Part shown: positions 1-64,000 of the stretch, piece after piece
How positions within the stretch are numbered: the first letter of the stretch is position 1
How the letters are laid out: each line of letters starts with the position of its first letter
DNA from: Oryzomonas sagensis
GTDB taxonomy: Bacteria > Desulfobacterota > Desulfuromonadia > Geobacterales > Pseudopelobacteraceae
DNA length: 64,000 nt
Assembly: GCF_008802355.1 (NCBI RefSeq)
Contig: NZ_VZRA01000002.1
Coordinates: forward strand, 281,642 to 345,641
Direction: 5' to 3'
Program-made: the position numbers and the translations under genes
Notes under the pieces: generated by a model
The model's database searches: none
Seen by the model: the letters and a program-made list of their open reading frames with translations, nothing else
Told to the model about the DNA's origin: nothing

Positions 1-1
1 C

Positions 2-358
2 GCCATCTACGAATTCCAGGCTCAGACCGCCGCCAAATACCATCAGGTGTGCGGCTGTCCCTTCACGTCCCTGGGCTCGGAGATGGCCGGCCAGGAGGCC
101 GGCATCCGCGCCAAGTTCGCCGATATCGCCCACCGGAGGGAACGGTATTACGTGAATGCCCTGCGGGACCTGGTGGCGCTGGGGCAGTTGCCGGAGACCA
201 CCGATGTCCAGGTCAAGGCCCAGGAAATTTATGCCTATATCGTCGGCCAACTGGTGATCGCCCGCATTGAGAACGATCTGGAACTGCTGAAGCGGGATCT
301 GAAACCGGGGCTGCTGAAGATACTGGGAGCGGGGAACAGGACCGAAAAAGCCGCCTGA
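2..358 (+). CDS. TetR/AcrR-family regulator, 3' end only
   Basis: The reading frame is already open at the left edge and ends at a TGA at 356-358, so only about 118 C-terminal residues are visible and the helix-turn-helix is outside the window. The visible part is helical and ligand-domain-like, including the stretch AQEIYAYIVGQLVIARIEND, as in the dimerisation/ligand domains of TetR-family repressors. It lies directly upstream of, and codirectional with, an RND efflux operon, and a palindrome typical of TetR operators sits between them (443-460). By analogy with AcrR/NalC-type regulators it probably represses the pump; this is inference. A GTG at 47 lies inside the gene and is not its start. 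Confidence 0.7.
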   Translation, partial: AIYEFQAQTAAKYHQVCGCPFTSLGSEMAGQEAGIRAKFADIAHRRERYYVNALRDLVALGQLPETTDVQVKAQEIYAYIVGQLVIARIENDLELLKRDLKPGLLKILGAGNRTEKAA

Positions 359-410
359 GGCGGCCCGGTCGGCTCTTTTACAACTCTATACGCCGTTTCG
401 TCGCATCCCT

Positions 411-434
411 GCCGCTTTCCAGCGGCATTTTTTG
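411..434 (+). terminator. Rho-independent terminator after the TetR gene
   Basis: A perfect 6-bp GC-rich stem (GCCGCT / AGCGGC) with a TTCC loop is followed by a run of T. It separates the regulator transcript from the efflux operon, so the pump genes probably have their own promoter downstream of it. Confidence 0.75.
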
Positions 435-442
435 ACGCCTCT

Positions 443-460
443 GTTGACTGACCGGTCAAC
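443..460. promoter_or_regulatory. Palindromic TetR-type operator
   Basis: GTTGAC-TGACCG-GTCAAC has 6-bp inverted arms and a perfect inner palindrome TGACCGGTCA. Motifs of this kind are typical of TetR-family sites in front of efflux genes. It lies 135 bp upstream of the adaptor start and downstream of the regulator's terminator, where repressor binding would block the efflux promoter. Confidence 0.55.
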
Positions 461-594
461 TAGTAGACAGGGGAAAGATCCCGACGGGTTACGGGAACGG
501 GGAAGAAACCGCAGATGAAACGGCAGCACAATCATACCGATAGACACTCACGGGGTGACGCAACCGGCCGCCCCGGACAGCAAGGAGAAAAGCC

Positions 595-1812
595 ATGGAA
601 CATCTGACGAACAAGATCAGGAAACGCGCCGTCCTCGTGGGGCTTGGCGCGATAATCGCCCTCGGCGGGGCCGGCGTGGCCGCCTACCACATGGCCGCGA
701 ACGTGAACGCCCAGCCGACCGCCGCGGCCCCGCCGCCCCCCCAGGTGGGCGTGGTGACGGTCAAGCCGCAGAACGTGCGCATCTGGTCCGAATTTTCCGG
801 GCGGATGCGGGCCGTGGATTTTGCCGAACTGCGCCCCGAGGTGAGCGGGCGCATCACCGGGGTCCGCTTCAAGGAGGGGCAGATCGTGAAGGCGGGCGAG
901 GTGCTGTTCGTCATCGATCCGCGCCCCTATGAGGCGGCCGTGGCCAAGGCCAGCGCCAATCTGGCCACGGCCCGGACCAACGCCGGGTTCGCCAGGACCG
1001 AGCGGGAGCGGGCCGCCAACATGGTGCAGACCCAGGCCATCGCCCAGCGCCTCTACGACGAACGGGCCAACGCCGACCGGGTCGCCCGGGCCGCCGTCCA
1101 GGTGGCCGAGGCGGAGCTGAAGCAGGCCCGCATCGACCTGGACCACGCCTACGTCAAGGCCCCCATCGGGGGGCGGGTCAGCCGCGCCGAGATTACCCTG
1201 GGCAACCGGGTGCAGGCGGGGGCGGGCGCGCCGCTGTTGACCTCCATCGTGTCCAACGACGGGATCTACGCCGACTTCGAGGTGGATGAGCAGACCTACA
1301 TGAGCAGCATCCGGGCCCATGCCGACACCCCGGCCAAGGAGCGCCAGGTACGCGTCGAGGTGACGGTGCAGGGAGACGAAGCCCATCCCTATCAGGGCAC
1401 GATCCAGAGCTTCGACAACCGCATCGACCCCGCCTCGGGGACCATCCGGGCGCGGGCCCGCTTCGACAACAGAAACGGCGCCCTGGTGCCCGGCATGTTC
1501 GTGGCGGTCCGCTTGGCCAGCAGCAGCGAAAACGCCGTGCTGCTGGTGCCGGAACGGGCCATCGGCACCGACCAGAGCAAGCGGTTCGTCTACGTGGTGG
1601 GGGACAACGACAGGGTCGCCTATCGGGAGGTCAGGCTCGGCCAGCAGGCCAGGGGCGAGCGGATCGTGCTCGCCGGGGTGCGGCCGGGGGACCGGGTGAT
1701 CGTTGACGGGGTGCAGCACGTGCGGCCGGACAGCACGGTGCGCGTCCAGGAGGTCGCCCACCAGCAGGAGCCGGACCGGCTGGCGGCAACGAGCCGGCAA
1801 CCAACGGAATAA
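595..1812 (+). CDS. RND efflux periplasmic adaptor (membrane fusion protein)
   Basis: The 405-residue AcrA/MexA-type adaptor would link the inner-membrane pump to the outer-membrane channel. It has an N-terminal hydrophobic segment (about residues 12-32), then a Pro-rich linker. A biotinyl-lipoyl half (ELRPEVSGRITGVRFKEG) precedes a helical hairpin rich in Ala, Arg and Gln (about 110-185). The second lipoyl half (YVKAPIGGRVSRAEI) and the beta-barrel region (DPASGTIRARARFDNRNG) follow. The ATG is preceded by AAGGAG at good spacing. It is the first gene of a three-gene operon, 18 nt before the pump. No Cys lipobox is obvious, so it is probably anchored by the N-terminal helix. Specific substrates cannot be inferred. 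Confidence 0.92.
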   Translation: MEHLTNKIRKRAVLVGLGAIIALGGAGVAAYHMAANVNAQPTAAAPPPPQVGVVTVKPQNVRIWSEFSGRMRAVDFAELRPEVSGRITGVRFKEGQIVKAGEVLFVIDPRPYEAAVAKASANLATARTNAGFARTERERAANMVQTQAIAQRLYDERANADRVARAAVQVAEAELKQARIDLDHAYVKAPIGGRVSRAEITLGNRVQAGAGAPLLTSIVSNDGIYADFEVDEQTYMSSIRAHADTPAKERQVRVEVTVQGDEAHPYQGTIQSFDNRIDPASGTIRARARFDNRNGALVPGMFVAVRLASSSENAVLLVPERAIGTDQSKRFVYVVGDNDRVAYREVRLGQQARGERIVLAGVRPGDRVIVDGVQHVRPDSTVRVQEVAHQQEPDRLAATSRQPTE

Positions 1813-1830
1813 ACCGGGAAAGAGCGCGCC

Positions 1831-4800
1831 ATGAACCTATCCAAATTCTTCATCGACCGGCCGATCTTCGCCGGCGTGATCTCGGTCGCCATCCTGTTGG
1901 CCGGCCTGATCTGCATGTTCCTGTTGCCGATCTCGGAATACCCCGAGGTCGTGCCCCCTTCGGTCATCGTCAAGGCCCAGTTTCCGGGGGCCAACCCCAA
2001 GGTGATCGCCGAAACCGTCGCCACCCCGCTGGAGGAGCAGATCAACGGCGTGGAGAGCATGCTCTACATGTTCTCCCAGGCCGCCAGCGACGGCACCCTG
2101 ACCCTCACGGTCAGCTTCAAGCTCGGCACCGACCCGGACCTGGCGACGCAGCTGGTGCAGAACCGGGTCAACCAGGCCCTGCCGCGCCTGCCGGAGGTCA
2201 CCCGCCAGTTGGGGGTGACCACGGTGAAAAGCTCCCCCGACCTGACCATGGTGGTGCACCTGAACTCGCCCAACGAGCGCTACGACATGCTCTACCTGCG
2301 CAACTACGCCCTGTTGAACGTCAAGGACCAGTTGGCCAAGATCCCGGGCATCGGCAGCGTGCAGCTGTTCGGCTCGGGCGATTACGCCATGCGTCTCTGG
2401 CTTGACCCGCAGAAGGTGGCGGAGCACGCCATGACCGCCGCCGAGGTGGTCGCCGCCGTGCGCCGCCAGAACGTGCAGGTGGCGGCCGGGGTCATCGGCG
2501 GCCCCCCCTACAAGGAGGGGGTCGAACTGCAACTGCCGGTCAACGCCCAGGGGAGGCTGACCGACCCGGGCCAGTTCGGCGAGATCATCATCAAGCGGGA
2601 CAACGGCGTGGTCACGCGGCTGAAGGACGTGGCGCGCATCGAGGTGGACGCGGCGGAATACGGGCTCCGCTCCCTCTTGAACAACAAACCGGCCGTGGCC
2701 ATCCCCATCTTCCAGACCCCCGGCTCCAACGCCATCGCCATCTCGGACCAGGTGCGCAGCACCATGGCCCAGTTGAAGAAGAACTTCCCGGCCGGGCTCG
2801 ATTACAGCATCGTCTACGACCCGACCATCTTCGTGCGCGGCTCCATCGAGGCGGTCGTGCACACCCTTCTGGAGGCGGTGGCCCTGGTGGTCCTGGTGGT
2901 GATCCTGTTCCTCCAGACCTGGCGGGCCTCCATCATCCCGCTCCTGGCCGTGCCGGTCTCCATCATCGGCACCTTCGGGGTCATGCACCTCTTCGGCTTT
3001 TCCATCAACGCCCTCTCCCTGTTCGGGCTGGTCCTGGCCATCGGCATCGTGGTGGACGACGCCATCGTGGTGGTGGAGAACGTGGAGCGCAGCATCGAGA
3101 ACGGTCTGGCCCCCCGGGAGGCGACCATCAAGGCCATGGGCGAGGTCACCCGGCCGATCATCGCCATCGCCCTGGTGCTGTGCGCCGTGTTCGTGCCCAT
3201 CGCCTTCATCAGCGGCCTGACCGGCCAGTTCTACCGGCAGTTCGCCCTGACCATCGCCTTCTCCACCGTGATCTCGGCCTTCAACTCCCTGACCCTCTCC
3301 CCGGCCCTCGCCGCCATCCTGCTCAAGGCCCACGACGCCCCCAAGGACCGGCTGACCCGGTGGATGGACAAGCTCTTCGGCCCGGTGTTCCGGGGGTTCA
3401 ACCGCTTCTTCCGCGCCGGCTCCCACGGGTACGGCAGCGGCGTGACCGGCATCCTGGGGCGCAAATCCGCCGCGCTTCTGGTGTACGCGCTCCTCCTGGG
3501 GGCCACCTACGCAGGCTTCCGGCACGTGCCCCCCGGCTTCGTGCCGACCCAGGACAAGCAGTACCTGGTGAGCTTCGCCCAACTCCCGGACGGCTCCACC
3601 CTGGACCGCACGGAGGGGGTCATCCGGGCCATGTCGGACATCGCCCTGAAGGAACCGGGGGTGGAGAGCGCCATAGCCTTCCCCGGCCTCTCCATCAACG
3701 GCTTCATCAACAGCCCCACGGCGGGCATCGTCTTTGTCTCGCTCAAGCCGTTCGAGGAGCGTAAATCCAAGGAGCTGTCCGGTTTCGCCATCTCCGAGAA
3801 GCTGCAACAGAAGTTCAACGGGGTGAGCGGTGCCTTCATCGCCATCTTCCCGCCGCCGCCGGTGCAGGGGCTCGGCACCATCGGCGGCTTCAAGCTCCAG
3901 GTGGAGGACCGCACCGACCAGGGGTACGAGGCGCTGGACCGGACCATGAAGGCGGTGCAGGCCCAGGCGGCCAAAACGCCGGAACTGGCGCGGGTCTTCA
4001 CCAGCTACAAGATCAGCGCGCCCCAGCTCTACGCCGATCTGGACCGCACCAAGGCCGCCCAACTGGGGGTGGATGTGCAGGACGTGTTCGACGCCATGCA
4101 GATCTACCTGGGGTCCTTGTACGTCAACGACTTCAACAAGTTCGGCCGCACCTACCAGGTCATCGCCCAGGCCGACAAGCAGTTCCGCTCCAAGCCGAGC
4201 GATATCCTGAAACTCCAGGCCAAGAACTTCGAGGGGCGCATGGTGCCGCTCGGCTCCATCGTCCAGGTGTCCGAGACCACCGGGCCGGACAGCGCCATGC
4301 GCTACAACGCCTTCCGCTCCGCCGACCTGAACGGCGCCCCGGCCCCCGGCTACTCCACCGGCCAGGCCCAGGCGGCCATCACCCGGGTCCTGGGTGCCAC
4401 CCTGCCCAAGGGGATGGGCTTCGAGTGGACCGAGCTGACCTACCAGCAGATCCTCTCGGGCAACACGGCCATCCTGGTGTTCCCGCTCTGCGTGCTGCTG
4501 GTCTTCCTGGTCCTGTCGGCCCAGTATGAGAGCCTGTTCCTCCCCATGGCCATCATCCTCATCGTGCCCATGTGCCTGCTGTCGGCCATCACCGGGGTCT
4601 GGCTCACCCACGGCGACAACAACCTGTTCACCCAGATCGGCCTGTTCGTCCTCATCGGCCTGGCGTGCAAGAACGCCATCCTGATCGTGGAATACGCCCG
4701 CGAACTGGAGCTCGGGGGGCAGACCACCACGGCCGCCGCCGTCGAGGCCGCGCGCCTCAGGCTGCGGCCGATCCTCATGACCTCCTTCGCCTTCATCATG

Positions 4801-4989
4801 GGCGTGGTGCCCCTGGTGTTCTCGTCCGGGGCGGGCGCCGAGATGCGCCACGCCATGGGGATCGCCGTCTTCTCCGGCATGCTGGGGGTCACCTTCTTCG
4901 GCCTGTTCCTGACGCCGGTCTTCTATGTGCTGATGCGCACCCTGGAAAAACGCATCACGAAAACGGAAGAGGTACACCACCATGTCTAA
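1831..4989 (+). CDS. RND multidrug efflux transporter, HAE1 family
   Basis: The inner-membrane proton-driven pump has 1052 residues, the normal length for AcrB/MexB. The family N-terminus is visible (FFIDRPIFAGVISVAILLAG). So are the two internally repeated halves, each with a large periplasmic loop and six membrane segments. The transmembrane-4 proton-relay motif GIVVDDAIVVVENVERSIE begins near residue 405. The second half ends with IGLACKNAILIVEYA and a final hydrophobic segment. Its 3' end overlaps the start of the outer-membrane channel gene by 8 nt, indicating translational coupling. I see no frameshift. The substrate is unknown. Confidence 0.95.
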   Translation: MNLSKFFIDRPIFAGVISVAILLAGLICMFLLPISEYPEVVPPSVIVKAQFPGANPKVIAETVATPLEEQINGVESMLYMFSQAASDGTLTLTVSFKLGTDPDLATQLVQNRVNQALPRLPEVTRQLGVTTVKSSPDLTMVVHLNSPNERYDMLYLRNYALLNVKDQLAKIPGIGSVQLFGSGDYAMRLWLDPQKVAEHAMTAAEVVAAVRRQNVQVAAGVIGGPPYKEGVELQLPVNAQGRLTDPGQFGEIIIKRDNGVVTRLKDVARIEVDAAEYGLRSLLNNKPAVAIPIFQTPGSNAIAISDQVRSTMAQLKKNFPAGLDYSIVYDPTIFVRGSIEAVVHTLLEAVALVVLVVILFLQTWRASIIPLLAVPVSIIGTFGVMHLFGFSINALSLFGLVLAIGIVVDDAIVVVENVERSIENGLAPREATIKAMGEVTRPIIAIALVLCAVFVPIAFISGLTGQFYRQFALTIAFSTVISAFNSLTLSPALAAILLKAHDAPKDRLTRWMDKLFGPVFRGFNRFFRAGSHGYGSGVTGILGRKSAALLVYALLLGATYAGFRHVPPGFVPTQDKQYLVSFAQLPDGSTLDRTEGVIRAMSDIALKEPGVESAIAFPGLSINGFINSPTAGIVFVSLKPFEERKSKELSGFAISEKLQQKFNGVSGAFIAIFPPPPVQGLGTIGGFKLQVEDRTDQGYEALDRTMKAVQAQAAKTPELARVFTSYKISAPQLYADLDRTKAAQLGVDVQDVFDAMQIYLGSLYVNDFNKFGRTYQVIAQADKQFRSKPSDILKLQAKNFEGRMVPLGSIVQVSETTGPDSAMRYNAFRSADLNGAPAPGYSTGQAQAAITRVLGATLPKGMGFEWTELTYQQILSGNTAILVFPLCVLLVFLVLSAQYESLFLPMAIILIVPMCLLSAITGVWLTHGDNNLFTQIGLFVLIGLACKNAILIVEYARELELGGQTTTAAAVEAARLRLRPILMTSFAFIMGVVPLVFSSGAGAEMRHAMGIAVFSGMLGVTFFGLFLTPVFYVLMRTLEKRITKTEEVHHHV

Positions 4990-6400
4990 GCTCAAACCAA
5001 CTGCCATACTACTGTCGGCCCTGCTGGCCGTCCTGCTGCTGGCGGCGTGCAGCGGCCCCCTGGGGCCCCAATCCTCCGGGATCGCCGCCCCCTCGTTCTG
5101 GAACCGCCTCACCGGGAAGGCCGGGGCGACGGACCCGAACGCCCCCCTGATCGTTACCCCGGAAGCCCAAGTGGACCACGCCTGGTGGACCCGCTTCGGC
5201 GACCCGACCCTGGACGCCCTGGTGGCCGAGGCCCTGGCCAACAACAAGACCCTCCTGATCGCCAAGGCCCGGGTGGAAGAGGCGCGGGCCGGACGGAGCG
5301 CCGCCCGGTCGCGGCTCTTCCCCCAAGTGAACGGGGTCGCCGGGGCCCAGCGCGGTAACCAGGGGTTTGCCACCAACAATCAGACCGTCTGGATCGCCGG
5401 GGCCGATGTGGAGGCCTCGTGGGAGATCGACCTGTTCGGCCGCAACCGGGCCCGCACGGCCGAGGCGGCGGCTCTCCTGGAATCCAGCGAGGCGGGCAGC
5501 CAGGCGGTCCGGGTCGGCCTCCTGGCCGAGGTGGCCCGCAATTACTTCGACCTGCGCAACTATGAGCGCCAGCTCCAGTTGACCCGGCGGAACCTCAAGA
5601 CCCAGCAGAAGACCCTGGAACTGGTGAAGGTGCAGGTGCAGGGGGCCATGGCCAGCGACTTCGACGTGCAGCGCGCCGCGGCGCAGGTCTCGGCCACCGA
5701 GGCGCTCATCCCCTCCCTGGAGACCGCCTACGACGCCGCCATGAATCGCCTGAACGTGCTGATGGGCTCTCCGCCGGGGACGAGGGACGCCCTGCTCGCC
5801 ACCGCCCGTGAACTGAAACCTCTGGACCACCGGATTCTGCTCGCGGCCCCGGCCAAGGTCCTGGCGGCGCGGCCCGACATCCGGGCCGCCGAGCGCCGTT
5901 TTGCCGCAGCCATCTCGGCCAGGTCCGCCGCCCGGGCGGAGTTGTTCCCCGACATCTCCCTGACCGCCCTGTTCGGCGTCCAGACCGCGACCCCCTTCGG
6001 CTCCACCCCCTGGGGGGTGGGCGTCAACCTGGTGCAGCCGCTCCTCAATTTCGGCCGGATCGAGGCGCAGATCGACGCGGCGGACGCGCAGCAGAAACAG
6101 GCGTTCCTGGGGTATCAGCAGACCGTGCTGGAGGCGCTGGAGAACATGGAAAACGCCCTGTCCGGCTACCTGCACGAGACCGCGCGCAACGCCGCCCTCA
6201 CCAGTGGGGTGGGGCAGAACCGCCGCGCGGCCGACCTGGCCATGCAACAGTACATCAACGGCTACACCGGCCTGTTGGACGTGCTGGTGGCCGTGCGCAA
6301 CCTGCTCGATTCCGAGGCGGGCCTGGCCGCCTCCGACGCCAGCCTGAGGAACGACTTGGTCAACATCTACGCCGCCGCCGGGGGCGGATGGCGGGAATAG
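4982..6400 (+). CDS. RND outer-membrane channel lipoprotein (NodT/OprM family)
   Basis: The 472-residue TolC-like channel would complete the tripartite pump. The N-terminus is a lipoprotein signal ending in the lipobox LLAAC (Cys about 22). The body contains the duplicated outer-membrane-efflux-protein repeats, for example WWTRFGDPTLDALVAEAL, SWEIDLFGRNRART and ARPDIRAAERRFAAA, all characteristic of the NodT subfamily. The start overlaps the pump gene by 8 nt. Roughly 130 bp after its stop the first copy of the dispersed regulatory module begins with a hairpin that could terminate this operon. Confidence 0.93.
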   Translation: MSKLKPTAILLSALLAVLLLAACSGPLGPQSSGIAAPSFWNRLTGKAGATDPNAPLIVTPEAQVDHAWWTRFGDPTLDALVAEALANNKTLLIAKARVEEARAGRSAARSRLFPQVNGVAGAQRGNQGFATNNQTVWIAGADVEASWEIDLFGRNRARTAEAAALLESSEAGSQAVRVGLLAEVARNYFDLRNYERQLQLTRRNLKTQQKTLELVKVQVQGAMASDFDVQRAAAQVSATEALIPSLETAYDAAMNRLNVLMGSPPGTRDALLATARELKPLDHRILLAAPAKVLAARPDIRAAERRFAAAISARSAARAELFPDISLTALFGVQTATPFGSTPWGVGVNLVQPLLNFGRIEAQIDAADAQQKQAFLGYQQTVLEALENMENALSGYLHETARNAALTSGVGQNRRAADLAMQQYINGYTGLLDVLVAVRNLLDSEAGLAASDASLRNDLVNIYAAAGGGWRE

Positions 6401-6530
6401 GCCGGTTGCCCAGGGAAGCCGTGCTGCCGGAACTATCCCCACCAATGCGCCTCCCCGCCATTCCCAGCCGGTGCAAAACCAATGAGCAGGTGGTGCCGTT
6501 GTTGTTCCCAACATGGAGAGGGGAACCCCT

Positions 6531-6710
6531 GTATCATAATGGGACAGACAGGGGCGCCCGGAGGCGGCCCGGGTGCCTTTTCTCCTGTAAAATAGATTGG
6601 TTGACGGGATAATCGCTGTTTGTTACTTTTTTTAACGGATCAGGGGAATGTGGTAATAATTTTAACATAGCGGAATTGCGGTTGAAATGGGTGTTTTTGT
6701 GGAGTAAAAC
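6531..6710 (+). repeat. Dispersed regulatory module, copy A
   Basis: This is one of four related modules; the others start at 9957, 21045 and 23109. It contains a GTATCA-AATG leader, a GC-rich hairpin (GGCGCCCGG to CCGGGTGCC, about 6553-6577) with a T-rich tail, and an imperfect 17-bp palindrome (TGGTAATAATTTTAACA, 6651-6667). A TTGAAA box follows at 6682-6687 and TAAAAC at 6705-6710, separated by 17 bp. This copy is the longest and most diverged in the operator half. Immediately downstream lies a terminator hairpin, so its transcript may be very short. Confidence 0.6.
6682..6710 (+). promoter_or_regulatory. Predicted promoter of module A
   Basis: The -35-like TTGAAA and -10-like TAAAAC are 17 bp apart, matching the spacing in the other three copies. 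The palindrome lies 14 bp upstream of the -35, where an activator or repressor could contact RNA polymerase. Confidence 0.45.
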
Positions 6711-6743
6711 AGACGGCACTTCTCGTGAAGTGCCTGTTTTTTT
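6709..6743 (+). terminator. Strong Rho-independent terminator after module A
   Basis: GGCACTTC and GAAGTGCC form a perfect 8-bp stem with a 3- to 4-base loop, followed by TGTTTTTTT. It would stop transcripts starting at the module A promoter after a few tens of nucleotides. Confidence 0.75.
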
Positions 6744-7114
6744 ACGTGGTTGGCGGGACGGCTGCCGGGAACGGCCCGGGGCGGAACGGGCAGGGGGAGG
6801 GCGAGGAAAATGGCTCCTTGCTCCGGGGGTGACCCCGCATCGTCCTTCCGGGACGGGCTTTCCCCAGCCGCCTGTGGAAAAGCTTGGGGAGTAGTGTGGT
6901 AAGGTGTTGATTTTGTGACGCTCCGGTTACTTTGCCGGATTTTTTGGCAGGGGGGCTGTCAAGGAAAAAACACCCCGGCACCCATAAAAAATGACCGTTC
7001 GGAGATACAGGAATAAACCCGGATAGTTGACCCGCACTCCGCCGGGATGGTGTGCGGGAGAGGGAAAACGGTTCGGCCGGGGCTGGGGATGCCACGGAAA
7101 AACAGGGGGGTGCC
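6744..7114. other. Gene-free gap
   Basis: This G-rich intergenic stretch leads up to the racemase-family gene. I see no convincing coding region, RNA gene or repeat. A weak 5-bp hairpin with a T run (TCCGG...CCGGA, about 6920-6945) is the only structure noticed. Confidence 0.5.
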
Positions 7115-7804
7115 ATGAAAAAGATCGGTATTATCGGCGGGCTCGGCCCGGAATCGACGATTGATTATTACAAGCGGCTTATCGAGGCGCTCCGGTCCGC
7201 GGGAAGCCTGGCGGCCCCGGAGATTATCATCTACAGCGTCGATATCGAGGAGGTGCTTGGTCTGGTTGCCCGGCAGGAGTGGGATCTCCTGGTCGCTCTC
7301 CTTGTGGCGCGGGTCGAGGCGTTGCATCGGGCCGGCGCTGATTTCGCCGCGATCTCGGCCAATACGCCCCATATCGTTTTCGACCGGGTCCAGGCGCAAG
7401 CGCCCATCCCCCTGGTGAGCATCGTCACCGCGACCCTCGACGCGGCACGGGCCGCGGGATTGCGGCGGGTCGGCCTCCTGGGGACGCTTTTTACGATGCA
7501 GGCCAACTTCTTTGCCCCGCCGTTTGCCGAACAGGGGATTTCAGTCGTCGTGCCTGCGGCGGCCGATCAGGGATATATCCACGAAAAGCTGATGTCCGAA
7601 ATCGAGCTGGGGATCATCCGGGACGAGACCCGCGGGGGGCTTTTGGCGATTATCGGGCGCATGGCCGCCCGGGAGGGGATCGACGGGGTGATCCTCGGCT
7701 GCACCGAGCTGCCGCTGATCCTGGAACAGAACCCATCGGGCATCCCGCTCCTGAACACGACCGCCATCCATGTGAAGGGCATTGTGGATTACGCACGGGG
7801 GTGA
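7115..7804 (+). CDS. Aspartate/glutamate racemase-family protein
   Basis: The 229-residue protein belongs to the PLP-independent Asp/Glu racemase superfamily. Recognisable motifs are the N-terminal IGIIGGLGPESTIDYYKRL and the C-terminal GVILGCTELPLIL, which carries the second catalytic Cys. In classical aspartate racemase the first catalytic Cys is in a CNTxH motif; here the motif reads ISANTPHIV, so that Cys is Ala. A related E. coli enzyme (YgeA) also lacks the first Cys, so activity is not excluded, but substrate and stereochemistry are uncertain. I chose the ATG at 7115, after GGGGGG, over an in-frame ATG 63 nt upstream because the family begins at MKKIGIIGG. Confidence 0.85.
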   Translation: MKKIGIIGGLGPESTIDYYKRLIEALRSAGSLAAPEIIIYSVDIEEVLGLVARQEWDLLVALLVARVEALHRAGADFAAISANTPHIVFDRVQAQAPIPLVSIVTATLDAARAAGLRRVGLLGTLFTMQANFFAPPFAEQGISVVVPAAADQGYIHEKLMSEIELGIIRDETRGGLLAIIGRMAAREGIDGVILGCTELPLILEQNPSGIPLLNTTAIHVKGIVDYARG

Positions 7805-7889
7805 TGGAGGTAGTGGAAAGATGCGGGGCTGGATGGTACAATAATTCAGTCCGACCTTTCGCGACCCCGAACCACACCTGGGAGGCACT

Positions 7890-8627
7890 ATGAAACGCCT
7901 GCATGCATCCGCACTATTCCTGGTCCTGCTCCTCTGCATATCCCCCCTGGCCGCCCATGGCGGCTTCTTCGACGATCTGACCCGCGGGTTGGGGCTTTCC
8001 GGCTCCTCCGGCGCCGGCCTGGACGATTCCACCATCGTCAGGGGGCTGAAGGAGGCGCTCGCCACCGGCACGACCAAGGCGGTCACGACGGTGGGGCAGC
8101 GGGACGGTTACTTCAACAACGCCGCGATCAAGATCCTCGTGCCCGAGAAGATCCGCACCGTCGCCGACCTGCTGGGCAAGTTCGGGTTCCAGGCCCAGGT
8201 GGACGACTTCGTCCTCAGCATGAACCGGGCCGCGGAACAGGCGGCGCCCAAGGCTACGGAGTATTTCGTCTCCGCGCTCAAGGAGATGACCTTCGACGAC
8301 GCCCGGAAGATCCTCCAGGGGGGCAACACCTCGGCGACCGACTATTTCCGGCAGAAGACCGGCGACCGGATCTATGGCGCGTTCAAGCCGGTGGTCGCGT
8401 CGAGCATGAAGGATGTGGGCGTGGCCCGCAGCTACAACCGGATGATGGGCAAGGTGGAGTCCATCCCCTTTGCCGGGGCGACGGTCGGGGGGTTCGATCT
8501 GGACCACTACGTCGCCACCAAGGCGGTGGACGGCCTCTTCACCATGCTGGGCGAGGAAGAGAAGAAGATCAGGACCAACCCGGCGGCGCGGGGGACCGAG
8601 TTGCTGAAGAAGGTGTTCGGGAGGTAG
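7890..8627 (+). CDS. Exported DUF4197 protein
   Basis: The 245-residue protein has a clear Sec signal peptide (MKRLHASALFLVLLLCISPL, cleavage near AHG). The mature domain matches the DUF4197 pattern as I recall it: GLKEALATGTTKAV near the start, then YFNNAAIKILVPEKI, ALKEMTFDDARKIL and TDYFRQKTGDRI. Members are periplasmic helical proteins without an established activity. The RBS GGGAGG precedes the ATG. It stands as a probable single gene, with about 85 bp to the upstream gene and 70 bp to the downstream one. Confidence 0.82.
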   Translation: MKRLHASALFLVLLLCISPLAAHGGFFDDLTRGLGLSGSSGAGLDDSTIVRGLKEALATGTTKAVTTVGQRDGYFNNAAIKILVPEKIRTVADLLGKFGFQAQVDDFVLSMNRAAEQAAPKATEYFVSALKEMTFDDARKILQGGNTSATDYFRQKTGDRIYGAFKPVVASSMKDVGVARSYNRMMGKVESIPFAGATVGGFDLDHYVATKAVDGLFTMLGEEEKKIRTNPAARGTELLKKVFGR

Positions 8628-8697
8628 GGGCGAGCGGTTGTTGCGTTGCGGCGACATGAAAGGGTCGCATGCCCCCCGATACCCTCTGGAGTAACTA

Positions 8698-9420
8698 GTG
8701 GCAAACACCGACTACGTGCGGGAAAACCGGATCACCCAAGAGCTTGCCCGCGACTGTAGCAGACGGCGAAAGTACGTGGCATATATCGGCCTCCCCCTGG
8801 CGCTCGCGGCCTCGGCGCTGTATCCCGCAGGGGTTCTCCTCTGGTTCGGGATGGTGGGCATCCTCCTGCTGGCCGCCGGATACCGGGACAACGCCAAAGT
8901 ATCCGGTGCCGCCGGCGAGAACTATTCCCTCGGCATCCTGAAACAACTCCCCGACACCTACACCATCTTCTATCAGGTCCGTCTCCCGGACCCCCGGTCG
9001 TCAACGGGCGAACGGGAGCTGGATTTCATCGTCTGCGGTCCCAACGGCGTTTTCGTCGTCGAATCCAAAAGCCATAACGGCGTGCTGGAAGGCGGCTCTG
9101 ACGACCGCCGCTGGACCATCCACAAGGTCGGGCGGGGCGGCACGGCGTACCGCGATACGGTGCGCAATCCCATCAAGCAGGTGCGGCAGCAGGTACACCT
9201 CCTCTCGACCTATCTGAAGGACCACGGGGTGCGCGTCTGGGTGACCGGCGCGGTCGCCCTGTCCCGCGACAACAACCTGGATCGGGTTGAAGGCGGGGGC
9301 ATCCCCATTATCCCGTCAACGGACCTGGCGGCGTTCCTCCTTGCCCACCGGCCGGACCGATCACCCCTGGAAAGTCACATCGCGCAATCCATCCGGGCCA
9401 TCGCCGCCCTGGTCGGTTGA
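8698..9420 (+). CDS. NERD-domain membrane protein
   Basis: The 240-residue protein has two adjacent hydrophobic segments (about residues 27-62), followed by a nuclease-related (NERD) domain. The core ELDFIVCGPNGVFVVESKSH carries the D...E-x-K residues expected of a restriction-endonuclease-like fold. The start is a GTG preceded by TCTGGAG; no ATG is nearby in frame. NERD proteins are thought to act in DNA processing, but the exact role of membrane-bound versions is unknown. No partner gene is coupled to it. Confidence 0.8.
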   Translation: MANTDYVRENRITQELARDCSRRRKYVAYIGLPLALAASALYPAGVLLWFGMVGILLLAAGYRDNAKVSGAAGENYSLGILKQLPDTYTIFYQVRLPDPRSSTGERELDFIVCGPNGVFVVESKSHNGVLEGGSDDRRWTIHKVGRGGTAYRDTVRNPIKQVRQQVHLLSTYLKDHGVRVWVTGAVALSRDNNLDRVEGGGIPIIPSTDLAAFLLAHRPDRSPLESHIAQSIRAIAALVG

Positions 9421-9536
9421 TGCCCGCCGCCGGGCTCTCCGGGGGCGCCTTTTCAGCGGATTTTTGTAACAAAAGAGCGGGAAGAAACGTCTTATAGAGT
9501 AAGGGGGAAAGAACCCGGCATCGAAGGAGGTGCCAC

Positions 9537-9836
9537 ATGAAAAGGCTACTGCTTCTGATCGCCGTCTCGCTCCTGGTGACTGGCTGTGTTGCCGTCCCGG
9601 TGTACGATGGCGCCTATTATCATCCCTACTACGGCTATTACGGCGACTATTACGGCCCGTATCCCTACGGCTATTGGGGCTCGGACTTCGTGTTCATTAC
9701 CGGTGGCCACGGCGGGCGCGGCTTCCATGGCCGGGACGTTTTCTACGGCAGGGGCTACTTCCGCGGCGGCGACGGCGGATTCCGCGGCGGCGGTGTCGTC
9801 CGCGGTGGCGGGTTCCGTGGCGGCGGCAGGCGTTAG
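9537..9836 (+). CDS. Small Gly/Tyr-rich lipoprotein
   Basis: The 99-residue protein has a lipoprotein signal with lipobox LVTGC (Cys 17). A Tyr/Pro-rich stretch (about 22-50) precedes a C-terminal half dominated by Gly, Arg and Phe repeats (RGG/FRGG). Such low-complexity surface lipoproteins are common, but no function can be assigned. The RBS AAGGAGG is ideal. Its stop is followed by about 120 bp before module copy B. Confidence 0.75.
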   Translation: MKRLLLLIAVSLLVTGCVAVPVYDGAYYHPYYGYYGDYYGPYPYGYWGSDFVFITGGHGGRGFHGRDVFYGRGYFRGGDGGFRGGGVVRGGGFRGGGRR

Positions 9837-9956
9837 GAAAGCGCCCGGCGGTTGATTGAGGGCGCTGGTGCCGGGACAAGAGGCGGCAGGGACGTGCGAG
9901 GCGGCCCGATGAGCGGCCTTTGAGTCGTTCTTGGGCGCTGCCGCAAAAGTTTTTTT

Positions 9957-10105
9957 GTATCAAAATGACGCAATGGAAGGCATCCGGCTGTGGGTCGGGT
10001 GCCTTTTTTTAAGTGAAAACAGTCAAATAGGAACATTGTCTTAAAATGTTAATAAAATTAACAGTTTAGTTTTTAATTGAAAACCGTTTTTGCGGAGTGT
10101 AGAAG
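9957..10105 (+). repeat. Dispersed regulatory module, copy B
   Basis: It has the same architecture as the other copies. GTATCAAAATGACGCAA is followed by a hairpin (GGCATCCGG to CGGGTGCC) with a seven-T tail near 9979-10010. A perfect palindrome TGTTAAT-AAA-ATTAACA is at 10047-10063, then TTGAAA at 10077-10082 and TAGAAG at 10100-10105 with 17-bp spacing. It fills the middle of the 464-bp gap before the FG-GAP lipoprotein; the rest of the gap (9837-9956 and 10106-10300) shows nothing else I can name. Confidence 0.7.
10077..10105 (+). promoter_or_regulatory. Predicted promoter of module B
   Basis: TTGAAA and TAGAAG are 17 bp apart, with a perfect TGTTAAT-N3-ATTAACA palindrome ending 13 bp upstream of the -35. 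It would drive the 10301 gene with a leader of about 190 nt. Confidence 0.5.
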
Positions 10106-10300
10106 GGGGGAGCGCAATTATTGCACAATTGGGCCGGCGTTGTTTGAAGCGGGCAGGGGGGAGCGATCCCGGCGGGTGGGGCTGGCGTGATAACGCTGCC
10201 TGTCTGCCCGTTTTTGCGTCGTGACGCTGCAAGGTTGGCCTCCGGCATGTGAAAATGCCGCACGGCGATACCACATCATATCCTTGGGCAGGAGGCGGGC

Positions 10301-13300
10301 ATGGCACAAACGGCGGGTAGCCGGATGGCGGGTTTCTTCATGGTGTGGTGCGTGACGGCGTTCCTTGCCGGATGCAGCGGCGGCGGGGGAGGAAGCGCCA
10401 AATCCGGGCAACTGGTGGACCCTTCGTCGTCGTACAAAGGGACCGCCGCCATGGCCGTGGTGACCGGGACGAACGCCGAGGATCTGGCCTTGGGCGGTTA
10501 CGGCGGCACGCGCATCGCCGCAGCCGTCGGCAGCGTCGCCAAAACGACCGACGACAGCACTGCGCAAGCCGTGGCGCGCCCTCCCGCTTTCGCTTGTGCC
10601 CAGGCGCTCAAGCAATCGGTCCGGCGCATGGAACTCCCCCAAAAGGCCGCCCTGCTTCGCACCTCGACCCCCTCCACCGCCACGGCCAAGAAGAGTGTCG
10701 CCCGGGCCGTCTCGTACCAGATAGCGGGGGACAACGGCGGCACGGCCAGCTATACCCTGGATGTCAACGATACCGACGGTACCTTCTCCGGGACGATCGA
10801 CTATCAGGGGTTCACCGCCAACGGGATCATCATCGACGGAACCACCGACATTCTCGGCGCCCTGGACGCAAGCCGGCAGAAGTTCACCCGCCTCACGCTT
10901 TCTTTCCCGTCTCTGACGTTCCGCTCCTCCAGCTTCGCTTACACCCTGACCGGTTCCCTGTCGTGGGGGTTCAATCTGAGCGCATCCACCGAAACCCTGT
11001 CCATGAACATGGTCCTGCGGGACCAAGCCACCGCCAGGACCTACTGGTTCAAAAATTACGAAGTGACGACCGTCTATGGAGCGAGCAGCCTCACCCAGAG
11101 CATGGCCGGGCGCTACTATGACCACGAACAGGGGTATGTGGACCTTACCACCCGGACGCCGCTCGTTGCCGTTTACGGTGATCAGTGGCCCTCCCAGGGG
11201 TCCCTCGCCTTCAGCGGGACCAACAGCCGTTGGGCCAGGCTGGATTTCCAGGCAACCACCCTGCAAATCCAGGCGGACACAGACGGCGACGGCAGTGCCG
11301 ACTGGCAGGTGGAGCGGCCATCCAACGTCGCCCCGCCGGTCAATACCGCGCCCGTGGCCAATGCCGGCCCCGACCAGACCGTCAGCCAATATGCCACGGT
11401 TCACCTGGACGGCAGCGCCAGCAGCGACGCAGACGGTGACACGCTCACCTATACCTGGACCATTGCCAGCGGTCCCGCCTATCCGGCCCTGACCGGCGCC
11501 GCTACCGCCACCCCGTCCTTCGTCGCCACGCAAGCCGGCACCTATGTCCTGCGGCTGACGGTGTATGACGGCAACTCCACCAGTCCGGCGGATACGGTGA
11601 CCGTGACCGTGACGCCTCTCACGGCCAGCGACCCTGCCTTTATCGCGCAGCAGTGGCAATACGGGATCTACGGAACGTACATCGGCTTGGCCGGGCTGTA
11701 CACCACCGACCTGGACGGCGACGGGACGCCGGAGATCATCGCCAGTTCCATTGTCGGCGCCGATTCCGTATGGTACGTCGTCCGGAAAAACGCGAGCGGC
11801 GGGTATGACCAGGTGTGGCGCAGCCCCCTGTACGGGGTCGCCATCGTCCGTATCCTGCTTGCGGACATGAACGGCGACGGCAAGGACGATGTGGTCGTCG
11901 CCCAAGCGGACGGCACCGTCAGCATCTACGACGGGCCGACCCTGAAAGAGATCCGCACCCTGCACACCATTACCTCGCTGAGCGACATTGCCGTGGCCGA
12001 TCTGGACGGCGACGGGATCAGGGAGATCGTCGCCAGCGACGGCCTCAAGGTTTCCGTCTACAACTCCCAGACCGGCGCGCTGAAGTGGAGCGTCGCCTCG
12101 GGCGGCGGCACCTCCATCGCCGTGGGCAATGTGGATGCCGACGCGGCCCCGGAGATCGTCACCACCACCTACGGCGGCAAGGGGTACGTGTTAAGCGGCC
12201 TCACGGGCGCGGTCAAATGGGCCTACGCCAACAGCTTCGGCGCCAAGGTCAGGCTGGCGGACCTGGACGGCGACGGCATGCAGGAGATCATCGGCGCCTC
12301 GTCCTGGTACAAGATCACGATCTTCGACGCCGACCTCCAGTCGCCGACCTGGGAGATCGCCACCAGCCAGGATATCGGGGCCGTCACGGTCACCGATACG
12401 GATGGTGACGACATCCCCGAGATCATCTACGGCGATGGCCAGTGGGGCAAGGTCCATGCCGTGGATGCCCGCACCCATGCCGAACGGTGGGCCGTCGCCA
12501 ATCCCGAACACGGCGTTTCCGGCATCGCCATGGGGGATGTGGACCTGGACGGGGCAAAGGAACTCCTGTGGGGAGCCGGCGGTACGTCGAGCGGTCCCGA
12601 TTACCTGTACATTGCCGACCCGCTGGCCGGCACGGTCAAGTGGCAGAACCAGGATCTCTACGGCATGAGCGCCCTGGCTGCGGGGGATGTGGACGGCGAC
12701 GGTACGGACGAGGTCGTCATGGTCACCGCTTCCAGCAACAGCGGCTATGCCAGCGGGATAATCCATGTCTTCAACGCCGCAACCCATGCCCTGAAATACC
12801 GGAAAGACCTCGAACCGCTGGACTGGATGGGGGGCAGCCGTGCGGTGAGCATCGGCGATGTGGACGGGGACGGCCATGCCGAACTTGTCGTCACCTCCGC
12901 ATACCTGTACAGCGGCCTCATCAACGTCTACGACGGCGCGACCGGCACCCTGAAACGGCAGAGCGCAACGTACAGCAGCAACTACTTTTCCGCCGTCGCC
13001 CTGGGGGATGTGGACAATGACGGCACTACGGAAATCGTTGCCGGCATGGGGCGTGCGGATAGCGGGGCAACGGGCGCGTACCTGGTCGCTCTCGACGGCG
13101 CCACGATGCAGGAAAAGTGGCGCAGCGTCGATCTGGGAGGCAGCTTTGTCCACAGCATAAAGATCGCCGACCTGGATAAGGACGGCCACCCGGATATCAT
13201 CCTCACCATGGCCGACAACCGCCTGATCGTCTACGACGGGGTGACCCACGTCCAGAAACAGCTTATTGCCACCCCTGCCCGGGCTGTCGAGGTGGCGGAC

Positions 13301-13648
13301 GTGGACGTGGACGGCCGCCTGGAAGTTCTGGTCGGCCGCAACGACGGTTATATCGACGTTTACGACGGCGTCACCTTCGCCGTTAAGAAGAGCGTTTTCA
13401 CCTATGGCACGACGGCGCTCGACGCCTTGCGCATCGCGGACCTGAAGGGCGACGGCAGCCTGTCCTGGCTCATGGCCAGCAACGGGGTATTCTCCATCCT
13501 CGATGCCCAGGGCGGGTTGAAATGGCGCAGTTCCCCCCTTGGCTCTAACCTGGGGAAAGGCAACAACATTGCCGTCAAGGACGTCAACGGCAACGGCAGG
13601 AAGGACATCTTTATCGGTTCCGACACGGTGCTGTACCAGTTCGAGTAG
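10301..13648 (+). CDS. Large FG-GAP/VCBS-repeat lipoprotein with a PKD domain
   Basis: The 1115-residue envelope lipoprotein has lipobox LAGC (Cys 25) followed by Gly/Ser linker. Residues to about 340 are beta-rich with no family I recognise. A PKD domain covers about 347-437 (PVANAGPDQTV, DGSASSDADGDTLTYTW). From about 470 to the end there is a long array of FG-GAP/VCBS repeats with calcium-binding-like loops (DLDGDGTPEI, DMNGDGKDDV, DVDGDGHAELV, DVNGNGRKDI), probably forming a beta-propeller. PKD and FG-GAP domains usually mediate carbohydrate or protein contacts at the cell surface. The RBS GCAGGAGG supports the start. Confidence 0.85.
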   Translation: MAQTAGSRMAGFFMVWCVTAFLAGCSGGGGGSAKSGQLVDPSSSYKGTAAMAVVTGTNAEDLALGGYGGTRIAAAVGSVAKTTDDSTAQAVARPPAFACAQALKQSVRRMELPQKAALLRTSTPSTATAKKSVARAVSYQIAGDNGGTASYTLDVNDTDGTFSGTIDYQGFTANGIIIDGTTDILGALDASRQKFTRLTLSFPSLTFRSSSFAYTLTGSLSWGFNLSASTETLSMNMVLRDQATARTYWFKNYEVTTVYGASSLTQSMAGRYYDHEQGYVDLTTRTPLVAVYGDQWPSQGSLAFSGTNSRWARLDFQATTLQIQADTDGDGSADWQVERPSNVAPPVNTAPVANAGPDQTVSQYATVHLDGSASSDADGDTLTYTWTIASGPAYPALTGAATATPSFVATQAGTYVLRLTVYDGNSTSPADTVTVTVTPLTASDPAFIAQQWQYGIYGTYIGLAGLYTTDLDGDGTPEIIASSIVGADSVWYVVRKNASGGYDQVWRSPLYGVAIVRILLADMNGDGKDDVVVAQADGTVSIYDGPTLKEIRTLHTITSLSDIAVADLDGDGIREIVASDGLKVSVYNSQTGALKWSVASGGGTSIAVGNVDADAAPEIVTTTYGGKGYVLSGLTGAVKWAYANSFGAKVRLADLDGDGMQEIIGASSWYKITIFDADLQSPTWEIATSQDIGAVTVTDTDGDDIPEIIYGDGQWGKVHAVDARTHAERWAVANPEHGVSGIAMGDVDLDGAKELLWGAGGTSSGPDYLYIADPLAGTVKWQNQDLYGMSALAAGDVDGDGTDEVVMVTASSNSGYASGIIHVFNAATHALKYRKDLEPLDWMGGSRAVSIGDVDGDGHAELVVTSAYLYSGLINVYDGATGTLKRQSATYSSNYFSAVALGDVDNDGTTEIVAGMGRADSGATGAYLVALDGATMQEKWRSVDLGGSFVHSIKIADLDKDGHPDIILTMADNRLIVYDGVTHVQKQLIATPARAVEVADVDVDGRLEVLVGRNDGYIDVYDGVTFAVKKSVFTYGTTALDALRIADLKGDGSLSWLMASNGVFSILDAQGGLKWRSSPLGSNLGKGNNIAVKDVNGNGRKDIFIGSDTVLYQFE

Positions 13649-13725
13649 CGGGGCGCGGGTGAAGGTGGTAAAGTGCACGTATCCCGCCTGATCCTTGCGG
13701 GGCTACTAATTACACTGGAGATACT

Positions 13726-14295
13726 ATGAAACAATCGCTTGGCGCAAAGACACTGCTTTTTCCCACCCCCGTACTCATGGTCGGAACCTATGACAAGGCA
13801 GGCAAGCCGAACATCATGACCGCCGCGTGGGGCGGCGTCTGCTGTTCCGAGCCCCCCTGCATCGCCGTATCCCTGCGCAAGTCCCGGCACTCCTACGACA
13901 GTATTGTGGAGCGCAAGGCGTTCACCGTGGGGATCGCCAACGGGGCGTACATGGCGGAAGCCGACTATGCCGGGATGGCCTCGGGGCGTAGCGCGGACAA
14001 GTTCGGCGTGACCGGGTTGACGGTGGTCAGGAGCGACGTGGTGGATGCCCCCTATGCGGAGGAGTACCCGCTTGTCCTGGAGTGCCGGCTGGTGCATACC
14101 TTTGATCTGGGGATACACACCCAGTTTGTCGGCGAGATTATCGATGTGAAGGCGGACCGGGATACCCTGAGTGAAGACGGTCTCCCCGACATCCTCAAAT
14201 TGCAGCCACTCATCTACGATACCGCCCACAAGGGGTATCATGCCGTCGGGCCGCTGCTGGGGAAGGCTTACTCGGTTGGGAGGAAGTTTATGTGA
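13726..14295 (+). CDS. Flavin reductase-like (flavoredoxin-type) protein
   Basis: The 189-residue protein has the FMN-binding split-barrel fold of the DIM6/NTAB flavin reductase family. Typical features are the N-terminal FPTPVLMVGTYDKAGKPN, the AAWGGVCCSEPPCIAVSLR segment lining the flavin site, and a central SGRSADKF. Relatives in anaerobes, such as flavoredoxin, transfer electrons via FMN. RBS CTGGAG precedes the ATG. The downstream HTH gene begins within 50 nt but is not clearly coupled. Confidence 0.82.
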   Translation: MKQSLGAKTLLFPTPVLMVGTYDKAGKPNIMTAAWGGVCCSEPPCIAVSLRKSRHSYDSIVERKAFTVGIANGAYMAEADYAGMASGRSADKFGVTGLTVVRSDVVDAPYAEEYPLVLECRLVHTFDLGIHTQFVGEIIDVKADRDTLSEDGLPDILKLQPLIYDTAHKGYHAVGPLLGKAYSVGRKFM

Positions 14296-14342
14296 GGGTG
14301 GGGGGCTGTCAGACTTTGTTGGCCCTAGATATGCGAGTACAC

Positions 14343-14618
14343 ATGAAAGAGCATCCTGCTGAAAATATCAACTTCGTTGGCAGCCCGGACTCTATCCCCG
14401 CGACGGAATTGTTCCCTGACCTGGTGACTAACCCCCATGGGGGTTATCTCAAGGGTATTCGCTATCGTGAAGACCTCACACAGGTGCAGCTTGCAGAGGC
14501 TACCGGCATCCCTCGGCGGCATATCAGCGAGATGGAGAACGGCAAAAGGGTTATTGGAAAAGAGCGCGCCCAAAAGCTGGCGGCGGCGCTGCATATTGAC
14601 TACAGGATGCTCCTGTAA
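14343..14618 (+). CDS. XRE-family HTH protein, orphan antitoxin-like
   Basis: The 91-residue protein has a C-terminal XRE helix-turn-helix (LTQVQLAEATGIPRRHISEM). That end closely resembles the antitoxin at 25656-25997 in this window; both share HISEME.GKR.IG and end in DYR.LL. Its family usually pairs with a RelE-type toxin, but none is adjacent, so it is an orphan antitoxin or a stand-alone regulator. Earlier in-frame starts at 14292 and 14331 exist; 14343 was chosen by protein start similarity, with no strong RBS. It lies 81 nt upstream of the low-GC cassette and could regulate it, which is inference. Confidence 0.65.
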   Translation: MKEHPAENINFVGSPDSIPATELFPDLVTNPHGGYLKGIRYREDLTQVQLAEATGIPRRHISEMENGKRVIGKERAQKLAAALHIDYRMLL

Positions 14619-14699
14619 TCAGGATATGTGGATATGATAAGAACATAATACAAATTATATAACCAATGGAAAATAATCAGGAAGGATGACTGACAACAA

Positions 14700-15404
14700 A
14701 TGACTCATCACGCCCCTCGACAGAAAGTTACAGATTTGATCGCATCTTTTCATGAGCACCTTGGTCGGAACATTTCTATTTTTTCAAATGATGCAATACC
14801 TCTTTTTAATGAAATTGATTTAAATTCAAGAATTATAGATGAGATACGAGCTACATTGATTAAAAATTACTGCGTAACAAACTATCAGAAAGATATTTGT
14901 TCTGATATCCTCGATGAAGTTTTTACTGATTTCACTATAGCATTATATCTCTTCGCCATAGGGCTAATAGTTCCGGCTAGAATGTCGGTCCGCCGTGCAC
15001 TTGAAGAAGGTCTGGCAGTTGTATTTATGTGGGATCTACCGCATGAGTACTGGGGATGGCGACAACTCGATGCTGACCTAAGTTACTCCAATATGGTCTC
15101 CCACCTGAATTCAGCAAGTTATCTTAAGTATTTAGCCAACGTTCATGGATGCCATGATATTGATGTAATTTGTGATTCAGTGCGTTTTCAACGGTTTTAC
15201 CGTAAACTGAGTAATACTGTACACGGGAAGGTCGAAGGTCTTCCGCCACTTTCCCCTGAGCGATTCTCTGCTGATAAAAATGGTATTTCTAAGCATCTGA
15301 AATTGACCATGGATGTACAAAAGGCTATTATAGACCTCCTATACGGGAGATTCCATGGGCTTAAAGCAGATATTGAAAAGGCTTTTCCACAGGTTGGGAG
15401 ATAA
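14700..15404 (+). CDS. Unknown helical protein, first gene of a low-GC cassette
   Basis: I do not assign this 234-residue protein to a family with confidence. It is predicted to be largely alpha-helical, with a hydrophobic centre (LYLFAIGLIVPARMSVRRAL). A late FYRKLSNTVHGKVEG segment (Ser171, His175) recalls the S..xHG motif in some HEPN-like/DUF5677 proteins. Base composition is clearly AT-richer than its surroundings. The stop is 2 nt before the start of the ATPase gene, so the two are translated together. Tight coupling to an ATPase in a compositionally foreign island suggests a two-component conflict or defence module, which is inference. Confidence 0.6.
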   Translation: MTHHAPRQKVTDLIASFHEHLGRNISIFSNDAIPLFNEIDLNSRIIDEIRATLIKNYCVTNYQKDICSDILDEVFTDFTIALYLFAIGLIVPARMSVRRALEEGLAVVFMWDLPHEYWGWRQLDADLSYSNMVSHLNSASYLKYLANVHGCHDIDVICDSVRFQRFYRKLSNTVHGKVEGLPPLSPERFSADKNGISKHLKLTMDVQKAIIDLLYGRFHGLKADIEKAFPQVGR

Positions 15405-15406
15405 TA

Positions 15407-17146
15407 ATGACCACTAGCGAAGACTTGCTGCAAACCGCAAGATGTGAGGATTTGCTCTATGAACAAATTAGTCAAGTATCCGTTCTTGGTGAATTTGAAA
15501 GAAGAATTATCGATTCACTTAAAGGAAGCGGTGCTAATTTGCTTGAAGGTGCACGTGGAGTTGGTAAATCAATGTTGTTGCGGATGGCAGAGATAGAGCT
15601 TGATGCTGAGTTTAATGAGGGACGAAAGCTTGGGGTCTATGTTAATTTTAAAACTAGTACACTTCTTGAAGGTGTAAAAGCGGATCAGAAAGATGCTTTT
15701 CAAATCTGGGTAAATATTAAATTACTTGAGGCACTACATGAAAAATTGCTTGGCATGAGCTTGATTGCTAAGGGGGGAAGCGATGATCCATACTACAGGG
15801 TTTTTGGTATTAAGTCGGTTCGAGAAACCAAAGCTCATCTTGAAGATAAAATTCACCTTCTTCAGAAACTTGCTTTTTTGAAAACAGATCAGAACGCCAT
15901 TATTGACCAGATAGGTAAGGAGTTTATATCCAAAGCCCAAGACACTTCTTTTCTCACAAATATAATCAAGGAGGTAACAGAGCTTTTTTCAATCAAAAAA
16001 ATAATTTTCTTTTTTGATGAAGCTGCTCACACTTTTATTCCAACCCAACAAACAATTTTTTTCGAGATATTTAAATTGCTTCACGGCGGAAAGGTTGCCT
16101 GCAAGGCTGCGGTGTATCCGACTGTCACAAATTATGGTCGCAATTTTGAGGTTGGCCAAGACGCAATAGTTTTGCCAGTTTTTCGTTTCGACCCTGGAGA
16201 GGCTGGGAGGCGAGAAAACCGGCAACACTTTCGTAGTATTTTGGATAAGCGATTGCCTAAAACTAGTTCTATAAGAAAGAAGATATTCCAGCGTGGGGCT
16301 GAATTAGATTTATGTATTGACCTTTCAAATGGCAATCCCCGAGCTCTGTTACATATTATCAATAGTGCCTTGGCTGGGCAGTCATCTTTATCTGAACGTT
16401 CGGTCAGTTTAGCCGTTCAAAGTTATGTTGATCAGGAGTTATTGCCATATCATCAAAGCCTTGCAAAGAGGTTGCCGAAATACGCGTCCCATATTCGCGT
16501 AGGTTTAGATCTATTAAGAGGTTACATAATTCCCGAGATTCGAGCAAAGAATCACCGAAAGACAAAAAGCGAGTACCAGTCAGCTTTTTTTACTATACAG
16601 CGAGACATGTCGCCTAATTTGAAATTGGCTTTTGATGTGCTCAGTTATTCCGGAATGGTGTCACAAATGGGAACAGTGAAGATCGCTGGTGGCAACACGG
16701 GGCCTCGTTATCTAGTCAATCTGTCACTTATGGCTACGGAAAAAGCATTTGATACCGCAAAAATTGCTGATGCGATCACTCGTTTGAGTTTAACGGACTA
16801 TCGCGAATTTTCATCATCCGACAGCCAAATACACACATATCTAAATTCTTTGCTCTTACCTAGTGAGCTTTGTTCTGCCTGCTCACTGCCGTTAGGACAA
16901 AATGCTAAATTTTGTAGCGAATGTGGTCAGCCTGTCACGTCTATTTCAATTGTAAGCACACTTTTGGAAGAGTCTGTTGAAGCCCTTTCAATAAGCCGAC
17001 GATTGAAAGATAGAGTACAGACAAAATTTGAAACTGTAGGAGCAATAGTTCAAGCGAAGCGGGCTGAATTAATGTCGCTACCTTATATTAAAGATGTACG
17101 ATCAAGAATTATAAAGAATGCTGCTGATGAATTTATTTCTGGGTGA
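15407..17146 (+). CDS. AAA/P-loop ATPase with C-terminal zinc ribbon
   Basis: The 579-residue ATPase has a Walker A motif GARGVGKS at residues 48-55 and a Walker B-like IIFFFDEAAH near 200. A probable sensor/arginine region follows (FRFDPGEAGRRENRQHFRSI), then GNPRALLHIIN. The region after about residue 340 resembles the winged-helix part of ORC/CDC6-like ATPases. A zinc ribbon CSAC...CSEC lies at about 489-506, before a C-terminal helical tail. The gene is low in GC like its upstream partner, and a ribosome-binding site (GGGAGATAATA) sits at the junction. No known defence system is matched with certainty. Confidence 0.72.
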   Translation: MTTSEDLLQTARCEDLLYEQISQVSVLGEFERRIIDSLKGSGANLLEGARGVGKSMLLRMAEIELDAEFNEGRKLGVYVNFKTSTLLEGVKADQKDAFQIWVNIKLLEALHEKLLGMSLIAKGGSDDPYYRVFGIKSVRETKAHLEDKIHLLQKLAFLKTDQNAIIDQIGKEFISKAQDTSFLTNIIKEVTELFSIKKIIFFFDEAAHTFIPTQQTIFFEIFKLLHGGKVACKAAVYPTVTNYGRNFEVGQDAIVLPVFRFDPGEAGRRENRQHFRSILDKRLPKTSSIRKKIFQRGAELDLCIDLSNGNPRALLHIINSALAGQSSLSERSVSLAVQSYVDQELLPYHQSLAKRLPKYASHIRVGLDLLRGYIIPEIRAKNHRKTKSEYQSAFFTIQRDMSPNLKLAFDVLSYSGMVSQMGTVKIAGGNTGPRYLVNLSLMATEKAFDTAKIADAITRLSLTDYREFSSSDSQIHTYLNSLLLPSELCSACSLPLGQNAKFCSECGQPVTSISIVSTLLEESVEALSISRRLKDRVQTKFETVGAIVQAKRAELMSLPYIKDVRSRIIKNAADEFISG

Positions 17147-17337
17147 CTTCTTCTCGGGGAATTCTCTCTGTCCGCTATTGCAAAGACAGTCACAAACTAT
17201 GATTCATTGCTTTTCGGTAGGACTAAGAATGGGGAATTTGGGGGGACATAATACTTAATTCAGGAAACAATAAGGTGGCCGGCTGTTTATTGAGAAGCCC
17301 ACATGCCGGGGGATATTCCGAAGGATCGATACTCCAA

Positions 17338-17691
17338 CTATTCAAGCGTACCCGGCTTAATATAATCGAAGACCTCTTTCGACCATACCGCAGACCATTT
17401 CCCCAACGGCAAAATGATGTCGCGCAGTTCCTTACCCCGCCGCGTCAACACGTACCCATCGAGTGTCTTTTCCACCAGATCCGCCTCGCGCAAATCCTTG
17501 ATGCGGCTATTGAGGATGGAGGGGGAGATGTCCCTGCAATGTTCCTGCAAACTGCGGAACGTGCAGGGGCCTTTTTCCAGATTCCATAGGATGCCGAGCG
17601 CCCAGCGGCGGCCCAACAGGTCGAACAGGGCGTTGATCGGCGTGCCGGAGAGAGAACCGCGTACCTTTTTTCCTGGGCTTGGAATGGACAT
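17338..17691 (-). CDS. HxlR-family transcriptional regulator
   Basis: The 117-residue winged-helix protein is of the MarR-like HxlR type. Motifs are LLGRRWALGILWNLEKGPC, SLQEHCRDISPSILNSRIK and LVEKTLDGYVLTRRG. I start at 17691 (MSIPSPGKK), with AAAGGAG upstream, rather than at an in-frame ATG 63 nt earlier. It lies 83 nt downstream of, and codirectional with, a 4-oxalocrotonate tautomerase gene, separated from it by a hairpin. Two palindromes in front of the tautomerase gene are candidate binding sites for this regulator. HxlR proteins often respond to aldehydes, quinones or redox stress. Confidence 0.82.
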   Translation of the reverse strand: MSIPSPGKKVRGSLSGTPINALFDLLGRRWALGILWNLEKGPCTFRSLQEHCRDISPSILNSRIKDLREADLVEKTLDGYVLTRRGKELRDIILPLGKWSAVWSKEVFDYIKPGTLE

Positions 17692-17729
17692 CGGAAGCGA
17701 TTGTCTCCTTTGGGTTATTGGATGAACAA

Positions 17730-17766
17730 ACCCTGATCTGGCTGCCGCGGACAACCGGATCAGGGT
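17730..17766 (-). terminator. Hairpin between tautomerase and HxlR genes
   Basis: A perfect 9-bp stem (ACCCTGATC / GATCAGGGT) is followed on the minus strand by TTGTTC. It is a weak terminator or attenuator between the two genes. Confidence 0.45.
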
Positions 17767-17774
17767 ATTGTGTG

Positions 17775-17975
17775 TTAACGGGCCTGAGCGGCTTTGAGCT
17801 CGGCGAGCGTCTGGCCGCCGATCCCGATGTTGGTGCTGTCGAGTTCGTTGATCAGGATGGTGAACTTTTCAGCGGGGATATTTGTGACCTCTACAGCGGT
17901 CTTTGTCAAGTTTTCGATCAGGGCCTTTTTTTGTTCCGTATCGATGCTGTGCAGATCAACGGTGATAACCGGCAT
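17775..17975 (-). CDS. 4-oxalocrotonate tautomerase-family enzyme
   Basis: The 66-residue protein has the size and start of 4-oxalocrotonate tautomerases. The family uses the amino-terminal Pro as catalytic base after Met removal, so the start must be the ATG at 17975 (MPVITVDLH), which has AAGGAG upstream. The in-frame ATG 21 nt earlier would bury the Pro. IPAEKFTILINELDSTNIGIGG matches the family's central strand and turn region. Its physiological substrate is not deducible here; association with an HxlR regulator suggests a role in handling aromatic or carbonyl compounds. Confidence 0.88.
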   Translation of the reverse strand: MPVITVDLHSIDTEQKKALIENLTKTAVEVTNIPAEKFTILINELDSTNIGIGGQTLAELKAAQAR

Positions 17976-17999
17976 GATAGTCTCCTTGCTATTCATTTT

Positions 18000-18030
18000 G
18001 TAGCTTGCTACCGATTGTATAGCATGCTAC
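18000..18030. promoter_or_regulatory. Paired palindromes upstream of the tautomerase gene
   Basis: GTAGCTTGCTAC (18000-18011) and TAGCATGCTA (18020-18029, followed by C) are two near-identical short inverted repeats 20 bp apart centre to centre, about two helical turns. They lie 25-55 bp upstream of the tautomerase ATG on the minus strand, as expected for the HxlR-family regulator encoded downstream. Confidence 0.55.
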
Positions 18031-18174
18031 TAAAACAGAAGCAATGTTTTTGTGTTTTTATGGGGAATTCAAAGGCTGACAACCGGCCGTCTATGTTGGT
18101 TAGGGAGCAAGTTTCAAAGCGGTAAGGTCACCACGGTGCCCTTCGATGCGGTAGCCCCCACGTAATTTATTCGC

Positions 18175-18202
18175 TTGATACTATGGTCCAGAGTGCTATA
18201 AA
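18175..18202 (+). promoter_or_regulatory. Sigma70-type promoter of the HigBA-like module
   Basis: TTGATA (18175-18180) and TATAAA (18197-18202) are separated by 16 bp, placed 22 nt before the GTG start of the toxin gene. Confidence 0.55.
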
Positions 18203-18223
18203 ATGTGACAAGCAGGGGGGAAT

Positions 18224-18594
18224 GTGAGGCTATTCAAAACAAAATGGTTTGCCCGATTCGCCCGTAAAGAAGGAATAGAAGACCGTAAGCTGATAGATGC
18301 CGTACGGGAGATGGAACGTGGGCTGATTGATGCGGATTACGGCGGAGGGCTAATCAAAAAGCGCGTTGCCCGTGATGGTGGGGGAAAAACGGTGGCTACA
18401 GGAGCATAATTGCATACCGGTCGGAAACAAGGTGCGTTTTCATGTTCTGCTTCGCCAAAAAAGACAAGGAAAACCTCACCAGGGAAGAAGAACGCGAATA
18501 TAAGGATGCAGCTTCTCTCTATCTGGGTTTGAGTGACGCACATATCGAAACGGCGCTGCAACATGGCAAGATGGAGGAGGTGGAGTACCCATGA
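18224..18594 (+). pseudogene. HigB/RelE-type toxin with a -1 frameshift
   Basis: The GTG-started frame encodes a toxin N-terminus (FKTKWFARFARKEGI, then LIDADYGGGLIKKRVA) and stops at 18409 after 61 residues. The rest of the toxin is intact in the -1 frame: GGYRSIIAYRS, FMFCFAKKDKENLTREEE and LYLGLSDAHIETALQHG, ending at 18594 and overlapping the antitoxin ATG. The frames join at GGGGGAAAAAC (18380-18390), whose GGGAAAA (18382-18388) is in the phase of a classic -1 slippery heptamer. Either an indel in a homopolymer killed the toxin or a full-length protein of about 123 residues is made by frameshifting. A good promoter and an intact antitoxin remain. Confidence 0.75.
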
Positions 18595-18908
18595 CAAAGA
18601 GATATAAAAGCACCGCACTGGCGGCACTGCATGAATCGATGCAGGATTTGCATGATATAGGGGCTGTTGACCAAAGAACGATGCGAAAGTTCGATGAATC
18701 GTGCCTTATTCCCGTTGCGGAATTTGCTCCCGATGAGATCATCGAGACACGGAATAGGGCCGGTGTAAGCCAAGCCGTTTTTGCCCACTACCTGAACGTG
18801 TCCGTCGGATCGGTAAGCAAGTGGGAGCGCGGCGAGAAGCACCCGAGCGGTCCGGCACTGAAGCTGCTCGATCTGGTCAGGCGGAAAGGGTTGGAAGCGC
18901 TCGCCTAG
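18591..18908 (+). CDS. HigA-type HTH antitoxin
   Basis: The 105-residue protein has an XRE-like helix-turn-helix near its C-terminus (RAGVSQAVFAHYLNVSVGSVSKW), preceded by an extended N-terminal arm. It has the layout of antitoxins that follow RelE/HigB toxins of this type. Its ATG overlaps the toxin stop as ATGA, showing that toxin and antitoxin were translationally coupled. It should bind both the toxin and the promoter at 18175-18202. It is intact even though its toxin frame is broken. Confidence 0.8.
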   Translation: MTKRYKSTALAALHESMQDLHDIGAVDQRTMRKFDESCLIPVAEFAPDEIIETRNRAGVSQAVFAHYLNVSVGSVSKWERGEKHPSGPALKLLDLVRRKGLEALA

Positions 18909-18936
18909 CAGCAACCTGAGCGGTAATGACATAGCA

Positions 18937-18956
18937 AAGGCGGCCAATCGGCCGCC
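18937..18956. repeat. GGCGGCC-AATC-GGCCGCC hairpin, copy 1
   Basis: AAGGCGGCCAATCGGCCGCC is a perfect 7-bp stem with a 4-base loop. Identical cores occur at 25195 and 26324. Here it follows the antitoxin gene and may end its transcript. Confidence 0.6.
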
Positions 18957-19110
18957 GTTCGTGTTTCCCGAAAGCGGATGTAAGCAGGCTCCCTCTCTCA
19001 ACTCCCTCCTGATCCCTAAAACTCGACGCTCTACCACCCACTCCAACACATACGGGGCAACCTGCTCTCCACTCCACCCCGTGAGGGCTGCAAAACGCCG
19101 GAGCGGGAAT

Positions 19111-19147
19111 AAAAAAAGGCCACACCTTGCGGTGTGGCCTTTTTTTA
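19111..19147 (-). terminator. Bidirectional Rho-independent terminator
   Basis: GGCCACACC and GGTGTGGCC form a perfect 9-bp stem with a TTGC loop, flanked by seven A on one side and eight T on the other. On the minus strand it ends the Lys/Ala-rich protein gene, 18 nt after its stop. Confidence 0.85.
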
Positions 19148-19164
19148 TTCCTTCGGAGGAAGAA

Positions 19165-19410
19165 TTACTTTGCAGCCGGAGCAGCAGGAGCAGCAGCGTC
19201 AGCAGCAGGAGCAGCTGCGTCTTTCTTAGCGGCTTTCTTTGCTTTCTTTGCTTTTTTTGCTTTCTTAGCCGGTTTCTTCACTTCTTTTTTCTCGGTTGCA
19301 GCAGGAGCAGCAGCGTCGGCAGCCGGAGCAGCGGCGTCAGCAGCGAAAACAACGGCGGAGAAGGACAGAGCAACGATAGCGGCTACGAGGGTGGAGAGAA
19401 CTTTTTTCAT
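19165..19410 (-). CDS. Exported Lys/Ala-rich low-complexity protein
   Basis: The 81-residue protein has a standard signal peptide (MKKVLSTLVAAIVALSFSAV, cleaved at VFA). The mature part is built from Ala/Pro blocks (ADAAAPAADAAAPAA) flanking a Lys-rich core of repeated KKA units. It resembles histone H1 or AlgP-like tails but is exported. It could bind anionic polymers or metals in the periplasm; no function is established. It is a single gene with its own strong terminator. Confidence 0.75.
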   Translation of the reverse strand: MKKVLSTLVAAIVALSFSAVVFAADAAAPAADAAAPAATEKKEVKKPAKKAKKAKKAKKAAKKDAAAPAADAAAPAAPAAK

Positions 19411-19630
19411 TTTTAATGCCTCCAGATGAGTTTAAATGCTTCTTGCCCAAGTAAATAGCATTAACGGTGCCAACTGCAATATTTTTGCTAACATGCCGAT
19501 ATGATTTGAATTAATTTTTTCGTCCCGGTTGCGCCCGGCTTGCGGCCACCGCAAATAATCCGGTGCATACCCCATATGAGGTATGCACCGCGAGGCCGAC
19601 AGGAAGAGGGGGATGAGGCGGGCCGGCCCG

Positions 19631-20014
19631 TTACCCTGCCCGCTGCGCCGCCAGAATCGTCGGCAGGTTGATCTCTATCCAGTCGGCCAACGACTCCACC
19701 TTGCGGCCGATCTCCGTTCCCGTGGGCGTCAGGGAATATTCCACATGGGGCGGCACGACCGGAAGGGACACCCGGTGGATGAAGCCGTCCTTTTCCAGGC
19801 ATTGCAGCGTCTGCGCCAGCATCTTCTCGCTGACCCCGCCCACCTTGCGCCGCAGATCGCTGAAGCGGTGCGTACCCTCCATCAGGGCCACCAGCACCAG
19901 CACGCCCCAGCGGCTGGTGACGTGTTTGAGGATCTCCCGCGAGGGGCATTCGACGGCAAAAATCTCCCCGCGCCGCAGCAGTTCGGAGAGTCGTGGGGTT
20001 TTGGCTTTTGTCAT
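19631..20014 (-). CDS. HxlR-family regulator divergent from qorB (YtfH/QorR-like)
   Basis: The 127-residue HxlR winged-helix protein has SREILKHVTSRWGVLVLVAL, HRFSDLRRKVGGVSEKMLAQ and VEYSLTPTGTEIGRKVESL. It is divergently transcribed from a qorB-like gene; the same pairing is seen in E. coli (ytfH/ytfG) and in organisms where QorR controls quinone oxidoreductase. Regulators of this group sense oxidation through a Cys near the N-terminus, and CPS at about residue 23 is a candidate. It probably represses qorB through the palindrome at 20038-20050. Confidence 0.85.
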   Translation of the reverse strand: MTKAKTPRLSELLRRGEIFAVECPSREILKHVTSRWGVLVLVALMEGTHRFSDLRRKVGGVSEKMLAQTLQCLEKDGFIHRVSLPVVPPHVEYSLTPTGTEIGRKVESLADWIEINLPTILAAQRAG

Positions 20015-20037
20015 GGCACTTACCTTTTTGTGCGTAC

Positions 20038-20050
20038 TTACTAAAAGTAA
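20038..20050. promoter_or_regulatory. Operator in the HxlR/qorB divergent region
   Basis: TTACT-AAA-AGTAA is a perfect inverted repeat in the 95-bp space between the divergent starts, where an HxlR regulator could control both genes. Confidence 0.5.
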
Positions 20051-20109
20051 TTATAGCTGATATGATGAATACATACAATACATCAATCACCGTTGAAGGG
20101 AGTTTTGTC

Positions 20110-20958
<849 letters not shown>

Positions 20959-21044
20959 GAGAGAATCAGGGGAGGGCGGCCAAGTGGTCGCCTCGCGTGC
21001 TTCTTGAGGGAACGTCAGGAACTGGCGGCGGTAGGACTTTTTTC

Positions 21045-21188
21045 GTATCACCATGGCATAATGAAAGGCATCCGGCCACGTTCCGGGTGCCTTTTTTTAC
21101 GCTAAAACAAGGGGATAAGGGGAATGCCCGTTTAAATTTTTTAACATTCTGAAATTACATTGAAATTTGGTTTCGGGTAAGGTAGAAG
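21045..21188 (+). repeat. Dispersed regulatory module, copy C
   Basis: This module contains the GTATCA leader and a hairpin (GGCATCCGG to CCGGGTGCC, about 21067-21091) with a T tail. A degenerate palindrome GTTTAAATTTTTTAACA lies at 21130-21146, TTGAAA at 21160-21165 and TAGAAG at 21183-21188 (17-bp spacing). It occupies the gap between qorB and the chemoreceptor. The remaining 160 bp to the chemoreceptor start look like an untranslated leader in which I recognise no riboswitch. Confidence 0.65.
21160..21188 (+). promoter_or_regulatory. Predicted promoter of module C
   Basis: TTGAAA-N17-TAGAAG lies 13 bp downstream of the palindrome, as in copies B and D. It would transcribe the chemoreceptor gene. 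Confidence 0.48.
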
Positions 21189-21348
21189 GGGGAAGCAGGT
21201 TTTATCAGGTTGAGCTTACTCTACGTATCATGCCGCAGGATGGAGGATCGATTCCCCCGACGCTCTCGTTAATCGATAAATATCCCTATTTCGTCCATTA
21301 TTATATGTCTAGTATATCCCACGAAACAAAAATGAGGAGGTGTGCAGC

Positions 21349-22971
21349 ATGCTGTCAGATTTGAAGATCAGTGCCCGGTTGGCCCTCGGTTTTTCCGTGA
21401 TGCTGCTGATTATGGCGGTGATCAGCGGGATTGCCCTGAACGGCTTTACCCGCATCAACGACAAGGTCCATGTCATTACCGACAACAGGTGGCAAAAGAC
21501 GGTCGCGATCCATGTTATCAAGGACAATACCAACCTGATAACGCGCCTCATGAGAGACGCAATTATCTCGGAGGACCCCGCCACGCTGAAAAACGGGCTT
21601 GAACAGATCAAGAAAGCTAAGAAAGAGAACGCCGGTTTTTTTGAAAAGCTCGACAAGACGATAGTCGATGGCGAAGACAAGGCGCTGCTCCAGGCAATCA
21701 AAACCAGCAAGACGTCGTATAACGCAGCGCAGAATGAGATCTTCGAATTGCTTGACGCCAACAACAAGGCCGAAGCCGGAAAGCTGCTGCTGACAAAGCT
21801 TCAGCCGCTCCAAAATGACTACCTGGATTCGCTCAACAAAATGATCGACTTCCAGGCCAGGGAGATGGGCAAAGCGGGCGATGCGGTGGAGGCAACCTAC
21901 CGGTCGGCCCAACTGGAGATCATCATCGTTGTCGTGGCCTCGCTGCTTGCCGCCGCACTGATCGGCTTCGTGACCGCCCGCAGCATTATCCTGCCCCTCG
22001 GTCATGCGGTGAAGGTCAATCGGAGCATCGCGGACGGGGACCTGAAGGTGTCCGTCGTTGTCGACCGCAAGGATGAAATCGGCCAACTCAACGAATCGGC
22101 GAAACATATGATCGAAAACCTGCACAACATCATCAGCCGCCTGTCCAACACGTCGGCCCAGGTTGCCGCCGCCTCCGGTCAGCTGCATTCCACTGCGGAG
22201 CGCATCGCCAGCGGCTCCGAGGAGGTCGCCGTCCAGGTCGGTACCGTGGCCACGGCCGGCGAAGAGATGTCGGCCACATCGGGGGATATCGCCCGGAACT
22301 GCCAGCTTGCCGCCGAAGGGGCGCAACGCGCCTCCCAGTCGGCCGAAAACGGCGCAGCGGTGGTCGAGAAGACCGTGGCGGTCATGGGGCAGATCGCCGA
22401 GAAGGTGCAGGAGTCGGCCCGAACCGTGGAAAGTCTGGGGGCGCGCAGCGACCAGATCGGCGCCATCATCGGCACTATCGAGGACATTGCCGACCAGACC
22501 AACCTGCTGGCCCTGAACGCCGCCATTGAAGCGGCCCGCGCCGGTGAGCAGGGGCGGGGCTTCGCGGTCGTTGCCGACGAGGTGCGCGCCCTGGCCGAAC
22601 GTACCACCCGCGCCACCCGCGAGATCGACGAGATGATCAAGGCCATCCAGAGCGAAACCAAAGGCGCCGTGAGCGCCATGGAGCAGGGAGTGAACCAGGT
22701 GGAGGCCGGCACCATGGAAGCGGCCCGTTCCGGCGAGGCGTTGCGGGACATCCTGGAACAGGTCAACGACGTGGCCATGCAGGTCGGCCAGATCGCCACG
22801 GCAGCCGAGCAGCAGACCGCCACGACCAGCGAGATCTCCAGCAACATGCAGCAGATCACCGCCGTGGTGCAGGAGACCTCCCTCGGCGCGCAGGAATCGG
22901 CCACGGCATCGGCGCAGTTGCGGGGCAATGCAGAGGAGTTGCAGCGGCTGGTGCAGCAGTTCAGGCTGTAA
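21349..22971 (+). CDS. Methyl-accepting chemotaxis protein
   Basis: The 540-residue transmembrane chemoreceptor has two membrane helices (about 10-32 and 188-210) enclosing a four-helix-bundle periplasmic sensor. A HAMP domain (about 210-262) and a long cytoplasmic signalling coiled coil follow. The conserved tip is [20 protein letters not shown] near residue 378, where CheA and CheW bind. There is no C-terminal CheR-docking pentapeptide. The ATG at 21349 has GAGGAGG eight bases upstream; a GTG nine bases earlier overlaps that RBS and is rejected. It is probably driven by module C. Confidence 0.93.
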
Positions 22972-23108
22972 ACAAGGAAACAGAGGCTCTGTCGGGGATC
23001 GTGACGAAAGGCTGAAATTGCCATAGGCGCGGACCTGACCCCATAAGGATTCAGGGGGGCAAAAAAGCGCATGTCAGGCCCGATCCCGTGCCCCTGTAAA
23101 CTTTTTAT

Positions 23109-23259
23109 GTATCAAAATGACGCAAAAAAAGGCATCCGGCTAGGTTTCGGGTGCCTTTTTTTAATGTGAAAATAGGGGGATACGGGGATTGGTGGTTTTG
23201 TGTTAATTTTATTAACACTTTGATTTTGCGTTGAAATTGGGGGTTTGGGAGTATAGAAA
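23109..23259 (+). repeat. Dispersed regulatory module, copy D
   Basis: GTATCAAAATGACGCAA is identical to copy B. The hairpin (GGCATCCGG, loop, CGGGTGCC) with T tail spans 23131-23163. The palindrome TGTTAAT-TTT-ATTAACA at 23201-23217 is perfect, followed by TTGAAA (23231-23236) and TAGAAA (23254-23259); an alternative TATAGA lies at 15-bp spacing. It lies between the chemoreceptor and the membrane protein at 23362. The gap before it, 22972-23108, contains nothing I can identify. Confidence 0.7.
23231..23259 (+). promoter_or_regulatory. Predicted promoter of module D
   Basis: TTGAAA with TATAGA (15 bp) or TAGAAA (17 bp) lies 13 bp downstream of a perfect 17-bp palindrome. It would give a leader of about 95 nt for the 23362 gene. 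Confidence 0.5.
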
Positions 23260-23361
23260 GAGATGCGTAGCGTGTGCTGGGGCAGTGGTATTTGCTGGTT
23301 TTACTGAGAGAGGCCGCTTGCCCCCTACAGGGGATCTGAAATTCAAGGGACCAGCCAAAAC

Positions 23362-24228
23362 ATGGCCGAACTAACCGAACAACAGAAGGTAGACCGGGTG
23401 CTCCGCACGAAACTGCGGGAACTCTACGCCAGCACACGCAGTGATGCAAAGCTTTTTGCCGTCTTGACGGTACTGCTGACCCCGTTGGCGGTGGCGCTCT
23501 TCATCCTCATGCTGCTCTTCGTCCTGGCCTTTGTCGATCTACCGGTGATCGACCACCTGGGCTACCGATTGTCGTTTGTCACGGGGGTAAACCTTTGCCT
23601 GGCGTTCATGATTGCTTCGTATTTCCTGCGACCGAAGGAACAGTACCAGCGACAGGACGACGACACCGCTTGGCTGGTGGCGGCAGGAGGCCTGTTCTGC
23701 TGCATCCTCACCATATCCTACGCAACTCCGCTCTCCCGGACTCATCCGGGGTGGTTCTGGCCGTCCTGCCTGCTGCTGGCCTTGGCCATGCTGGGGTGTG
23801 TCGGCCATGCCTACGAGCCTAAAGACGATTATTACCTGGGGTGGACGGCCGGGCCGTTTTTGATCGATAACCCCTTCACCATCCAGGACGATATCGACCG
23901 GGCCCATATGGGGCTTGGCTTTGTGGTGTCCATCTCACACCTGATCTTAAGTTCCTACGGGGAGATCTTTGGCAGCAGGTGGCTGTGGCGCGGCATGGGG
24001 GAGTCGGAGTTAAGCACCTCGGTGACGCTGTTGCGGGGGCTCGCCACTAGGGATACCTCCGAGGCGATGGCCCATGTGCGGGCACTGGCCAGGGGCTCTG
24101 CTGCGGATAGTGTGCGAGCATTGGTGAAGCTGGAGTTGGTGGTTATCGACAAAGGGTTTCCCCGGCTCAGTAGGAAGGGAAGAGAGTTTCTTGATCTGGG
24201 GCCGATAAGTCGCTTGTCGCCTTATTGA
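23362..24228 (+). CDS. Multi-pass membrane protein of unknown function
   Basis: I do not recognise this 288-residue protein. Four hydrophobic segments are visible at about 31-57, 66-88, 103-123 and 130-152. They are followed by a soluble C-terminal domain of about 130 residues containing DNPFTIQDDIDRAHMGLGF and a helical end that could be winged-helix-like (LVKLELVVIDKGFPRLSRKG). No RBS is obvious close to the ATG. It is monocistronic and preceded by regulatory module D. Base composition is like the core genome. Confidence 0.6.
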   Translation: MAELTEQQKVDRVLRTKLRELYASTRSDAKLFAVLTVLLTPLAVALFILMLLFVLAFVDLPVIDHLGYRLSFVTGVNLCLAFMIASYFLRPKEQYQRQDDDTAWLVAAGGLFCCILTISYATPLSRTHPGWFWPSCLLLALAMLGCVGHAYEPKDDYYLGWTAGPFLIDNPFTIQDDIDRAHMGLGFVVSISHLILSSYGEIFGSRWLWRGMGESELSTSVTLLRGLATRDTSEAMAHVRALARGSAADSVRALVKLELVVIDKGFPRLSRKGREFLDLGPISRLSPY

Positions 24229-24332
24229 CCCTCCAAAAAAGCTTCTGCTGTTTCATTGGGCTATGGGCAACAGACATGTCGGTTTGACAGTCTTATGTGT
24301 ATCTATGTGTTTGAAAAGGAGGGGAACCTAAG

Positions 24333-25157
24333 ATGAGAATCCTTGGCGAATGGAAATCCCTGTTAACATTAATAGCTACTGTTGTAGGCGTTGCTGTGCC
24401 AATATGGCTATGGCAAGCAGATTCAGTTTCAAAATCACTTTCAGTCAAGCTTATTACTCGGGCACCATTACAAGCAAAAGAGCAAGACTCTGTTCCGGGT
24501 ATGGAAATATCTGTTGATGGCACACGGTTAGAAAAACCGAGATTGGTCATTTTCGAAATCCGAAACGACGGTAGGAAACCTGTTTTAGCCACTGATTTTG
24601 AATCCCCTCTAGAAATCCGCCTTGATTCCAAGACTTCCTTTGTCAAAACAGGAGTGACTAGCAAAAGTCCAAAAGATATCGAAGCCTCAATCATAAGTGA
24701 ACAGAAGCGAATTTCTTTAAAACCTATTTTGCTAAATCCAAAAGACAGTATTCAAATTACTGCCCTCACTTCTGGTGAAGATCCTGTATTCAATACAAAA
24801 GCTAGGATTGTTGGTATATCAGAAATTTCACTTACAGACATTAGCAAAGAAAAAATTGACAATATTACTATAATATTACTACTGTTAAACTCACTATTAG
24901 GCTTTATAGCGTTATCTATTATGATTGATGTGTTGGTTGATCCAATAAGGACACTACGTAAAAGAGCTGTAATTATTGTAATGATTGCTGCTATAATATC
25001 CAGTATGATTACCTATAAAATATTTATGGAAAAAGTTGAATTTGAGAGTATTTGGCAATTTATAGTACCAATAATAGTATTGATGGCGCTGGGGGGTGTA
25101 ATAGCCGCTACCCTAAATAAAAACGAAAGTGTCATTGAAGCGCAGCAACAACAGTAA
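24333..25157 (+). CDS. Low-GC membrane protein of unknown function
   Basis: The 274-residue protein has an N-terminal membrane helix (about 9-27) and an extracytoplasmic or cytoplasmic beta-rich domain of about 140 residues. The latter includes RLVIFEIRNDGRKPVLATDF, reminiscent of an immunoglobulin-like fold. Three hydrophobic helices (about 177-200, 212-232, 240-262) and a Gln-rich tail follow. RBS AAAGGAGGGG supports the start. GC content is well below that of its upstream neighbour, suggesting transfer. It lies next to toxin-antitoxin genes, but no function can be inferred. Confidence 0.6.
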   Translation: MRILGEWKSLLTLIATVVGVAVPIWLWQADSVSKSLSVKLITRAPLQAKEQDSVPGMEISVDGTRLEKPRLVIFEIRNDGRKPVLATDFESPLEIRLDSKTSFVKTGVTSKSPKDIEASIISEQKRISLKPILLNPKDSIQITALTSGEDPVFNTKARIVGISEISLTDISKEKIDNITIILLLLNSLLGFIALSIMIDVLVDPIRTLRKRAVIIVMIAAIISSMITYKIFMEKVEFESIWQFIVPIIVLMALGGVIAATLNKNESVIEAQQQQ

Positions 25158-25194
25158 ATATAGTCGAATTCCATAGACATGATACTTAATTCTC

Positions 25195-25217
25195 AAGGCG
25201 GCCAATCGGCCGCCTTT
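25195..25217. repeat. GGCGGCC-AATC-GGCCGCC hairpin, copy 2
   Basis: The 20-base core is identical to the copy at 18937 and is followed by TTTC on the plus strand. It lies between convergent genes (24333 plus, 25262 minus) and could end both transcripts. Confidence 0.6.
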
Positions 25218-25261
25218 CGTGATTCTAAAAAGCGAATGCAAGCAACTCTTATTCGCCCCGC

Positions 25262-25579
25262 TCAAGCGGCTTTGCTCGGCACAAGACGTATTTCAAGTTT
25301 GCACCCTACCGCCTGGGCGTATTTCTTTAGCGTTGCGATTGTGGGCGAATGGCGGTTGTCCGACAGGGCTGTTTCAAGCCGGGTAACCGCCGGTGGTTTC
25401 GTTCCCATCTTCTCCGCCACTTCCGCCTGGGTCAGTCCAGACCTCTTGCGGGCCAGCAGCACCTCACGAAGCAAGGTGAACTCCGTATCAAGCTCATCAT
25501 AAGCAGCCTTGAATTCGGGATCTTTCTGCCATTCATCCATCATCTGTGTATGTGATTTGGTCGGTGCCGTGATTTTCAT
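25262..25579 (-). CDS. XRE-family HTH protein (HigA/HipB-like), no partner
   Basis: The 105-residue protein has a central helix-turn-helix (RSGLTQAEVAEKMGTKPPAVTRLE) and a C-terminal strand-forming segment (AVGCKLEIRLVPSK), typical of antitoxins paired with RelE-type toxins. Its N-terminus (DEWQKDPEFKAAYDELDTEF) is also antitoxin-like. No toxin gene is adjacent: the next gene upstream on the same strand, 76 nt away, is another antitoxin. It is therefore a lone antitoxin or a remnant of a broken module. Confidence 0.72.
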   Translation of the reverse strand: MKITAPTKSHTQMMDEWQKDPEFKAAYDELDTEFTLLREVLLARKRSGLTQAEVAEKMGTKPPAVTRLETALSDNRHSPTIATLKKYAQAVGCKLEIRLVPSKAA

Positions 25580-25655
25580 GATTCAGTAATCTCTACCAGC
25601 CTCATTACATACTTGTTATGTTGTTCCAAAAGCAAACAAGTGGATGCCCCTCTTT

Positions 25656-25997
25656 TTATAGCAACACTCTGTAATCGACATCCAGCGCTGTTGCCAACTT
25701 CTTGGCCGTCTCCCTGCCAATAGGACGTTTGCCTTGTTCCATCTCGGAAATATGCCGCTGGGGAATCCCCGTCAGTTCCGACAACCGGGTCTGGGTCATC
25801 TCAGCTTTACTCCTGGCGCCTCGCAGAATTGAAGCCGGAATGCTGCCGCGTCGTCCCGCCACCTCGCGCCACGGAATAGATTCGGAATTTTCCAGTGCCT
25901 CCGCATATTTTGTGATGGAAGCGACGTTCGCCGGGTGCACCATGAGGTGCAGGGGAACCAGATTTTCAGTACGGGGCTTTTTCGTGAGTGCCTGCAT
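25656..25997 (-). CDS. XRE-family antitoxin of a RelE-type module
   Basis: The 113-residue protein has a C-terminal helix-turn-helix (EMTQTRLSELTGIPQRHISEM) followed by GKRPIGRETAKKLATALDV. It overlaps the 3' end of the toxin gene by 32 nt and is transcribed after it. The toxin-first order is typical of HigBA-like systems. Its C-terminal half is very similar to the orphan protein at 14343, suggesting duplication within the genome. It should repress the shared promoter at 26258-26285. Confidence 0.8.
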   Translation of the reverse strand: MQALTKKPRTENLVPLHLMVHPANVASITKYAEALENSESIPWREVAGRRGSIPASILRGARSKAEMTQTRLSELTGIPQRHISEMEQGKRPIGRETAKKLATALDVDYRVLL

Positions 25998-26250
25998 ATA
26001 TCACCTCAATCAGTTTTACCGTGTCGTCGACTTCTTCCCATACGGCAACATAGGTTGGCTTCCCTGTCTTGATATGGCAGTGATGCTGCCGTTTCCTGCC
26101 TTCCAACCTTGAATAGTTCTTCCAGTTACCGCGTATCGGGCCGAAATGCTCAATTTCTGCGGTGAGGAGGTCGAGTCGGTCTTGAACGCTGGGCGGCAGG
26201 TTCGTGTATTGTTTTTCTGCCTTCCTGCTGTATGTGACTGTCCACGGCAT
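25966..26250 (-). CDS. RelE-family toxin
   Basis: The 94-residue protein has the RelE/ParE fold size and sequence layout: WTVTYSRKAEKQYTNLP at the N-terminus, a central Arg/Lys/His-rich strand (NYSRLEGRKRQHHCHI) and a final strand pair VAVWEEVDDTVKLIEVIY. Such toxins cleave mRNA on the ribosome; the basic residues in the middle strand are probable catalytic or rRNA-contacting ones. It is translated before and overlapping its antitoxin. The frame is intact. Confidence 0.8.
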   Translation of the reverse strand: MPWTVTYSRKAEKQYTNLPPSVQDRLDLLTAEIEHFGPIRGNWKNYSRLEGRKRQHHCHIKTGKPTYVAVWEEVDDTVKLIEVIYAGTHEKAPY

Positions 26251-26257
26251 GAGTAAT

Positions 26258-26285
26258 TCTATACCAAAAAACTGTATAGCGTCAA
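26258..26285 (-). promoter_or_regulatory. Promoter and operator of the RelE-type module
   Basis: On the minus strand TTGACG and TATAGA are separated by 16 bp and end 8 bp before the toxin ATG. The inverted repeat CTATAC-N9-GTATAG (26259-26279) covers the -10 region and spacer, a natural site for repression by the antitoxin or toxin-antitoxin complex. Confidence 0.6.
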
Positions 26286-26323
26286 GCTCCGGTAAAATTC
26301 AAGGAACAGGGCACCCAATCCCC

Positions 26324-26346
26324 AAGGCGGCCAATCGGCCGCCTTT
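26324..26346. repeat. GGCGGCC-AATC-GGCCGCC hairpin, copy 3
   Basis: This is the third copy of the 20-base hairpin seen at 18937 and 25195, again followed by a T run on the plus strand. It lies at the left edge of the prophage segment. Confidence 0.6.
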
Positions 26347-26499
26347 CTTGCTTTCCGAAACCATAAAGTAAGAAAAATTCGACTCTCACCCATCCCCCAT
26401 GCACTTTTGGGGAAAGACACCGGGGTTGCGGCATGGACGCAATCCCGTTTTTTTGTTTTGATGGCCCTACGAAACACACCACGTCACGGGAGGCCGAAT

Positions 26500-26691
26500 A
26501 TGTGCGGAGGAGGAGCGCCCAGCGCGCCGGTGGTGACCCCGGCGCCGGAAGAACAGGATGCCGGGGTGGTGGCGGCCAGGGATGCGGAACGCCTGCGCCG
26601 GAGGCAGGCGGCCAGCAACACGATCCTGACCGGAGCGCAGGGGGTGACCGCACCGGCGCCCACGGTCGGCAAGACCTTGTTGGGGCAGTAA
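26500..26691 (+). CDS. Small conserved podovirus protein upstream of portal
   Basis: The 63-residue protein begins MCGGGAPSAP and ends APTVGKTLLGQ with a central RQAASNTILTG. This is the layout of small proteins found next to portal genes in BPP-1/T7-like phages. Its role is unknown. The ATG at 26500 follows GGGAGG at six bases; longer frames upstream lack that signal. It is the first recognisable phage gene, and no terminase gene precedes it. Confidence 0.65.
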   Translation: MCGGGAPSAPVVTPAPEEQDAGVVAARDAERLRRRQAASNTILTGAQGVTAPAPTVGKTLLGQ

Positions 26692-26721
26692 ACGTAAAAG
26701 TCAGAGAGAAAATCAACATCC

Positions 26722-26847
26722 GCCACAGAGACACGGAGACACTGAGAAAGGCGAAAGACTTGTTGGGGTAAAACCATAATCAAGAATCGTCGTTGTTTTT
26801 TGTATGCCTTGTTTCTGGTTTCCTCTGTGTCTCCGTGTCTCTGTGGC
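26722..26847. repeat. Inverted-repeat element 1 (CACAGAGACAC type)
   Basis: Arms at 26722-26742 and 26827-26847 are perfectly complementary over 21 bases; they bear CCACAGAGACACGGAGACAC. The 84-bp interior holds no gene. The arm consensus matches the element at 30704, so both belong to one family. It may act as a hairpin in mRNA or be a non-autonomous mobile element. Confidence 0.8.
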
Positions 26848-26899
26848 AGATTAGTCTTTTTGTTATTAAGCACCGTCGCGACGACAGGAGCGCATTTCC

Positions 26900-28570
26900 A
26901 TGGCTGAAGAATCGGTACGCGAGCAGGTCACCAGGCGGCTGGGAGAGCTGAAACAGGAGCGGAGTTCCTTTATCCCCCATTGGCGGGAGCTCACTGATTT
27001 CCTCTCCCCCCGCACGGGCCGCTATCTGGTCATCGACCGCAACAAAGGGGTCAAGGCCAACGACAAGATCATCAATTCCTGCGCCACCACGGCCCTGCGC
27101 ACCCTCAAGTCCGGCATGCACGCCGGCATGACCTCCCAGGCCCGCCCCTGGTTTCGCCTGACCACGGACGACGTGGACATGATGGCTTCCAGCGCGGTCA
27201 AACAGTGGCTCTTCGACGTGGAGAACAAGATGCGCATCGTGTTCTCCCGCTCCAACTTCTACAACGTCATGCCCCAGATCTACGGCGCCGCGGCCGGCCA
27301 CGGCACGGCGGCCCTGGCGATCCTGGAGGACGACGAAACCGTGATCCGCTGCTACCCCTTCCCGGTGGGGTCGTTCATGATCGCCCTCTCCGGCAAGCTC
27401 CGCTGCGACACCCTGTACCGCGAATTCCCCATGACCGTGCGCCAGGTGGTGCAGCAGTTCGGCCACGACCATGTCTCCCCCACCATCAAGACCCTGTGGG
27501 ACCGGGGCTCCTACGAGCAGCCGGTGGAGGTGGTCCACGCCATCGAGCCGAACCAGGGGCGCGACTGCTCCAGGATGAACGCGAAAGACAAGCCGTTTCG
27601 CTCGGTGTACTACGAGGCCGGGGGGAGCGGCGACCTCCTGCTGCGGGAGTCGGGTTTCGACGAGTTCCCGGTCATGGCCCCCCGCTGGGACGTGGAGGGG
27701 GACGACGTGTACGGCTATTCCCCCGGCATGGACGCCCTGGGGCTGGTGAAGGGGCTGCAATTCTGCGAGCGGCGCAAGGCCGAGGCCCTGGACAAGCTGG
27801 TGCGTCCCCCCATGCTGGCCGATGCGTCGTTGCGCACCCAGCGCACCTCCATTCTGCCGGGGGACGTGACCTATATCGATAATTTGGGGGCCCAGCAGCA
27901 CGCGGGGCTCCGTCCGGCCTACCAGTTCAACCCCAACATAGGCGAGATCCGCGCCGACATCGAGGCCATCAAGCGGGAGATCCGCACGATCTTTTTCGAG
28001 GACCTGATGCAGATGTTCGCCCTGTCGGATTCCTCCAACGTGACGGCCCGGGAGGTGGAGGAGCGCCATCAGGAGAAGCTGCTGGTGCTTGGCCCGACCA
28101 TGGAGCGCTTCGGCGAGGAGTTGTACGACCCGGCCATCGACCGGACCTTCGCCATCATGCTGCGCCGGGGGATGATCCCCACGCCGCCCCGGGAGTTGCA
28201 GGGGCAGGCGTTGAAGATCGAGTACATCAGCGTCATGGCCCAGGCCCAGAAGCTCATCGGCACGGCCAATATGGAGCGGGTGGCGGGGTACATCGGCAAC
28301 CTGGCCCGGATGGATGCGGGCGCCGTGGACAAGCTGAACATCGACGCGGCCATCGACGAGTACGCCAGCATGCACGGCGTGCCGCCCAATGTGATCAATT
28401 CCGCCGACGCGGTGAAGGGGCTGCGGGCCCGGAAAGCCAAGGCCCAGCAGGCGCAGCAGATGGCGGCGGCCGCCCCGGCCATGGCGGATGCGGCGCAGGC
28501 GGCCAAGACCCTGAGCGAGACCGGCGTGGGGGACACCAACGCCCTGGCCCGCCTGCTGGGGGCGGCCTGA
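26900..28570 (+). CDS. Phage portal (head-to-tail connecting) protein
   Basis: The 556-residue protein matches the podovirus head-tail connector family. Diagnostic stretches are FIPHWRELTDFLSPRTGRYL, SCATTALRTLKSGMHAGMTS and the middle RWDVEGDDVYGYSPGMDALG. The C-terminus is Ala/Gln-rich. Twelve copies form the ring through which DNA is packaged and ejected in this family. The frame is complete. It is followed at 1 nt by the Bbp19-like gene. A terminase large subunit would normally lie upstream but is missing. Confidence 0.92.
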   Translation: MAEESVREQVTRRLGELKQERSSFIPHWRELTDFLSPRTGRYLVIDRNKGVKANDKIINSCATTALRTLKSGMHAGMTSQARPWFRLTTDDVDMMASSAVKQWLFDVENKMRIVFSRSNFYNVMPQIYGAAAGHGTAALAILEDDETVIRCYPFPVGSFMIALSGKLRCDTLYREFPMTVRQVVQQFGHDHVSPTIKTLWDRGSYEQPVEVVHAIEPNQGRDCSRMNAKDKPFRSVYYEAGGSGDLLLRESGFDEFPVMAPRWDVEGDDVYGYSPGMDALGLVKGLQFCERRKAEALDKLVRPPMLADASLRTQRTSILPGDVTYIDNLGAQQHAGLRPAYQFNPNIGEIRADIEAIKREIRTIFFEDLMQMFALSDSSNVTAREVEERHQEKLLVLGPTMERFGEELYDPAIDRTFAIMLRRGMIPTPPRELQGQALKIEYISVMAQAQKLIGTANMERVAGYIGNLARMDAGAVDKLNIDAAIDEYASMHGVPPNVINSADAVKGLRARKAKAQQAQQMAAAAPAMADAAQAAKTLSETGVGDTNALARLLGAA

Positions 28571-28571
28571 C

Positions 28572-28859
28572 ATGGCGCGCCCCACGGCGAGGAAACAGGA
28601 ATTACTGGACCTGGACAGCCTCATGTCCATCCCGGCCGGGCGGCGCTTTCTCTGGCGGCTCCTCACCCAAAGCGGGGTGTTCCGGTCGTCGTTCTCCACC
28701 GATCCGTTGGTGATGGCCATGAACGAGGGGCAGCGCAACGTGGGGCTCCGGGTGGTGGGTGCAATCATGGCCGCCTGCCCGGAGAAGTACATCGCCATGA
28801 TGCGCCTTGGCAAGGGGCCTGGAGATCAGGAGGATGAAGATGCTCGACACATGGCTTAG
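28572..28859 (+). CDS. Bbp19-like phage protein
   Basis: The 95-residue protein is similar in layout to Bbp19 of Bordetella phage BPP-1: DLDSLMSIPAGRRFLWRLL, then STDPLVMAMNEGQRNVGLRV and an acidic end. Such small proteins lie between portal and scaffold genes in this phage group; the role is not established. It starts 1 nt after the portal stop and overlaps the scaffold gene by 20 nt, as in a compact late operon. Confidence 0.72.
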   Translation: MARPTARKQELLDLDSLMSIPAGRRFLWRLLTQSGVFRSSFSTDPLVMAMNEGQRNVGLRVVGAIMAACPEKYIAMMRLGKGPGDQEDEDARHMA

Positions 28860-29538
28860 AAAAATTGCGCTGTCCCCGCTGTTTCTGCTCATGGGGGCGG
28901 CAGGGGAGGCCGGGGCCGCAGGGGCGGGAGACGCCCCGCTCGAAGGCGCGCCCGCTCCCGGAGCAGGAGCCGGTGGGGAAGCGGCGGCCCCGGAAGGGCA
29001 CGGGGCCGACGCTACGGCGGGGGAGCGGGAACCTGCCCCCGACGCGGATGCGGCGGGAGCGCCGGAGGAGTACGGCGAGTTCACCATCCCGGCGGAGGCC
29101 CGGGAGATGGAGTTGGTGGCCGAGGCGCTGGAGGCCTTCAAGCCGGTCGCCCAAGAGATGGGGCTGCCCCAGGAAAAGGCGCAGCTCCTCTTCGACCGGC
29201 TCCTCACCCAGGTCCACCCCCGCATGGAGGCGCGGCGCCTGGAGGCCTGGAACGGCATTGTCGCGGGATGGGCCGATGCGGCCCGGGCGGATCGGGAGAT
29301 CGGCGGCGAACGGTTCGCCCGCAACGTGGAGGTGGCCCAGCGGGCGCTCAACACCTTCGGCACCCCCGAGCTCACGGCGGCCCTCAACCGGTTCGGCCTG
29401 GGCAATCACCCGGAGTTGATCCGCCTCATGGTCCGCATGGGGAACGCCATGCGCGAGGACAGCATCGTCCTCCCCGGCAGCCGTCCCGGCGGCGGCAAAC
29501 GAAGCGTGGCCGACCGGCTGTACGGCGGCGGGGAATGA
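28840..29538 (+). CDS. Putative phage scaffolding protein
   Basis: The 232-residue protein lies directly before the major capsid gene, the standard position for scaffolds. Residues about 20-80 are a Gly/Ala/Pro-rich disordered region. The rest is helical and charged (AREMELVAEALEAFKPVAQE, EVAQRALNTFGTPELTAALN), ending in RSVADRLYGGGE. The ATG at 28840 has CAGGAGG at six bases, better than the ATG two codons earlier. There is a hydrophobic N-terminal stretch (LRKIALSPLFLLMGAAG) that is unusual for a scaffold. Confidence 0.65.
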   Translation: MLDTWLRKIALSPLFLLMGAAGEAGAAGAGDAPLEGAPAPGAGAGGEAAAPEGHGADATAGEREPAPDADAAGAPEEYGEFTIPAEAREMELVAEALEAFKPVAQEMGLPQEKAQLLFDRLLTQVHPRMEARRLEAWNGIVAGWADAARADREIGGERFARNVEVAQRALNTFGTPELTAALNRFGLGNHPELIRLMVRMGNAMREDSIVLPGSRPGGGKRSVADRLYGGGE

Positions 29539-29573
29539 CCGCAGCTCGAAAATGCCGGGGCGACCCTGCGGGG

Positions 29574-29625
29574 GGGAGTTATGGGACCTTGGGGAATCAT
29601 GGACCCCATCGTTCCCATAACTCCC
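29574..29625. repeat. Inverted-repeat element 5 between scaffold and capsid genes
   Basis: GGGAGTTATGGGA (29574-29586) and TCCCATAACTCCC (29613-29625) are perfect 13-bp inverted arms around a 26-base loop. It resembles the CCCATAAGTCC-type repeats at 56823-56858. Confidence 0.7.
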
Positions 29626-29690
29626 GGAAAATAGCCAGTATTGCAACCAGTCAGCACCGCCATTCCCTGAAATGAAAGGAGAGCATCACC

Positions 29691-30683
29691 ATGGCAGTTA
29701 TCGGCACCAAGGGGGCAACGCTCATCGATGTGGCCAACAGCCTCGATCCCGACGGCAAGGTGGCCGCCGTCGCGGAACTGCTCAACCAGACCAACTCCAT
29801 CCTGGAGGACATGCCCTTCAAGGAATCCAACCTGGAGACCGGGCACCGCTCCGTGATCCGCACCGGCCTCCCCTCGGCCACCTGGCGCAAGTTGTACGAA
29901 GGGGTCCAGCCGTCCAAATCCACCCGCACACCGGTGGTGGACACCTGCGGCATGCTGGAGGCCAGGAACCACGTGGACAAGGACGTGGCCGAGCTGAACG
30001 GCAACACCGCCGCCTTCCGCCTCTCGGAGGGGGTGGCCGAGGTGGAGGCCATGAACCAGACCATGGCCCAGACCCTGTTCTACGGCGATTCGTCCCTGAA
30101 CCCGGAGCGCTTCAACGGCCTCACCCCCCGCTACAACACCCTCTCCGCCGCCGTGCCGGTCTCCCAGAACGTCATCAGCGGCGGCGGCACCGGCTCCGAC
30201 AACACCTCCATCTGGCTCGTGGTGTGGGGCGAGAACTCCGTCTTCGGCATCTACCCCAAGGGGAGCAAGGCCGGGTTGCAGCACGACGACCTGGGGCTCC
30301 AGGACGTGACCGACGCCAACGGCGGCTTCTACCGGGCCTACAAGGACTGGTGGCAGTGGAAGAACGGCCTGGTGGTCAAGGATTGGCGCTATGCCGTGCG
30401 CATCTGCAACGTGGACGTCAGTAACCTGGTCACCGAGACCTCGGCCGCCGACGTGATCAAGCTGATGATCAAGGCGATCCACCGCATCCCGTTTTTGACC
30501 ATGGGGAGGCCGGTGTTCTACGCCAACCGCACCGTGCGGGAGATGCTGGACATCCAGGCCCTGGCCAAGTCGTCCAACGTCCTGGCCATCCGGGAGGCGG
30601 CGGAGCAGTTCAAGACCACCTTCATGGGCATCCCCATCAAGACCTGCGACCAGTTGTCGCTCTCCGAGGCGGCGGTGGCGTAA
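29691..30683 (+). CDS. Phage major capsid protein
   Basis: The 330-residue protein has the features of BPP-1-type major head proteins: LIDVANSLDPDGKVAAVAEL, ILEDMPFKESNLETGH, TRTPVVDTCGMLEARN and LFYGDSSLNPERFNGL. It follows the scaffold gene and precedes the cement protein gene, the usual order. RBS AAAGGAGAG precedes the ATG. The frame is complete with no frameshift, so capsids could in principle be assembled. Confidence 0.88.
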   Translation: MAVIGTKGATLIDVANSLDPDGKVAAVAELLNQTNSILEDMPFKESNLETGHRSVIRTGLPSATWRKLYEGVQPSKSTRTPVVDTCGMLEARNHVDKDVAELNGNTAAFRLSEGVAEVEAMNQTMAQTLFYGDSSLNPERFNGLTPRYNTLSAAVPVSQNVISGGGTGSDNTSIWLVVWGENSVFGIYPKGSKAGLQHDDLGLQDVTDANGGFYRAYKDWWQWKNGLVVKDWRYAVRICNVDVSNLVTETSAADVIKLMIKAIHRIPFLTMGRPVFYANRTVREMLDIQALAKSSNVLAIREAAEQFKTTFMGIPIKTCDQLSLSEAAVA

Positions 30684-30703
30684 ACCGTTTTTTTACAATC
30701 ATT

Positions 30704-30811
30704 CACCACAAAGGCACAAAGGGCACAAAGAAATTCAAATGCTTATGAATATGAAAGACTTTAGCAAAACGACTGGCTGCTTTTCTTTGTGTACTTTGTG
30801 TCTTTGTGGTG
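30704..30811. repeat. Inverted-repeat element 2 (CACAAAGGCAC type)
   Basis: Arms 30704-30730 and 30785-30811 (27 bases each) match at 24 positions. The arm is CACCACAAAGGCACAAAGGG, related to element 1. It lies entirely between the capsid and cement genes. Confidence 0.78.
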
Positions 30812-30850
30812 AAAAACGAACGTTGAACTTTTATTAGAAAGGAGCTTCAC

Positions 30851-31279
30851 ATGATTCTCGACAAGACCCTCGAACTCAGCCTGGCCCAGGCCGTCACGAC
30901 CACGGCCCTGTCCGCCAATGTGATCGATATCGCGGCGGCACGCAACATCGGCGCCGGGGAGGACCTGTTCCTCTACATCCGGGTCGGCGCCGCGGCCCAG
31001 GCTGCCGGGGCCGCCACGGTCAACTTCCAACTGCAGACCGACAGCAGCTCCGCCATGGGCACGGCCGTCACGGTGCTGGATTCCGGCGCCATCCCCAAGG
31101 CCTCCTTGGGAGGGAACAGCGCCCTGAAGTTCAAACTCCCCTCGGCGGCCTTCAAGCAGTACCTGGCCCTGAACTACCTGGTCGCCACCGGGCCGCTCAC
31201 CGCCGGGGATTTCTCGGCCTGGATCTGTTCGGATGCGCCGGACAATACCACCTCCGCAAGCGGCTTTGTGGTCGGCTAG
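30851..31279 (+). CDS. Bbp16-like capsid cement protein
   Basis: The 142-residue protein resembles the cementing protein Bbp16 of BPP-1: MILDKTLELSLAQAV, then ALSANVIDIAAARNIGAGED and VNFQLQTDSSSAMGTAV. It is beta-rich, as expected for jelly-roll decoration proteins that sit at capsid interfaces. It follows the major capsid gene. RBS AAAGGAGC precedes the ATG. Confidence 0.75.
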   Translation: MILDKTLELSLAQAVTTTALSANVIDIAAARNIGAGEDLFLYIRVGAAAQAAGAATVNFQLQTDSSSAMGTAVTVLDSGAIPKASLGGNSALKFKLPSAAFKQYLALNYLVATGPLTAGDFSAWICSDAPDNTTSASGFVVG

Positions 31280-31288
31280 TAACAAAGT

Positions 31289-31396
31289 TCCCTCCCCCCT
31301 TGCGGGGGAGGGCTAGGGTGGGGGGGAGGTTGCCATGGCATGAGCATGTGGCAGCTTCACCCACCCCCTGACCCCCTCCCGTCAAGGGAGGGGGGA
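31289..31396. repeat. Inverted-repeat element 3 (G/C-tract type)
   Basis: The left part (CCCTCCCCCCTTGCGGGGGA, then GGGCTAGGGTGGGGGG) and the right part (CACCCCCTGACCCCCTCCC, then TCAAGGGAGGGGGG) are imperfect inverted copies around a short centre. It fills the gap between the cement and tail tubular A genes. Confidence 0.65.
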
Positions 31397-31415
31397 TCTT
31401 CCACGGAGCCTCCCC

Positions 31416-32306
31416 ATGCACGACATACAGCTCAACACGGCCACCAGCATCATGGTGCGCCTGACCGATGCCATCGACCATGTCTCCGGGAAAACCGGCC
31501 TGACCCTGACGGTGGCGGCCTCCAAGAACGGCGGCGGTTTTGTTGCCATCTCCCCGGTGGTCACGGAGCGGGGCCTGGGCTGGTACAACATCGACCTGGC
31601 GGCGTCCGTGTGCGACACCCTGGGGGAGCTGGTGGTCATGGCCCAGGCCCTTGGCGCCGATCCGGGCATCACCTGCCTGTACGTGGTGGAATACCTGTCG
31701 GCGAGCATCTCCGAGGTGTCGATCTGCAACATGGCCCTGGCGCGCTGCGGGGTGACCCTGTTCATCGAGTCCGTGGGGGAGGCGAGCCAGCAGGCGAGCG
31801 TCTGCAACCTCTTCTACGTGCCGGTGCGGGACCGGGTCCTCCAGGCCTGGCCCTGGCCCTTTGCCCGCAGATACGCCCTGCTGCAGGAGCTGGGTTCGCC
31901 CCCCTCCTGCTGGCGGTACCGCTACCACTACCCCTCCGACTGCCTGAAGGTGCGGCGGCTCGTGCCGGCTGGGGAGCGGGGGCAGGGCGCGGGCGCGCCG
32001 GTCCCCTTCGAGATCGGGGAGGCGGAGGCGAGCGCCGCCCGGGCCATCCTCACCGACTTGGAAATGGCCGAGGCCGAATACACCGCCCGGATCGCCGACG
32101 TCGCCCTGTTCCCCGAATCCTTCACCTCGGCCCTGGCGTGGGCCCTGGCGGCGGAGATCGCCATTCCCCTGACCACGGACATGAACCGGGCGCAGCTGGC
32201 CCAGAGGATGTACGCCCAGGCCCTGCTGGAGGCGGGGGCCGACGCCCTGAACGAGGAACGGACCGGTGACGGGCCGGAGAGCGATTTCATCAGGTGCCGG
32301 CGATAA
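31416..32306 (+). CDS. Tail tubular protein A-like with an extra N-terminal domain
   Basis: The 296-residue protein has two parts. Residues from about 100 resemble the T7 gp11-type gatekeeper: ISEVSICNMALARCGVTLF, RVLQAWPWPFARRY and a late AEIAIPLTTDMNRAQLAQRM. Residues 1-95 are a beta-rich module (IMVRLTDAIDHVSGKTGL, GLGWYNIDLAASVCDTLGEL) also seen as a separate unit in other phage structural proteins, so this is a fusion. In podoviruses this protein joins portal and nozzle. Confidence 0.75.
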   Translation: MHDIQLNTATSIMVRLTDAIDHVSGKTGLTLTVAASKNGGGFVAISPVVTERGLGWYNIDLAASVCDTLGELVVMAQALGADPGITCLYVVEYLSASISEVSICNMALARCGVTLFIESVGEASQQASVCNLFYVPVRDRVLQAWPWPFARRYALLQELGSPPSCWRYRYHYPSDCLKVRRLVPAGERGQGAGAPVPFEIGEAEASAARAILTDLEMAEAEYTARIADVALFPESFTSALAWALAAEIAIPLTTDMNRAQLAQRMYAQALLEAGADALNEERTGDGPESDFIRCRR

Positions 32307-32325
32307 GGCAGTAGGGGTGCCGTCA

Positions 32326-32404
32326 GGGCGAGCCGCCGGCGTCGCCCCTACCTGTTGTTCACCACGATAAAATCGGCTGTAGGGGCGACGCCAACGGCTC
32401 GCCC
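32326..32404. repeat. Inverted-repeat element 4 (GTAGGGGCGACGCC type)
   Basis: GGGCGAGCCG...GTCGCCCCTAC (32326-32351) and its inverted copy (32379-32404) match at 24 of 26 positions. The centre is 27 bp. The GTAGGGGCG motif recurs in the hairpin at 55757-55782. Confidence 0.8.
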
Positions 32405-32437
32405 GGTTGATTGACATACACCAGACAGGAGTCAAGC

Positions 32438-35134
32438 ATGGGCACGGGCATCCCCCAAACCGCCTTTACCGCCGGAGAACTGGCGCCGTCCCTGTACGGG
32501 CGCGTGGACCTGGCACGCTACCTGACCGGGCTCAAGACCTGCCGCAACTTCATGGTCATGCCGTACGGCGGGGTGGCCAACCGCCCCGGCACCCGCATGC
32601 TGGCCGAGGTCAAGGACAACTCCAAACGCTCCCGGCTCATCCCCTTCCAGTTCTCCGCCGCGCAGAGTTACGCCCTGGAGTTCGGCGAACACTCCATGCG
32701 CGTGTTCATGGGGGACACGGGGGAGCAGGTCGTTTTCCCCGCGGGCCATCTCCTGGCCGGCCAGCCGTACGAGATCGCAACCCCCTGGGGAACGGACGAT
32801 CTCCCGCTGCTCAAATACACCCAATCCGCCGACGTCATGACCCTGTGCCACCCGAATTACCGGCAGCGGCAACTGTCCCGGCTCGGGCATGCGGATTGGC
32901 GTCTGGATGAGTTCGTCAACGTCAACGGGCCGTTCCATGACCTCAATACCGACGAAAGCGTCACCGTAACCGCCTCCGGCACGAACGGCGCCATTACGCT
33001 CGCGGCGTCGTCGGACCTCTTCACCGCGTCCCATGCCGGGCAGATGATGTACCTCGAGCAGTCCCCCGACAACTCGACCAGGAAGTGGGAGGTGCAGAAG
33101 GCCATTGCCATCAACGATATCAGGAGGGCGGGGGCCAACTACTACAAGGCGCTGACCGGGGGGACCACCGGCACGGTGAGGCCGTCCGCCACCGAGGGGA
33201 CCGAGTGCGACGGCGACCCGGGGGTCAGTTGGCTCTATCTCCATTCCGGGTTCGGCATCGTCAGGATCGATGCGGTGACGAGCGCCCGGAGCGCCGGGGC
33301 CACGGTGGTGAAGACGCTCCCCGCGAATGTCATGGCCGACACCGGGGCGGTCGGCATCACGAATATCGTGGTATCGCCCTATATCGGGGACAACGTCGCT
33401 CCGGCGTTCTGGGTCCAGTGCTCCAAGGCCCACGGCTTCCCCAACAGGGCCTCGGTCACCATCACCGGGGTGGAGGGCATACCGGAGGCGAACGGCACCT
33501 TCGCCATCGTCACCGCCGACCAGGCCAACGTTTTCGTCATTCCCGAGATGACGACCGGCGGGTCCTATACCGGCGGGGGGACCGCCAATCTTTCGACCGC
33601 CCCCACCCCCTCCTACAAGTGGGCCTTCGAGGCCTGGAACCGGGACGACGGGTACCCGGGATCGGCCGCTTACTACCAGCAGCGCCAGATCTTCGCCGGC
33701 AGCGGGGGCCAGCCCCAGACCCTTTGGGGGAGCCGGACCCAGGGGTACCGGGACTTCGGCGCCGGGGTCCCGATCCTGGACGACGACGCGTTCACCTTCA
33801 CCATCGCCAGCCGCCAGGTCAACGAGATCCGCCACATCGTCGAGCTGACCGAGCTGTTGCTCATGACCTCGGACGGGGTCTGGACCCTCAAGGGGTCCCA
33901 GGACGGGGTGCTGACCCCGGCCAGCGCCAACACCAAGCGCCAGGGGGCCTACGGCTCCGCACACGTCCCCCCGGTCGCCATCGGTCCCAGCGCCCTGTAC
34001 GTGCAGGCGGGCGGCTCCCAGGTCCGGGGGATCGGCTATTCCTTCCAGGACGACGCCTACATCGGCAAGGACCTGACCGTCATGTCGGCCCACCTCTTCC
34101 GGGGGAAGGAGATCGTGGCGTGGGCCTATCAGTGCCTCCCCTGCTCCTGCGTCTGGGCCGTGCAGGACGACGGCTCGCTCATCGGCTTCACCTACCTGCA
34201 GGAACAGGAAATTGCCGGGTGGCACCGCCACGACTCCGTCAACGGCTCTTTCGAGTCGGTGTGCAGCGTGAGCGGCGGCAGGGAGGATTCCGTGTTCTTC
34301 ATCGTCAGGCGCGTCATCGGCGGGGTCGTGAAGCGCTACGTGGAAAAGCTGGAAACGCGCTCGTTCGCCGGCATTGCGGACGCCTTTTTCGTGGATTCCG
34401 GCCTGACCTACGACGGCCGGAACCGGTCCGCAACCGCCATGACCATCTCGGGCGGGGTGGGGTGGGACGAAACGGAAAGCCTGTCGCTTACGGCATCGAC
34501 GGCGTTTTTTACCGCCGAAGACGTGGGGGACCGGGTCTCCTTCACCCATGACGGCACGATCTGCAAGCTGACGATCACGGCCCTCACCAGCCCCTCCCTG
34601 GTGTCGGTAGCGCCGGACCGGACCATCCCGGCCCCGTTCCGCGCCACCCCCTTCACGGCGTGGTCCCTGGAGCGCAACGTGTTCGCCGGGCTCGGACACC
34701 TGGAGGGGCAGACGGTCGCCATCCTGGCGGACGGCAACGTGCACGCCCCGCGGACGGTCCGCATGGGCGCCGTCACCCTGGATTACCACGCCGCGGTGGT
34801 GCACGCGGGGCTCCCCATCACCGCCGAGGCAGGGACCCTCAACCTCACGGTGCCGGGGCAGAACATCCTGGACAGCAAGAAGCTCATCACCAAGGTCACC
34901 CTGATCTGCGAGGCCTCGCGCGGGATCATGGTCGGCCCGGATGCGGCCCACCTGCGGGAGCACAAGGGCACGGTCCCCTTGGACGGCGGGGCCGCCCCCC
35001 CGGTCACCGGCGCCTTCGAGGTGCTGATCCCTGCGGCCTGGGACAAGAACGGCACCATCACAGTGCGCCAGGCCGACCCGCTCCCCCTGGCCATCCTGGC
35101 CCTGATCCCGGACGTGACCCTGGGGGGGAACTGA
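32438..35134 (+). CDS. Tail tubular protein B (nozzle)-like
   Basis: The 898-residue protein begins with the signature TAFTAGELAPSLYGRVDLAR and GLKTCRNFMVMPYGGVANRP, characteristic of podovirus tail nozzle/tail tubular B proteins. The remainder is beta-rich, with segments such as AAYYQQRQIFAGSGGQPQTL, NEIRHIVELTELLLMTSDGV and AYGSAHVPPVAIG. I use the ATG at 32438, six bases after CAGGAG. It ends on the start of a 60-codon gene (TGATG overlap). The frame is intact. Confidence 0.85.
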   Translation: MGTGIPQTAFTAGELAPSLYGRVDLARYLTGLKTCRNFMVMPYGGVANRPGTRMLAEVKDNSKRSRLIPFQFSAAQSYALEFGEHSMRVFMGDTGEQVVFPAGHLLAGQPYEIATPWGTDDLPLLKYTQSADVMTLCHPNYRQRQLSRLGHADWRLDEFVNVNGPFHDLNTDESVTVTASGTNGAITLAASSDLFTASHAGQMMYLEQSPDNSTRKWEVQKAIAINDIRRAGANYYKALTGGTTGTVRPSATEGTECDGDPGVSWLYLHSGFGIVRIDAVTSARSAGATVVKTLPANVMADTGAVGITNIVVSPYIGDNVAPAFWVQCSKAHGFPNRASVTITGVEGIPEANGTFAIVTADQANVFVIPEMTTGGSYTGGGTANLSTAPTPSYKWAFEAWNRDDGYPGSAAYYQQRQIFAGSGGQPQTLWGSRTQGYRDFGAGVPILDDDAFTFTIASRQVNEIRHIVELTELLLMTSDGVWTLKGSQDGVLTPASANTKRQGAYGSAHVPPVAIGPSALYVQAGGSQVRGIGYSFQDDAYIGKDLTVMSAHLFRGKEIVAWAYQCLPCSCVWAVQDDGSLIGFTYLQEQEIAGWHRHDSVNGSFESVCSVSGGREDSVFFIVRRVIGGVVKRYVEKLETRSFAGIADAFFVDSGLTYDGRNRSATAMTISGGVGWDETESLSLTASTAFFTAEDVGDRVSFTHDGTICKLTITALTSPSLVSVAPDRTIPAPFRATPFTAWSLERNVFAGLGHLEGQTVAILADGNVHAPRTVRMGAVTLDYHAAVVHAGLPITAEAGTLNLTVPGQNILDSKKLITKVTLICEASRGIMVGPDAAHLREHKGTVPLDGGAAPPVTGAFEVLIPAAWDKNGTITVRQADPLPLAILALIPDVTLGGN

Positions 35135-35316
35135 TGAACATTCCGACTGAGGTTTGGGAAATCGTCAAGATCTGTCTGAGCGTGGGCGGCGCGTATGTAC
35201 TGGTCAAAATAGACAGAAACCAGTCGGAACTGTTTTCGAGATTACGGGAAATTGAGACGAGTTTTGCCAAATTGCAGGGAAAGTGCGATGCGATGCATGC
35301 CAAAAGCAAAGTCTGA
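35134..35316 (+). CDS. Small phage protein with membrane-like helix and coiled coil
   Basis: The 60-residue protein starts on the last base of the nozzle stop codon. Residues 1-25 form a mildly hydrophobic helix (VWEIVKICLSVGGAYVLVKI). The rest is a charged coiled coil (SELFSRLREIETSFAKLQ). It overlaps the gp13-like gene by 20 nt in another frame. Overlap-coupled position and codon context support it being real, though no family is recognised. Confidence 0.6.
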   Translation: MNIPTEVWEIVKICLSVGGAYVLVKIDRNQSELFSRLREIETSFAKLQGKCDAMHAKSKV

Positions 35317-35773
35317 AATGGTGCCGGCCCGGGCCTGCCATATCCCGGCCATAGCGACCGCCGTGCGCGATGCCGACCGAGCCGAGTTGTGGGCCGCGGC
35401 CCGCCTGACCCCGGCCGAGAGCATGGCCCGCGCCCTGGGACGCTCCGCCATGGCCTGGACCGGGCTGATGGCGGACCGGCCGGTTTGCATGTTCGGGGTG
35501 GTGCCCTCGTCCATCCTGGGCAACGTGGGGCGCCCCTGGATGGTGGGCACGCGCCACCTGGACGAGCACCCCTTCGTGTTCCTGCGGCGCTGCAGGGGGT
35601 GCGTCGGTCAGATGCGGCGGCGTTTCGACCGGCTGGAGAACTGGGTGGACGCACGCAATGAACGGGCCATCCGGTGGCTTGCGTGGCTGGGGTTCGAGAT
35701 CGGCCCGGCGCCGGAGCAGCTCGGGCCGTTCGGGCTGCGATTCTTTCGTTTCGGAATGGGAGGGATGCGATGA
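35297..35773 (+). CDS. T7 gp13-like internal virion protein (DUF2833)
   Basis: The 158-residue protein has the GNAT-like layout of T7 gp13-family proteins: ACHIPAIATAVRDADRAELW at the N-terminus, ALGRSAMAWTGLMADRPVCM in the middle, GMVGTR-like PWMVGTRHLDEHPFVFLR and a final RWLAWLGFEIGPAPEQLGP. In T7, gp13 is needed to make the internal virion core. The ATG at 35297 overlaps the upstream small gene. A later ATG at 35318 is possible. Confidence 0.78.
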   Translation: MPKAKSEMVPARACHIPAIATAVRDADRAELWAAARLTPAESMARALGRSAMAWTGLMADRPVCMFGVVPSSILGNVGRPWMVGTRHLDEHPFVFLRRCRGCVGQMRRRFDRLENWVDARNERAIRWLAWLGFEIGPAPEQLGPFGLRFFRFGMGGMR

Positions 35774-36222
35774 TACGAGCGGCAACGACCGAGGATATCC
35801 CCGCCATGGCGGCGTTGGGCAGGATCTTCCACGCCGCCACGCGCCTGGCGGAACTGGCCCCCTATGACGAAGGCAGCGTGGCCGGTCTGCTGAACGGGAT
35901 GATCCGTGACGGGGCGCGGTCCGTGGTCCTGGTCATGGAGCGCGACGGCGCGGTCGTCGGCGGCATCTGCGGCGTGGTGGTCCCGGCCTACTGGAACTGG
36001 TCCGTCCTGGTGGGGCAACAACTCGCCTGGTTCGTTCATGCGGAGCACCGGGGCGGTCGGTCGCTCCGGCTCTTGGCCGCTTTCGAACAGGAATGCGTCG
36101 CACGGGGGGCCGCGGTCATGGCGTCCGGAGCCAAGAAGGACGCCGGTTACGGGAGGATGGCTGCGCTGTTGACGCGCCGGGGATATTTCGAGCTTGAAAG
36201 CATGTACCTGAAGGGGGTTTGA
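35770..36222 (+). CDS. GNAT-family N-acetyltransferase in the phage operon
   Basis: The 150-residue protein begins MIRAATTEDIPAMAALGRIF, typical of GNAT enzymes, and contains VGGICGVVVPAYWNW and an acetyl-CoA-loop-like stretch (AWFVHAEHRGGRSLRLLAAF). ATGA overlap with the previous gene and GGAGG upstream mark it as part of the late operon. Such acetyltransferases are common next to internal virion genes in this phage group; the substrate is unknown. Confidence 0.78.
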   Translation: MIRAATTEDIPAMAALGRIFHAATRLAELAPYDEGSVAGLLNGMIRDGARSVVLVMERDGAVVGGICGVVVPAYWNWSVLVGQQLAWFVHAEHRGGRSLRLLAAFEQECVARGAAVMASGAKKDAGYGRMAALLTRRGYFELESMYLKGV

Positions 36223-36223
36223 G

Positions 36224-36694
36224 ATGCCAGCAGTCCCAATCATATCGGCGGTAATGGCCGTTGCAGGTGCCGGGGTAAGCGCGTATTCCGCCGTTGCCGC
36301 AGGCGAGAACGCCAGGGAAACGGCGGATTACAACGCCAAGGTGGCCGAGAACGCGGCCCGGGATGCCAATGAGCGGGGGGCCGTCGCCGCGGCCGAGCAG
36401 CGCGCCAGGACGCGCCAGATGACCGCCCGCCAGAATGCGGCCATGTCGTCCGGCGGGCTGGACGCCTCCACCGGCACCCCCCTGGAGATCCAGACGGAGA
36501 CGGCGGGCATGGGCGAGCTGGACGCCCTCAGGATCGTCAACAACGCCCAGCGCCAGGCGGCCGGCCTGAATGCCCAGGCCGATCTGGACCGGTTCAAGGG
36601 AAACGCCGCCCGGACCGCCGGATACTTCGGCGCGGCCGGGAGCATCCTGGGCGGGCTGGGGAGCGCGGCCTATTACGGGTCGAAGATGAAGTAG
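36224..36694 (+). CDS. Internal virion core protein, T7 gp14-like
   Basis: The 156-residue protein has an N-terminal hydrophobic helix (IISAVMAVAGAGVSAYSAVA), a long Ala-rich amphipathic helix (about 30-75) and a Gly/Ala-rich C-terminal helix (AGYFGAAGSILGGLGSAAYY). This layout fits T7 gp14-type ejection proteins, which insert into the outer membrane during infection. A central GGLDASTGTPLEIQ is common in this family. Confidence 0.72.
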   Translation: MPAVPIISAVMAVAGAGVSAYSAVAAGENARETADYNAKVAENAARDANERGAVAAAEQRARTRQMTARQNAAMSSGGLDASTGTPLEIQTETAGMGELDALRIVNNAQRQAAGLNAQADLDRFKGNAARTAGYFGAAGSILGGLGSAAYYGSKMK

Positions 36695-36696
36695 CA

Positions 36697-36786
36697 TCTG
36701 AATCCGTGACGCCGGAATGGACTTCATGGGCGGCGATGGACTCCGGCATGTCGCTCGCTCCGCCGTTCCGGCATCACGGATTCAGA
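36697..36786. repeat. Inverted-repeat element 6 (TCTGAATCCGTGA type)
   Basis: TCTGAATCCGTGACGCCGGAA (36697-36717) and its inverted copy (36766-36786) match at 20 of 21 positions around a 48-bp centre. It separates the gp14-like gene from the next virion gene. Confidence 0.8.
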
Positions 36787-36826
36787 CAGTTGTGCATCAA
36801 CCCTGAGCAGGAAAGGAACGGAAACC

Positions 36827-37453
36827 ATGAACGACACCGACCTTGCGGAACGCCTCTACGGAGGTGCCGCGCCGACGGTCCCGGATGAAGGGGCCGCCTC
36901 GCTTCTCGGCGGCGTACCAGGGGAAGCCGCGCCTGTCGCGTCAAAGCCGCACGAGGCGGACACCGCCGGTCGGGCCGGCGGAGCGGACCGGACCAGTGTC
37001 CTCTTCCCCGAGGGGGGCGACGTGCCGGACAGCTTCGAGCCGATCGTCGCCCCGGCCCTGGAGCCCTTGGCGCGGGAGGCCCGGCTGAACGGGGACCTGG
37101 CCGGCGCCCGGGAGATCGACAGCGCCATGCAGGCGTTGGGGACCGTCTTCAGCGAGTACGCCGTGGGGCGTCAGTATGCCGCCGAGGTCATGGCCGAGGC
37201 GGGGAGCTTCCTGGGCAACCAAAAGTCGGACGACGCGATCCTTCGGGAGCGGTCGAATACGGAGACCGCCCTCCGGCGGAAGTACGGGGCCGATTACGCC
37301 GGGAACATCGCCGGGGCGCAGCGGGTGGTGGCCGAGATGGGGGCGCGGGTGCCCAATCTGATCGCCGCCCTGGGCGAGAGCGGGCTGGGCAACTCCCAAA
37401 AGGCCGTGGAAGCGGCCGTGGCGGCGGCCCGGCGCAGGGGATACCTGCCATGA
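36827..37453 (+). CDS. Phage structural protein of unknown role
   Basis: The 208-residue protein begins NDTDLAERLYGGAAP; a similar DRLYGG motif ends the scaffold protein. Residues about 15-70 are low-complexity and likely disordered. The rest is helical (PALEPLAREARLNGDLAGAR, NTETALRRKYGADYAGNIAG), ending AAVAAARRRGYLP. By position between the gp14- and gp15-like genes it is probably an internal virion protein. RBS AGGAAAGG precedes the ATG. Confidence 0.65.
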   Translation: MNDTDLAERLYGGAAPTVPDEGAASLLGGVPGEAAPVASKPHEADTAGRAGGADRTSVLFPEGGDVPDSFEPIVAPALEPLAREARLNGDLAGAREIDSAMQALGTVFSEYAVGRQYAAEVMAEAGSFLGNQKSDDAILRERSNTETALRRKYGADYAGNIAGAQRVVAEMGARVPNLIAALGESGLGNSQKAVEAAVAAARRRGYLP

Positions 37454-37637
37454 TCTCCCACCCCGAGGCAGCCCGCTGCTTCCCCTTTACCGCCGTGGCG
37501 CCGGAAGACGCGCCGCTCTCCGTCCTCCGCTGCCATCCCCGGCCGGAGGGGCGGCATGAGGCCGAGTACGATCCCTTCGGTGAGGGAAGACGAGCTTCCG
37601 TGCCGTGCGCAACAGCGGAGACAAGGAGGGAAACCCG

Positions 37638-39422
37638 ATGAATGTGCCGAGATACGACAACCCCACGATCCCGGTTGGACCGGCAGCCACTCCCCAGGCA
37701 ACGCCGGTGGGCGGCGAGACGTTCGGGGCCGGTCTGAGCAGGGGGATGGAGGCGCTTTCCCGGTCGGCAGCGGATATGGCCGATGAAATGCGGCGCACGG
37801 TGGACCAGAATTTCAGGATCGACGCCCTGTCGGATCTGCTGGAAACGAAAAAAGAGCTGCTGACGGGAGCGGACGGAGCCCTCAAGACCCAGGGCACCGA
37901 TGCCCGTGCGGTGGAGCTGGATGACGGCACCAGTGTGCCGCTGGTCGATCATGTTGTCGGCCTCTACCGGGCAAAGAAGGAGGAGTGGCTGGAAAAGGCG
38001 GCGACGGACGGTCAGAAGCAGATGGTCAATCAGTTGTTCGTCGAGCATCTGCCCGACCTGGAACTCCAGGTCATGAACCATTCCGCAGCCCAGGAAACCC
38101 TGGCGGCCGACCGGAAGATGGAAGCGTTCACGGCCCGGCAATACGGGCTCGTGGCGGATACTCCCACCATGGATTCCATCAGGGCGGCCGCGCAGAACAT
38201 GGCCCAGGCGCTCGCCACCTATCCGAAATATCAGGGTATGGAAGAGGCGGTGCGCAAGGAATACGACAAAAAGGTGGTGTCCCAACTCCACGCCACCGCC
38301 ATCAGGTCATTGCTGACGCAAGCCGGGACCGCCGGTAATTCGGCGGTCGAGGATGGCAAGCTGGCTGCGGCCGTGGGCCTCTTTGATGCGTATTACGATG
38401 TGCTGAACGAGCGGGAGAGGGAAGAGTTGGCCCCCCGGATAGCGCTGGCCGACAACTCCATACAGGCCGGCAGCATTGCGCGGAAGGTCTGGGTGGCATA
38501 CGCGCCGAAATCCCCCAATGACCCCTTCGATACGGCGGACGCGAACGCCCGGATCGACGGTTTCGCGTTGAGCAACGGAGCCACCCTGCTGGCAAAGGCG
38601 AAGGTCGCCCAAATGTTTCAGGATTACGCAGCCCAGATCGAACAGAGGACGCAGGCGGCGGCCAACGCGGTCAACGGTCTGATCCTGGATGGCGGGACCT
38701 ACTCCCAGGTGTACCACAAGGCGCTGGAACAGCGGGGCTCCATCCCGGATTCCGCGGTCGAGAACCTGCTGAAGTACGCAGGGCTCTACTTCAAGGACGG
38801 CGCCGGGAAGCCACAGGCGGCCCCGGCCGATGACGCCGCCACCCTGGGCAGTCTGAAGGAGTTCCAGGACGACTATCTGAACGGGAAATACGGGCGCCTC
38901 ACCCCCGAGCAGGCCGCGGAGCGGATGATGCCGGTGCTCGGCGAATGGACGCCTGAGGCCGTGCGCTTCGTGGATGGCGCGAACGCCAATCTCCCGAATG
39001 CCCGGTTGGCGGCCGGGCGACTACGGGAAAAACTCCTGTCGTTGCGTGCAATGGACCCGGACGGCACGACCTATCCCGCGCTGCGGGGCCTGGCCGGGAA
39101 TACCCCCGAGGCGAACGGGAACAGGGCCCTGCTCCTCCAAAAGATCATCGGCGAGATAACCCAGCTGCACGACAACGTCAAGCCGGCGGACCTGGACGGC
39201 ATCATCCACAGGAGCATCGCCGCGTTCATCGCATTGCCCGGTTACCCAGGGGCAGCGGAGAAGCCCGTGGGTGCGATCGCCGACCAGGATATCAGAAACA
39301 TGGACGATGCGGCGCTGAGGGCCTTCGTGCGCCGGAAACTCTCGGCGGGAGGCGGCCAGCCGACGGAAGCCCAGGTAGCCTATGGCATCGAACGGGTACG
39401 GTCGCCACGGGGGAAAAGATAA
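37638..39422 (+). CDS. Internal virion protein, T7 gp15-like
   Basis: The 594-residue protein is mostly helical, with an N-terminal arm PRYDNPTIPVGPAATPQATP. Long helices follow (FRIDALSDLLETKKELLTGA, AQNMAQALATYPKYQGMEEA). It occupies the place of gp15 in T7-like internal cores and ends on the start of the giant gene (TAATG). The ATG at 37638 follows AAGGAGG; the longer frame upstream is not used. Between this gene and the previous one (37454-37637) I see nothing else. Confidence 0.72.
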   Translation: MNVPRYDNPTIPVGPAATPQATPVGGETFGAGLSRGMEALSRSAADMADEMRRTVDQNFRIDALSDLLETKKELLTGADGALKTQGTDARAVELDDGTSVPLVDHVVGLYRAKKEEWLEKAATDGQKQMVNQLFVEHLPDLELQVMNHSAAQETLAADRKMEAFTARQYGLVADTPTMDSIRAAAQNMAQALATYPKYQGMEEAVRKEYDKKVVSQLHATAIRSLLTQAGTAGNSAVEDGKLAAAVGLFDAYYDVLNEREREELAPRIALADNSIQAGSIARKVWVAYAPKSPNDPFDTADANARIDGFALSNGATLLAKAKVAQMFQDYAAQIEQRTQAAANAVNGLILDGGTYSQVYHKALEQRGSIPDSAVENLLKYAGLYFKDGAGKPQAAPADDAATLGSLKEFQDDYLNGKYGRLTPEQAAERMMPVLGEWTPEAVRFVDGANANLPNARLAAGRLREKLLSLRAMDPDGTTYPALRGLAGNTPEANGNRALLLQKIIGEITQLHDNVKPADLDGIIHRSIAAFIALPGYPGAAEKPVGAIADQDIRNMDDAALRAFVRRKLSAGGGQPTEAQVAYGIERVRSPRGKR

Positions 39423-42400
39423 TGGCGCTCGACGATCTGAATGCCTTTGCCGATCAGGTAAACAGCCAGAACAGGGATAAAACCCAGGCGCTGCTCAACC
39501 TGCAAAACGTTGTCGGCACCGATGCGGATGCCTACGCCGGCTCCTTGAGGCTGGCCGGATATACGCAGGTGCCTCCCCTGTGGTCCACCCCGGAGATCCG
39601 GGCCGATGCCGAACGAAAAGCGGTGGCCGGCGACCCCGCCGTGGCAGCCATGCCGCCCGTTACCGCCCGCTTCTTCGCCAACCCCGACAATGCCGCCGTG
39701 GCCCACGACGATATCGGCACGTTCACCCGGATTGAGGATCTGGCCAAAAACGGCTTCGGCCCCCGCAACAACGCCCCGATATCCACGTTGCGGTTCGGCA
39801 CCGACCGTGACCGGGCGGAGGCGGATTACTTCGCGAAAGAGTACGGGACCAAACCCTTCCAGGCGCTCCAGGGTGGCCTCGGCAAGCTGGCGACCCGGCT
39901 GGCGTTCCCGGTGGCCGGCGCCGTGGATGCGTTGAGCGGCGGCGACTACTACAAGGAATTCGCCTCGCAGCTCTATGACCGGTTCAGCCGGATTCAAGAG
40001 GAGTCCGCCGCCGACCCGTCCCGGTCCTTCGGCGGCAAGGTGGTGCGGTCGGTCGAGGAGCTGGTCCCCCTGGTGCTGTCCGGCGGCTTCGGCATGGCAG
40101 CCATCGCCGGTCAGGCGACCAACGACACGTACGACAATCTGACCGCCCGGGGCGTTGACCCGGACACCTCCCTGGCCCTGGCCATGAAGTCCGGCATGAC
40201 CGCCTACGCCATGACGAAACTGCCGTTCGGGGGCACGTCCCTGGCAAACAGTCTGGTCCGGGGGGCGACGCTCAACCCGGCCTTCGGGGCCATCGACCGC
40301 GGCCTGGAGAAAGCCGGGCTGGACTATGCCGGGTACACCGGGCAGGCCGGAGCCATCAACCTGCTCGACCCCGAGGCCATGGCCCACGAACTCGCCATGG
40401 GGCTCTTGTTCGGCGCCCATCATGCGCTCCAGACGGGGCGGCCGGTGGGCGGCGACGGCCTGCTGGAGTCCTTGGTGCCGTTCTACGACCGCTACCGTGC
40501 CGCACGCCGGGCGGATGCGCTTACCCGGATCGGCACGGTCGTCCGGGAGAGCAAGGCCAATAACCGTACCCCCGAGCTGGTGCAGCGGCATTTGGGCGAT
40601 GTGGCCGCGGAACATGCGGGCATCGACAACGCCTATGTCCCGGTGGAGCGGTGGAACGACCTGTTTCGATCCAGCGGGCTCGATCCCGCCCGGGTGGCCG
40701 GGGAGACCCTCTCCGACCCCGGGGCGTATGACGAGGCGCTCACGACCGGGGCGGACATCGCGATCCCGTTTCGGGAGTTTACCGGGAAGCTCTCCCGGCT
40801 GGAACAGTACGGCGAGCTGGTGAAGGATGCCCGGCTGTCGCCGGTGGATGTCTCCCTGCGCGAGGCCGAGGCCCGGGTGCAGGCGGTGAAGGCAAACACC
40901 GACCAGGGTGGCGGCTTCGTGGAGGCGTTGCAAGGCATGGCTGCCCGGTCGCGGGAGGCGGCCAAGGGCGCCGAGTCGTACCGCAGGGTCTATGACGACC
41001 TGGTCGGCCAGCAGGCGAGCATCGGCACCGAGCGCGGCGCGGCGGAGCATAACGCCCACCTGGTCGCCAACGCCTTCCGGGTTTTGGGGGAACGCGCCGG
41101 CGTCGATCCGTATGAACTGTACTCGAACTACCATCTCAAGGTGACCCGGCCCCTGGGATCGGAGTTTGCCGGGGATATAAGCGCAAACAAATTTTGGCAA
41201 ACGAACTATGGGACCGGCGAAGTTTCGAGTTTCGGGCCTGTCTGGCGTGACCTTACACATGATGCTCAAGGAGCTGTCGAGAGATTGATGAAGTACCAGA
41301 CCGGCGAAGCAATGGCGGCCTTACATCATCCCGATGTTGGGGATATTGATCTTGTATGGGGAAAAGAAGGGACCCCGGAAAAAGAATACAAGGATGGGTT
41401 TGGTTTTGCAAAGATCAAGATCAAGCATCCTGAGGTTGCCGGCGATCTGCAAAATATTTTAGATACGATGTCGGTTGTAAGCAGAGGCAAAAACAGAATC
41501 CGTCTTGAATCAAACGATCATCAGGCTGTCGTTCGTCTGGATTGGGATGGGAAAGAAAAACAGTGGTTATTGACAGAGTTTGAAAAAGACAAAGAGCCTG
41601 GCACTGGAAAGAGGACGGGCGCTTCCAGTATTGACGAATCGGACTCTCCGATTCACCAGGCTCTTACTGATTTTATTATTAATTCGAAAACATTGTCGAT
41701 GGCGACTGCACGGACGTATCCCGCCGCGAAAGATTCTGATTCGGTTGCCCGAACCCTGCTTTCTAACGCCCGTAGCGACGGCGGGAATCCTACTATCAAA
41801 ATAGTTCACCCTGGGGATGATGTCAAGGCGCTGTTCCAGAGCGTTGCCGGTCGTCTTGCCTCCGATGGGGTCAGGGAGCTGTATCAGTCGGCCCGGGCTG
41901 ATGTGGATAACCGGGACCATGTAAAAAAGGTCGTTACGGGCGTGCTTCATTCCGCAATCACCAGAATCAAAACCCCTGCCGACGCCGCCCACATCGCTTT
42001 CCCCCTTACCAAACGGGCGCAAGAAGCGGCTATTGCCATCGTGACCGATGCAAAGGGCAACGTCCTCGGGGTTGTCCAGCATTCCACCGGCGCGCTGGAC
42101 AAAACCATCATGTCGCCGAGGGATCTCCTTGGGGTGCTCCACGACTTCCCCGGCGCCGCCGAAGTCTGGTTTGCCCACAATCATCCGACCGGCGACCCTG
42201 AGCCGTCTCCCGCCGATAGCGAGACAACCTCACAGATGGCCGCGTTGCTCGATGGCTCGGGGATTACAACACGAGGGATGATTGTCGTCGGTCAGGATGG
42301 GGGAGCGGTTTGGACCGAGGGGATCGGCGGCAGGACTAAGAAGATACCGCTCGGTTCATTGAACACGGACAAAGAACGCATCCATGAAATAACTACCTAT

Positions 42401-45400
42401 GACCGGGAGATTGTCACATTACCGTCATCGGAGCCCTTTATTTATATCGAACAGGCGATCGATTATGCCAGGTCGCTTGGGGCCGGCGCCTCCGGGCTCA
42501 TTATCGCCGACGCCAAAATCCGGCCGGTTTCCTTTGTCCCCATGTCCGTCGCGGAGATGGCCAAGCTGAAAACCGGCGACCCCGCGACAGGATCGTCGGC
42601 GATTATGTCCGCCTTTCACAAGGGGAACGGCGCGTCGATGATCATGGTTATCCCCGCTCTTCCCGGCAGCCTGGGCGCGGTGCGGAATGTGGTCACCTTC
42701 GGCACCCTGTTCGGCGCGCCATTGATCGACGTTATCGAGACCAGGAGCGGAATTTCTTTCGACAAAACCGGTCGCATGCCTCAGGCCGGAGGACAATTTT
42801 TTCAGGGGGGCAATGCCCCGGTATCTCACGATTTTGTACCTGCGCCTGACGGGAGATATGTATTTGGGGAGATCACACCGGAAATTGGGAAAATTATAAG
42901 GAGACAATCAGCTCCTATATTACTGAGGTCTGGTGATGCAAAAGAAGGTAAGACCCATATTGAGCGTCCCGAGAGATTAAAACAGATTCAGCAAGAAGGG
43001 TATGATTCAGCGGAAAAACTCGTTGATGATGTAGTCACTAATTGTGACGCCATATACAAAGGTGAAAGAGGTAACCTGCTGCTGGCAAAGAAAGGAGCAA
43101 AAAACACCGTAATTTATGTGCAACTCAATCCTTCAAGATATGGTGATTATTATGATGTGAAAACAGCGGTTGTGGCGAGAGGTGATTTTTTTGATAAGAA
43201 AAAACCGCTTTGGGAAAGGGCGCAGACCAATCCAGCCGATAACGGCTCCCCTATGCGCAATCTGTCGGGCCAAAGCGGTCTTTATGAGAATATTCTCCAT
43301 CAAAACCGCGAGGATGTCAAGCGCGGCTACATCCGTTTCGACAATAACCGCACTTTCGAGATCGGCCTGCTGAAGGACGCCGACCTCTCCACCTTCATCC
43401 ACGAATCCGGCCACTTCTTCACCGAGGTCCTGGGCGATCTGGCCGAGCGCTCCGACGCCCCCCGGCAGATCAGGGATGATTACGCCGCCCTGCTCGCGTT
43501 CGCCGGGGTGGAATCCCGCAACGACATCGGGACGGAGCACCACGAGAAGCTCGCCCGTGCCTTCGAGGCGTACCTCATGGAGGGGCGCGCCCCGAGTGTG
43601 GCGACGCGCTCCCTGTTCCAGCGCATGAAAGCCTGGTTGGTCGGCGTCTACAGGGATTTGACCGCCCTCCATGCCCCATTGACTCCCGAGGTCCGGGAGG
43701 TGTTCGACCGCATGCTGGCCACCGACGCCGAGATCGGGCGGATGCGCGGCACGCAGGAGATGAAACCGCTCTTTGCCGCGGCCGGGGATGCCGGGATGAC
43801 CCCGGTCGAGTTTGAATTGTACCGGAAAGAAACCGAACAGGCCGGCGAACAGGCAAAGGAACAGATGCTGCGCAAGCTGATGACCGAGAAGAGCCGGGAA
43901 CAAACGTCGTGGTGGCGGGACGGACTGGCCAGGCTCCGGGACGAGGTGACGGCTGAGGCTCAGGAACAGCCGGTGTACCGGGCGTTGCAGGAGATTCTTA
44001 CAGGGAGGGACTTTGCCGGGGACGCCACGCCGGGACTGAAACTGGACCGGGCCGTGCTGGCGCGGATGTACGGCGAAGATTTCCTGAAACGGCTGCCCAA
44101 GGGGAGCGCCACGGACTACCTCTACGCAGTTCAGGGGGGCGCGCACCCGGAACTGGTGGCGGAACGCTACGGCTTCACATCGGCCGACGAGATGATCCGC
44201 GCCATGATGGCGGCCCCGCCCCTGGGGGATTTCGTTGCCGCCGAGGCCGAGGCGCGCATGCGGGAGCGGCACGGCGACCTGATGCGGGACGGCCGCATGG
44301 CCGACGAGGCGCTGAAGGCGGTGCACAACGACCAATGGGCCGGGGTGCTGCGGACCGAGATCGGGGCGCTACGCAGGAAAGGTGGCGAGAATGCCCATGC
44401 CGTTGCCGTCCCTCCGGTGGCGGCCTTCCGGCAGGCGGCGCAAGAGCGGATCGCCGCCAAGCCGGTGAGGACAATCACCCCGCTCCTCTACCTGAACGGG
44501 GAGCGCACGGCGGCCCGTGAGGCCCTCGACCTGCTCGGCACGGGGGACTTCAACAGGGCGGCCGCTGCCAGGAGCCGCCAGTTGCTGAATCATTTCCTCT
44601 ACTTCGAGGCGGTCACGGCCCTGGGGGAGGTAGATGCAATTCGGACAGAGGCCGCTCACATGGCTGACAGTGCCACCGAAGGTGCACGGGATGTGTATCA
44701 GACGGCCAAGCGGCCTGTCGAGGATGCTTTTGAATATGACAACAAGAAAGCCTCCAAGGGTACACGCGCCAGCCAGAGTGGCGGCTCCCTTGAAGGCCTT
44801 CAGGACAGCAAGGGTATTACTACCCTTAACCAAATTATCTCACCATGCCACTATGATGTCAATATTCAGGTAGTGCCTCGGACCGATGCGATCCTGACCG
44901 AGTCTGGCCGCATGCCTGCCGACGCCAGGTCTGAGATGCGCGGGCCGGGTACTCGTCCCTTCCGGGAGCAGGTGGAAGCGCTCCTCTCCCGCTTCGGACC
45001 GGCCGGCGCGGCCCGCGACGAGTCGTTGGCCCCGCGGGAGAGTCTGCGACAATTCCTTGACCGCTTGCGGCGGGACGAGGGGATCGACCTGCCGGTCCCG
45101 GCCACCATCCGGGACGAACAGAGCAGGACGGCGAGCTACCGGGATCTGACCATGGATGAACTGCGTTCAGTTTCTGCAACGCTGCATATGATCGAGCATG
45201 CCGCGGCTGTTGTCAACACGGCCCGCAAGGGTGAGACCCAGGTTCCGCTCGGGGATGCAGAAAAACAACTGGTGGAGCAACTGGAAGCCTCCATCCCCGC
45301 CGGTGATGCGGGGGGCGTGGATGATTCCACCCTGTCGTTTCTCGGCCAGATCCGGGAGCACGCCCCGGAAATCGACATCCCCATCGTCCGGCCCGAAGCC

Positions 45401-47287
45401 CTTTTCGAGCGCATGGATGGGCATGCCACCTCCGGCCCATGGCACGACCTCCTCTGGAATCCCTGCAACGATGCCGCTCATCACCAGAACCGGGTCCGGA
45501 AGTCGCTATTCCCCGCCATCTTTGCCCTGATCAGGGGCGCAAGGATCGACCGAAGCAAGGGCAGAACATTCATTGAGGGGTTGGGAGGGAGTCTGGCCAA
45601 AGACGAGATCGTGGCCATTGCTCTGAATTGCGGCAATGAGCGCAATCTGAACCTGCTGATGCGCGGTGGAATCCGCTTACGGCCTGACGACAGCGCCAGG
45701 GAGCTGTCACCGGAGACGCTTCAGGAAATCCTTGGGCATCTGAACGCCGACGAGATTGCGGTGGTGAACGGGGTTTGGAAGGCCATTGAAACCCTGAAGC
45801 CGGAGGTAGGGGCACTACTGCGCAGGCAGAGCGGCGCGGTGCCGGTCTTTATGGAGACCAGGCCCCTGGATATCGCCAACGGTACCCTCGAGGGGGGCTT
45901 CTATCCGGTCACACTTGATCCGCGCCATGCCGATGCCGGGGAGAAGTCAGCGGACGCCGCGCTGCCGTCCCGGATGTTCCTCCGGGATTGGGTGGGGAAT
46001 GGGGGCGCGGAGCCGCTCTCCCTGGACCTGGAGAACGGCGCGGTTCGCCACCTGGACCGGATCGTCACCCGGATCACCCTCGGGGAGTTCGCCGCCCAGG
46101 CCCACCGACTGTTGAAGCTGAAGGGCGTGAAGGCCGCGATCGCTGACCGCCTGGGTGAACCGGCCCACAAGAACCTGTTGGACTGGGTGACCACTACTCT
46201 CGACCGGGATACCCCGGGGCGCGCCGCGTCAGCCCGGCTGGAAAAGACCAGCCGGGTGCTGCGCACCAGTGCCTCCGCCAGCATCGTTGCCCATCAGGCG
46301 GCCGACACGGTGGCCGATATCGTGACCGCTGCCTCCGGGGGCATGCAGCGCCTGGAGGTGGCCCACGTGGTGCGCGGAGCATTCGAGTATATGCGCAATC
46401 CCGTGGCCGTACACCGTTTTGCCGTTGATGCCTCCGAGTATATGTGCCATCTGGACCACGAAATCGACCGCACCATGGCCGGGGCGCTCGATGAACCGGC
46501 CGGTGGGGACTCTACTCTGGACGACGTGCGGCGCTGGGTCCTGGAGAGCCGGGCGGGGGCCGCCAAGGTCGCGGCCATGATGGTATGGATCTCCGGCTAC
46601 CGGGCGGCCCAGGCCAAAGGCATGGACGGCATGGATGCCGTACGTGATGCCGACATGGTGTCCCGCTCGATCCCGAATGCTGACCGGACCGGCGAACTTT
46701 CGGCCGCGGAGCGCACCGCAAAAGCGCACGAACTGGCCACGCTCATCGGCCCGGCCATGGTGCGCTACAACGACGCGGCCGGCGTCGGCCATCGTGTCGC
46801 CGACCAGGAGGTACGTGGGGTAAACCGGGCCGATGGCACCACGCCCTTTATCTGCGGTATGGTGGCGACCGGCATTGTGCAGGACGTCCTGAAAAATCGC
46901 CAACTCGAGGCGAACGACAGCTTCCTCCCCTGGTTCCTGTCGCGCATGGTCCGGGGGCTCTTTGACGCCATCCCGTATGTGGACGAACTGGCCGGACACG
47001 GGGAAGGGGTAACCACGGGAAAGCCGCCAGACCATGCATTCGTGGAGGTGGGCTCGGCCACCTATGACGCGGCGCAGGTCACGCTGCACGCCATCGGCGG
47101 CAAAAGCAGCCCGGTAGCCGCGACCGCCAAATCGGCTCAATTTGCCGGTATCCATACCGGCTTGCCGGTACTCCAGGCGACCGGCACCGGCCAGTACCTG
47201 GACGACCTGCTGACCGGGGATTACGCCCCCAGCTATGCCTGGAGCCCGGCCACGGATATTATCAACAACAGGAGGTACAAACGATGA
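39422..47287 (+). CDS. Giant internal virion/polyvalent protein with JAB, nuclease-like and zincin-like domains
   Basis: This 2621-residue protein occupies the gp16 (ejection protein) position. Visible parts in order: a helical N-terminal half to about 580, and a Barnase/EndoU/ColicinE5-RelE-like nuclease domain (PBECR type) at about 590-750 (KIKHPEVAGDLQNILDTM, NRIRLESNDHQAVVRLDWDG). A RadC-like JAB domain covers about 820-980 with zinc ligands His919, His921 and Asp932 in HNHPTGDPEPSPAD. A second PBECR-like domain is at about 1150-1265 (GKTHIERPERLKQIQQEGY). A zincin motif HESGH (1327-1331) and a long helical C-terminus follow. The nuclease-like stretches are lower in GC than the rest. It fits phage polyvalent proteins injected with the genome; catalytic competence is untested. 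Confidence 0.82.
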   Translation: MALDDLNAFADQVNSQNRDKTQALLNLQNVVGTDADAYAGSLRLAGYTQVPPLWSTPEIRADAERKAVAGDPAVAAMPPVTARFFANPDNAAVAHDDIGTFTRIEDLAKNGFGPRNNAPISTLRFGTDRDRAEADYFAKEYGTKPFQALQGGLGKLATRLAFPVAGAVDALSGGDYYKEFASQLYDRFSRIQEESAADPSRSFGGKVVRSVEELVPLVLSGGFGMAAIAGQATNDTYDNLTARGVDPDTSLALAMKSGMTAYAMTKLPFGGTSLANSLVRGATLNPAFGAIDRGLEKAGLDYAGYTGQAGAINLLDPEAMAHELAMGLLFGAHHALQTGRPVGGDGLLESLVPFYDRYRAARRADALTRIGTVVRESKANNRTPELVQRHLGDVAAEHAGIDNAYVPVERWNDLFRSSGLDPARVAGETLSDPGAYDEALTTGADIAIPFREFTGKLSRLEQYGELVKDARLSPVDVSLREAEARVQAVKANTDQGGGFVEALQGMAARSREAAKGAESYRRVYDDLVGQQASIGTERGAAEHNAHLVANAFRVLGERAGVDPYELYSNYHLKVTRPLGSEFAGDISANKFWQTNYGTGEVSSFGPVWRDLTHDAQGAVERLMKYQTGEAMAALHHPDVGDIDLVWGKEGTPEKEYKDGFGFAKIKIKHPEVAGDLQNILDTMSVVSRGKNRIRLESNDHQAVVRLDWDGKEKQWLLTEFEKDKEPGTGKRTGASSIDESDSPIHQALTDFIINSKTLSMATARTYPAAKDSDSVARTLLSNARSDGGNPTIKIVHPGDDVKALFQSVAGRLASDGVRELYQSARADVDNRDHVKKVVTGVLHSAITRIKTPADAAHIAFPLTKRAQEAAIAIVTDAKGNVLGVVQHSTGALDKTIMSPRDLLGVLHDFPGAAEVWFAHNHPTGDPEPSPADSETTSQMAALLDGSGITTRGMIVVGQDGGAVWTEGIGGRTKKIPLGSLNTDKERIHEITTYDREIVTLPSSEPFIYIEQAIDYARSLGAGASGLIIADAKIRPVSFVPMSVAEMAKLKTGDPATGSSAIMSAFHKGNGASMIMVIPALPGSLGAVRNVVTFGTLFGAPLIDVIETRSGISFDKTGRMPQAGGQFFQGGNAPVSHDFVPAPDGRYVFGEITPEIGKIIRRQSAPILLRSGDAKEGKTHIERPERLKQIQQEGYDSAEKLVDDVVTNCDAIYKGERGNLLLAKKGAKNTVIYVQLNPSRYGDYYDVKTAVVARGDFFDKKKPLWERAQTNPADNGSPMRNLSGQSGLYENILHQNREDVKRGYIRFDNNRTFEIGLLKDADLSTFIHESGHFFTEVLGDLAERSDAPRQIRDDYAALLAFAGVESRNDIGTEHHEKLARAFEAYLMEGRAPSVATRSLFQRMKAWLVGVYRDLTALHAPLTPEVREVFDRMLATDAEIGRMRGTQEMKPLFAAAGDAGMTPVEFELYRKETEQAGEQAKEQMLRKLMTEKSREQTSWWRDGLARLRDEVTAEAQEQPVYRALQEILTGRDFAGDATPGLKLDRAVLARMYGEDFLKRLPKGSATDYLYAVQGGAHPELVAERYGFTSADEMIRAMMAAPPLGDFVAAEAEARMRERHGDLMRDGRMADEALKAVHNDQWAGVLRTEIGALRRKGGENAHAVAVPPVAAFRQAAQERIAAKPVRTITPLLYLNGERTAAREALDLLGTGDFNRAAAARSRQLLNHFLYFEAVTALGEVDAIRTEAAHMADSATEGARDVYQTAKRPVEDAFEYDNKKASKGTRASQSGGSLEGLQDSKGITTLNQIISPCHYDVNIQVVPRTDAILTESGRMPADARSEMRGPGTRPFREQVEALLSRFGPAGAARDESLAPRESLRQFLDRLRRDEGIDLPVPATIRDEQSRTASYRDLTMDELRSVSATLHMIEHAAAVVNTARKGETQVPLGDAEKQLVEQLEASIPAGDAGGVDDSTLSFLGQIREHAPEIDIPIVRPEALFERMDGHATSGPWHDLLWNPCNDAAHHQNRVRKSLFPAIFALIRGARIDRSKGRTFIEGLGGSLAKDEIVAIALNCGNERNLNLLMRGGIRLRPDDSARELSPETLQEILGHLNADEIAVVNGVWKAIETLKPEVGALLRRQSGAVPVFMETRPLDIANGTLEGGFYPVTLDPRHADAGEKSADAALPSRMFLRDWVGNGGAEPLSLDLENGAVRHLDRIVTRITLGEFAAQAHRLLKLKGVKAAIADRLGEPAHKNLLDWVTTTLDRDTPGRAASARLEKTSRVLRTSASASIVAHQAADTVADIVTAASGGMQRLEVAHVVRGAFEYMRNPVAVHRFAVDASEYMCHLDHEIDRTMAGALDEPAGGDSTLDDVRRWVLESRAGAAKVAAMMVWISGYRAAQAKGMDGMDAVRDADMVSRSIPNADRTGELSAAERTAKAHELATLIGPAMVRYNDAAGVGHRVADQEVRGVNRADGTTPFICGMVATGIVQDVLKNRQLEANDSFLPWFLSRMVRGLFDAIPYVDELAGHGEGVTTGKPPDHAFVEVGSATYDAAQVTLHAIGGKSSPVAATAKSAQFAGIHTGLPVLQATGTGQYLDDLLTGDYAPSYAWSPATDIINNRRYKR

Positions 47288-49899
47288 CAGTGTCCAGTAC
47301 GGCCTGCACGGCCACATTCCACGGAAACGGTTCGCCTGGCCCGTTTTCGTTCGGTTTTCGGTTTTTGCAAAATTCGGATGTTGCAGTGACAAAAATCAAT
47401 GCCCAAGGTGCCGCTTTGGTCCTAATCGAAAACGCCAACTACACCCTGACCGGCGCAAGTGGATATATGGGAGGCCTACTTACGCTCAAATCTCCATTAG
47501 CTGTGGGGGAAACCCTCGAACTTGTGCGCACGGTGTCGGAACTGCAACCGATTGACCTGCGCAACCAGGGCGGATTCTTTCCGGAGGTTGTCGAGGATGC
47601 CCTGGATCGCCTAACAATGGTGGTGCAGCAGCGAAGCGGCGGCAACGGGGGGAATGGTTCGGATTCCGTTGTCTACCCCGATGTGTTCTACCCCTATGTG
47701 CTGTCGGGCATGGCCCTGAACTGGGCGGCCGGGGGAACGGAGCTCATCATCAGCGCCGGCCGCTATTACTCGGATGGTCGGCTGATTCAGTTCACCGGCG
47801 CGATCATCGCCATACAGCCGGTCGGGTACATGGATATCTACCTCGATTCCGCCGGCGGCGTGGTAATCGAATCCGGTGATAACTATTGGAAGCTGAAGGG
47901 GTACGTGGACAAGCTAAAGATCGCCCGGATCATCAGCAGCGGCGTCAATACCATCCAGGGGGTGCTTGACTGGCGTCTGACCTCGCCAACACCAAAGCAA
48001 CCGGTCCAGGGCGCGTTCCACGCCGATTCCGTGATGCAGACCTTCGATATCCCGGAAACCATTGCCCCCTGGACGGCGAACGAAACCATCTTTTACGGCG
48101 ACCTGCGGGAGAACAACGGGCGGATCTACCAGGCGTTTACCTACGGGCTGACCGGCGCCCTCGCCCCCACGGGTATGCCGTCAACGTGGGATGCCGCCCT
48201 GGGGGTCTACGTGATCGAGGACGGCAGCGTCAGGTGGGCCTACTTCGCCGACTCCCCCTATAAGGGCGCATTCCGCTACGGGCAGAACAACGGGGTCCTT
48301 TGGTACTTCGTTTTCAGCGCCCTCTACTCCATCGCTGATTACAACCCGGCGCGGATCAAAGCCCTGTTGAACTGCGCGACAAAACACATCGTCATCCCGT
48401 GGCTCAGTGGCGTGGCGGTTGTTGTCGGCAACAAGCGGATTGCCAACCATGGCGTTTACGAATGCACCACTGCCGGCACCACGGGGGTGACGGCTCCCAG
48501 CGGCACCGGCGTCGGGATCACCGACGGGACGGTGGCCTGGAAATATCTTTTCAGGAACCCGGGTGATTATCCGAACTTTGCGTCCGGGGAGATGATCGCA
48601 AGCGGGGACCTGCGCGTCGCCAATGGTGATATCTGGAAGGCGACAACGGCGGTTACCCAGGCGTGTGGCTCCACCTCGCCCAACAGATCGACCAACGCCA
48701 ACGGCGGGACGTTCTCCGACAGCGGCATCACGTGGACATGGTTGCGGGCGAACGCGCCCGGGTGGAAATATTACTGGTACGACACCCTCGCGGATATGAG
48801 TCAGTACCGCAACCCGGATTCCCATGATTCCTACGCCTCCATGTTCGTGGCCCTGTCCTGCGCCTACGTCAACAACACCATGGACTTCGCGTGGTTCGAC
48901 ACGCTGAACGCGGCCGGGGAAACCAACTTATCCACCATGAAGAACCTGATGTACTACAACGTGCTGACCCAGATCAAAGGCTATGCGCCCTGGGCGGCTA
49001 CGGCCGCGGTGAAGATCGGGGACGAATACACCGCCAACGGCAACACATATCGCTGCATCCTGTCGGGGACCACGGGGACCGTGGCGCCGTCGGGCACTAT
49101 TTACGGGGCGATCATCGTAGACGGCAGCACCCAATGGATGTACGTCAACCCGACCTACACCGGGCTGACCAAGACCTTCCAGAACGATTTCACCGGGGAC
49201 CATGCCATCTGGGGCACCTCCTACCTGATGGACAACTGCGAGGTGTACGCCGGACTCCGGGCGCTGCTTGCCGAGATGACGGCGCGGGGCGATGCGGATA
49301 CCGCCTATTATACCGCTTTCCTCGCGCCCCTGGCCGTAGGGATCGGCCTCTTTTACCAAACCTCCAGCAAGGAATGGAGCTGGTCAACGACAAACCTGAT
49401 CCCCGATGAGATCGGTAGCGAGTGGTATCCGTCATGTATGGCCGGGGTCTTCCCGGAACTCTATCAGGTACCGGTGGGCACGACCCCGGAGATCTACCGG
49501 GTGAAGTGGAACCACGGCTGGGAAAAGCTCGACCGGGATCAACCCTCGTGGTGGGGGCGCAACATGGATGCCTTCCCCACATTGATGCCCGCCTTTATCG
49601 CGGCCAGATATCGGGGGGAGATCAGCAAGGCCCTGGAGGCGGTAGAGAAGGCAAAGCGGTTGCATCTGCGCCAGGGATTCTCACCGCTCGGCACCATGTT
49701 CATCGTCGACGCCGCTTTCATGATCGCCATCCAGCGGCTGGCGGTAAACTCCTCCTATGCGACCGAGCAGGCGCCGGCCATCCTGGAAGCGCAACAGATG
49801 TTGAAGCTGGGGAGTTACTACCTGTGGGTAGATGGTAGCGGCAACCTGCGGAAGAAAAATGGCAAACCGTCGGGGTTGATGGATGGAACGATTATTTAA
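47284..49899 (+). CDS. Tail fibre/receptor-binding protein, possible depolymerase
   Basis: The 871-residue protein has an N-terminal tail-attachment domain typical of T7-like fibres (FHGNGSPGPFSFGFRFLQNS, VSELQPIDLRNQGGFFPEVV, EDALDRLTMVVQQR). The centre contains about four copies of a carbohydrate-binding-like repeat (for example GTTGVTAPSGTGVGITDGTV and GTTGTVAPSGTIYGAIIVDG). These are woven into a helical toroid-like domain (RNPDSHDSYASMFVALSCAY, NDFTGDHAIWGTSYLMDNCE, DEIGSEWYPSCMAGVFPELY) that recalls (alpha/alpha)6 glycosidases. A sugar-degrading role on the host surface is inference. ATGA overlap joins it to the giant gene. Confidence 0.75.
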   Translation: MTVSSTACTATFHGNGSPGPFSFGFRFLQNSDVAVTKINAQGAALVLIENANYTLTGASGYMGGLLTLKSPLAVGETLELVRTVSELQPIDLRNQGGFFPEVVEDALDRLTMVVQQRSGGNGGNGSDSVVYPDVFYPYVLSGMALNWAAGGTELIISAGRYYSDGRLIQFTGAIIAIQPVGYMDIYLDSAGGVVIESGDNYWKLKGYVDKLKIARIISSGVNTIQGVLDWRLTSPTPKQPVQGAFHADSVMQTFDIPETIAPWTANETIFYGDLRENNGRIYQAFTYGLTGALAPTGMPSTWDAALGVYVIEDGSVRWAYFADSPYKGAFRYGQNNGVLWYFVFSALYSIADYNPARIKALLNCATKHIVIPWLSGVAVVVGNKRIANHGVYECTTAGTTGVTAPSGTGVGITDGTVAWKYLFRNPGDYPNFASGEMIASGDLRVANGDIWKATTAVTQACGSTSPNRSTNANGGTFSDSGITWTWLRANAPGWKYYWYDTLADMSQYRNPDSHDSYASMFVALSCAYVNNTMDFAWFDTLNAAGETNLSTMKNLMYYNVLTQIKGYAPWAATAAVKIGDEYTANGNTYRCILSGTTGTVAPSGTIYGAIIVDGSTQWMYVNPTYTGLTKTFQNDFTGDHAIWGTSYLMDNCEVYAGLRALLAEMTARGDADTAYYTAFLAPLAVGIGLFYQTSSKEWSWSTTNLIPDEIGSEWYPSCMAGVFPELYQVPVGTTPEIYRVKWNHGWEKLDRDQPSWWGRNMDAFPTLMPAFIAARYRGEISKALEAVEKAKRLHLRQGFSPLGTMFIVDAAFMIAIQRLAVNSSYATEQAPAILEAQQMLKLGSYYLWVDGSGNLRKKNGKPSGLMDGTII

Positions 49900-49912
49900 A
49901 AGGAGGACAATG

Positions 49913-50581
49913 ATGGCTGATTTCACCATGGCGCACGCAAAGGCAATGGGTAATGAAGGCGGCTACGCCAACAACCCAGCTGACGCCGGCGGGGAGACCT
50001 ACAAGGGCATTGCCCGCAAGTCCTGGCCGAATTGGGTCGGGTGGAAGTATGTGGATGGCGTCAAGGCCAATACCGTTCCGCAACCGGCCTACGGCACTAC
50101 GGCGTATCGCAACTATGCCTCTCATTTGAACTGTTGTCTGGCTGGGCTCGCCTCTCTGCAACAGGTTGTGCTCGACTTCTATCGCCGAAATTTTTGGGAC
50201 AAGTACCGTCTGTCCGAGATCAACGACCAGTCCGTGGCGGCCTGGCTTTACGATCACGTGGTCAACGGGGGAGCCAGGGGTGCCATGTGGCTGCAGGAGG
50301 CGGCCGGGGTGACGGCGGACGGCAAGGTGGGGCCAGCCACCATCGTGGCCATCAATGCCGCCGACCCCGTCGAGCTCCTGCAGGAGGCCGAGGACGTGGC
50401 CGCCTTCTATCGGCTGGACCGGGCCGCCGCCGATCCGTCACAGGTGCAGTTCCTCCCGTCCTGGCTCCGGCGCGACGGGGTGTCGGCTGAAGAGATCACG
50501 CAGGTCATGCGGGCCGCCAGGGACGGGCTGACCTATGCCGAGGTTGCCGGGCTCAAGGAGATGATCAAGGCGCGTGCCTGA
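49913..50581 (+). CDS. Endolysin, glycoside hydrolase 108 family
   Basis: The 222-residue peptidoglycan hydrolase has the family N-terminus with the catalytic Glu in NEGGYANNPADAGGETYKGI (Glu about 15). A C-terminal peptidoglycan-binding part follows (LQEAAGVTADGKVGPATIVA). It would cleave the host wall at lysis together with the holin and spanins downstream. The ATG at 49913 is six bases after AAAAGGAGG; the ATG three bases earlier is also possible. It has no signal peptide, so export would need the holin. Confidence 0.88.
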   Translation: MADFTMAHAKAMGNEGGYANNPADAGGETYKGIARKSWPNWVGWKYVDGVKANTVPQPAYGTTAYRNYASHLNCCLAGLASLQQVVLDFYRRNFWDKYRLSEINDQSVAAWLYDHVVNGGARGAMWLQEAAGVTADGKVGPATIVAINAADPVELLQEAEDVAAFYRLDRAAADPSQVQFLPSWLRRDGVSAEEITQVMRAARDGLTYAEVAGLKEMIKARA

Positions 50582-50618
50582 TGCGCACAATAACGCCGTG
50601 AGGCGTAAAGGAGGGCCA

Positions 50619-50849
50619 ATGAAATTAATTCGGGACATTCTGACCGGCATCGACGGCCAGACGTATGACAACATCAGGGTGGGGATCGCCGCCGCCCTGG
50701 TCACGGCCATTGGCGCCATCATCACGCAGTTGGTGAAGGGACAGCCGGTGGACCTGCTCGCGTTCGGGGGAGCGGTTGCCGCGATCCTGGGGGCCGGAGG
50801 TTTCGGTATTGGGCAGAAAGCCCATACCGAGCCGGGTGGGGAACCATGA
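50619..50849 (+). CDS. Holin-like small membrane protein
   Basis: The 76-residue protein has two hydrophobic segments (VGIAAALVTAIGAIITQL, about 20-37, and LLAFGGAVAAILGAGGFGIG, about 43-62) and a short polar tail, the layout of class II holins. RBS AAAGGAGG lies before the ATG. It follows the endolysin by 37 nt and overlaps the spanin gene as ATGA. Confidence 0.72.
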   Translation: MKLIRDILTGIDGQTYDNIRVGIAAALVTAIGAIITQLVKGQPVDLLAFGGAVAAILGAGGFGIGQKAHTEPGGEP

Positions 50850-51199
50850 CCGCCGCCGCACTAGCCGCATGGCTGTGGGACAACCGCAGGGTTGTTGTTG
50901 AGGTGACGGGGAGTGCCGCGCTGGTAGGGCTTGTCTGGTGGTTCGGTTTCCATGTGCCGGCCGAGCGCGATCAGCTTCAAATGCAAAATCAGGAGCTCAA
51001 GGCGCAGGTACAGGCCGCACAAGGTTCCGTGACATTACTGGGGGGGATTCAGCATGAGAAACAGAGCATCGACATGGTTACACAACAGCGCATCAGCTCT
51101 CTCCGTGTTCAACCACGGCCTGCTCGTCATGGCGTGCTGGTGCCTGCTGGCCGGTTGCCGGACCTGCCCGCCCTGCGTCCGGCCCATACTGCCCACTGA
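50846..51199 (+). CDS. Inner-membrane spanin (Rz-like)
   Basis: The 117-residue protein has an N-terminal membrane helix (EVTGSAALVGLVWWFGFHV, about 19-38) and a periplasmic coiled coil rich in Gln and Glu (QLQMQNQELKAQVQAAQ). This is the i-spanin layout, and it overlaps the holin gene at its start. The o-spanin gene is embedded in its 3' half in another frame, the classic Rz/Rz1 arrangement. Together they would fuse inner and outer membranes at lysis. Confidence 0.7.
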   Translation: MTAAALAAWLWDNRRVVVEVTGSAALVGLVWWFGFHVPAERDQLQMQNQELKAQVQAAQGSVTLLGGIQHEKQSIDMVTQQRISSLRVQPRPARHGVLVPAGRLPDLPALRPAHTAH

Positions 51200-51413
51200 G
51201 CCGCAGCCGCTTTTGAACGAGGTCGATACCCTCGACCCCTCGGAGCCGGGGGCGGAATATTGCCTGAGCAATCAAGGACGCATCGGTATCCTGGCGAATC
51301 TGGAGATCTATCGGGGCGCCCTGGATAAGTGCAACGCCACCATCGAGCGGTACAACTCCGCCATTGCGCCGACGCACGGAGAGGTGGCGCATGGACGCGG
51401 AGAAGAGCCTTAA
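51054..51413 (+). CDS. Outer-membrane spanin lipoprotein (Rz1-like)
   Basis: The 119-residue lipoprotein overlaps the Rz-like gene by 146 nt in another frame. A lipobox CLLAGC gives the lipidated Cys, followed by a Cys/Pro-rich stretch (RTCPPCVRPILPTEPQPLL). RBS GGGGGG precedes the ATG at 51054, which would give a long n-region; an internal ATG at 51129 yields a normal-length signal. It is longer than lambda Rz1, with a helical C-terminal extension. Confidence 0.65.
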   Translation: MRNRASTWLHNSASALSVFNHGLLVMACWCLLAGCRTCPPCVRPILPTEPQPLLNEVDTLDPSEPGAEYCLSNQGRIGILANLEIYRGALDKCNATIERYNSAIAPTHGEVAHGRGEEP

Positions 51414-51414
51414 C

Positions 51415-51456
51415 GGCCTTCTGTGAAACTATTCTTTGGACTCAAGGCCCGTTTTT
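51415..51456 (+). terminator. Possible terminator of the phage late operon
   Basis: GGCCTT (51415-51420) and AAGGCC (51444-51449) can pair around a 23-base loop, followed by CGTTTTT. The stem is short, so the call is weak. It lies between the spanin stop and the convergent asnS end. Confidence 0.4.
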
Positions 51457-51458
51457 CC

Positions 51459-52820
51459 CTAGAACTCGGCGTGTCGCGGCGTGCGCGGGAAGGGGATCAC
51501 GTCCCGGATGTTGTCCATGCCGGTGAGGTACATCACCAGCCGCTCGAAGCCCAGACCAAAACCGGCGTGGGGGCAGCTCCCCCAGCGGCGGCTGTCCAGA
51601 TACCACCAGAGCGGTTCCTGGGAGACGCCCATCTCGGCCATGCGCGCCGTCAGCCGGTCCAGCCGCTCTTCGCGCTGACTGCCGCCGATGATCTCGCCCA
51701 CCTTGGGCACCAGCAGGTCCATGGCGGCCACGGTGCGGCCGTCGTTGTTCTGGCGCATGTAAAAGGCCTTGATCTCCTTGGGGTAGTTGAGGATGAACAC
51801 CGGGCCACCCACCACCTGCTCGCTCAGATAGCGTTCGTGCTCGGTCTGCAGGTCCAGGCCCCATTCCACCGGATAGGAAAAACTGACGCCCGATCGTTGG
51901 AGCCGTTCGATGGCGTCGCCGTAGTCCATGCGGACGAAGTCGGCCTCGGCCACCTGCCGGATGCGTTCCAGCAGCCCCTTCTCGATCTGCTTGTCGAAAA
52001 ACGCCATGTCGTCGGCGCACTCCTCCAGGCTGAAACGGCACAGATAGCGAATGAACTCCTCGGCCAGTTCGGCGTCGTCGGCAAGGTCGGCAAAGGCCAT
52101 CTCCGGTTCGATCATCCAGAATTCCGCGGCATGGCGCGGCGTGTTGGAGTTTTCGGCGCGAAAGGTGGGGCCGAAGGTGTAGATATCGGAAAAGGCCAGG
52201 GCCAGGAGTTCCCCCTCCAGTTGGCCACTGACCGTGAGGCCGGTCCGCTGGCCGAAGAAATCCTGGTCGAAGTCGGGCGGCGCGCCCGCATCCAGGGTGG
52301 TTACGCGGAACAGCTCGCCGGCCCCCTCGCAATCGCTGGCCGTGATGATCGGCGTGTGGGCGTAGAGGAAATCCCGCTCCGCAAAGAACCGGTGCACGGC
52401 CTGGGCCAGGCGCGAACGGAGGCGGAACACGGCGCCCAGGGTGTTGGTCCGGGGCCGCAGGTGGGCGATGGTGCGCAGGTACTCGAAGGTGTGGCGCTTC
52501 TTCTGCAACGGGTAGGCGTCGTCGGTCTCGCCGACGATCTCCACGCTGGTGGCGTGCAACTCCCACTGCTGCCCGGCCGCCGGGGATTCCACCAGCGTGC
52601 CGTGCACCCGCAGGGCCGCGCCGGTGCCGAGGCGGCACACCGCGTCGAAGTTCGCCAGATCTTTCCCGGCCACCACCTGGAGCCCAGCCATGTCCGAGCC
52701 GTCGTTCAGGGTGACGAAAGCCACCTCTTTTGCGGCGCGCACCGAGCGCACCCATCCCGCAACCACGCATTCCCGGCCGCTTGCGCCGCCCGCCAGAAGT
52801 GTCCGTATCCGAGTTTTCAT
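51459..52820 (-). CDS. asnS: Asparaginyl-tRNA synthetase
   Basis: The 453-residue class IIb synthetase would charge tRNA-Asn in the cytoplasm. An N-terminal anticodon-binding OB-fold is visible (VVAGWVRSVRAAKEVAFVTL, LNDGS). The catalytic core carries motif 2 (FRAENSNTPRHAAEFWMIEP) and motif 3 (GFGLGFERLVMYLTG). The start at 52820 (MKTRIRTLL) is chosen because AsnRS proteins begin just before the OB-fold; the frame extends 17 codons upstream without a better signal. It is convergent with the prophage lysis genes and is the first core gene to their right. Confidence 0.94.
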   Translation of the reverse strand: MKTRIRTLLAGGASGRECVVAGWVRSVRAAKEVAFVTLNDGSDMAGLQVVAGKDLANFDAVCRLGTGAALRVHGTLVESPAAGQQWELHATSVEIVGETDDAYPLQKKRHTFEYLRTIAHLRPRTNTLGAVFRLRSRLAQAVHRFFAERDFLYAHTPIITASDCEGAGELFRVTTLDAGAPPDFDQDFFGQRTGLTVSGQLEGELLALAFSDIYTFGPTFRAENSNTPRHAAEFWMIEPEMAFADLADDAELAEEFIRYLCRFSLEECADDMAFFDKQIEKGLLERIRQVAEADFVRMDYGDAIERLQRSGVSFSYPVEWGLDLQTEHERYLSEQVVGGPVFILNYPKEIKAFYMRQNNDGRTVAAMDLLVPKVGEIIGGSQREERLDRLTARMAEMGVSQEPLWWYLDSRRWGSCPHAGFGLGFERLVMYLTGMDNIRDVIPFPRTPRHAEF

Positions 52821-52935
52821 AGCTATCGTTCCCCGCGTCATGGATAGAGTAATACCCGATGATACGTGCAATCGGGCACGGGTTCAAGGCCCTTGTTCGT
52901 TTGACCCCACCGTTGCCCTGTGTTACATTTAATCC

Positions 52936-53304
52936 ATGAAAACCGTGCTGGTTATGTTATTCGTGGCTATGATGGCGCTCTCCGCAGCGGCGGCCAACGG
53001 CGAGAAGAACTTCGGCGGCGTCGGCATCGACGGCGTGGCTGCCCCCGACGGGCAGATCACGGTCCGGCAGCTTGTTGCCGGCGGACCTGCCCATGTGGCC
53101 GGGATCAAGGTGGGGGATGTCATTACCCATATCGACGGCAAGCCGACCCGGGGCAGCGATTTCCGGCAGATGGTTCACAAACGGCTGCGGGGGCGCGCCG
53201 GGACCCCGGTCGTCTTGAAGGTCAGGCGGGAAGGCGTGGAAAAGCCGCTGACCTTCACCATGCAGCGACAACAACTGGTGGTAACCACACCCAAGGAGAA
53301 ATGA
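52936..53304 (+). CDS. Exported PDZ-domain protein
   Basis: The 122-residue protein has a signal peptide (MKTVLVMLFVAMMALSAAA) and a single PDZ domain: VRQLVAGGPAHVAGIKVGDV, ITHIDGKPTRG and a C-terminal strand VVLKVRREGVEKPLTFTM. PDZ domains in the periplasm bind C-terminal or extended peptides. It is joined to a thioredoxin-fold gene 2 nt downstream, suggesting joint work on periplasmic protein quality or redox, which is inference. Confidence 0.8.
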   Translation: MKTVLVMLFVAMMALSAAAANGEKNFGGVGIDGVAAPDGQITVRQLVAGGPAHVAGIKVGDVITHIDGKPTRGSDFRQMVHKRLRGRAGTPVVLKVRREGVEKPLTFTMQRQQLVVTTPKEK

Positions 53305-53306
53305 TA

Positions 53307-53687
53307 ATGATAAAGAGGATTTTGGCCGCCGTCATGCTGACGCTGCTGGTGGCGTCCGGGGCCGTGGCCGCCGGACAGGCCCCCCAGAGCAGGCTCAACC
53401 CCGCCAAGGCGGTAGAGGCCCGGAAGTACCCCCAGATCGTGCTCTACTCCACCTCCTGGTGCCCCCATTGCCGCGCGACCAAGGAGTACTTCGCCAAGAA
53501 CAACATCCCCTATACCAACCGCGACGTGGAGCAGGATGACCAGGCCATGAAGCTCTTGACCGGCAAATACAAGAGCAAGGGAATTCCGGTGATTGTCTTG
53601 GGAACGGGGCAGAACGAGATCGTCATGCACGGCTTTACGCCGGAGTCGTTCCAGGAGAATCTCAAGAAGGCCCAGGCGAAAAAGTAG
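53307..53687 (+). CDS. Exported glutaredoxin-like thioredoxin-fold protein
   Basis: The 126-residue protein has a signal peptide (MIKRILAAVMLTLLVASGAV). A glutaredoxin-like domain follows with redox motif SWCPHC (Cys52, Cys55), NNIPYTNRDVEQDDQAMKLL, the cis-Pro strand GIPVIVLG and a final helix. The ATG at 53307 lies eight bases after AAGGAG; the ATG at 53301 is too close. Being periplasmic and lacking a partner reductase here, it may act as a thiol oxidase or reductase. Confidence 0.82.
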   Translation: MIKRILAAVMLTLLVASGAVAAGQAPQSRLNPAKAVEARKYPQIVLYSTSWCPHCRATKEYFAKNNIPYTNRDVEQDDQAMKLLTGKYKSKGIPVIVLGTGQNEIVMHGFTPESFQENLKKAQAKK

Positions 53688-53750
53688 CGATAGAGCAGGC
53701 GCAGGAGGAAGAATGATTTCGTCCGGGACGCGGTCTCTCAATGAGTATAA

Positions 53751-54881
<1,131 letters not shown>

Positions 54882-54941
54882 ATGACAAATTTTGCTGTCC
54901 GGCAGAACGCTGGACAGCGGAGAAACGAGGATTATAGTTCT

Positions 54942-55394
54942 ATGAGAATACTTCTGCCCCTTTCCGTCCTACTTCTTGTGCTCTCGGGAAATGCTCTGGC
55001 CGGCAGCGGGTATGACCGCTGCATCAAGGAACAGGATGCCTTGAAGAAGAAGGAGGCCGGCGCGTGCAGCGGTTTCAGCTATCTCCTGAATCCGAGCGCA
55101 TGCTTTGCGACTCAGAAGGCATTGAGGGAGTATACCGCTACCGATAAATGCAACAAGATCGGCAGCGCCGAAAATGCCGATTCCGGCGTTTTGCCTGTTG
55201 TCCCGGCGAAGCAAGCCGTCAGCGGCGGCAACGGTGGCGGGGGCAACCCGGCAGTCGAAGTAAAGAAGCCGGAACCTGTAGCACCGCACCCGGAAAGCAC
55301 CTGCGAGCAGCTCAAGGACGAAAATGTGCGCCTCAAGGCAGAGATTAACCACCTCACGACAGAGAATGAACAACTGAGGAAAACGGGCAAATAG
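54942..55394 (+). CDS. Exported Cys-containing protein with C-terminal coiled coil
   Basis: The 150-residue protein has a signal peptide (MRILLPLSVLLLVLSGNALA) and a small domain with four Cys (about residues 27-70). A Gly/Pro-rich linker and a coiled-coil end follow (CEQLKDENVRLKAEINHLTT). No family is recognised. I start at 54942 so that the signal begins at the N-terminus; the frame is open 20 codons further upstream. Its stop is 38 nt before the next gene's start. Confidence 0.65.
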   Translation: MRILLPLSVLLLVLSGNALAGSGYDRCIKEQDALKKKEAGACSGFSYLLNPSACFATQKALREYTATDKCNKIGSAENADSGVLPVVPAKQAVSGGNGGGGNPAVEVKKPEPVAPHPESTCEQLKDENVRLKAEINHLTTENEQLRKTGK

Positions 55395-55432
55395 CCACTC
55401 CAGCCGTTATACACATGGCACGAGGTGATTCC

Positions 55433-55741
55433 ATGAATCTGATCCAACTGCTGCTCCCCCTGTGCGACAACGATGGCCATCCCTTCCCGCAATCAATGTA
55501 TCTCCAGGTCAGGGACGAACTCACCGAACGGTTCGGGGGGATAACCACCTACGTCAGGTCTCCCGCCGAAGGGGTATGGAAAGAGGGGCAGAGCGACGCG
55601 GTCAAGGACGAAATCGTTATCTACGAAGTCATGGCAAAGGAATTGGACCGCGGGTGGTGGAAAGCGTTCCGGGAGAGGCTGGAGCGCCTTTTCAGGCAGG
55701 AGTCCGTAGTCGTCAGGGCATTGCCGATGGATATGCTGTGA
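55433..55741 (+). CDS. Conserved-looking small protein of unknown function
   Basis: The 102-residue protein (MNLIQLLLPLCDNDGHPFPQ) is mostly polar, with a helix-strand layout (YLQVRDELTERFGGITTYVR). An end AFRERLERLFRQESVVVRAL suggests a ferredoxin-like fold. The ATG at 55433 has GAGGTG upstream. I cannot name a family or role. It is followed by a strong hairpin shared with the convergent pseudouridine synthase gene. Confidence 0.6.
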   Translation: MNLIQLLLPLCDNDGHPFPQSMYLQVRDELTERFGGITTYVRSPAEGVWKEGQSDAVKDEIVIYEVMAKELDRGWWKAFRERLERLFRQESVVVRALPMDML

Positions 55742-55756
55742 GGGACTAGCCTACTC

Positions 55757-55782
55757 GTAGGGGCGGGGGCTCCCACCCCTAC
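55757..55782. terminator. Hairpin between convergent genes (GTAGGGG type)
   Basis: GTAGGGGCGGG and CCCACCCCTAC pair over 11 bases with one mismatch around GGCT. The arm resembles inverted-repeat element 4 of the prophage. It can stop transcription from both sides, though it lacks a long T run. Confidence 0.5.
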
Positions 55783-55801
55783 GTCGTGTTATTTGGGCAG
55801 A

Positions 55802-56743
55802 TTATCGGTGGCGTGTCCGCGGGGGGGCGCCGGGCTTCGTGCGGGAGGGCTGCCTTTTGGTCTGTTTCTCGGCCGTCCGGACGGAGGGGCGTCCTGTTGC
55901 CGTACCGGTTTTTGTCGTGTCGCGCGGTTTCCGAGGGCTTCCTGGCGCTCCTGTGCCGGTCTTTGTCGTGTTCGTGCTGCGGGGGGGACGCGGCTTCTGC
56001 ACCTTCTGCGGCTCTGGCTCCGATATCCCTCCCGGCTGGAGCAACCCCCGTACCTCGGCATCGGTCAGGTAGCGGAACTGCCCCGGCTTCAGCGCCCCGA
56101 TCTCCAGACTGCCGTAGCGTACCCGCCGCAGGCGCACCACGGAGAGGCTGACCACCTCGCACATGCGCCGCACCTGGCGGTTTCTCCCCTCGTGGATCGT
56201 CACCGAGATCCAGTCGTTCTGGTCGCTGCTCTTCACCATGCGCACCGTTGCCGGAGCGGTGACGCCGTCCTCCAGCTCCACCCCGCCCGCCAGCCGTTTC
56301 AGCTGTTGTTCCAACACCTTGCCCCGCACCCGGACGTGGTACTCCTTCTCCACCTCGTGGCGCGGGTGCATCAGGCGGTTGGCCCAATCCCCGTCGTTGG
56401 TCAGCAGCAGAAGCCCTTCGGTGTTGTAGTCCAGCCTCCCCACCGGGTAGACCCGTTCCTCCACCCCGTGCAAAAGGTCGGTCACCAGCGGCCGGTCCTG
56501 GGAGTCCTTCAGGGCGGTGATGTAGCCGGTCGGCTTGTTGAGCAGGATATACAGGTGCTTTGCGCTGAACTGGAGCGGCTTGCCGTCCACGGCGACGCGG
56601 TCTGTGGCCGGGTCGGCCTTGCTCCCCAGTTCGGTGACCACTACACCGTTGACCGTGACCCGGCCGTTCACGATCAGTTCCTCGGCGGCCCGGCGGGAGG
56701 TGATGCCGGCCTGGGAGATGAGTTTTTGCAGACGTTCTTGCAT
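55802..56743 (-). CDS. 23S rRNA pseudouridine synthase, RluB/RsuA family
   Basis: The 313-residue protein has an N-terminal S4 RNA-binding domain (ERLQKLISQAGITSRRAAEE). The pseudouridine synthase core carries the catalytic motif GRLDYNTEGLLLLT, and EGRNRQVRRMCEVV closes it. The layout fits RluB, which modifies 23S rRNA, but RsuA/RluF cannot be excluded. The C-terminal 75 residues are a Lys/Arg/Pro/Thr-rich disordered tail. It is the last gene of a dnaE-accA-pseudouridine synthase row. Confidence 0.88.
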   Translation of the reverse strand: MQERLQKLISQAGITSRRAAEELIVNGRVTVNGVVVTELGSKADPATDRVAVDGKPLQFSAKHLYILLNKPTGYITALKDSQDRPLVTDLLHGVEERVYPVGRLDYNTEGLLLLTNDGDWANRLMHPRHEVEKEYHVRVRGKVLEQQLKRLAGGVELEDGVTAPATVRMVKSSDQNDWISVTIHEGRNRQVRRMCEVVSLSVVRLRRVRYGSLEIGALKPGQFRYLTDAEVRGLLQPGGISEPEPQKVQKPRPPRSTNTTKTGTGAPGSPRKPRDTTKTGTATGRPSVRTAEKQTKRQPSRTKPGAPPRTRHR

Positions 56744-56822
56744 ATGGGGACCTCTGAAATGAAAACGGGGCGGTCAAGCCGCCCCAAAAAATTGTTTAGA
56801 GTCACAAAAAGACAGGCCTTTC

Positions 56823-56858
56823 ATAGGTCCCATAAGTCCTATAGGTCCCATAAGTCCC
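56823..56858. repeat. Two tandem 18-bp repeats (ATAGGTCCCATAAGTCC)
   Basis: Copies at 56823-56840 and 56841-56858 differ at one base. They lie between accA and the pseudouridine synthase gene. A related hairpin lies between dnaE and accA (57872-57906). Confidence 0.7.
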
Positions 56859-56879
56859 ATCTAACCCCCAATCTTTTCC

Positions 56880-57836
56880 CTACTCCGCGCAGCGCGTCAT
56901 GGCGCGGAACTTCTGGTAACGCTTCTCCACCAGATCGTCCGGGGAAAGCTTGTTCAGCTCCGCCAGGTTGCGGGCAATGGCCTTCTTCAGGGTCGCGGCC
57001 ATGGCTTCGTGGTCCCGGTGGGCGCCGCCTACGGGCTCGGTGACGATCTCGTCGATGACCCCCAGGCCGATGATGTCCTTGGCGGTCGGTTTGAGCGCCT
57101 CGGCGGCCTGCTCGCCCTTGGTGCCGTCGGACCAGAGGATGGCGGCGCACCCTTCCGGGGAGATGACGGCGTAGACCGAGTGCTCCAGCATCAGGATGCG
57201 GTCGCCAACGGCGATGGCCAGGGCCCCGCCGGAGCCGCCTTCGCCGGTGACGCAGACGATGATCGGGGTGCGCAGGCTGGCCATCTCGCGCAGGTTGCGG
57301 GCAATGGCCTCGGCCTGGCCGCGCTCCTCGGCGCCGATGCCGGGGTAGGCGCCGGGCGTATCCACGAAGGTGATGACCGGCAGTTTGAACTGTTCGGCCA
57401 TCTGCATCAGGCGCAGCGCCTTGCGGTACCCTTCCGGGTTGGGCATGCCGAAGTTGCGGTAGACCTTCTCCTTGGTGTCGCGCCCTTTCTGGTGGCCGAT
57501 CACCACGACCGGCTGGCCGTCGAAGCGGGCCAGGCCGCCGACGATGGCGTGGTCGTCGCCGAAGTTGCGGTCGCCGTGCAGTTCCACGAATTCGGTGAAC
57601 ATGTGTTTGACATAGTCGAGGGTGAAGGGGCGGTTGATGTGGCGCGCCACCTGGGCGGTCTGCCAGCGGGAGAGGTTGGCGAAGATATCCTTGCGTGTCT
57701 TCTCCACATGCCCTTCCAGGGTGGCCACGTCGGCGCTGATGTCCAGGCCGTCCGCGGCCAGGGCGTTCAACTCCTCGATCTTCTTCTCAAGTTCCACAAC
57801 CGGTTTTTCGAATTCCAGATGAAACGGGGTCGCCAT
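56880..57836 (-). CDS. accA: Acetyl-CoA carboxylase carboxyltransferase subunit alpha
   Basis: The 318-residue subunit, with AccD, transfers carboxyl from biotin carrier to acetyl-CoA in the first step of fatty acid synthesis. Family motifs are [20 protein letters not shown] at the N-terminus, [40 protein letters not shown] and [20 protein letters not shown]. The length is normal. It follows dnaE by 73 nt, separated by a hairpin, and precedes the pseudouridine synthase gene on the same strand. Confidence 0.96.
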
Positions 57837-57871
57837 AGTGATACCTCAATAGTGTTTTTGCCGGGATATGA

Positions 57872-57906
57872 CTTATAGGATCTATGAGTCTCAGAGGTCC
57901 TATAAG
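57872..57906. repeat. CTTATAGGA hairpin between dnaE and accA
   Basis: CTTATAGGA (57872-57880) and TCCTATAAG (57898-57906) are perfect 9-bp inverted repeats with a 17-base loop, starting 3 nt after the dnaE stop. The arms resemble the tandem repeats at 56823. Confidence 0.6.
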
Positions 57907-57909
57907 ATT

Positions 57910-60900
57910 CTACTCGAAAGTCGCGGCATTATAGCCGAACAGTCGCTCCACTTCCAGCCTTAAATCATCGCTGGCCATGACGCTCAAATCCGGCGGGAGC
58001 GGCATGGTCGCGCGGCTCCGCTGCGGGATGAGAAACTGGATGCAGGCCGGCACGCTGCCGTGGTAGCGCTGGATGATCGTCTTGAGGGCATCCAGACGCT
58101 CCACCGGCAGGTCGTCCGTGCGCAGGGTGAAGCAGACCCGCTTGGTGGTCATGGCCCGGGCATCCTGGAGCAATTTGACGTCGCCTGCCGGGCCGGGGTC
58201 GCGGTGATGGCCCCCCCGGCGCCCGTTGTCGTGACTGGGGCGGCTGACCAGAATCTTGGCCCCCTTTTCCGTCTTTTCCAGCTTGCCGGTCACCAACAGC
58301 GGGTCGTCGGATTTAAGCAGGGTGGAGGTCTCCACATAGGTGTCGGGGAACACGGTGATCTCCACCGAGCCGGTCAGGTCCTCGATGGTGGCGAAGCACA
58401 TGCGGTCCCCCTTCTTGGTGGGGATCTCCCGGAAGGCGGAGACGATGCCGCAGACCCGCACCTCGCAACCGTCCGGCATCTCGCCCAGATGGGCGATCTC
58501 CGAGTTGGCCAGGCGCTTGATGTCGTCCACGTAGCGGTCCAGGGGGTGGCCGGTGATCAGGAAGCCCAGCGCCTCCTTCTCGTACCCCAGTTTTTCCTTG
58601 TCCGGCCATTCCTGGACGTCGGGGAGGTGCATGCCGCCGTTGCCGTTGTGTTTCACCACCTCGGCGGTGTCGAACAGGGAAACCTGGGCGCTGGCCTTCT
58701 CCTCCTGGATCTTCTGGCCGTAGGACATGGCCTGCTCCAGCCCTTCCATGAGGGCCGAGCGGAAGGCGCCGGTGGAGTCGAAGGCGCCGCACTTGATGAG
58801 GGCCTCGAACACCTTCTTGTTGGCGCGGCGCATATCGACCCGCTCGCAGAAGTCGTAGATATCCTTGAAGGGACCCTCGGCCCGCGCCTCCAGGATCGCC
58901 TCCACGGCGCCGGTGCCGATCCCCTTGACCGCGCCCAGGCCGAAGCGCATGGATTTGCCCACCACGGTGAAGGAGAGGCCGGACTTGTTCACGTCCGGCG
59001 GCAGCACCTCGATCCCCTGCTCGCGGCAGTCGCCGATGCTCTTGATCACCTTGTCCGTGTTGTCCATGTCGCAGGTGAGAAGCGCGGCCATGAACTCCAC
59101 CGGGTAGTAGGACTTGAGGTAGGCGGTCTGGTAGGCGATGAGGGCGTAGGCGGCCGAGTGGGACTTGTTGAAGCCGTATTCGGCAAACTTGGCCATCTGG
59201 TCGAAGATCGCCTCGGCCTTTTTCGGGTCGATGTTCTGGGCCTTGGCTCCGGCCAAAAACGGCTCCTTCTCCTTGGCCATGACCGCCGGGTCTTTCTTGC
59301 CCATGGCGCGGCGCAGCAGGTCGGCGCGCCCCAGGGAATAGCCGGCCAGGGTGCGGGAGATCTGCATGACCTGTTCCTGGTAGACGATGACGCCGTAGGT
59401 ATCCTTCAGGATCGGCTCCAGTTGGGGCAGGTCGTAGACCACCTTCTGGCGGCCGTGCTTGCGCTCGATGAACTCGTCCACCATGCCGCACCCCAGGGGG
59501 CCCGGCCGGTACAGGGCGCAGGCGGCGATCACGTCCTCGAAGCAGGAGGGCTTGAGCTTGACCAGCATCTCCTTCATGCCGCTGCCTTCGAGCTGGAAGA
59601 TGCCGGTGGTGTTGCCCGAGGAGATGAGCTCGTAGCTGGCCTTGTCGTCGTCCCGCAGGCGGGTGATGTCGAAATCCGGGTCCTTGCCCTCCCGCACCAG
59701 CCTGACGGCGTTCTGGATCACCGTAAGGTTCTTGAGCCCCAGGAAGTCGAACTTGACCAAGCCGACCATCTCCACGTACTTCATGGAGTACTGGGTATTG
59801 ATGGAACCGGTCTTCTGGTCCTTGTACACCGGCAGGAACTCCTCCAACTGCCGGGGGGCCACCACCACCCCGGCGGCATGGGTGCCGGCGTGGCGGGCCA
59901 AGCCTTCCAGGCAGACGGCGGTTTCCAGCAGATTCTTGATCTGCGGGTCGGCCGCCGCCAGTTCCTTCAGTTGCGGTTCCTGCTCCATGGCCTTGGCCAG
60001 GGTCATCTTCAGGTCGTCCGGGATCAGCTTGGCGATGCGGTCCACGTCCCCATAGGTCATGTTCAGCGCCCGCCCCACGTCACGCACCACGGCCTTGGCC
60101 TTCATGGTCCCGAAGGTGATGATCTGGCAGACCCGCTCCCGCCCGTATTTTTCCACCACGTACTGGATGACCTCTTCCCGGCGGTCCATGCAGAAGTCGA
60201 CGTCGATATCGGGCATGGAGATGCGTTCCGGGTTGAGGAAACGTTCGAACAGCAGGTTATAGGGCATGGGATCGAGGTCGGTGATCTTGATGGAGTAGGC
60301 CACCAGCGAGCCGGCGGCCGAACCCCTGCCCGGACCGACCGGGATGCCGTGGTCCTTGGCCCAGTTGATGAAGTCGGACACGATCAGGAAGTAGGCCGGG
60401 AACTGCATCTGGTGGATGCAGTCCAACTCGATGCGCAGGCGGTCGAAGTAGGCCTGCTGCCGTTCCAGGGGCATGTCCGGGTACTTGGCCAGGATGGTGA
60501 CCATGCGCTCCTTGAGCCCCTCCGTGGCCAGGTGCTCCAGCATCTCGCCGTGAGTTTTGCCGGCCGGCGGCTCGAAGTGGGGGAAGAAGTATTCCTTGCC
60601 CAGGGGGAGTTCCAAGTCGCAGCGCTCGGCGATGGCCACGGTGTTGGCGATGGCCTCGGGGGCGTAGGAAAAGGCGCGGGCCATCTCCTCCGGCGACTTG
60701 ACGTAGAACTCGTCCGCCGTGAACTTCATGTGGGTCGGGTCGCTCATGGTCTTGCCGGTCTGGATGCAGAGCAGCACCTCGTGGGCGCGGGCATCCTCCC
60801 GGTTCAGGTAGTGGCAGTCGTTGGTGGCCACGAGCGGCAGTTTCAGTTCGCCCGCAATCTCCAACAGGCGTTTGTTGACCACATCCTGTTCGGCCAGGGT

Positions 60901-61440
60901 GTTTTCCTGCAACTCGATGTAATAGCGATCCTCGAACAACTCGCTGTACCAGCGGGCCGTGGCCAGCGCATCCTCCATCTTGTTCCGGCCGCACTGCATG
61001 GCCACCTCGCCCTTGAGACAGGCCGACAGGGCGATGAGCCCGCTGCTGTGTTCCTTCAACAACTCCCGGTCGATGCGGGGGCGATAGTAGAACCCCTCCT
61101 TGTAGCCGGCCGAGGTGAGGTAGGAGAGGTTCCGGTATCCCTCCAGGTTCTGGCAGAGCAGGATCAGGTGGTAGGCCGCGTCGGAGATCCCCCTGGCCTC
61201 CTTGGAGAAGCGGGACTCGGGTGCCAGGTAGACCTCGCAGCCGAGGATTGGCTTGATGTGGGCCTTCTGGCACTTGAGGTAGAACTCCACCGCGCCGAAC
61301 ATGTTGCCGTGGTCGGTGATGGCCAGGGCCGGCATGTGGTAATCCTCGGCCTTGTGGACCAGGTCTTCGACGCGGATGGCGCCGTCCAGCAGGGAATACT
61401 GGGTATGGAGATGCAGATGGACGAAGGGCGGTGTTTCCAT
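57910..61440 (-). CDS. dnaE: DNA polymerase III subunit alpha
   Basis: The 1176-residue replicative polymerase is of normal DnaE length. The N-terminal PHP domain begins HLHLHTQYSLLDGAIRVEDL. The palm carries catalytic Asp411, Asp413 and Asp415 in SMPDIDVDFC. Fingers and beta-binding regions follow (GRADLLRRAMGKKDPAVMAK, EYGFNKSHSAAYALIAYQT). The C-terminal OB-fold has EIPTKKGDRMCFATIEDLTG. It is the first gene of the minus-strand row with accA. A strong terminator for the preceding gene lies just upstream at 61498-61530. Confidence 0.97.
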   Translation of the reverse strand: METPPFVHLHLHTQYSLLDGAIRVEDLVHKAEDYHMPALAITDHGNMFGAVEFYLKCQKAHIKPILGCEVYLAPESRFSKEARGISDAAYHLILLCQNLEGYRNLSYLTSAGYKEGFYYRPRIDRELLKEHSSGLIALSACLKGEVAMQCGRNKMEDALATARWYSELFEDRYYIELQENTLAEQDVVNKRLLEIAGELKLPLVATNDCHYLNREDARAHEVLLCIQTGKTMSDPTHMKFTADEFYVKSPEEMARAFSYAPEAIANTVAIAERCDLELPLGKEYFFPHFEPPAGKTHGEMLEHLATEGLKERMVTILAKYPDMPLERQQAYFDRLRIELDCIHQMQFPAYFLIVSDFINWAKDHGIPVGPGRGSAAGSLVAYSIKITDLDPMPYNLLFERFLNPERISMPDIDVDFCMDRREEVIQYVVEKYGRERVCQIITFGTMKAKAVVRDVGRALNMTYGDVDRIAKLIPDDLKMTLAKAMEQEPQLKELAAADPQIKNLLETAVCLEGLARHAGTHAAGVVVAPRQLEEFLPVYKDQKTGSINTQYSMKYVEMVGLVKFDFLGLKNLTVIQNAVRLVREGKDPDFDITRLRDDDKASYELISSGNTTGIFQLEGSGMKEMLVKLKPSCFEDVIAACALYRPGPLGCGMVDEFIERKHGRQKVVYDLPQLEPILKDTYGVIVYQEQVMQISRTLAGYSLGRADLLRRAMGKKDPAVMAKEKEPFLAGAKAQNIDPKKAEAIFDQMAKFAEYGFNKSHSAAYALIAYQTAYLKSYYPVEFMAALLTCDMDNTDKVIKSIGDCREQGIEVLPPDVNKSGLSFTVVGKSMRFGLGAVKGIGTGAVEAILEARAEGPFKDIYDFCERVDMRRANKKVFEALIKCGAFDSTGAFRSALMEGLEQAMSYGQKIQEEKASAQVSLFDTAEVVKHNGNGGMHLPDVQEWPDKEKLGYEKEALGFLITGHPLDRYVDDIKRLANSEIAHLGEMPDGCEVRVCGIVSAFREIPTKKGDRMCFATIEDLTGSVEITVFPDTYVETSTLLKSDDPLLVTGKLEKTEKGAKILVSRPSHDNGRRGGHHRDPGPAGDVKLLQDARAMTTKRVCFTLRTDDLPVERLDALKTIIQRYHGSVPACIQFLIPQRSRATMPLPPDLSVMASDDLRLEVERLFGYNAATFE

Positions 61441-61497
61441 GGGCGACCTTTTGAGAGCGAACAGCGTTAATGACGAAGGGGAAGCGGAGCCGGATGC

Positions 61498-61530
61498 AAA
61501 AAAGAACGGGACCTCTCTGAGTTCCCGTTC
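61498..61530 (-). terminator. Rho-independent terminator upstream of dnaE
   Basis: Read on the minus strand, GAACGGGA-N11-TCCCGTTC is followed by six T. It would end the transcript of the SEC-C protein gene and insulate dnaE. Confidence 0.82.
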
Positions 61531-61670
61531 GGTGATATGTGGGGGATAGTATGCCCCGTTTCGGGCGGTACGTCAATCGGGAGTTATCGGTTTATTACAA
61601 ATACTTATGCGTAACAGGCCGGAATGTTGGCATTATTTTTTTGTGTTCTGGGGGGAGGCTTCCCGATTTG

Positions 61671-62480
61671 TCACTCGGGGAGCCCGGCCTCATCCGATCC
61701 CCCTGGTTGTGCGTCAAGCAGCAATCTCCCCATGGTTTTCTTGATGGAATCCCGGTGGATGGTGAAAACGACGCTCAGGATATAGCTCAGTTCGATATAA
61801 TTGATCCCGTGGGCATCAGGGTTTACGACGCCGTTGTGCGGCGCGCAGTGCCGGTCCGTATCCTCGGCCAGATGCACCCGGCAGACCAGCGGCCTGACCG
61901 GCCAGATGGCGCAGCCGTTGTCCACCCGGTCCAGAAAGACGCACGACTGGTCTTCCGTTTTCTGGTCATTCCAGGTGGTTTTCCCCGTGTGATCCTGGCT
62001 GGTGTCGAATTCCAGGTAATCAAGCTGGCGCGCGAGTTTTTCGTAATCGATCCCGACGCCGTTTTCCCGGCAGTAGTCATGAATATCCGCCGCTTCCTCG
62101 GCAGTGCAATAGACCACTTCATGGCAGCAATTACCGCACCCCTTGTGGCAGAACGGGGGGGCGTAGCCGAACCTCCTGTCCCGTTCGATCAGGGAGTCGA
62201 TGGTGGCATCCACCAGCTCGTGCACCACGCGCGTTCGCTCCCTGCCGCCGCCCAGATAGCTTTCCCCGATCCGCCGGAACTCTTTCCAGAGCGCTTCCGC
62301 CGGGATATCCGCCGGTTCGTCCGCTAGATTGCCGTACAGGAGCATGTCGCCGTCTTTGATGACCTGCTCCTCCACCCACCGGCGATCCTCGTTGAAGGGG
62401 AGGGTGTGGCCCGAGCCGCAGCAGTTCTTATATTTTTTCCCGCTGCCGCAGGAGCAGGGATCATTGCGGCCGATCTTCAT
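61671..62480 (-). CDS. SEC-C motif and YkgJ-type cysteine-cluster protein
   Basis: The 269-residue protein opens with a SEC-C zinc motif ([17 protein letters not shown], about 6-22). A central YkgJ-type cysteine cluster follows: CHKGCGNCC near 115, then [20 protein letters not shown] with CRVHLAED. These Cys ligate zinc or an iron-sulfur cluster. The start at 62480 puts SEC-C at the N-terminus, with GAGG nine bases upstream; a longer frame exists. It is a single gene with its own terminator. Confidence 0.82.
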
Positions 62481-62657
62481 GGTACGTGCCTCGAACGATG
62501 CGCGCCGCCTGGCTGGATGTTGAGCAAGGCGGGGCGGCATTGAATAATTGATGCTTGTTTGTTACTGTTATAGGTAAGAATACACCATGAGGGCCACCCA
62601 TTAAAAGGCTGCCTCATGCGGTGAGGAGCATATCACAGAATAGGGGAGGAACACATC

Positions 62658-62801
62658 ATGGTAACAGAAAAACAGTGTCCCGAATGTCAGGGCAAGATGA
62701 TCCTGCTGCCCGGCTGAGGCGGCCTCTTCTGGCGGTGCCAGAAGTGCGGATTAAAGCTTATGTACAACAACGAACAGGATGCCGATTGCCGCTGTTCCTA
62801 A
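62658..62801 (+). CDS. Small zinc-ribbon protein with in-frame TGA (possible selenoprotein or pseudogene)
   Basis: Reading from ATG 62658, with GGGGAGG eight bases upstream, gives a 47-codon frame to TAA 62801 with one internal TGA at codon 20 (62715-62717). Sense parts: CPECQGKMILLPG before the TGA and GGLFWRCQKCGLKLMYN after it, a CxxC...CxxC ribbon like those in topoisomerase tails. Coding continues sensibly after the TGA. An 8-bp stem with GGT loop starts 9 bases after it, so selenocysteine insertion is possible. The alternative is a CGA (Arg) to TGA nonsense mutation, since ribbons of this type often have Arg or Lys there. Confidence 0.55.
62718..62744 (+). promoter_or_regulatory. SECIS-like hairpin after the in-frame TGA
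   Basis: CTTCTGGC (62726-62733), loop GGT (62734-62736) and GCCAGAAG (62737-62744) form a perfect 8-bp stem. The apical loop begins exactly 16 nt after the TGA and starts with G, meeting the bacterial SECIS rules as I recall them (16-37 nt spacing, G in the first two loop positions). Confidence 0.5.
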
Positions 62802-62813
62802 AGGAAGCCGGCC

Positions 62814-62963
62814 TTGACCTCTGCGGATTTGAAGACGTCGCTGCACCTCTTCGGCCTTGGCGAACGTGCGGCCATCGTGGAGATCAAGGCCCGTCACCAA
62901 AGGCGCATGTGGCGGCAGTTCAAGACCGATCCGTTGTGGGGGGAGAGGCAGGGGAGGGCGTAG
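62814..62963 (+). pseudogene. J-domain-like N-terminal fragment
   Basis: A TTG-started 49-codon frame (AGGAAG upstream) reads SADLKTSLHLFGLGERAAIV and EIKARHQRRMWRQF. The FGLGERA..EIKARH stretch resembles the start of J-domain proteins, but the HPD motif that activates DnaK is absent and the frame ends early. It is probably a remnant, 12 nt after the zinc-ribbon gene. Confidence 0.45.
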
Positions 62964-63072
62964 TTTTCAAGTTTTTGATGTTTGTCGGTCTGACCATGTG
63001 TTTTTGTTCTTGCAAAAATTATGATATGATAGCCCTGCCGGAATGAAGGAGAGTACAAAAAGGAGCAGCGCC

Positions 63073-63264
63073 ATGCAACCTGGGGAAGCGCAATACATCA
63101 CCAGCAGCACCGGCAGGAAAAAAGCCGTTATCCTGCCTATCCGCGAATACCAGCGGCTGCTTGAGGATTTGCATGATCTGACGGTAGTTGCCGAACGGCG
63201 TGAGGAATATCCCATTTCGCTTGATGAAATGAAGAAACGCCTGGCCGACCATGCCCCCGTTTAG
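63073..63264 (+). CDS. Phd/YefM-like antitoxin
   Basis: The 63-residue protein (YITSSTGRKKAVILPIREYQ, RLLEDLHDLTVVAERREEYP) has the layout of short antitoxins in which an N-terminal strand-helix DNA-binding part precedes a toxin-binding tail. The ATG at 63073 follows AAAGGAG; an in-frame ATG ten codons upstream is also possible. It overlaps the toxin start by 14 nt. Confidence 0.75.
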   Translation: MQPGEAQYITSSTGRKKAVILPIREYQRLLEDLHDLTVVAERREEYPISLDEMKKRLADHAPV

Positions 63265-63517
63265 CATCCTGCTAAAACCTTCGGTTGAGAAAGATCTGCG
63301 CAAACTTCCCGCATCCGTTGTGCGGCAGGTATTTGAAGCTTTTGAACGATTGGCCGAAGATCCCGCCGTCCCTCCCGACCGCAAACTATCCGGCACCGAG
63401 CGAACCTGGCGCCACAGAATCGGTGATTATCGCATCGTCTATGAACTGGACCTTGCCAACCGCACGGTCATAATTCACTATGTACGCCACCGCAGGGAAG
63501 TTTATCGTCGTTTGTAA
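63251..63517 (+). CDS. RelE/ParE-family toxin
   Basis: The 88-residue toxin has FSILLKPSVEKDLRKLPASV at the N-terminus, TERTWRHRIGDYRIVYELD in the middle and VIIHYVRHRREVYRRL at the end, the standard RelE pattern with basic residues (Arg-His-Arg) at the active site. It is translated by overlap with its antitoxin. The frame is intact, unlike the toxin at 18224. Confidence 0.82.
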   Translation: MPPFSILLKPSVEKDLRKLPASVVRQVFEAFERLAEDPAVPPDRKLSGTERTWRHRIGDYRIVYELDLANRTVIIHYVRHRREVYRRL

Positions 63518-63571
63518 ACCCGCCTATCATATATCCGTCAGCCCCTTCGATACGGTTTTTGCTTATACCTG

Positions 63572-64000
63572 CTAAGTGTTTTGAGGCGGTATCCCCATCA
63601 GGTAGAAAGTAAGTTCGGCATCTCCGCGTTGGAACTTTGGCCGTAAGTCTGCTCTCATTGTTTTTATCAGATCATTGATAAGTCGATCATGGTGCTCAAG
63701 GCTCTTGTTTGGATTACTATATGAGTTGTACTCGATAAATGCGTTGAGAGAACGCATAACGGCAGGCGGCGCAACCAATTTTAGGCCATTGACGGCATCC
63801 GAATGCCTCTCTTGTGCGGCGAGTGAATTTCGACCTTCTACCATTCCTGATAACGCAAATATGTACTCTCGATACAACTCTAGTTTCAACCTCCTCCAAT
63901 CAGCTTCATGTTCTCGGCTTTTGGCAAAGTAGTTCGTGAGTGCCACGACAGTAATTGCTGTACCCGCAGAGATCACCGCTGTCAATGTTGCTGCGTCCAT
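63572..64000 (-). CDS. Small protein with an N-terminal membrane helix
   Basis: The 142-residue frame begins with an ATG at the last three bases of the window, so a longer N-terminus beyond the edge cannot be excluded. Residues 5-25 are hydrophobic (LTAVISAGTAITVVALTNYF). The remainder is helical and charged (EADWRRLKLELYREYIFALS). No family is recognised. Confidence 0.6.
   Translation of the reverse strand: MDAATLTAVISAGTAITVVALTNYFAKSREHEADWRRLKLELYREYIFALSGMVEGRNSLAAQERHSDAVNGLKLVAPPAVMRSLNAFIEYNSYSNPNKSLEHHDRLINDLIKTMRADLRPKFQRGDAELTFYLMGIPPQNT

Follow-up and report, generated by a model that had tools for sequence, protein, structure and literature searches.

A 47-codon gene in the 64,000-nucleotide stretch of Oryzomonas sagensis DNA analysed here (the window) very probably encodes a small selenoprotein, in which the UGA at codon 20 is read as selenocysteine (Sec); this reading rests on comparative sequence analysis. 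SelB carrying Sec-tRNA-Sec would bind a hairpin located just 3' of the UGA, and the ribosome would insert Sec, the 21st amino acid, at residue 20 rather than stopping. The resulting product of 47 residues would be a cytosolic selenoprotein. The evidence comprises the strict conservation of the TGA and of the stem that follows it, the signature of protein-level selection before as well as after the TGA, the Sec machinery present in the genome and the alignment of the Sec position with a Sec/Cys column in a related family.

Gene organization and encoded protein

The frame occupies positions 62658-62801 of the forward strand, translates as MVTEKQCPECQGKMILLPG*GGLFWRCQKCGLKLMYNNEQDADCRCS* and ends in a TAA stop codon (62799-62801). 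The TGA at codon 20 is its sole internal stop, and with this TGA read as Sec the product is MVTEKQCPECQGKMILLPGUGGLFWRCQKCGLKLMYNNEQDADCRCS (47 residues). The features of the locus are collected in Table 1. The initial annotation, made from the letters of the window, had described a strong ribosome-binding site, a frame with no defect other than the TGA at codon 20, sensible coding on both sides of this codon and, 16 nt beyond it, a perfect 8 bp stem with a GGT loop. Each of these points held: GGAGG stands 8 nt before the ATG, the in-frame TGA is single, purifying selection is found before and after the TGA, and the geometry of the hairpin was confirmed in every particular. A purine-rich GGAGG-like site precedes most orthologue starts, and in the alignment the C-terminal tail of most orthologues retains either CxC or CC.

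Table 1. Features of the candidate selenoprotein locus (window coordinates).
Feature	Position	Strand	Evidence
Probable selenoprotein CDS	62658..62801	+	Translation; orthologues; selection 5' and 3' of the TGA
In-frame TGA, codon 20, probable selenocysteine codon	62715..62717	+	45/45 distinct Geobacterales orthologues; Methylomirabilota homologue L122
Shine-Dalgarno GGAGG, 8 nt 5' of the ATG	62645..62649	+	Sequence; similar sites in orthologues
First CxxC knuckle CPEC, residues 7-10	62676..62687	+	Both Cys invariant
Second CxxC knuckle CQKC, residues 27-30, overlapping the hairpin 3' arm	62736..62747	+	Both Cys invariant
C-terminal CxC tail, Cys44 and Cys46	62787..62795	+	C44 and C46 in at least 90% of rows
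Bacterial SECIS-like hairpin, 8 bp stem	62726..62744	+	Perfect pairing around a GGT loop 16 nt after the TGA; identical in all Geobacterales orthologues; pS = 0 over codons 23-29

Orthologues and selection

A search of 97 related genomes gave a strong match in 44, and each of these matches holds exactly one internal stop, which is always TGA. More than half of these relatives lack the gene, which is therefore dispensable. Scanning 84,980 species genomes yielded further named orthologues; all of them read through the TGA to a second CxxC, except L125, from a draft genome of Geotalea toluenoxydans. In L125 the TGA and the stem are present but the frame around them is disturbed, by sequencing error or by decay, and it stands outside the 45 sequences considered below. 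The gene is distributed over many Geobacterales species, including the cultured Oryzomonas japonica, Trichlorobacter thiogenes and Geomonas species, and the closest named match is the O. japonica homologue, with 96% identity when the Sec position is scored as a mismatch. Weak profile matches from beyond the order (L134-L138) were judged not to be orthologues, and a plasmid search for the gene returned zero matches.

Geobacterales account for 45 of the 46 distinct nucleotide sequences. Codon 20 is TGA in all 45, which come from many genera, and no Arg, Cys or other sense codon is found at this position in any of them; conservation counts across these sequences ignore relatedness. Codons 24-29 (TTC TGG CGG TGC CAG AAG) are likewise identical in 45/45, and codon 23 ends in C throughout, even in the two sequences with a changed residue (CTC, TTC, CAC). 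The value of pS is 0.000 over codons 23-29, against 0.62 over codons 4-19 and 0.73 over codons 30-39. The two glycines flanking this region lie outside the stem and use varied synonymous codons, GGC (24), GGG (12) and GGT (9) for Gly21 and all four for Gly31, while at the protein level Cys30 and Gly31, after the hairpin, are invariant. In the FAH genes nearby, only 27% of the Arg codons are CGG, the codon that is fixed in the stem in 45/45. The value of dN/dS is approximately 0.15 before the TGA and 0.08-0.20 after it, and codons 30-39, with their excess of third-position changes, evolve as protein. The synonymous invariance of the stem and the low dN/dS on both sides therefore point to selection acting both on the stem RNA and on the protein before and after the TGA. 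Common descent alone is insufficient to account for the invariance of the stem, because synonymous sites outside it are near saturation.

A longer and more distant homologue was observed in a Methylomirabilota genome (L122, 3995-4168; MDCPKCHIEMLVFGDUGGSFWRCQKCG...); both the TGA and the stem are retained in it, with a GTT loop instead of GGT.

SECIS-like hairpin and selenocysteine machinery

The hairpin is composed of the arms CTTCTGGC (62726-62733) and GCCAGAAG (62737-62744), which pair perfectly around the loop GGT (62734-62736), and the distance from the TGA to the loop is 16 nt. It thus presents the bacterial SECIS arrangement of a stem-loop just 3' of the UGA with a G in the apical loop. 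In the whole window, a perfect 8 bp hairpin occurs within 20 nt after 5 of 1700 TGA triplets. The folding z-score of the hairpin region is only -0.54, no better than that of shuffled sequence, and folding energy was dropped as evidence on this ground. Covariation is uninformative, the stem being invariant within Geobacterales with zero compensatory changes to count. By itself the hairpin is weak evidence; the conservation of the TGA together with the stem codons is far beyond chance.

The genome (3.6 Mb, order Geobacterales) contains a selA match of 611 bits, two matches above the SelB cut-off and a selD of the Sec type, itself with an in-frame TGA. Three tRNA-Sec genes score above the Rfam cut-off (C2:464003-464096, C4:151198-151291 and C5:45573-45666), and that at C5:45573 lies approximately 1.2 kb from the selB match at C5:43308-44420. 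Two of the three tRNA-Sec genes score equally, and three tRNA-Sec genes with two SelB matches exceed the usual single copy.

Relation to NF041197 and other dual-CXXC groups

The best named family for the window protein is NCBIfam NF041197, `dual CXXC motif small (seleno)protein', against which it scores 21.4 bits (cut-off 40) in a match that spans profile positions 1-27 only. Both families have a C-x2-C-x9-U/C-x6-C-x2-C core with the same spacing. Profile-profile comparison (hhalign) aligns them without gaps over 33 columns with a probability of 96.7% and an E value of 4.7e-10, scores that shared Cys patterns inflate; more weight therefore goes to the agreement in the Sec/Cys column. At this column the NF041197 members of many genomes carry Sec and those of other genomes carry Cys, with identical spacing in most of the members fetched. 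A Cys homologue aligned to the Sec is therefore found in the related family, at the same column, and no Cys orthologue was found in the close family. The remark in the initial annotation that Sec at this position would replace no known catalytic Cys needs correction, as this column holds either residue in NF041197.

NF041197 also has a SECIS-like hairpin after its TGA; that of the window family is approximately 6 nt nearer to the TGA, over codons 23-29. The two families differ further in the acidic C-terminal region of NF041197 (profile positions about 28-53, ending DRL/DRI), in place of which the window family has a short Cys-rich CxC tail, and in the motif around the Sec, LPGU in the window protein and RxU in NF041197/OS_HP3. 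The NF041197 cut-off is passed in 63/297 genomes across the phylum and by 0/117 of the genomes searched in the order. On these sequence relationships the window family is best described as a sister subfamily, a distant relative of NF041197 not filed as a member.

In a 2026 inventory NF041197 appears as OS_HP3, from an Olavius algarvensis symbiont, with the motif RxU (Table 1 of PMC13188914). The same inventory places `hypothetical protein DW' (GxU) under the NF041197 model (PMC13188914); DW, from Desulfosarcina, originates from the deep-Sep paper (PMC12013277). The GxU-motif sequences that we fetched, equated with DW by the published motif and not by the DW record, share the Cys-Sec-Cys spacing with the window family; they differ from it in their C-terminal region, and their profile match to it is weak (35.6%), against 97.7% for this DW-like group and the NF041197 profile. 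More small dual-CXXC selenoprotein groups were observed below the NF041197 cut-off, of the GxU and PSUQG/PDUQG types (L060-L069, L078, L079; L068, L075), often as a second gene alongside a true NF041197 member.

Predicted fold and possible role of the Sec residue

An AlphaFold2 model, built with 27 sequences and with the TGA read as Cys, has four strands (residues 4-6, 13-19, 22-27 and 33-35) and a mean pLDDT of 75, falling below 50 in the tail. Residue 20 is modelled in the turn of the central β-hairpin formed by strands 13-19 and 22-27. The structural neighbours are mostly zinc ribbons and all are weak (best VIA Z 4.6; Foldseek E 0.28), as is expected because only about 40 residues are ordered. 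Sequence searches with the window protein gave only zinc-ribbon matches, weak in the PDB and below threshold in Pfam. The likeness to known zinc-ribbon domains (the RPB9 N-terminal ribbon, the topoisomerase I ribbon, ZifS and TFIIB) consists of the two CxxC knuckles and the predicted β-hairpin. To our knowledge, none of the RPB9, topoisomerase I, ZifS and TFIIB ribbons carries Sec at the end of its hairpin; in layout the proposed Sec tip resembles the catalytic hairpin tip of TFIIS-type ribbons. The moderate-confidence model predicts that the protein is a zinc ribbon whose two CxxC knuckles would bind one Zn, as suggested by the invariance of the four Cys, with the Sec at the tip of the hairpin.

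In zinc ribbons the hairpin turn sits remote from the metal knuckles. Since the Sec is placed in this turn, away from the knuckles, an exposed reactive group is likelier than a Zn ligand, and the Sec quite possibly acts as an exposed redox nucleophile, for which the CxC tail would provide resolving or relay thiols. Once recoding is accepted, the Sec could also be imagined as a ligand of a metal or metalloid (Zn, Hg or As) in a protein of metal trafficking or detoxification rather than of redox chemistry. The Cys-rich tail and the two CxxC motifs would suit such a ligand, and small zinc ribbons can serve as metal chaperones. However, the modelled position between strands 13-19 and 22-27, far from the knuckles, tells against it, as do the conserved neighbours, among which no metal-resistance genes are prominent, and we regard this role as unlikely.

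Alternative readings of the TGA

The conservation of the hairpin exceeds what the protein needs, which would suit a peptide of 19 residues that stops at the TGA and is followed by an attenuator or an mRNA stability element instead of a SECIS. However, the region downstream of the stem (codons 30-39) evolves as protein, the second CxxC completes the zinc ribbon and the Cys-column members of the related NF041197 are translated straight through, so that such a peptide is highly improbable. The coding evidence itself is also compatible with readthrough by a route other than Sec, such as a suppressor Trp-tRNA or programmed readthrough, for which no specific support was found; we give it a very small chance, since the genome encodes the Sec machinery, the geometry of the hairpin is that expected of a bacterial SECIS and relatives have Cys or Sec rather than Trp at the aligned position. 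A true stop followed by decaying sequence, whether a pseudogene or the CGA-to-TGA nonsense change offered as the counter-explanation in the initial annotation, would fit a single TGA in a short frame and hairpins after 5 of the 1700 TGA triplets in the window, but is refuted by the TGA in 45/45 orthologues, with a sense codon in none, and by purifying selection after the TGA in a frame that has no other stop.

Selenocysteine insertion at codon 20 accordingly remains the reading that we adopt. The new small selenoprotein proposed at the outset is supported by the TGA and stem in 45/45 orthologues and by the Sec machinery; the checks suggested with that proposal gave selA, selB, selC (tRNA-Sec) and selD all in the genome and, among the orthologues, TGA in 45/45, CGA or CGG Arg codons in none and a conserved stem-loop.

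Genome context and the FAH-family neighbour

Of the orthologue loci, 41 have 700 bp or more of upstream sequence, and in 36 of these a gene of the FAH family (PF01557, 231.7 bits; NF007967, 220.6 bits) precedes the selenoprotein gene on the same strand at a distance of 19-113 bp. The neighbours beyond this pair differ between genera and include what we take to be phosphoglycerate mutase, thiamine genes, ribosomal protein L21, pyruvate phosphate dikinase and phospholipase D. The conserved linkage suggests an operon with a shared function, and the chance that in most Geobacterales the selenoprotein belongs to the same pathway as the upstream FAH-family hydrolase seems to us only slightly short of even. 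Within such a pathway it might repair or protect the FAH-family enzyme or handle an electrophilic metabolite.

In the window genome the FAH gene is elsewhere (C1:865876-866526, 65% identical), flanked by mutase and phospholipase D genes and without an adjoining selenoprotein. As the two genes are apart here, the selenoprotein gene appears to have moved, and the partnership cannot depend on linkage. At this locus (L140; C1:865876-866526) the FAH gene is directly adjacent to the phospholipase-D-type gene, only approximately 85 bp separating the two.

The selenoprotein gene of the window adjoins a divergent SEC-C/YkgJ-like gene and a J-domain remnant. The latter, the ORF at 62814-62963, is a J-domain gene with its middle missing when compared with sister genomes, and a Pfam search of this short ORF gave zero matches; in the sister Oryzomonas genomes L011 and L031 a longer, intact J-domain frame lies just downstream of the selenoprotein. 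Further along, an overlapping small pair (63043-63264 and 63251-63517) resembles RelB/RelE-type antitoxin/toxin genes and is found in the same place in O. japonica (L080).

Novelty and significance

No prior report of the window family was found in the main texts of the openly accessible papers searched. It is not listed under its own motif in the main text of the inventory published in 2026, which covers 119 families of prokaryotic selenoproteins (PMC13188914), nor included in the selenoprotein lists for three Geobacter species (PMC1794560), and none of the library models used recognises it above cut-off. Such a family is easily missed because standard gene callers end at the TGA. We therefore consider it a new subfamily of selenoproteins in Geobacterales. 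We tentatively picture this uncatalogued subfamily as one in which the tip of a zinc-ribbon hairpin presents a reactive Sec and which serves as a redox or repair partner of the FAH-family hydrolase.

With this subfamily, the group of dual-CXXC selenoproteins extends beyond what the existing profile captures. The subfamily would also make an unusual design testable, in which selenium is carried on the tip of a zinc ribbon and not in a CxxU or UxxC motif, and the conserved FAH-family neighbour provides a first lead on its function.
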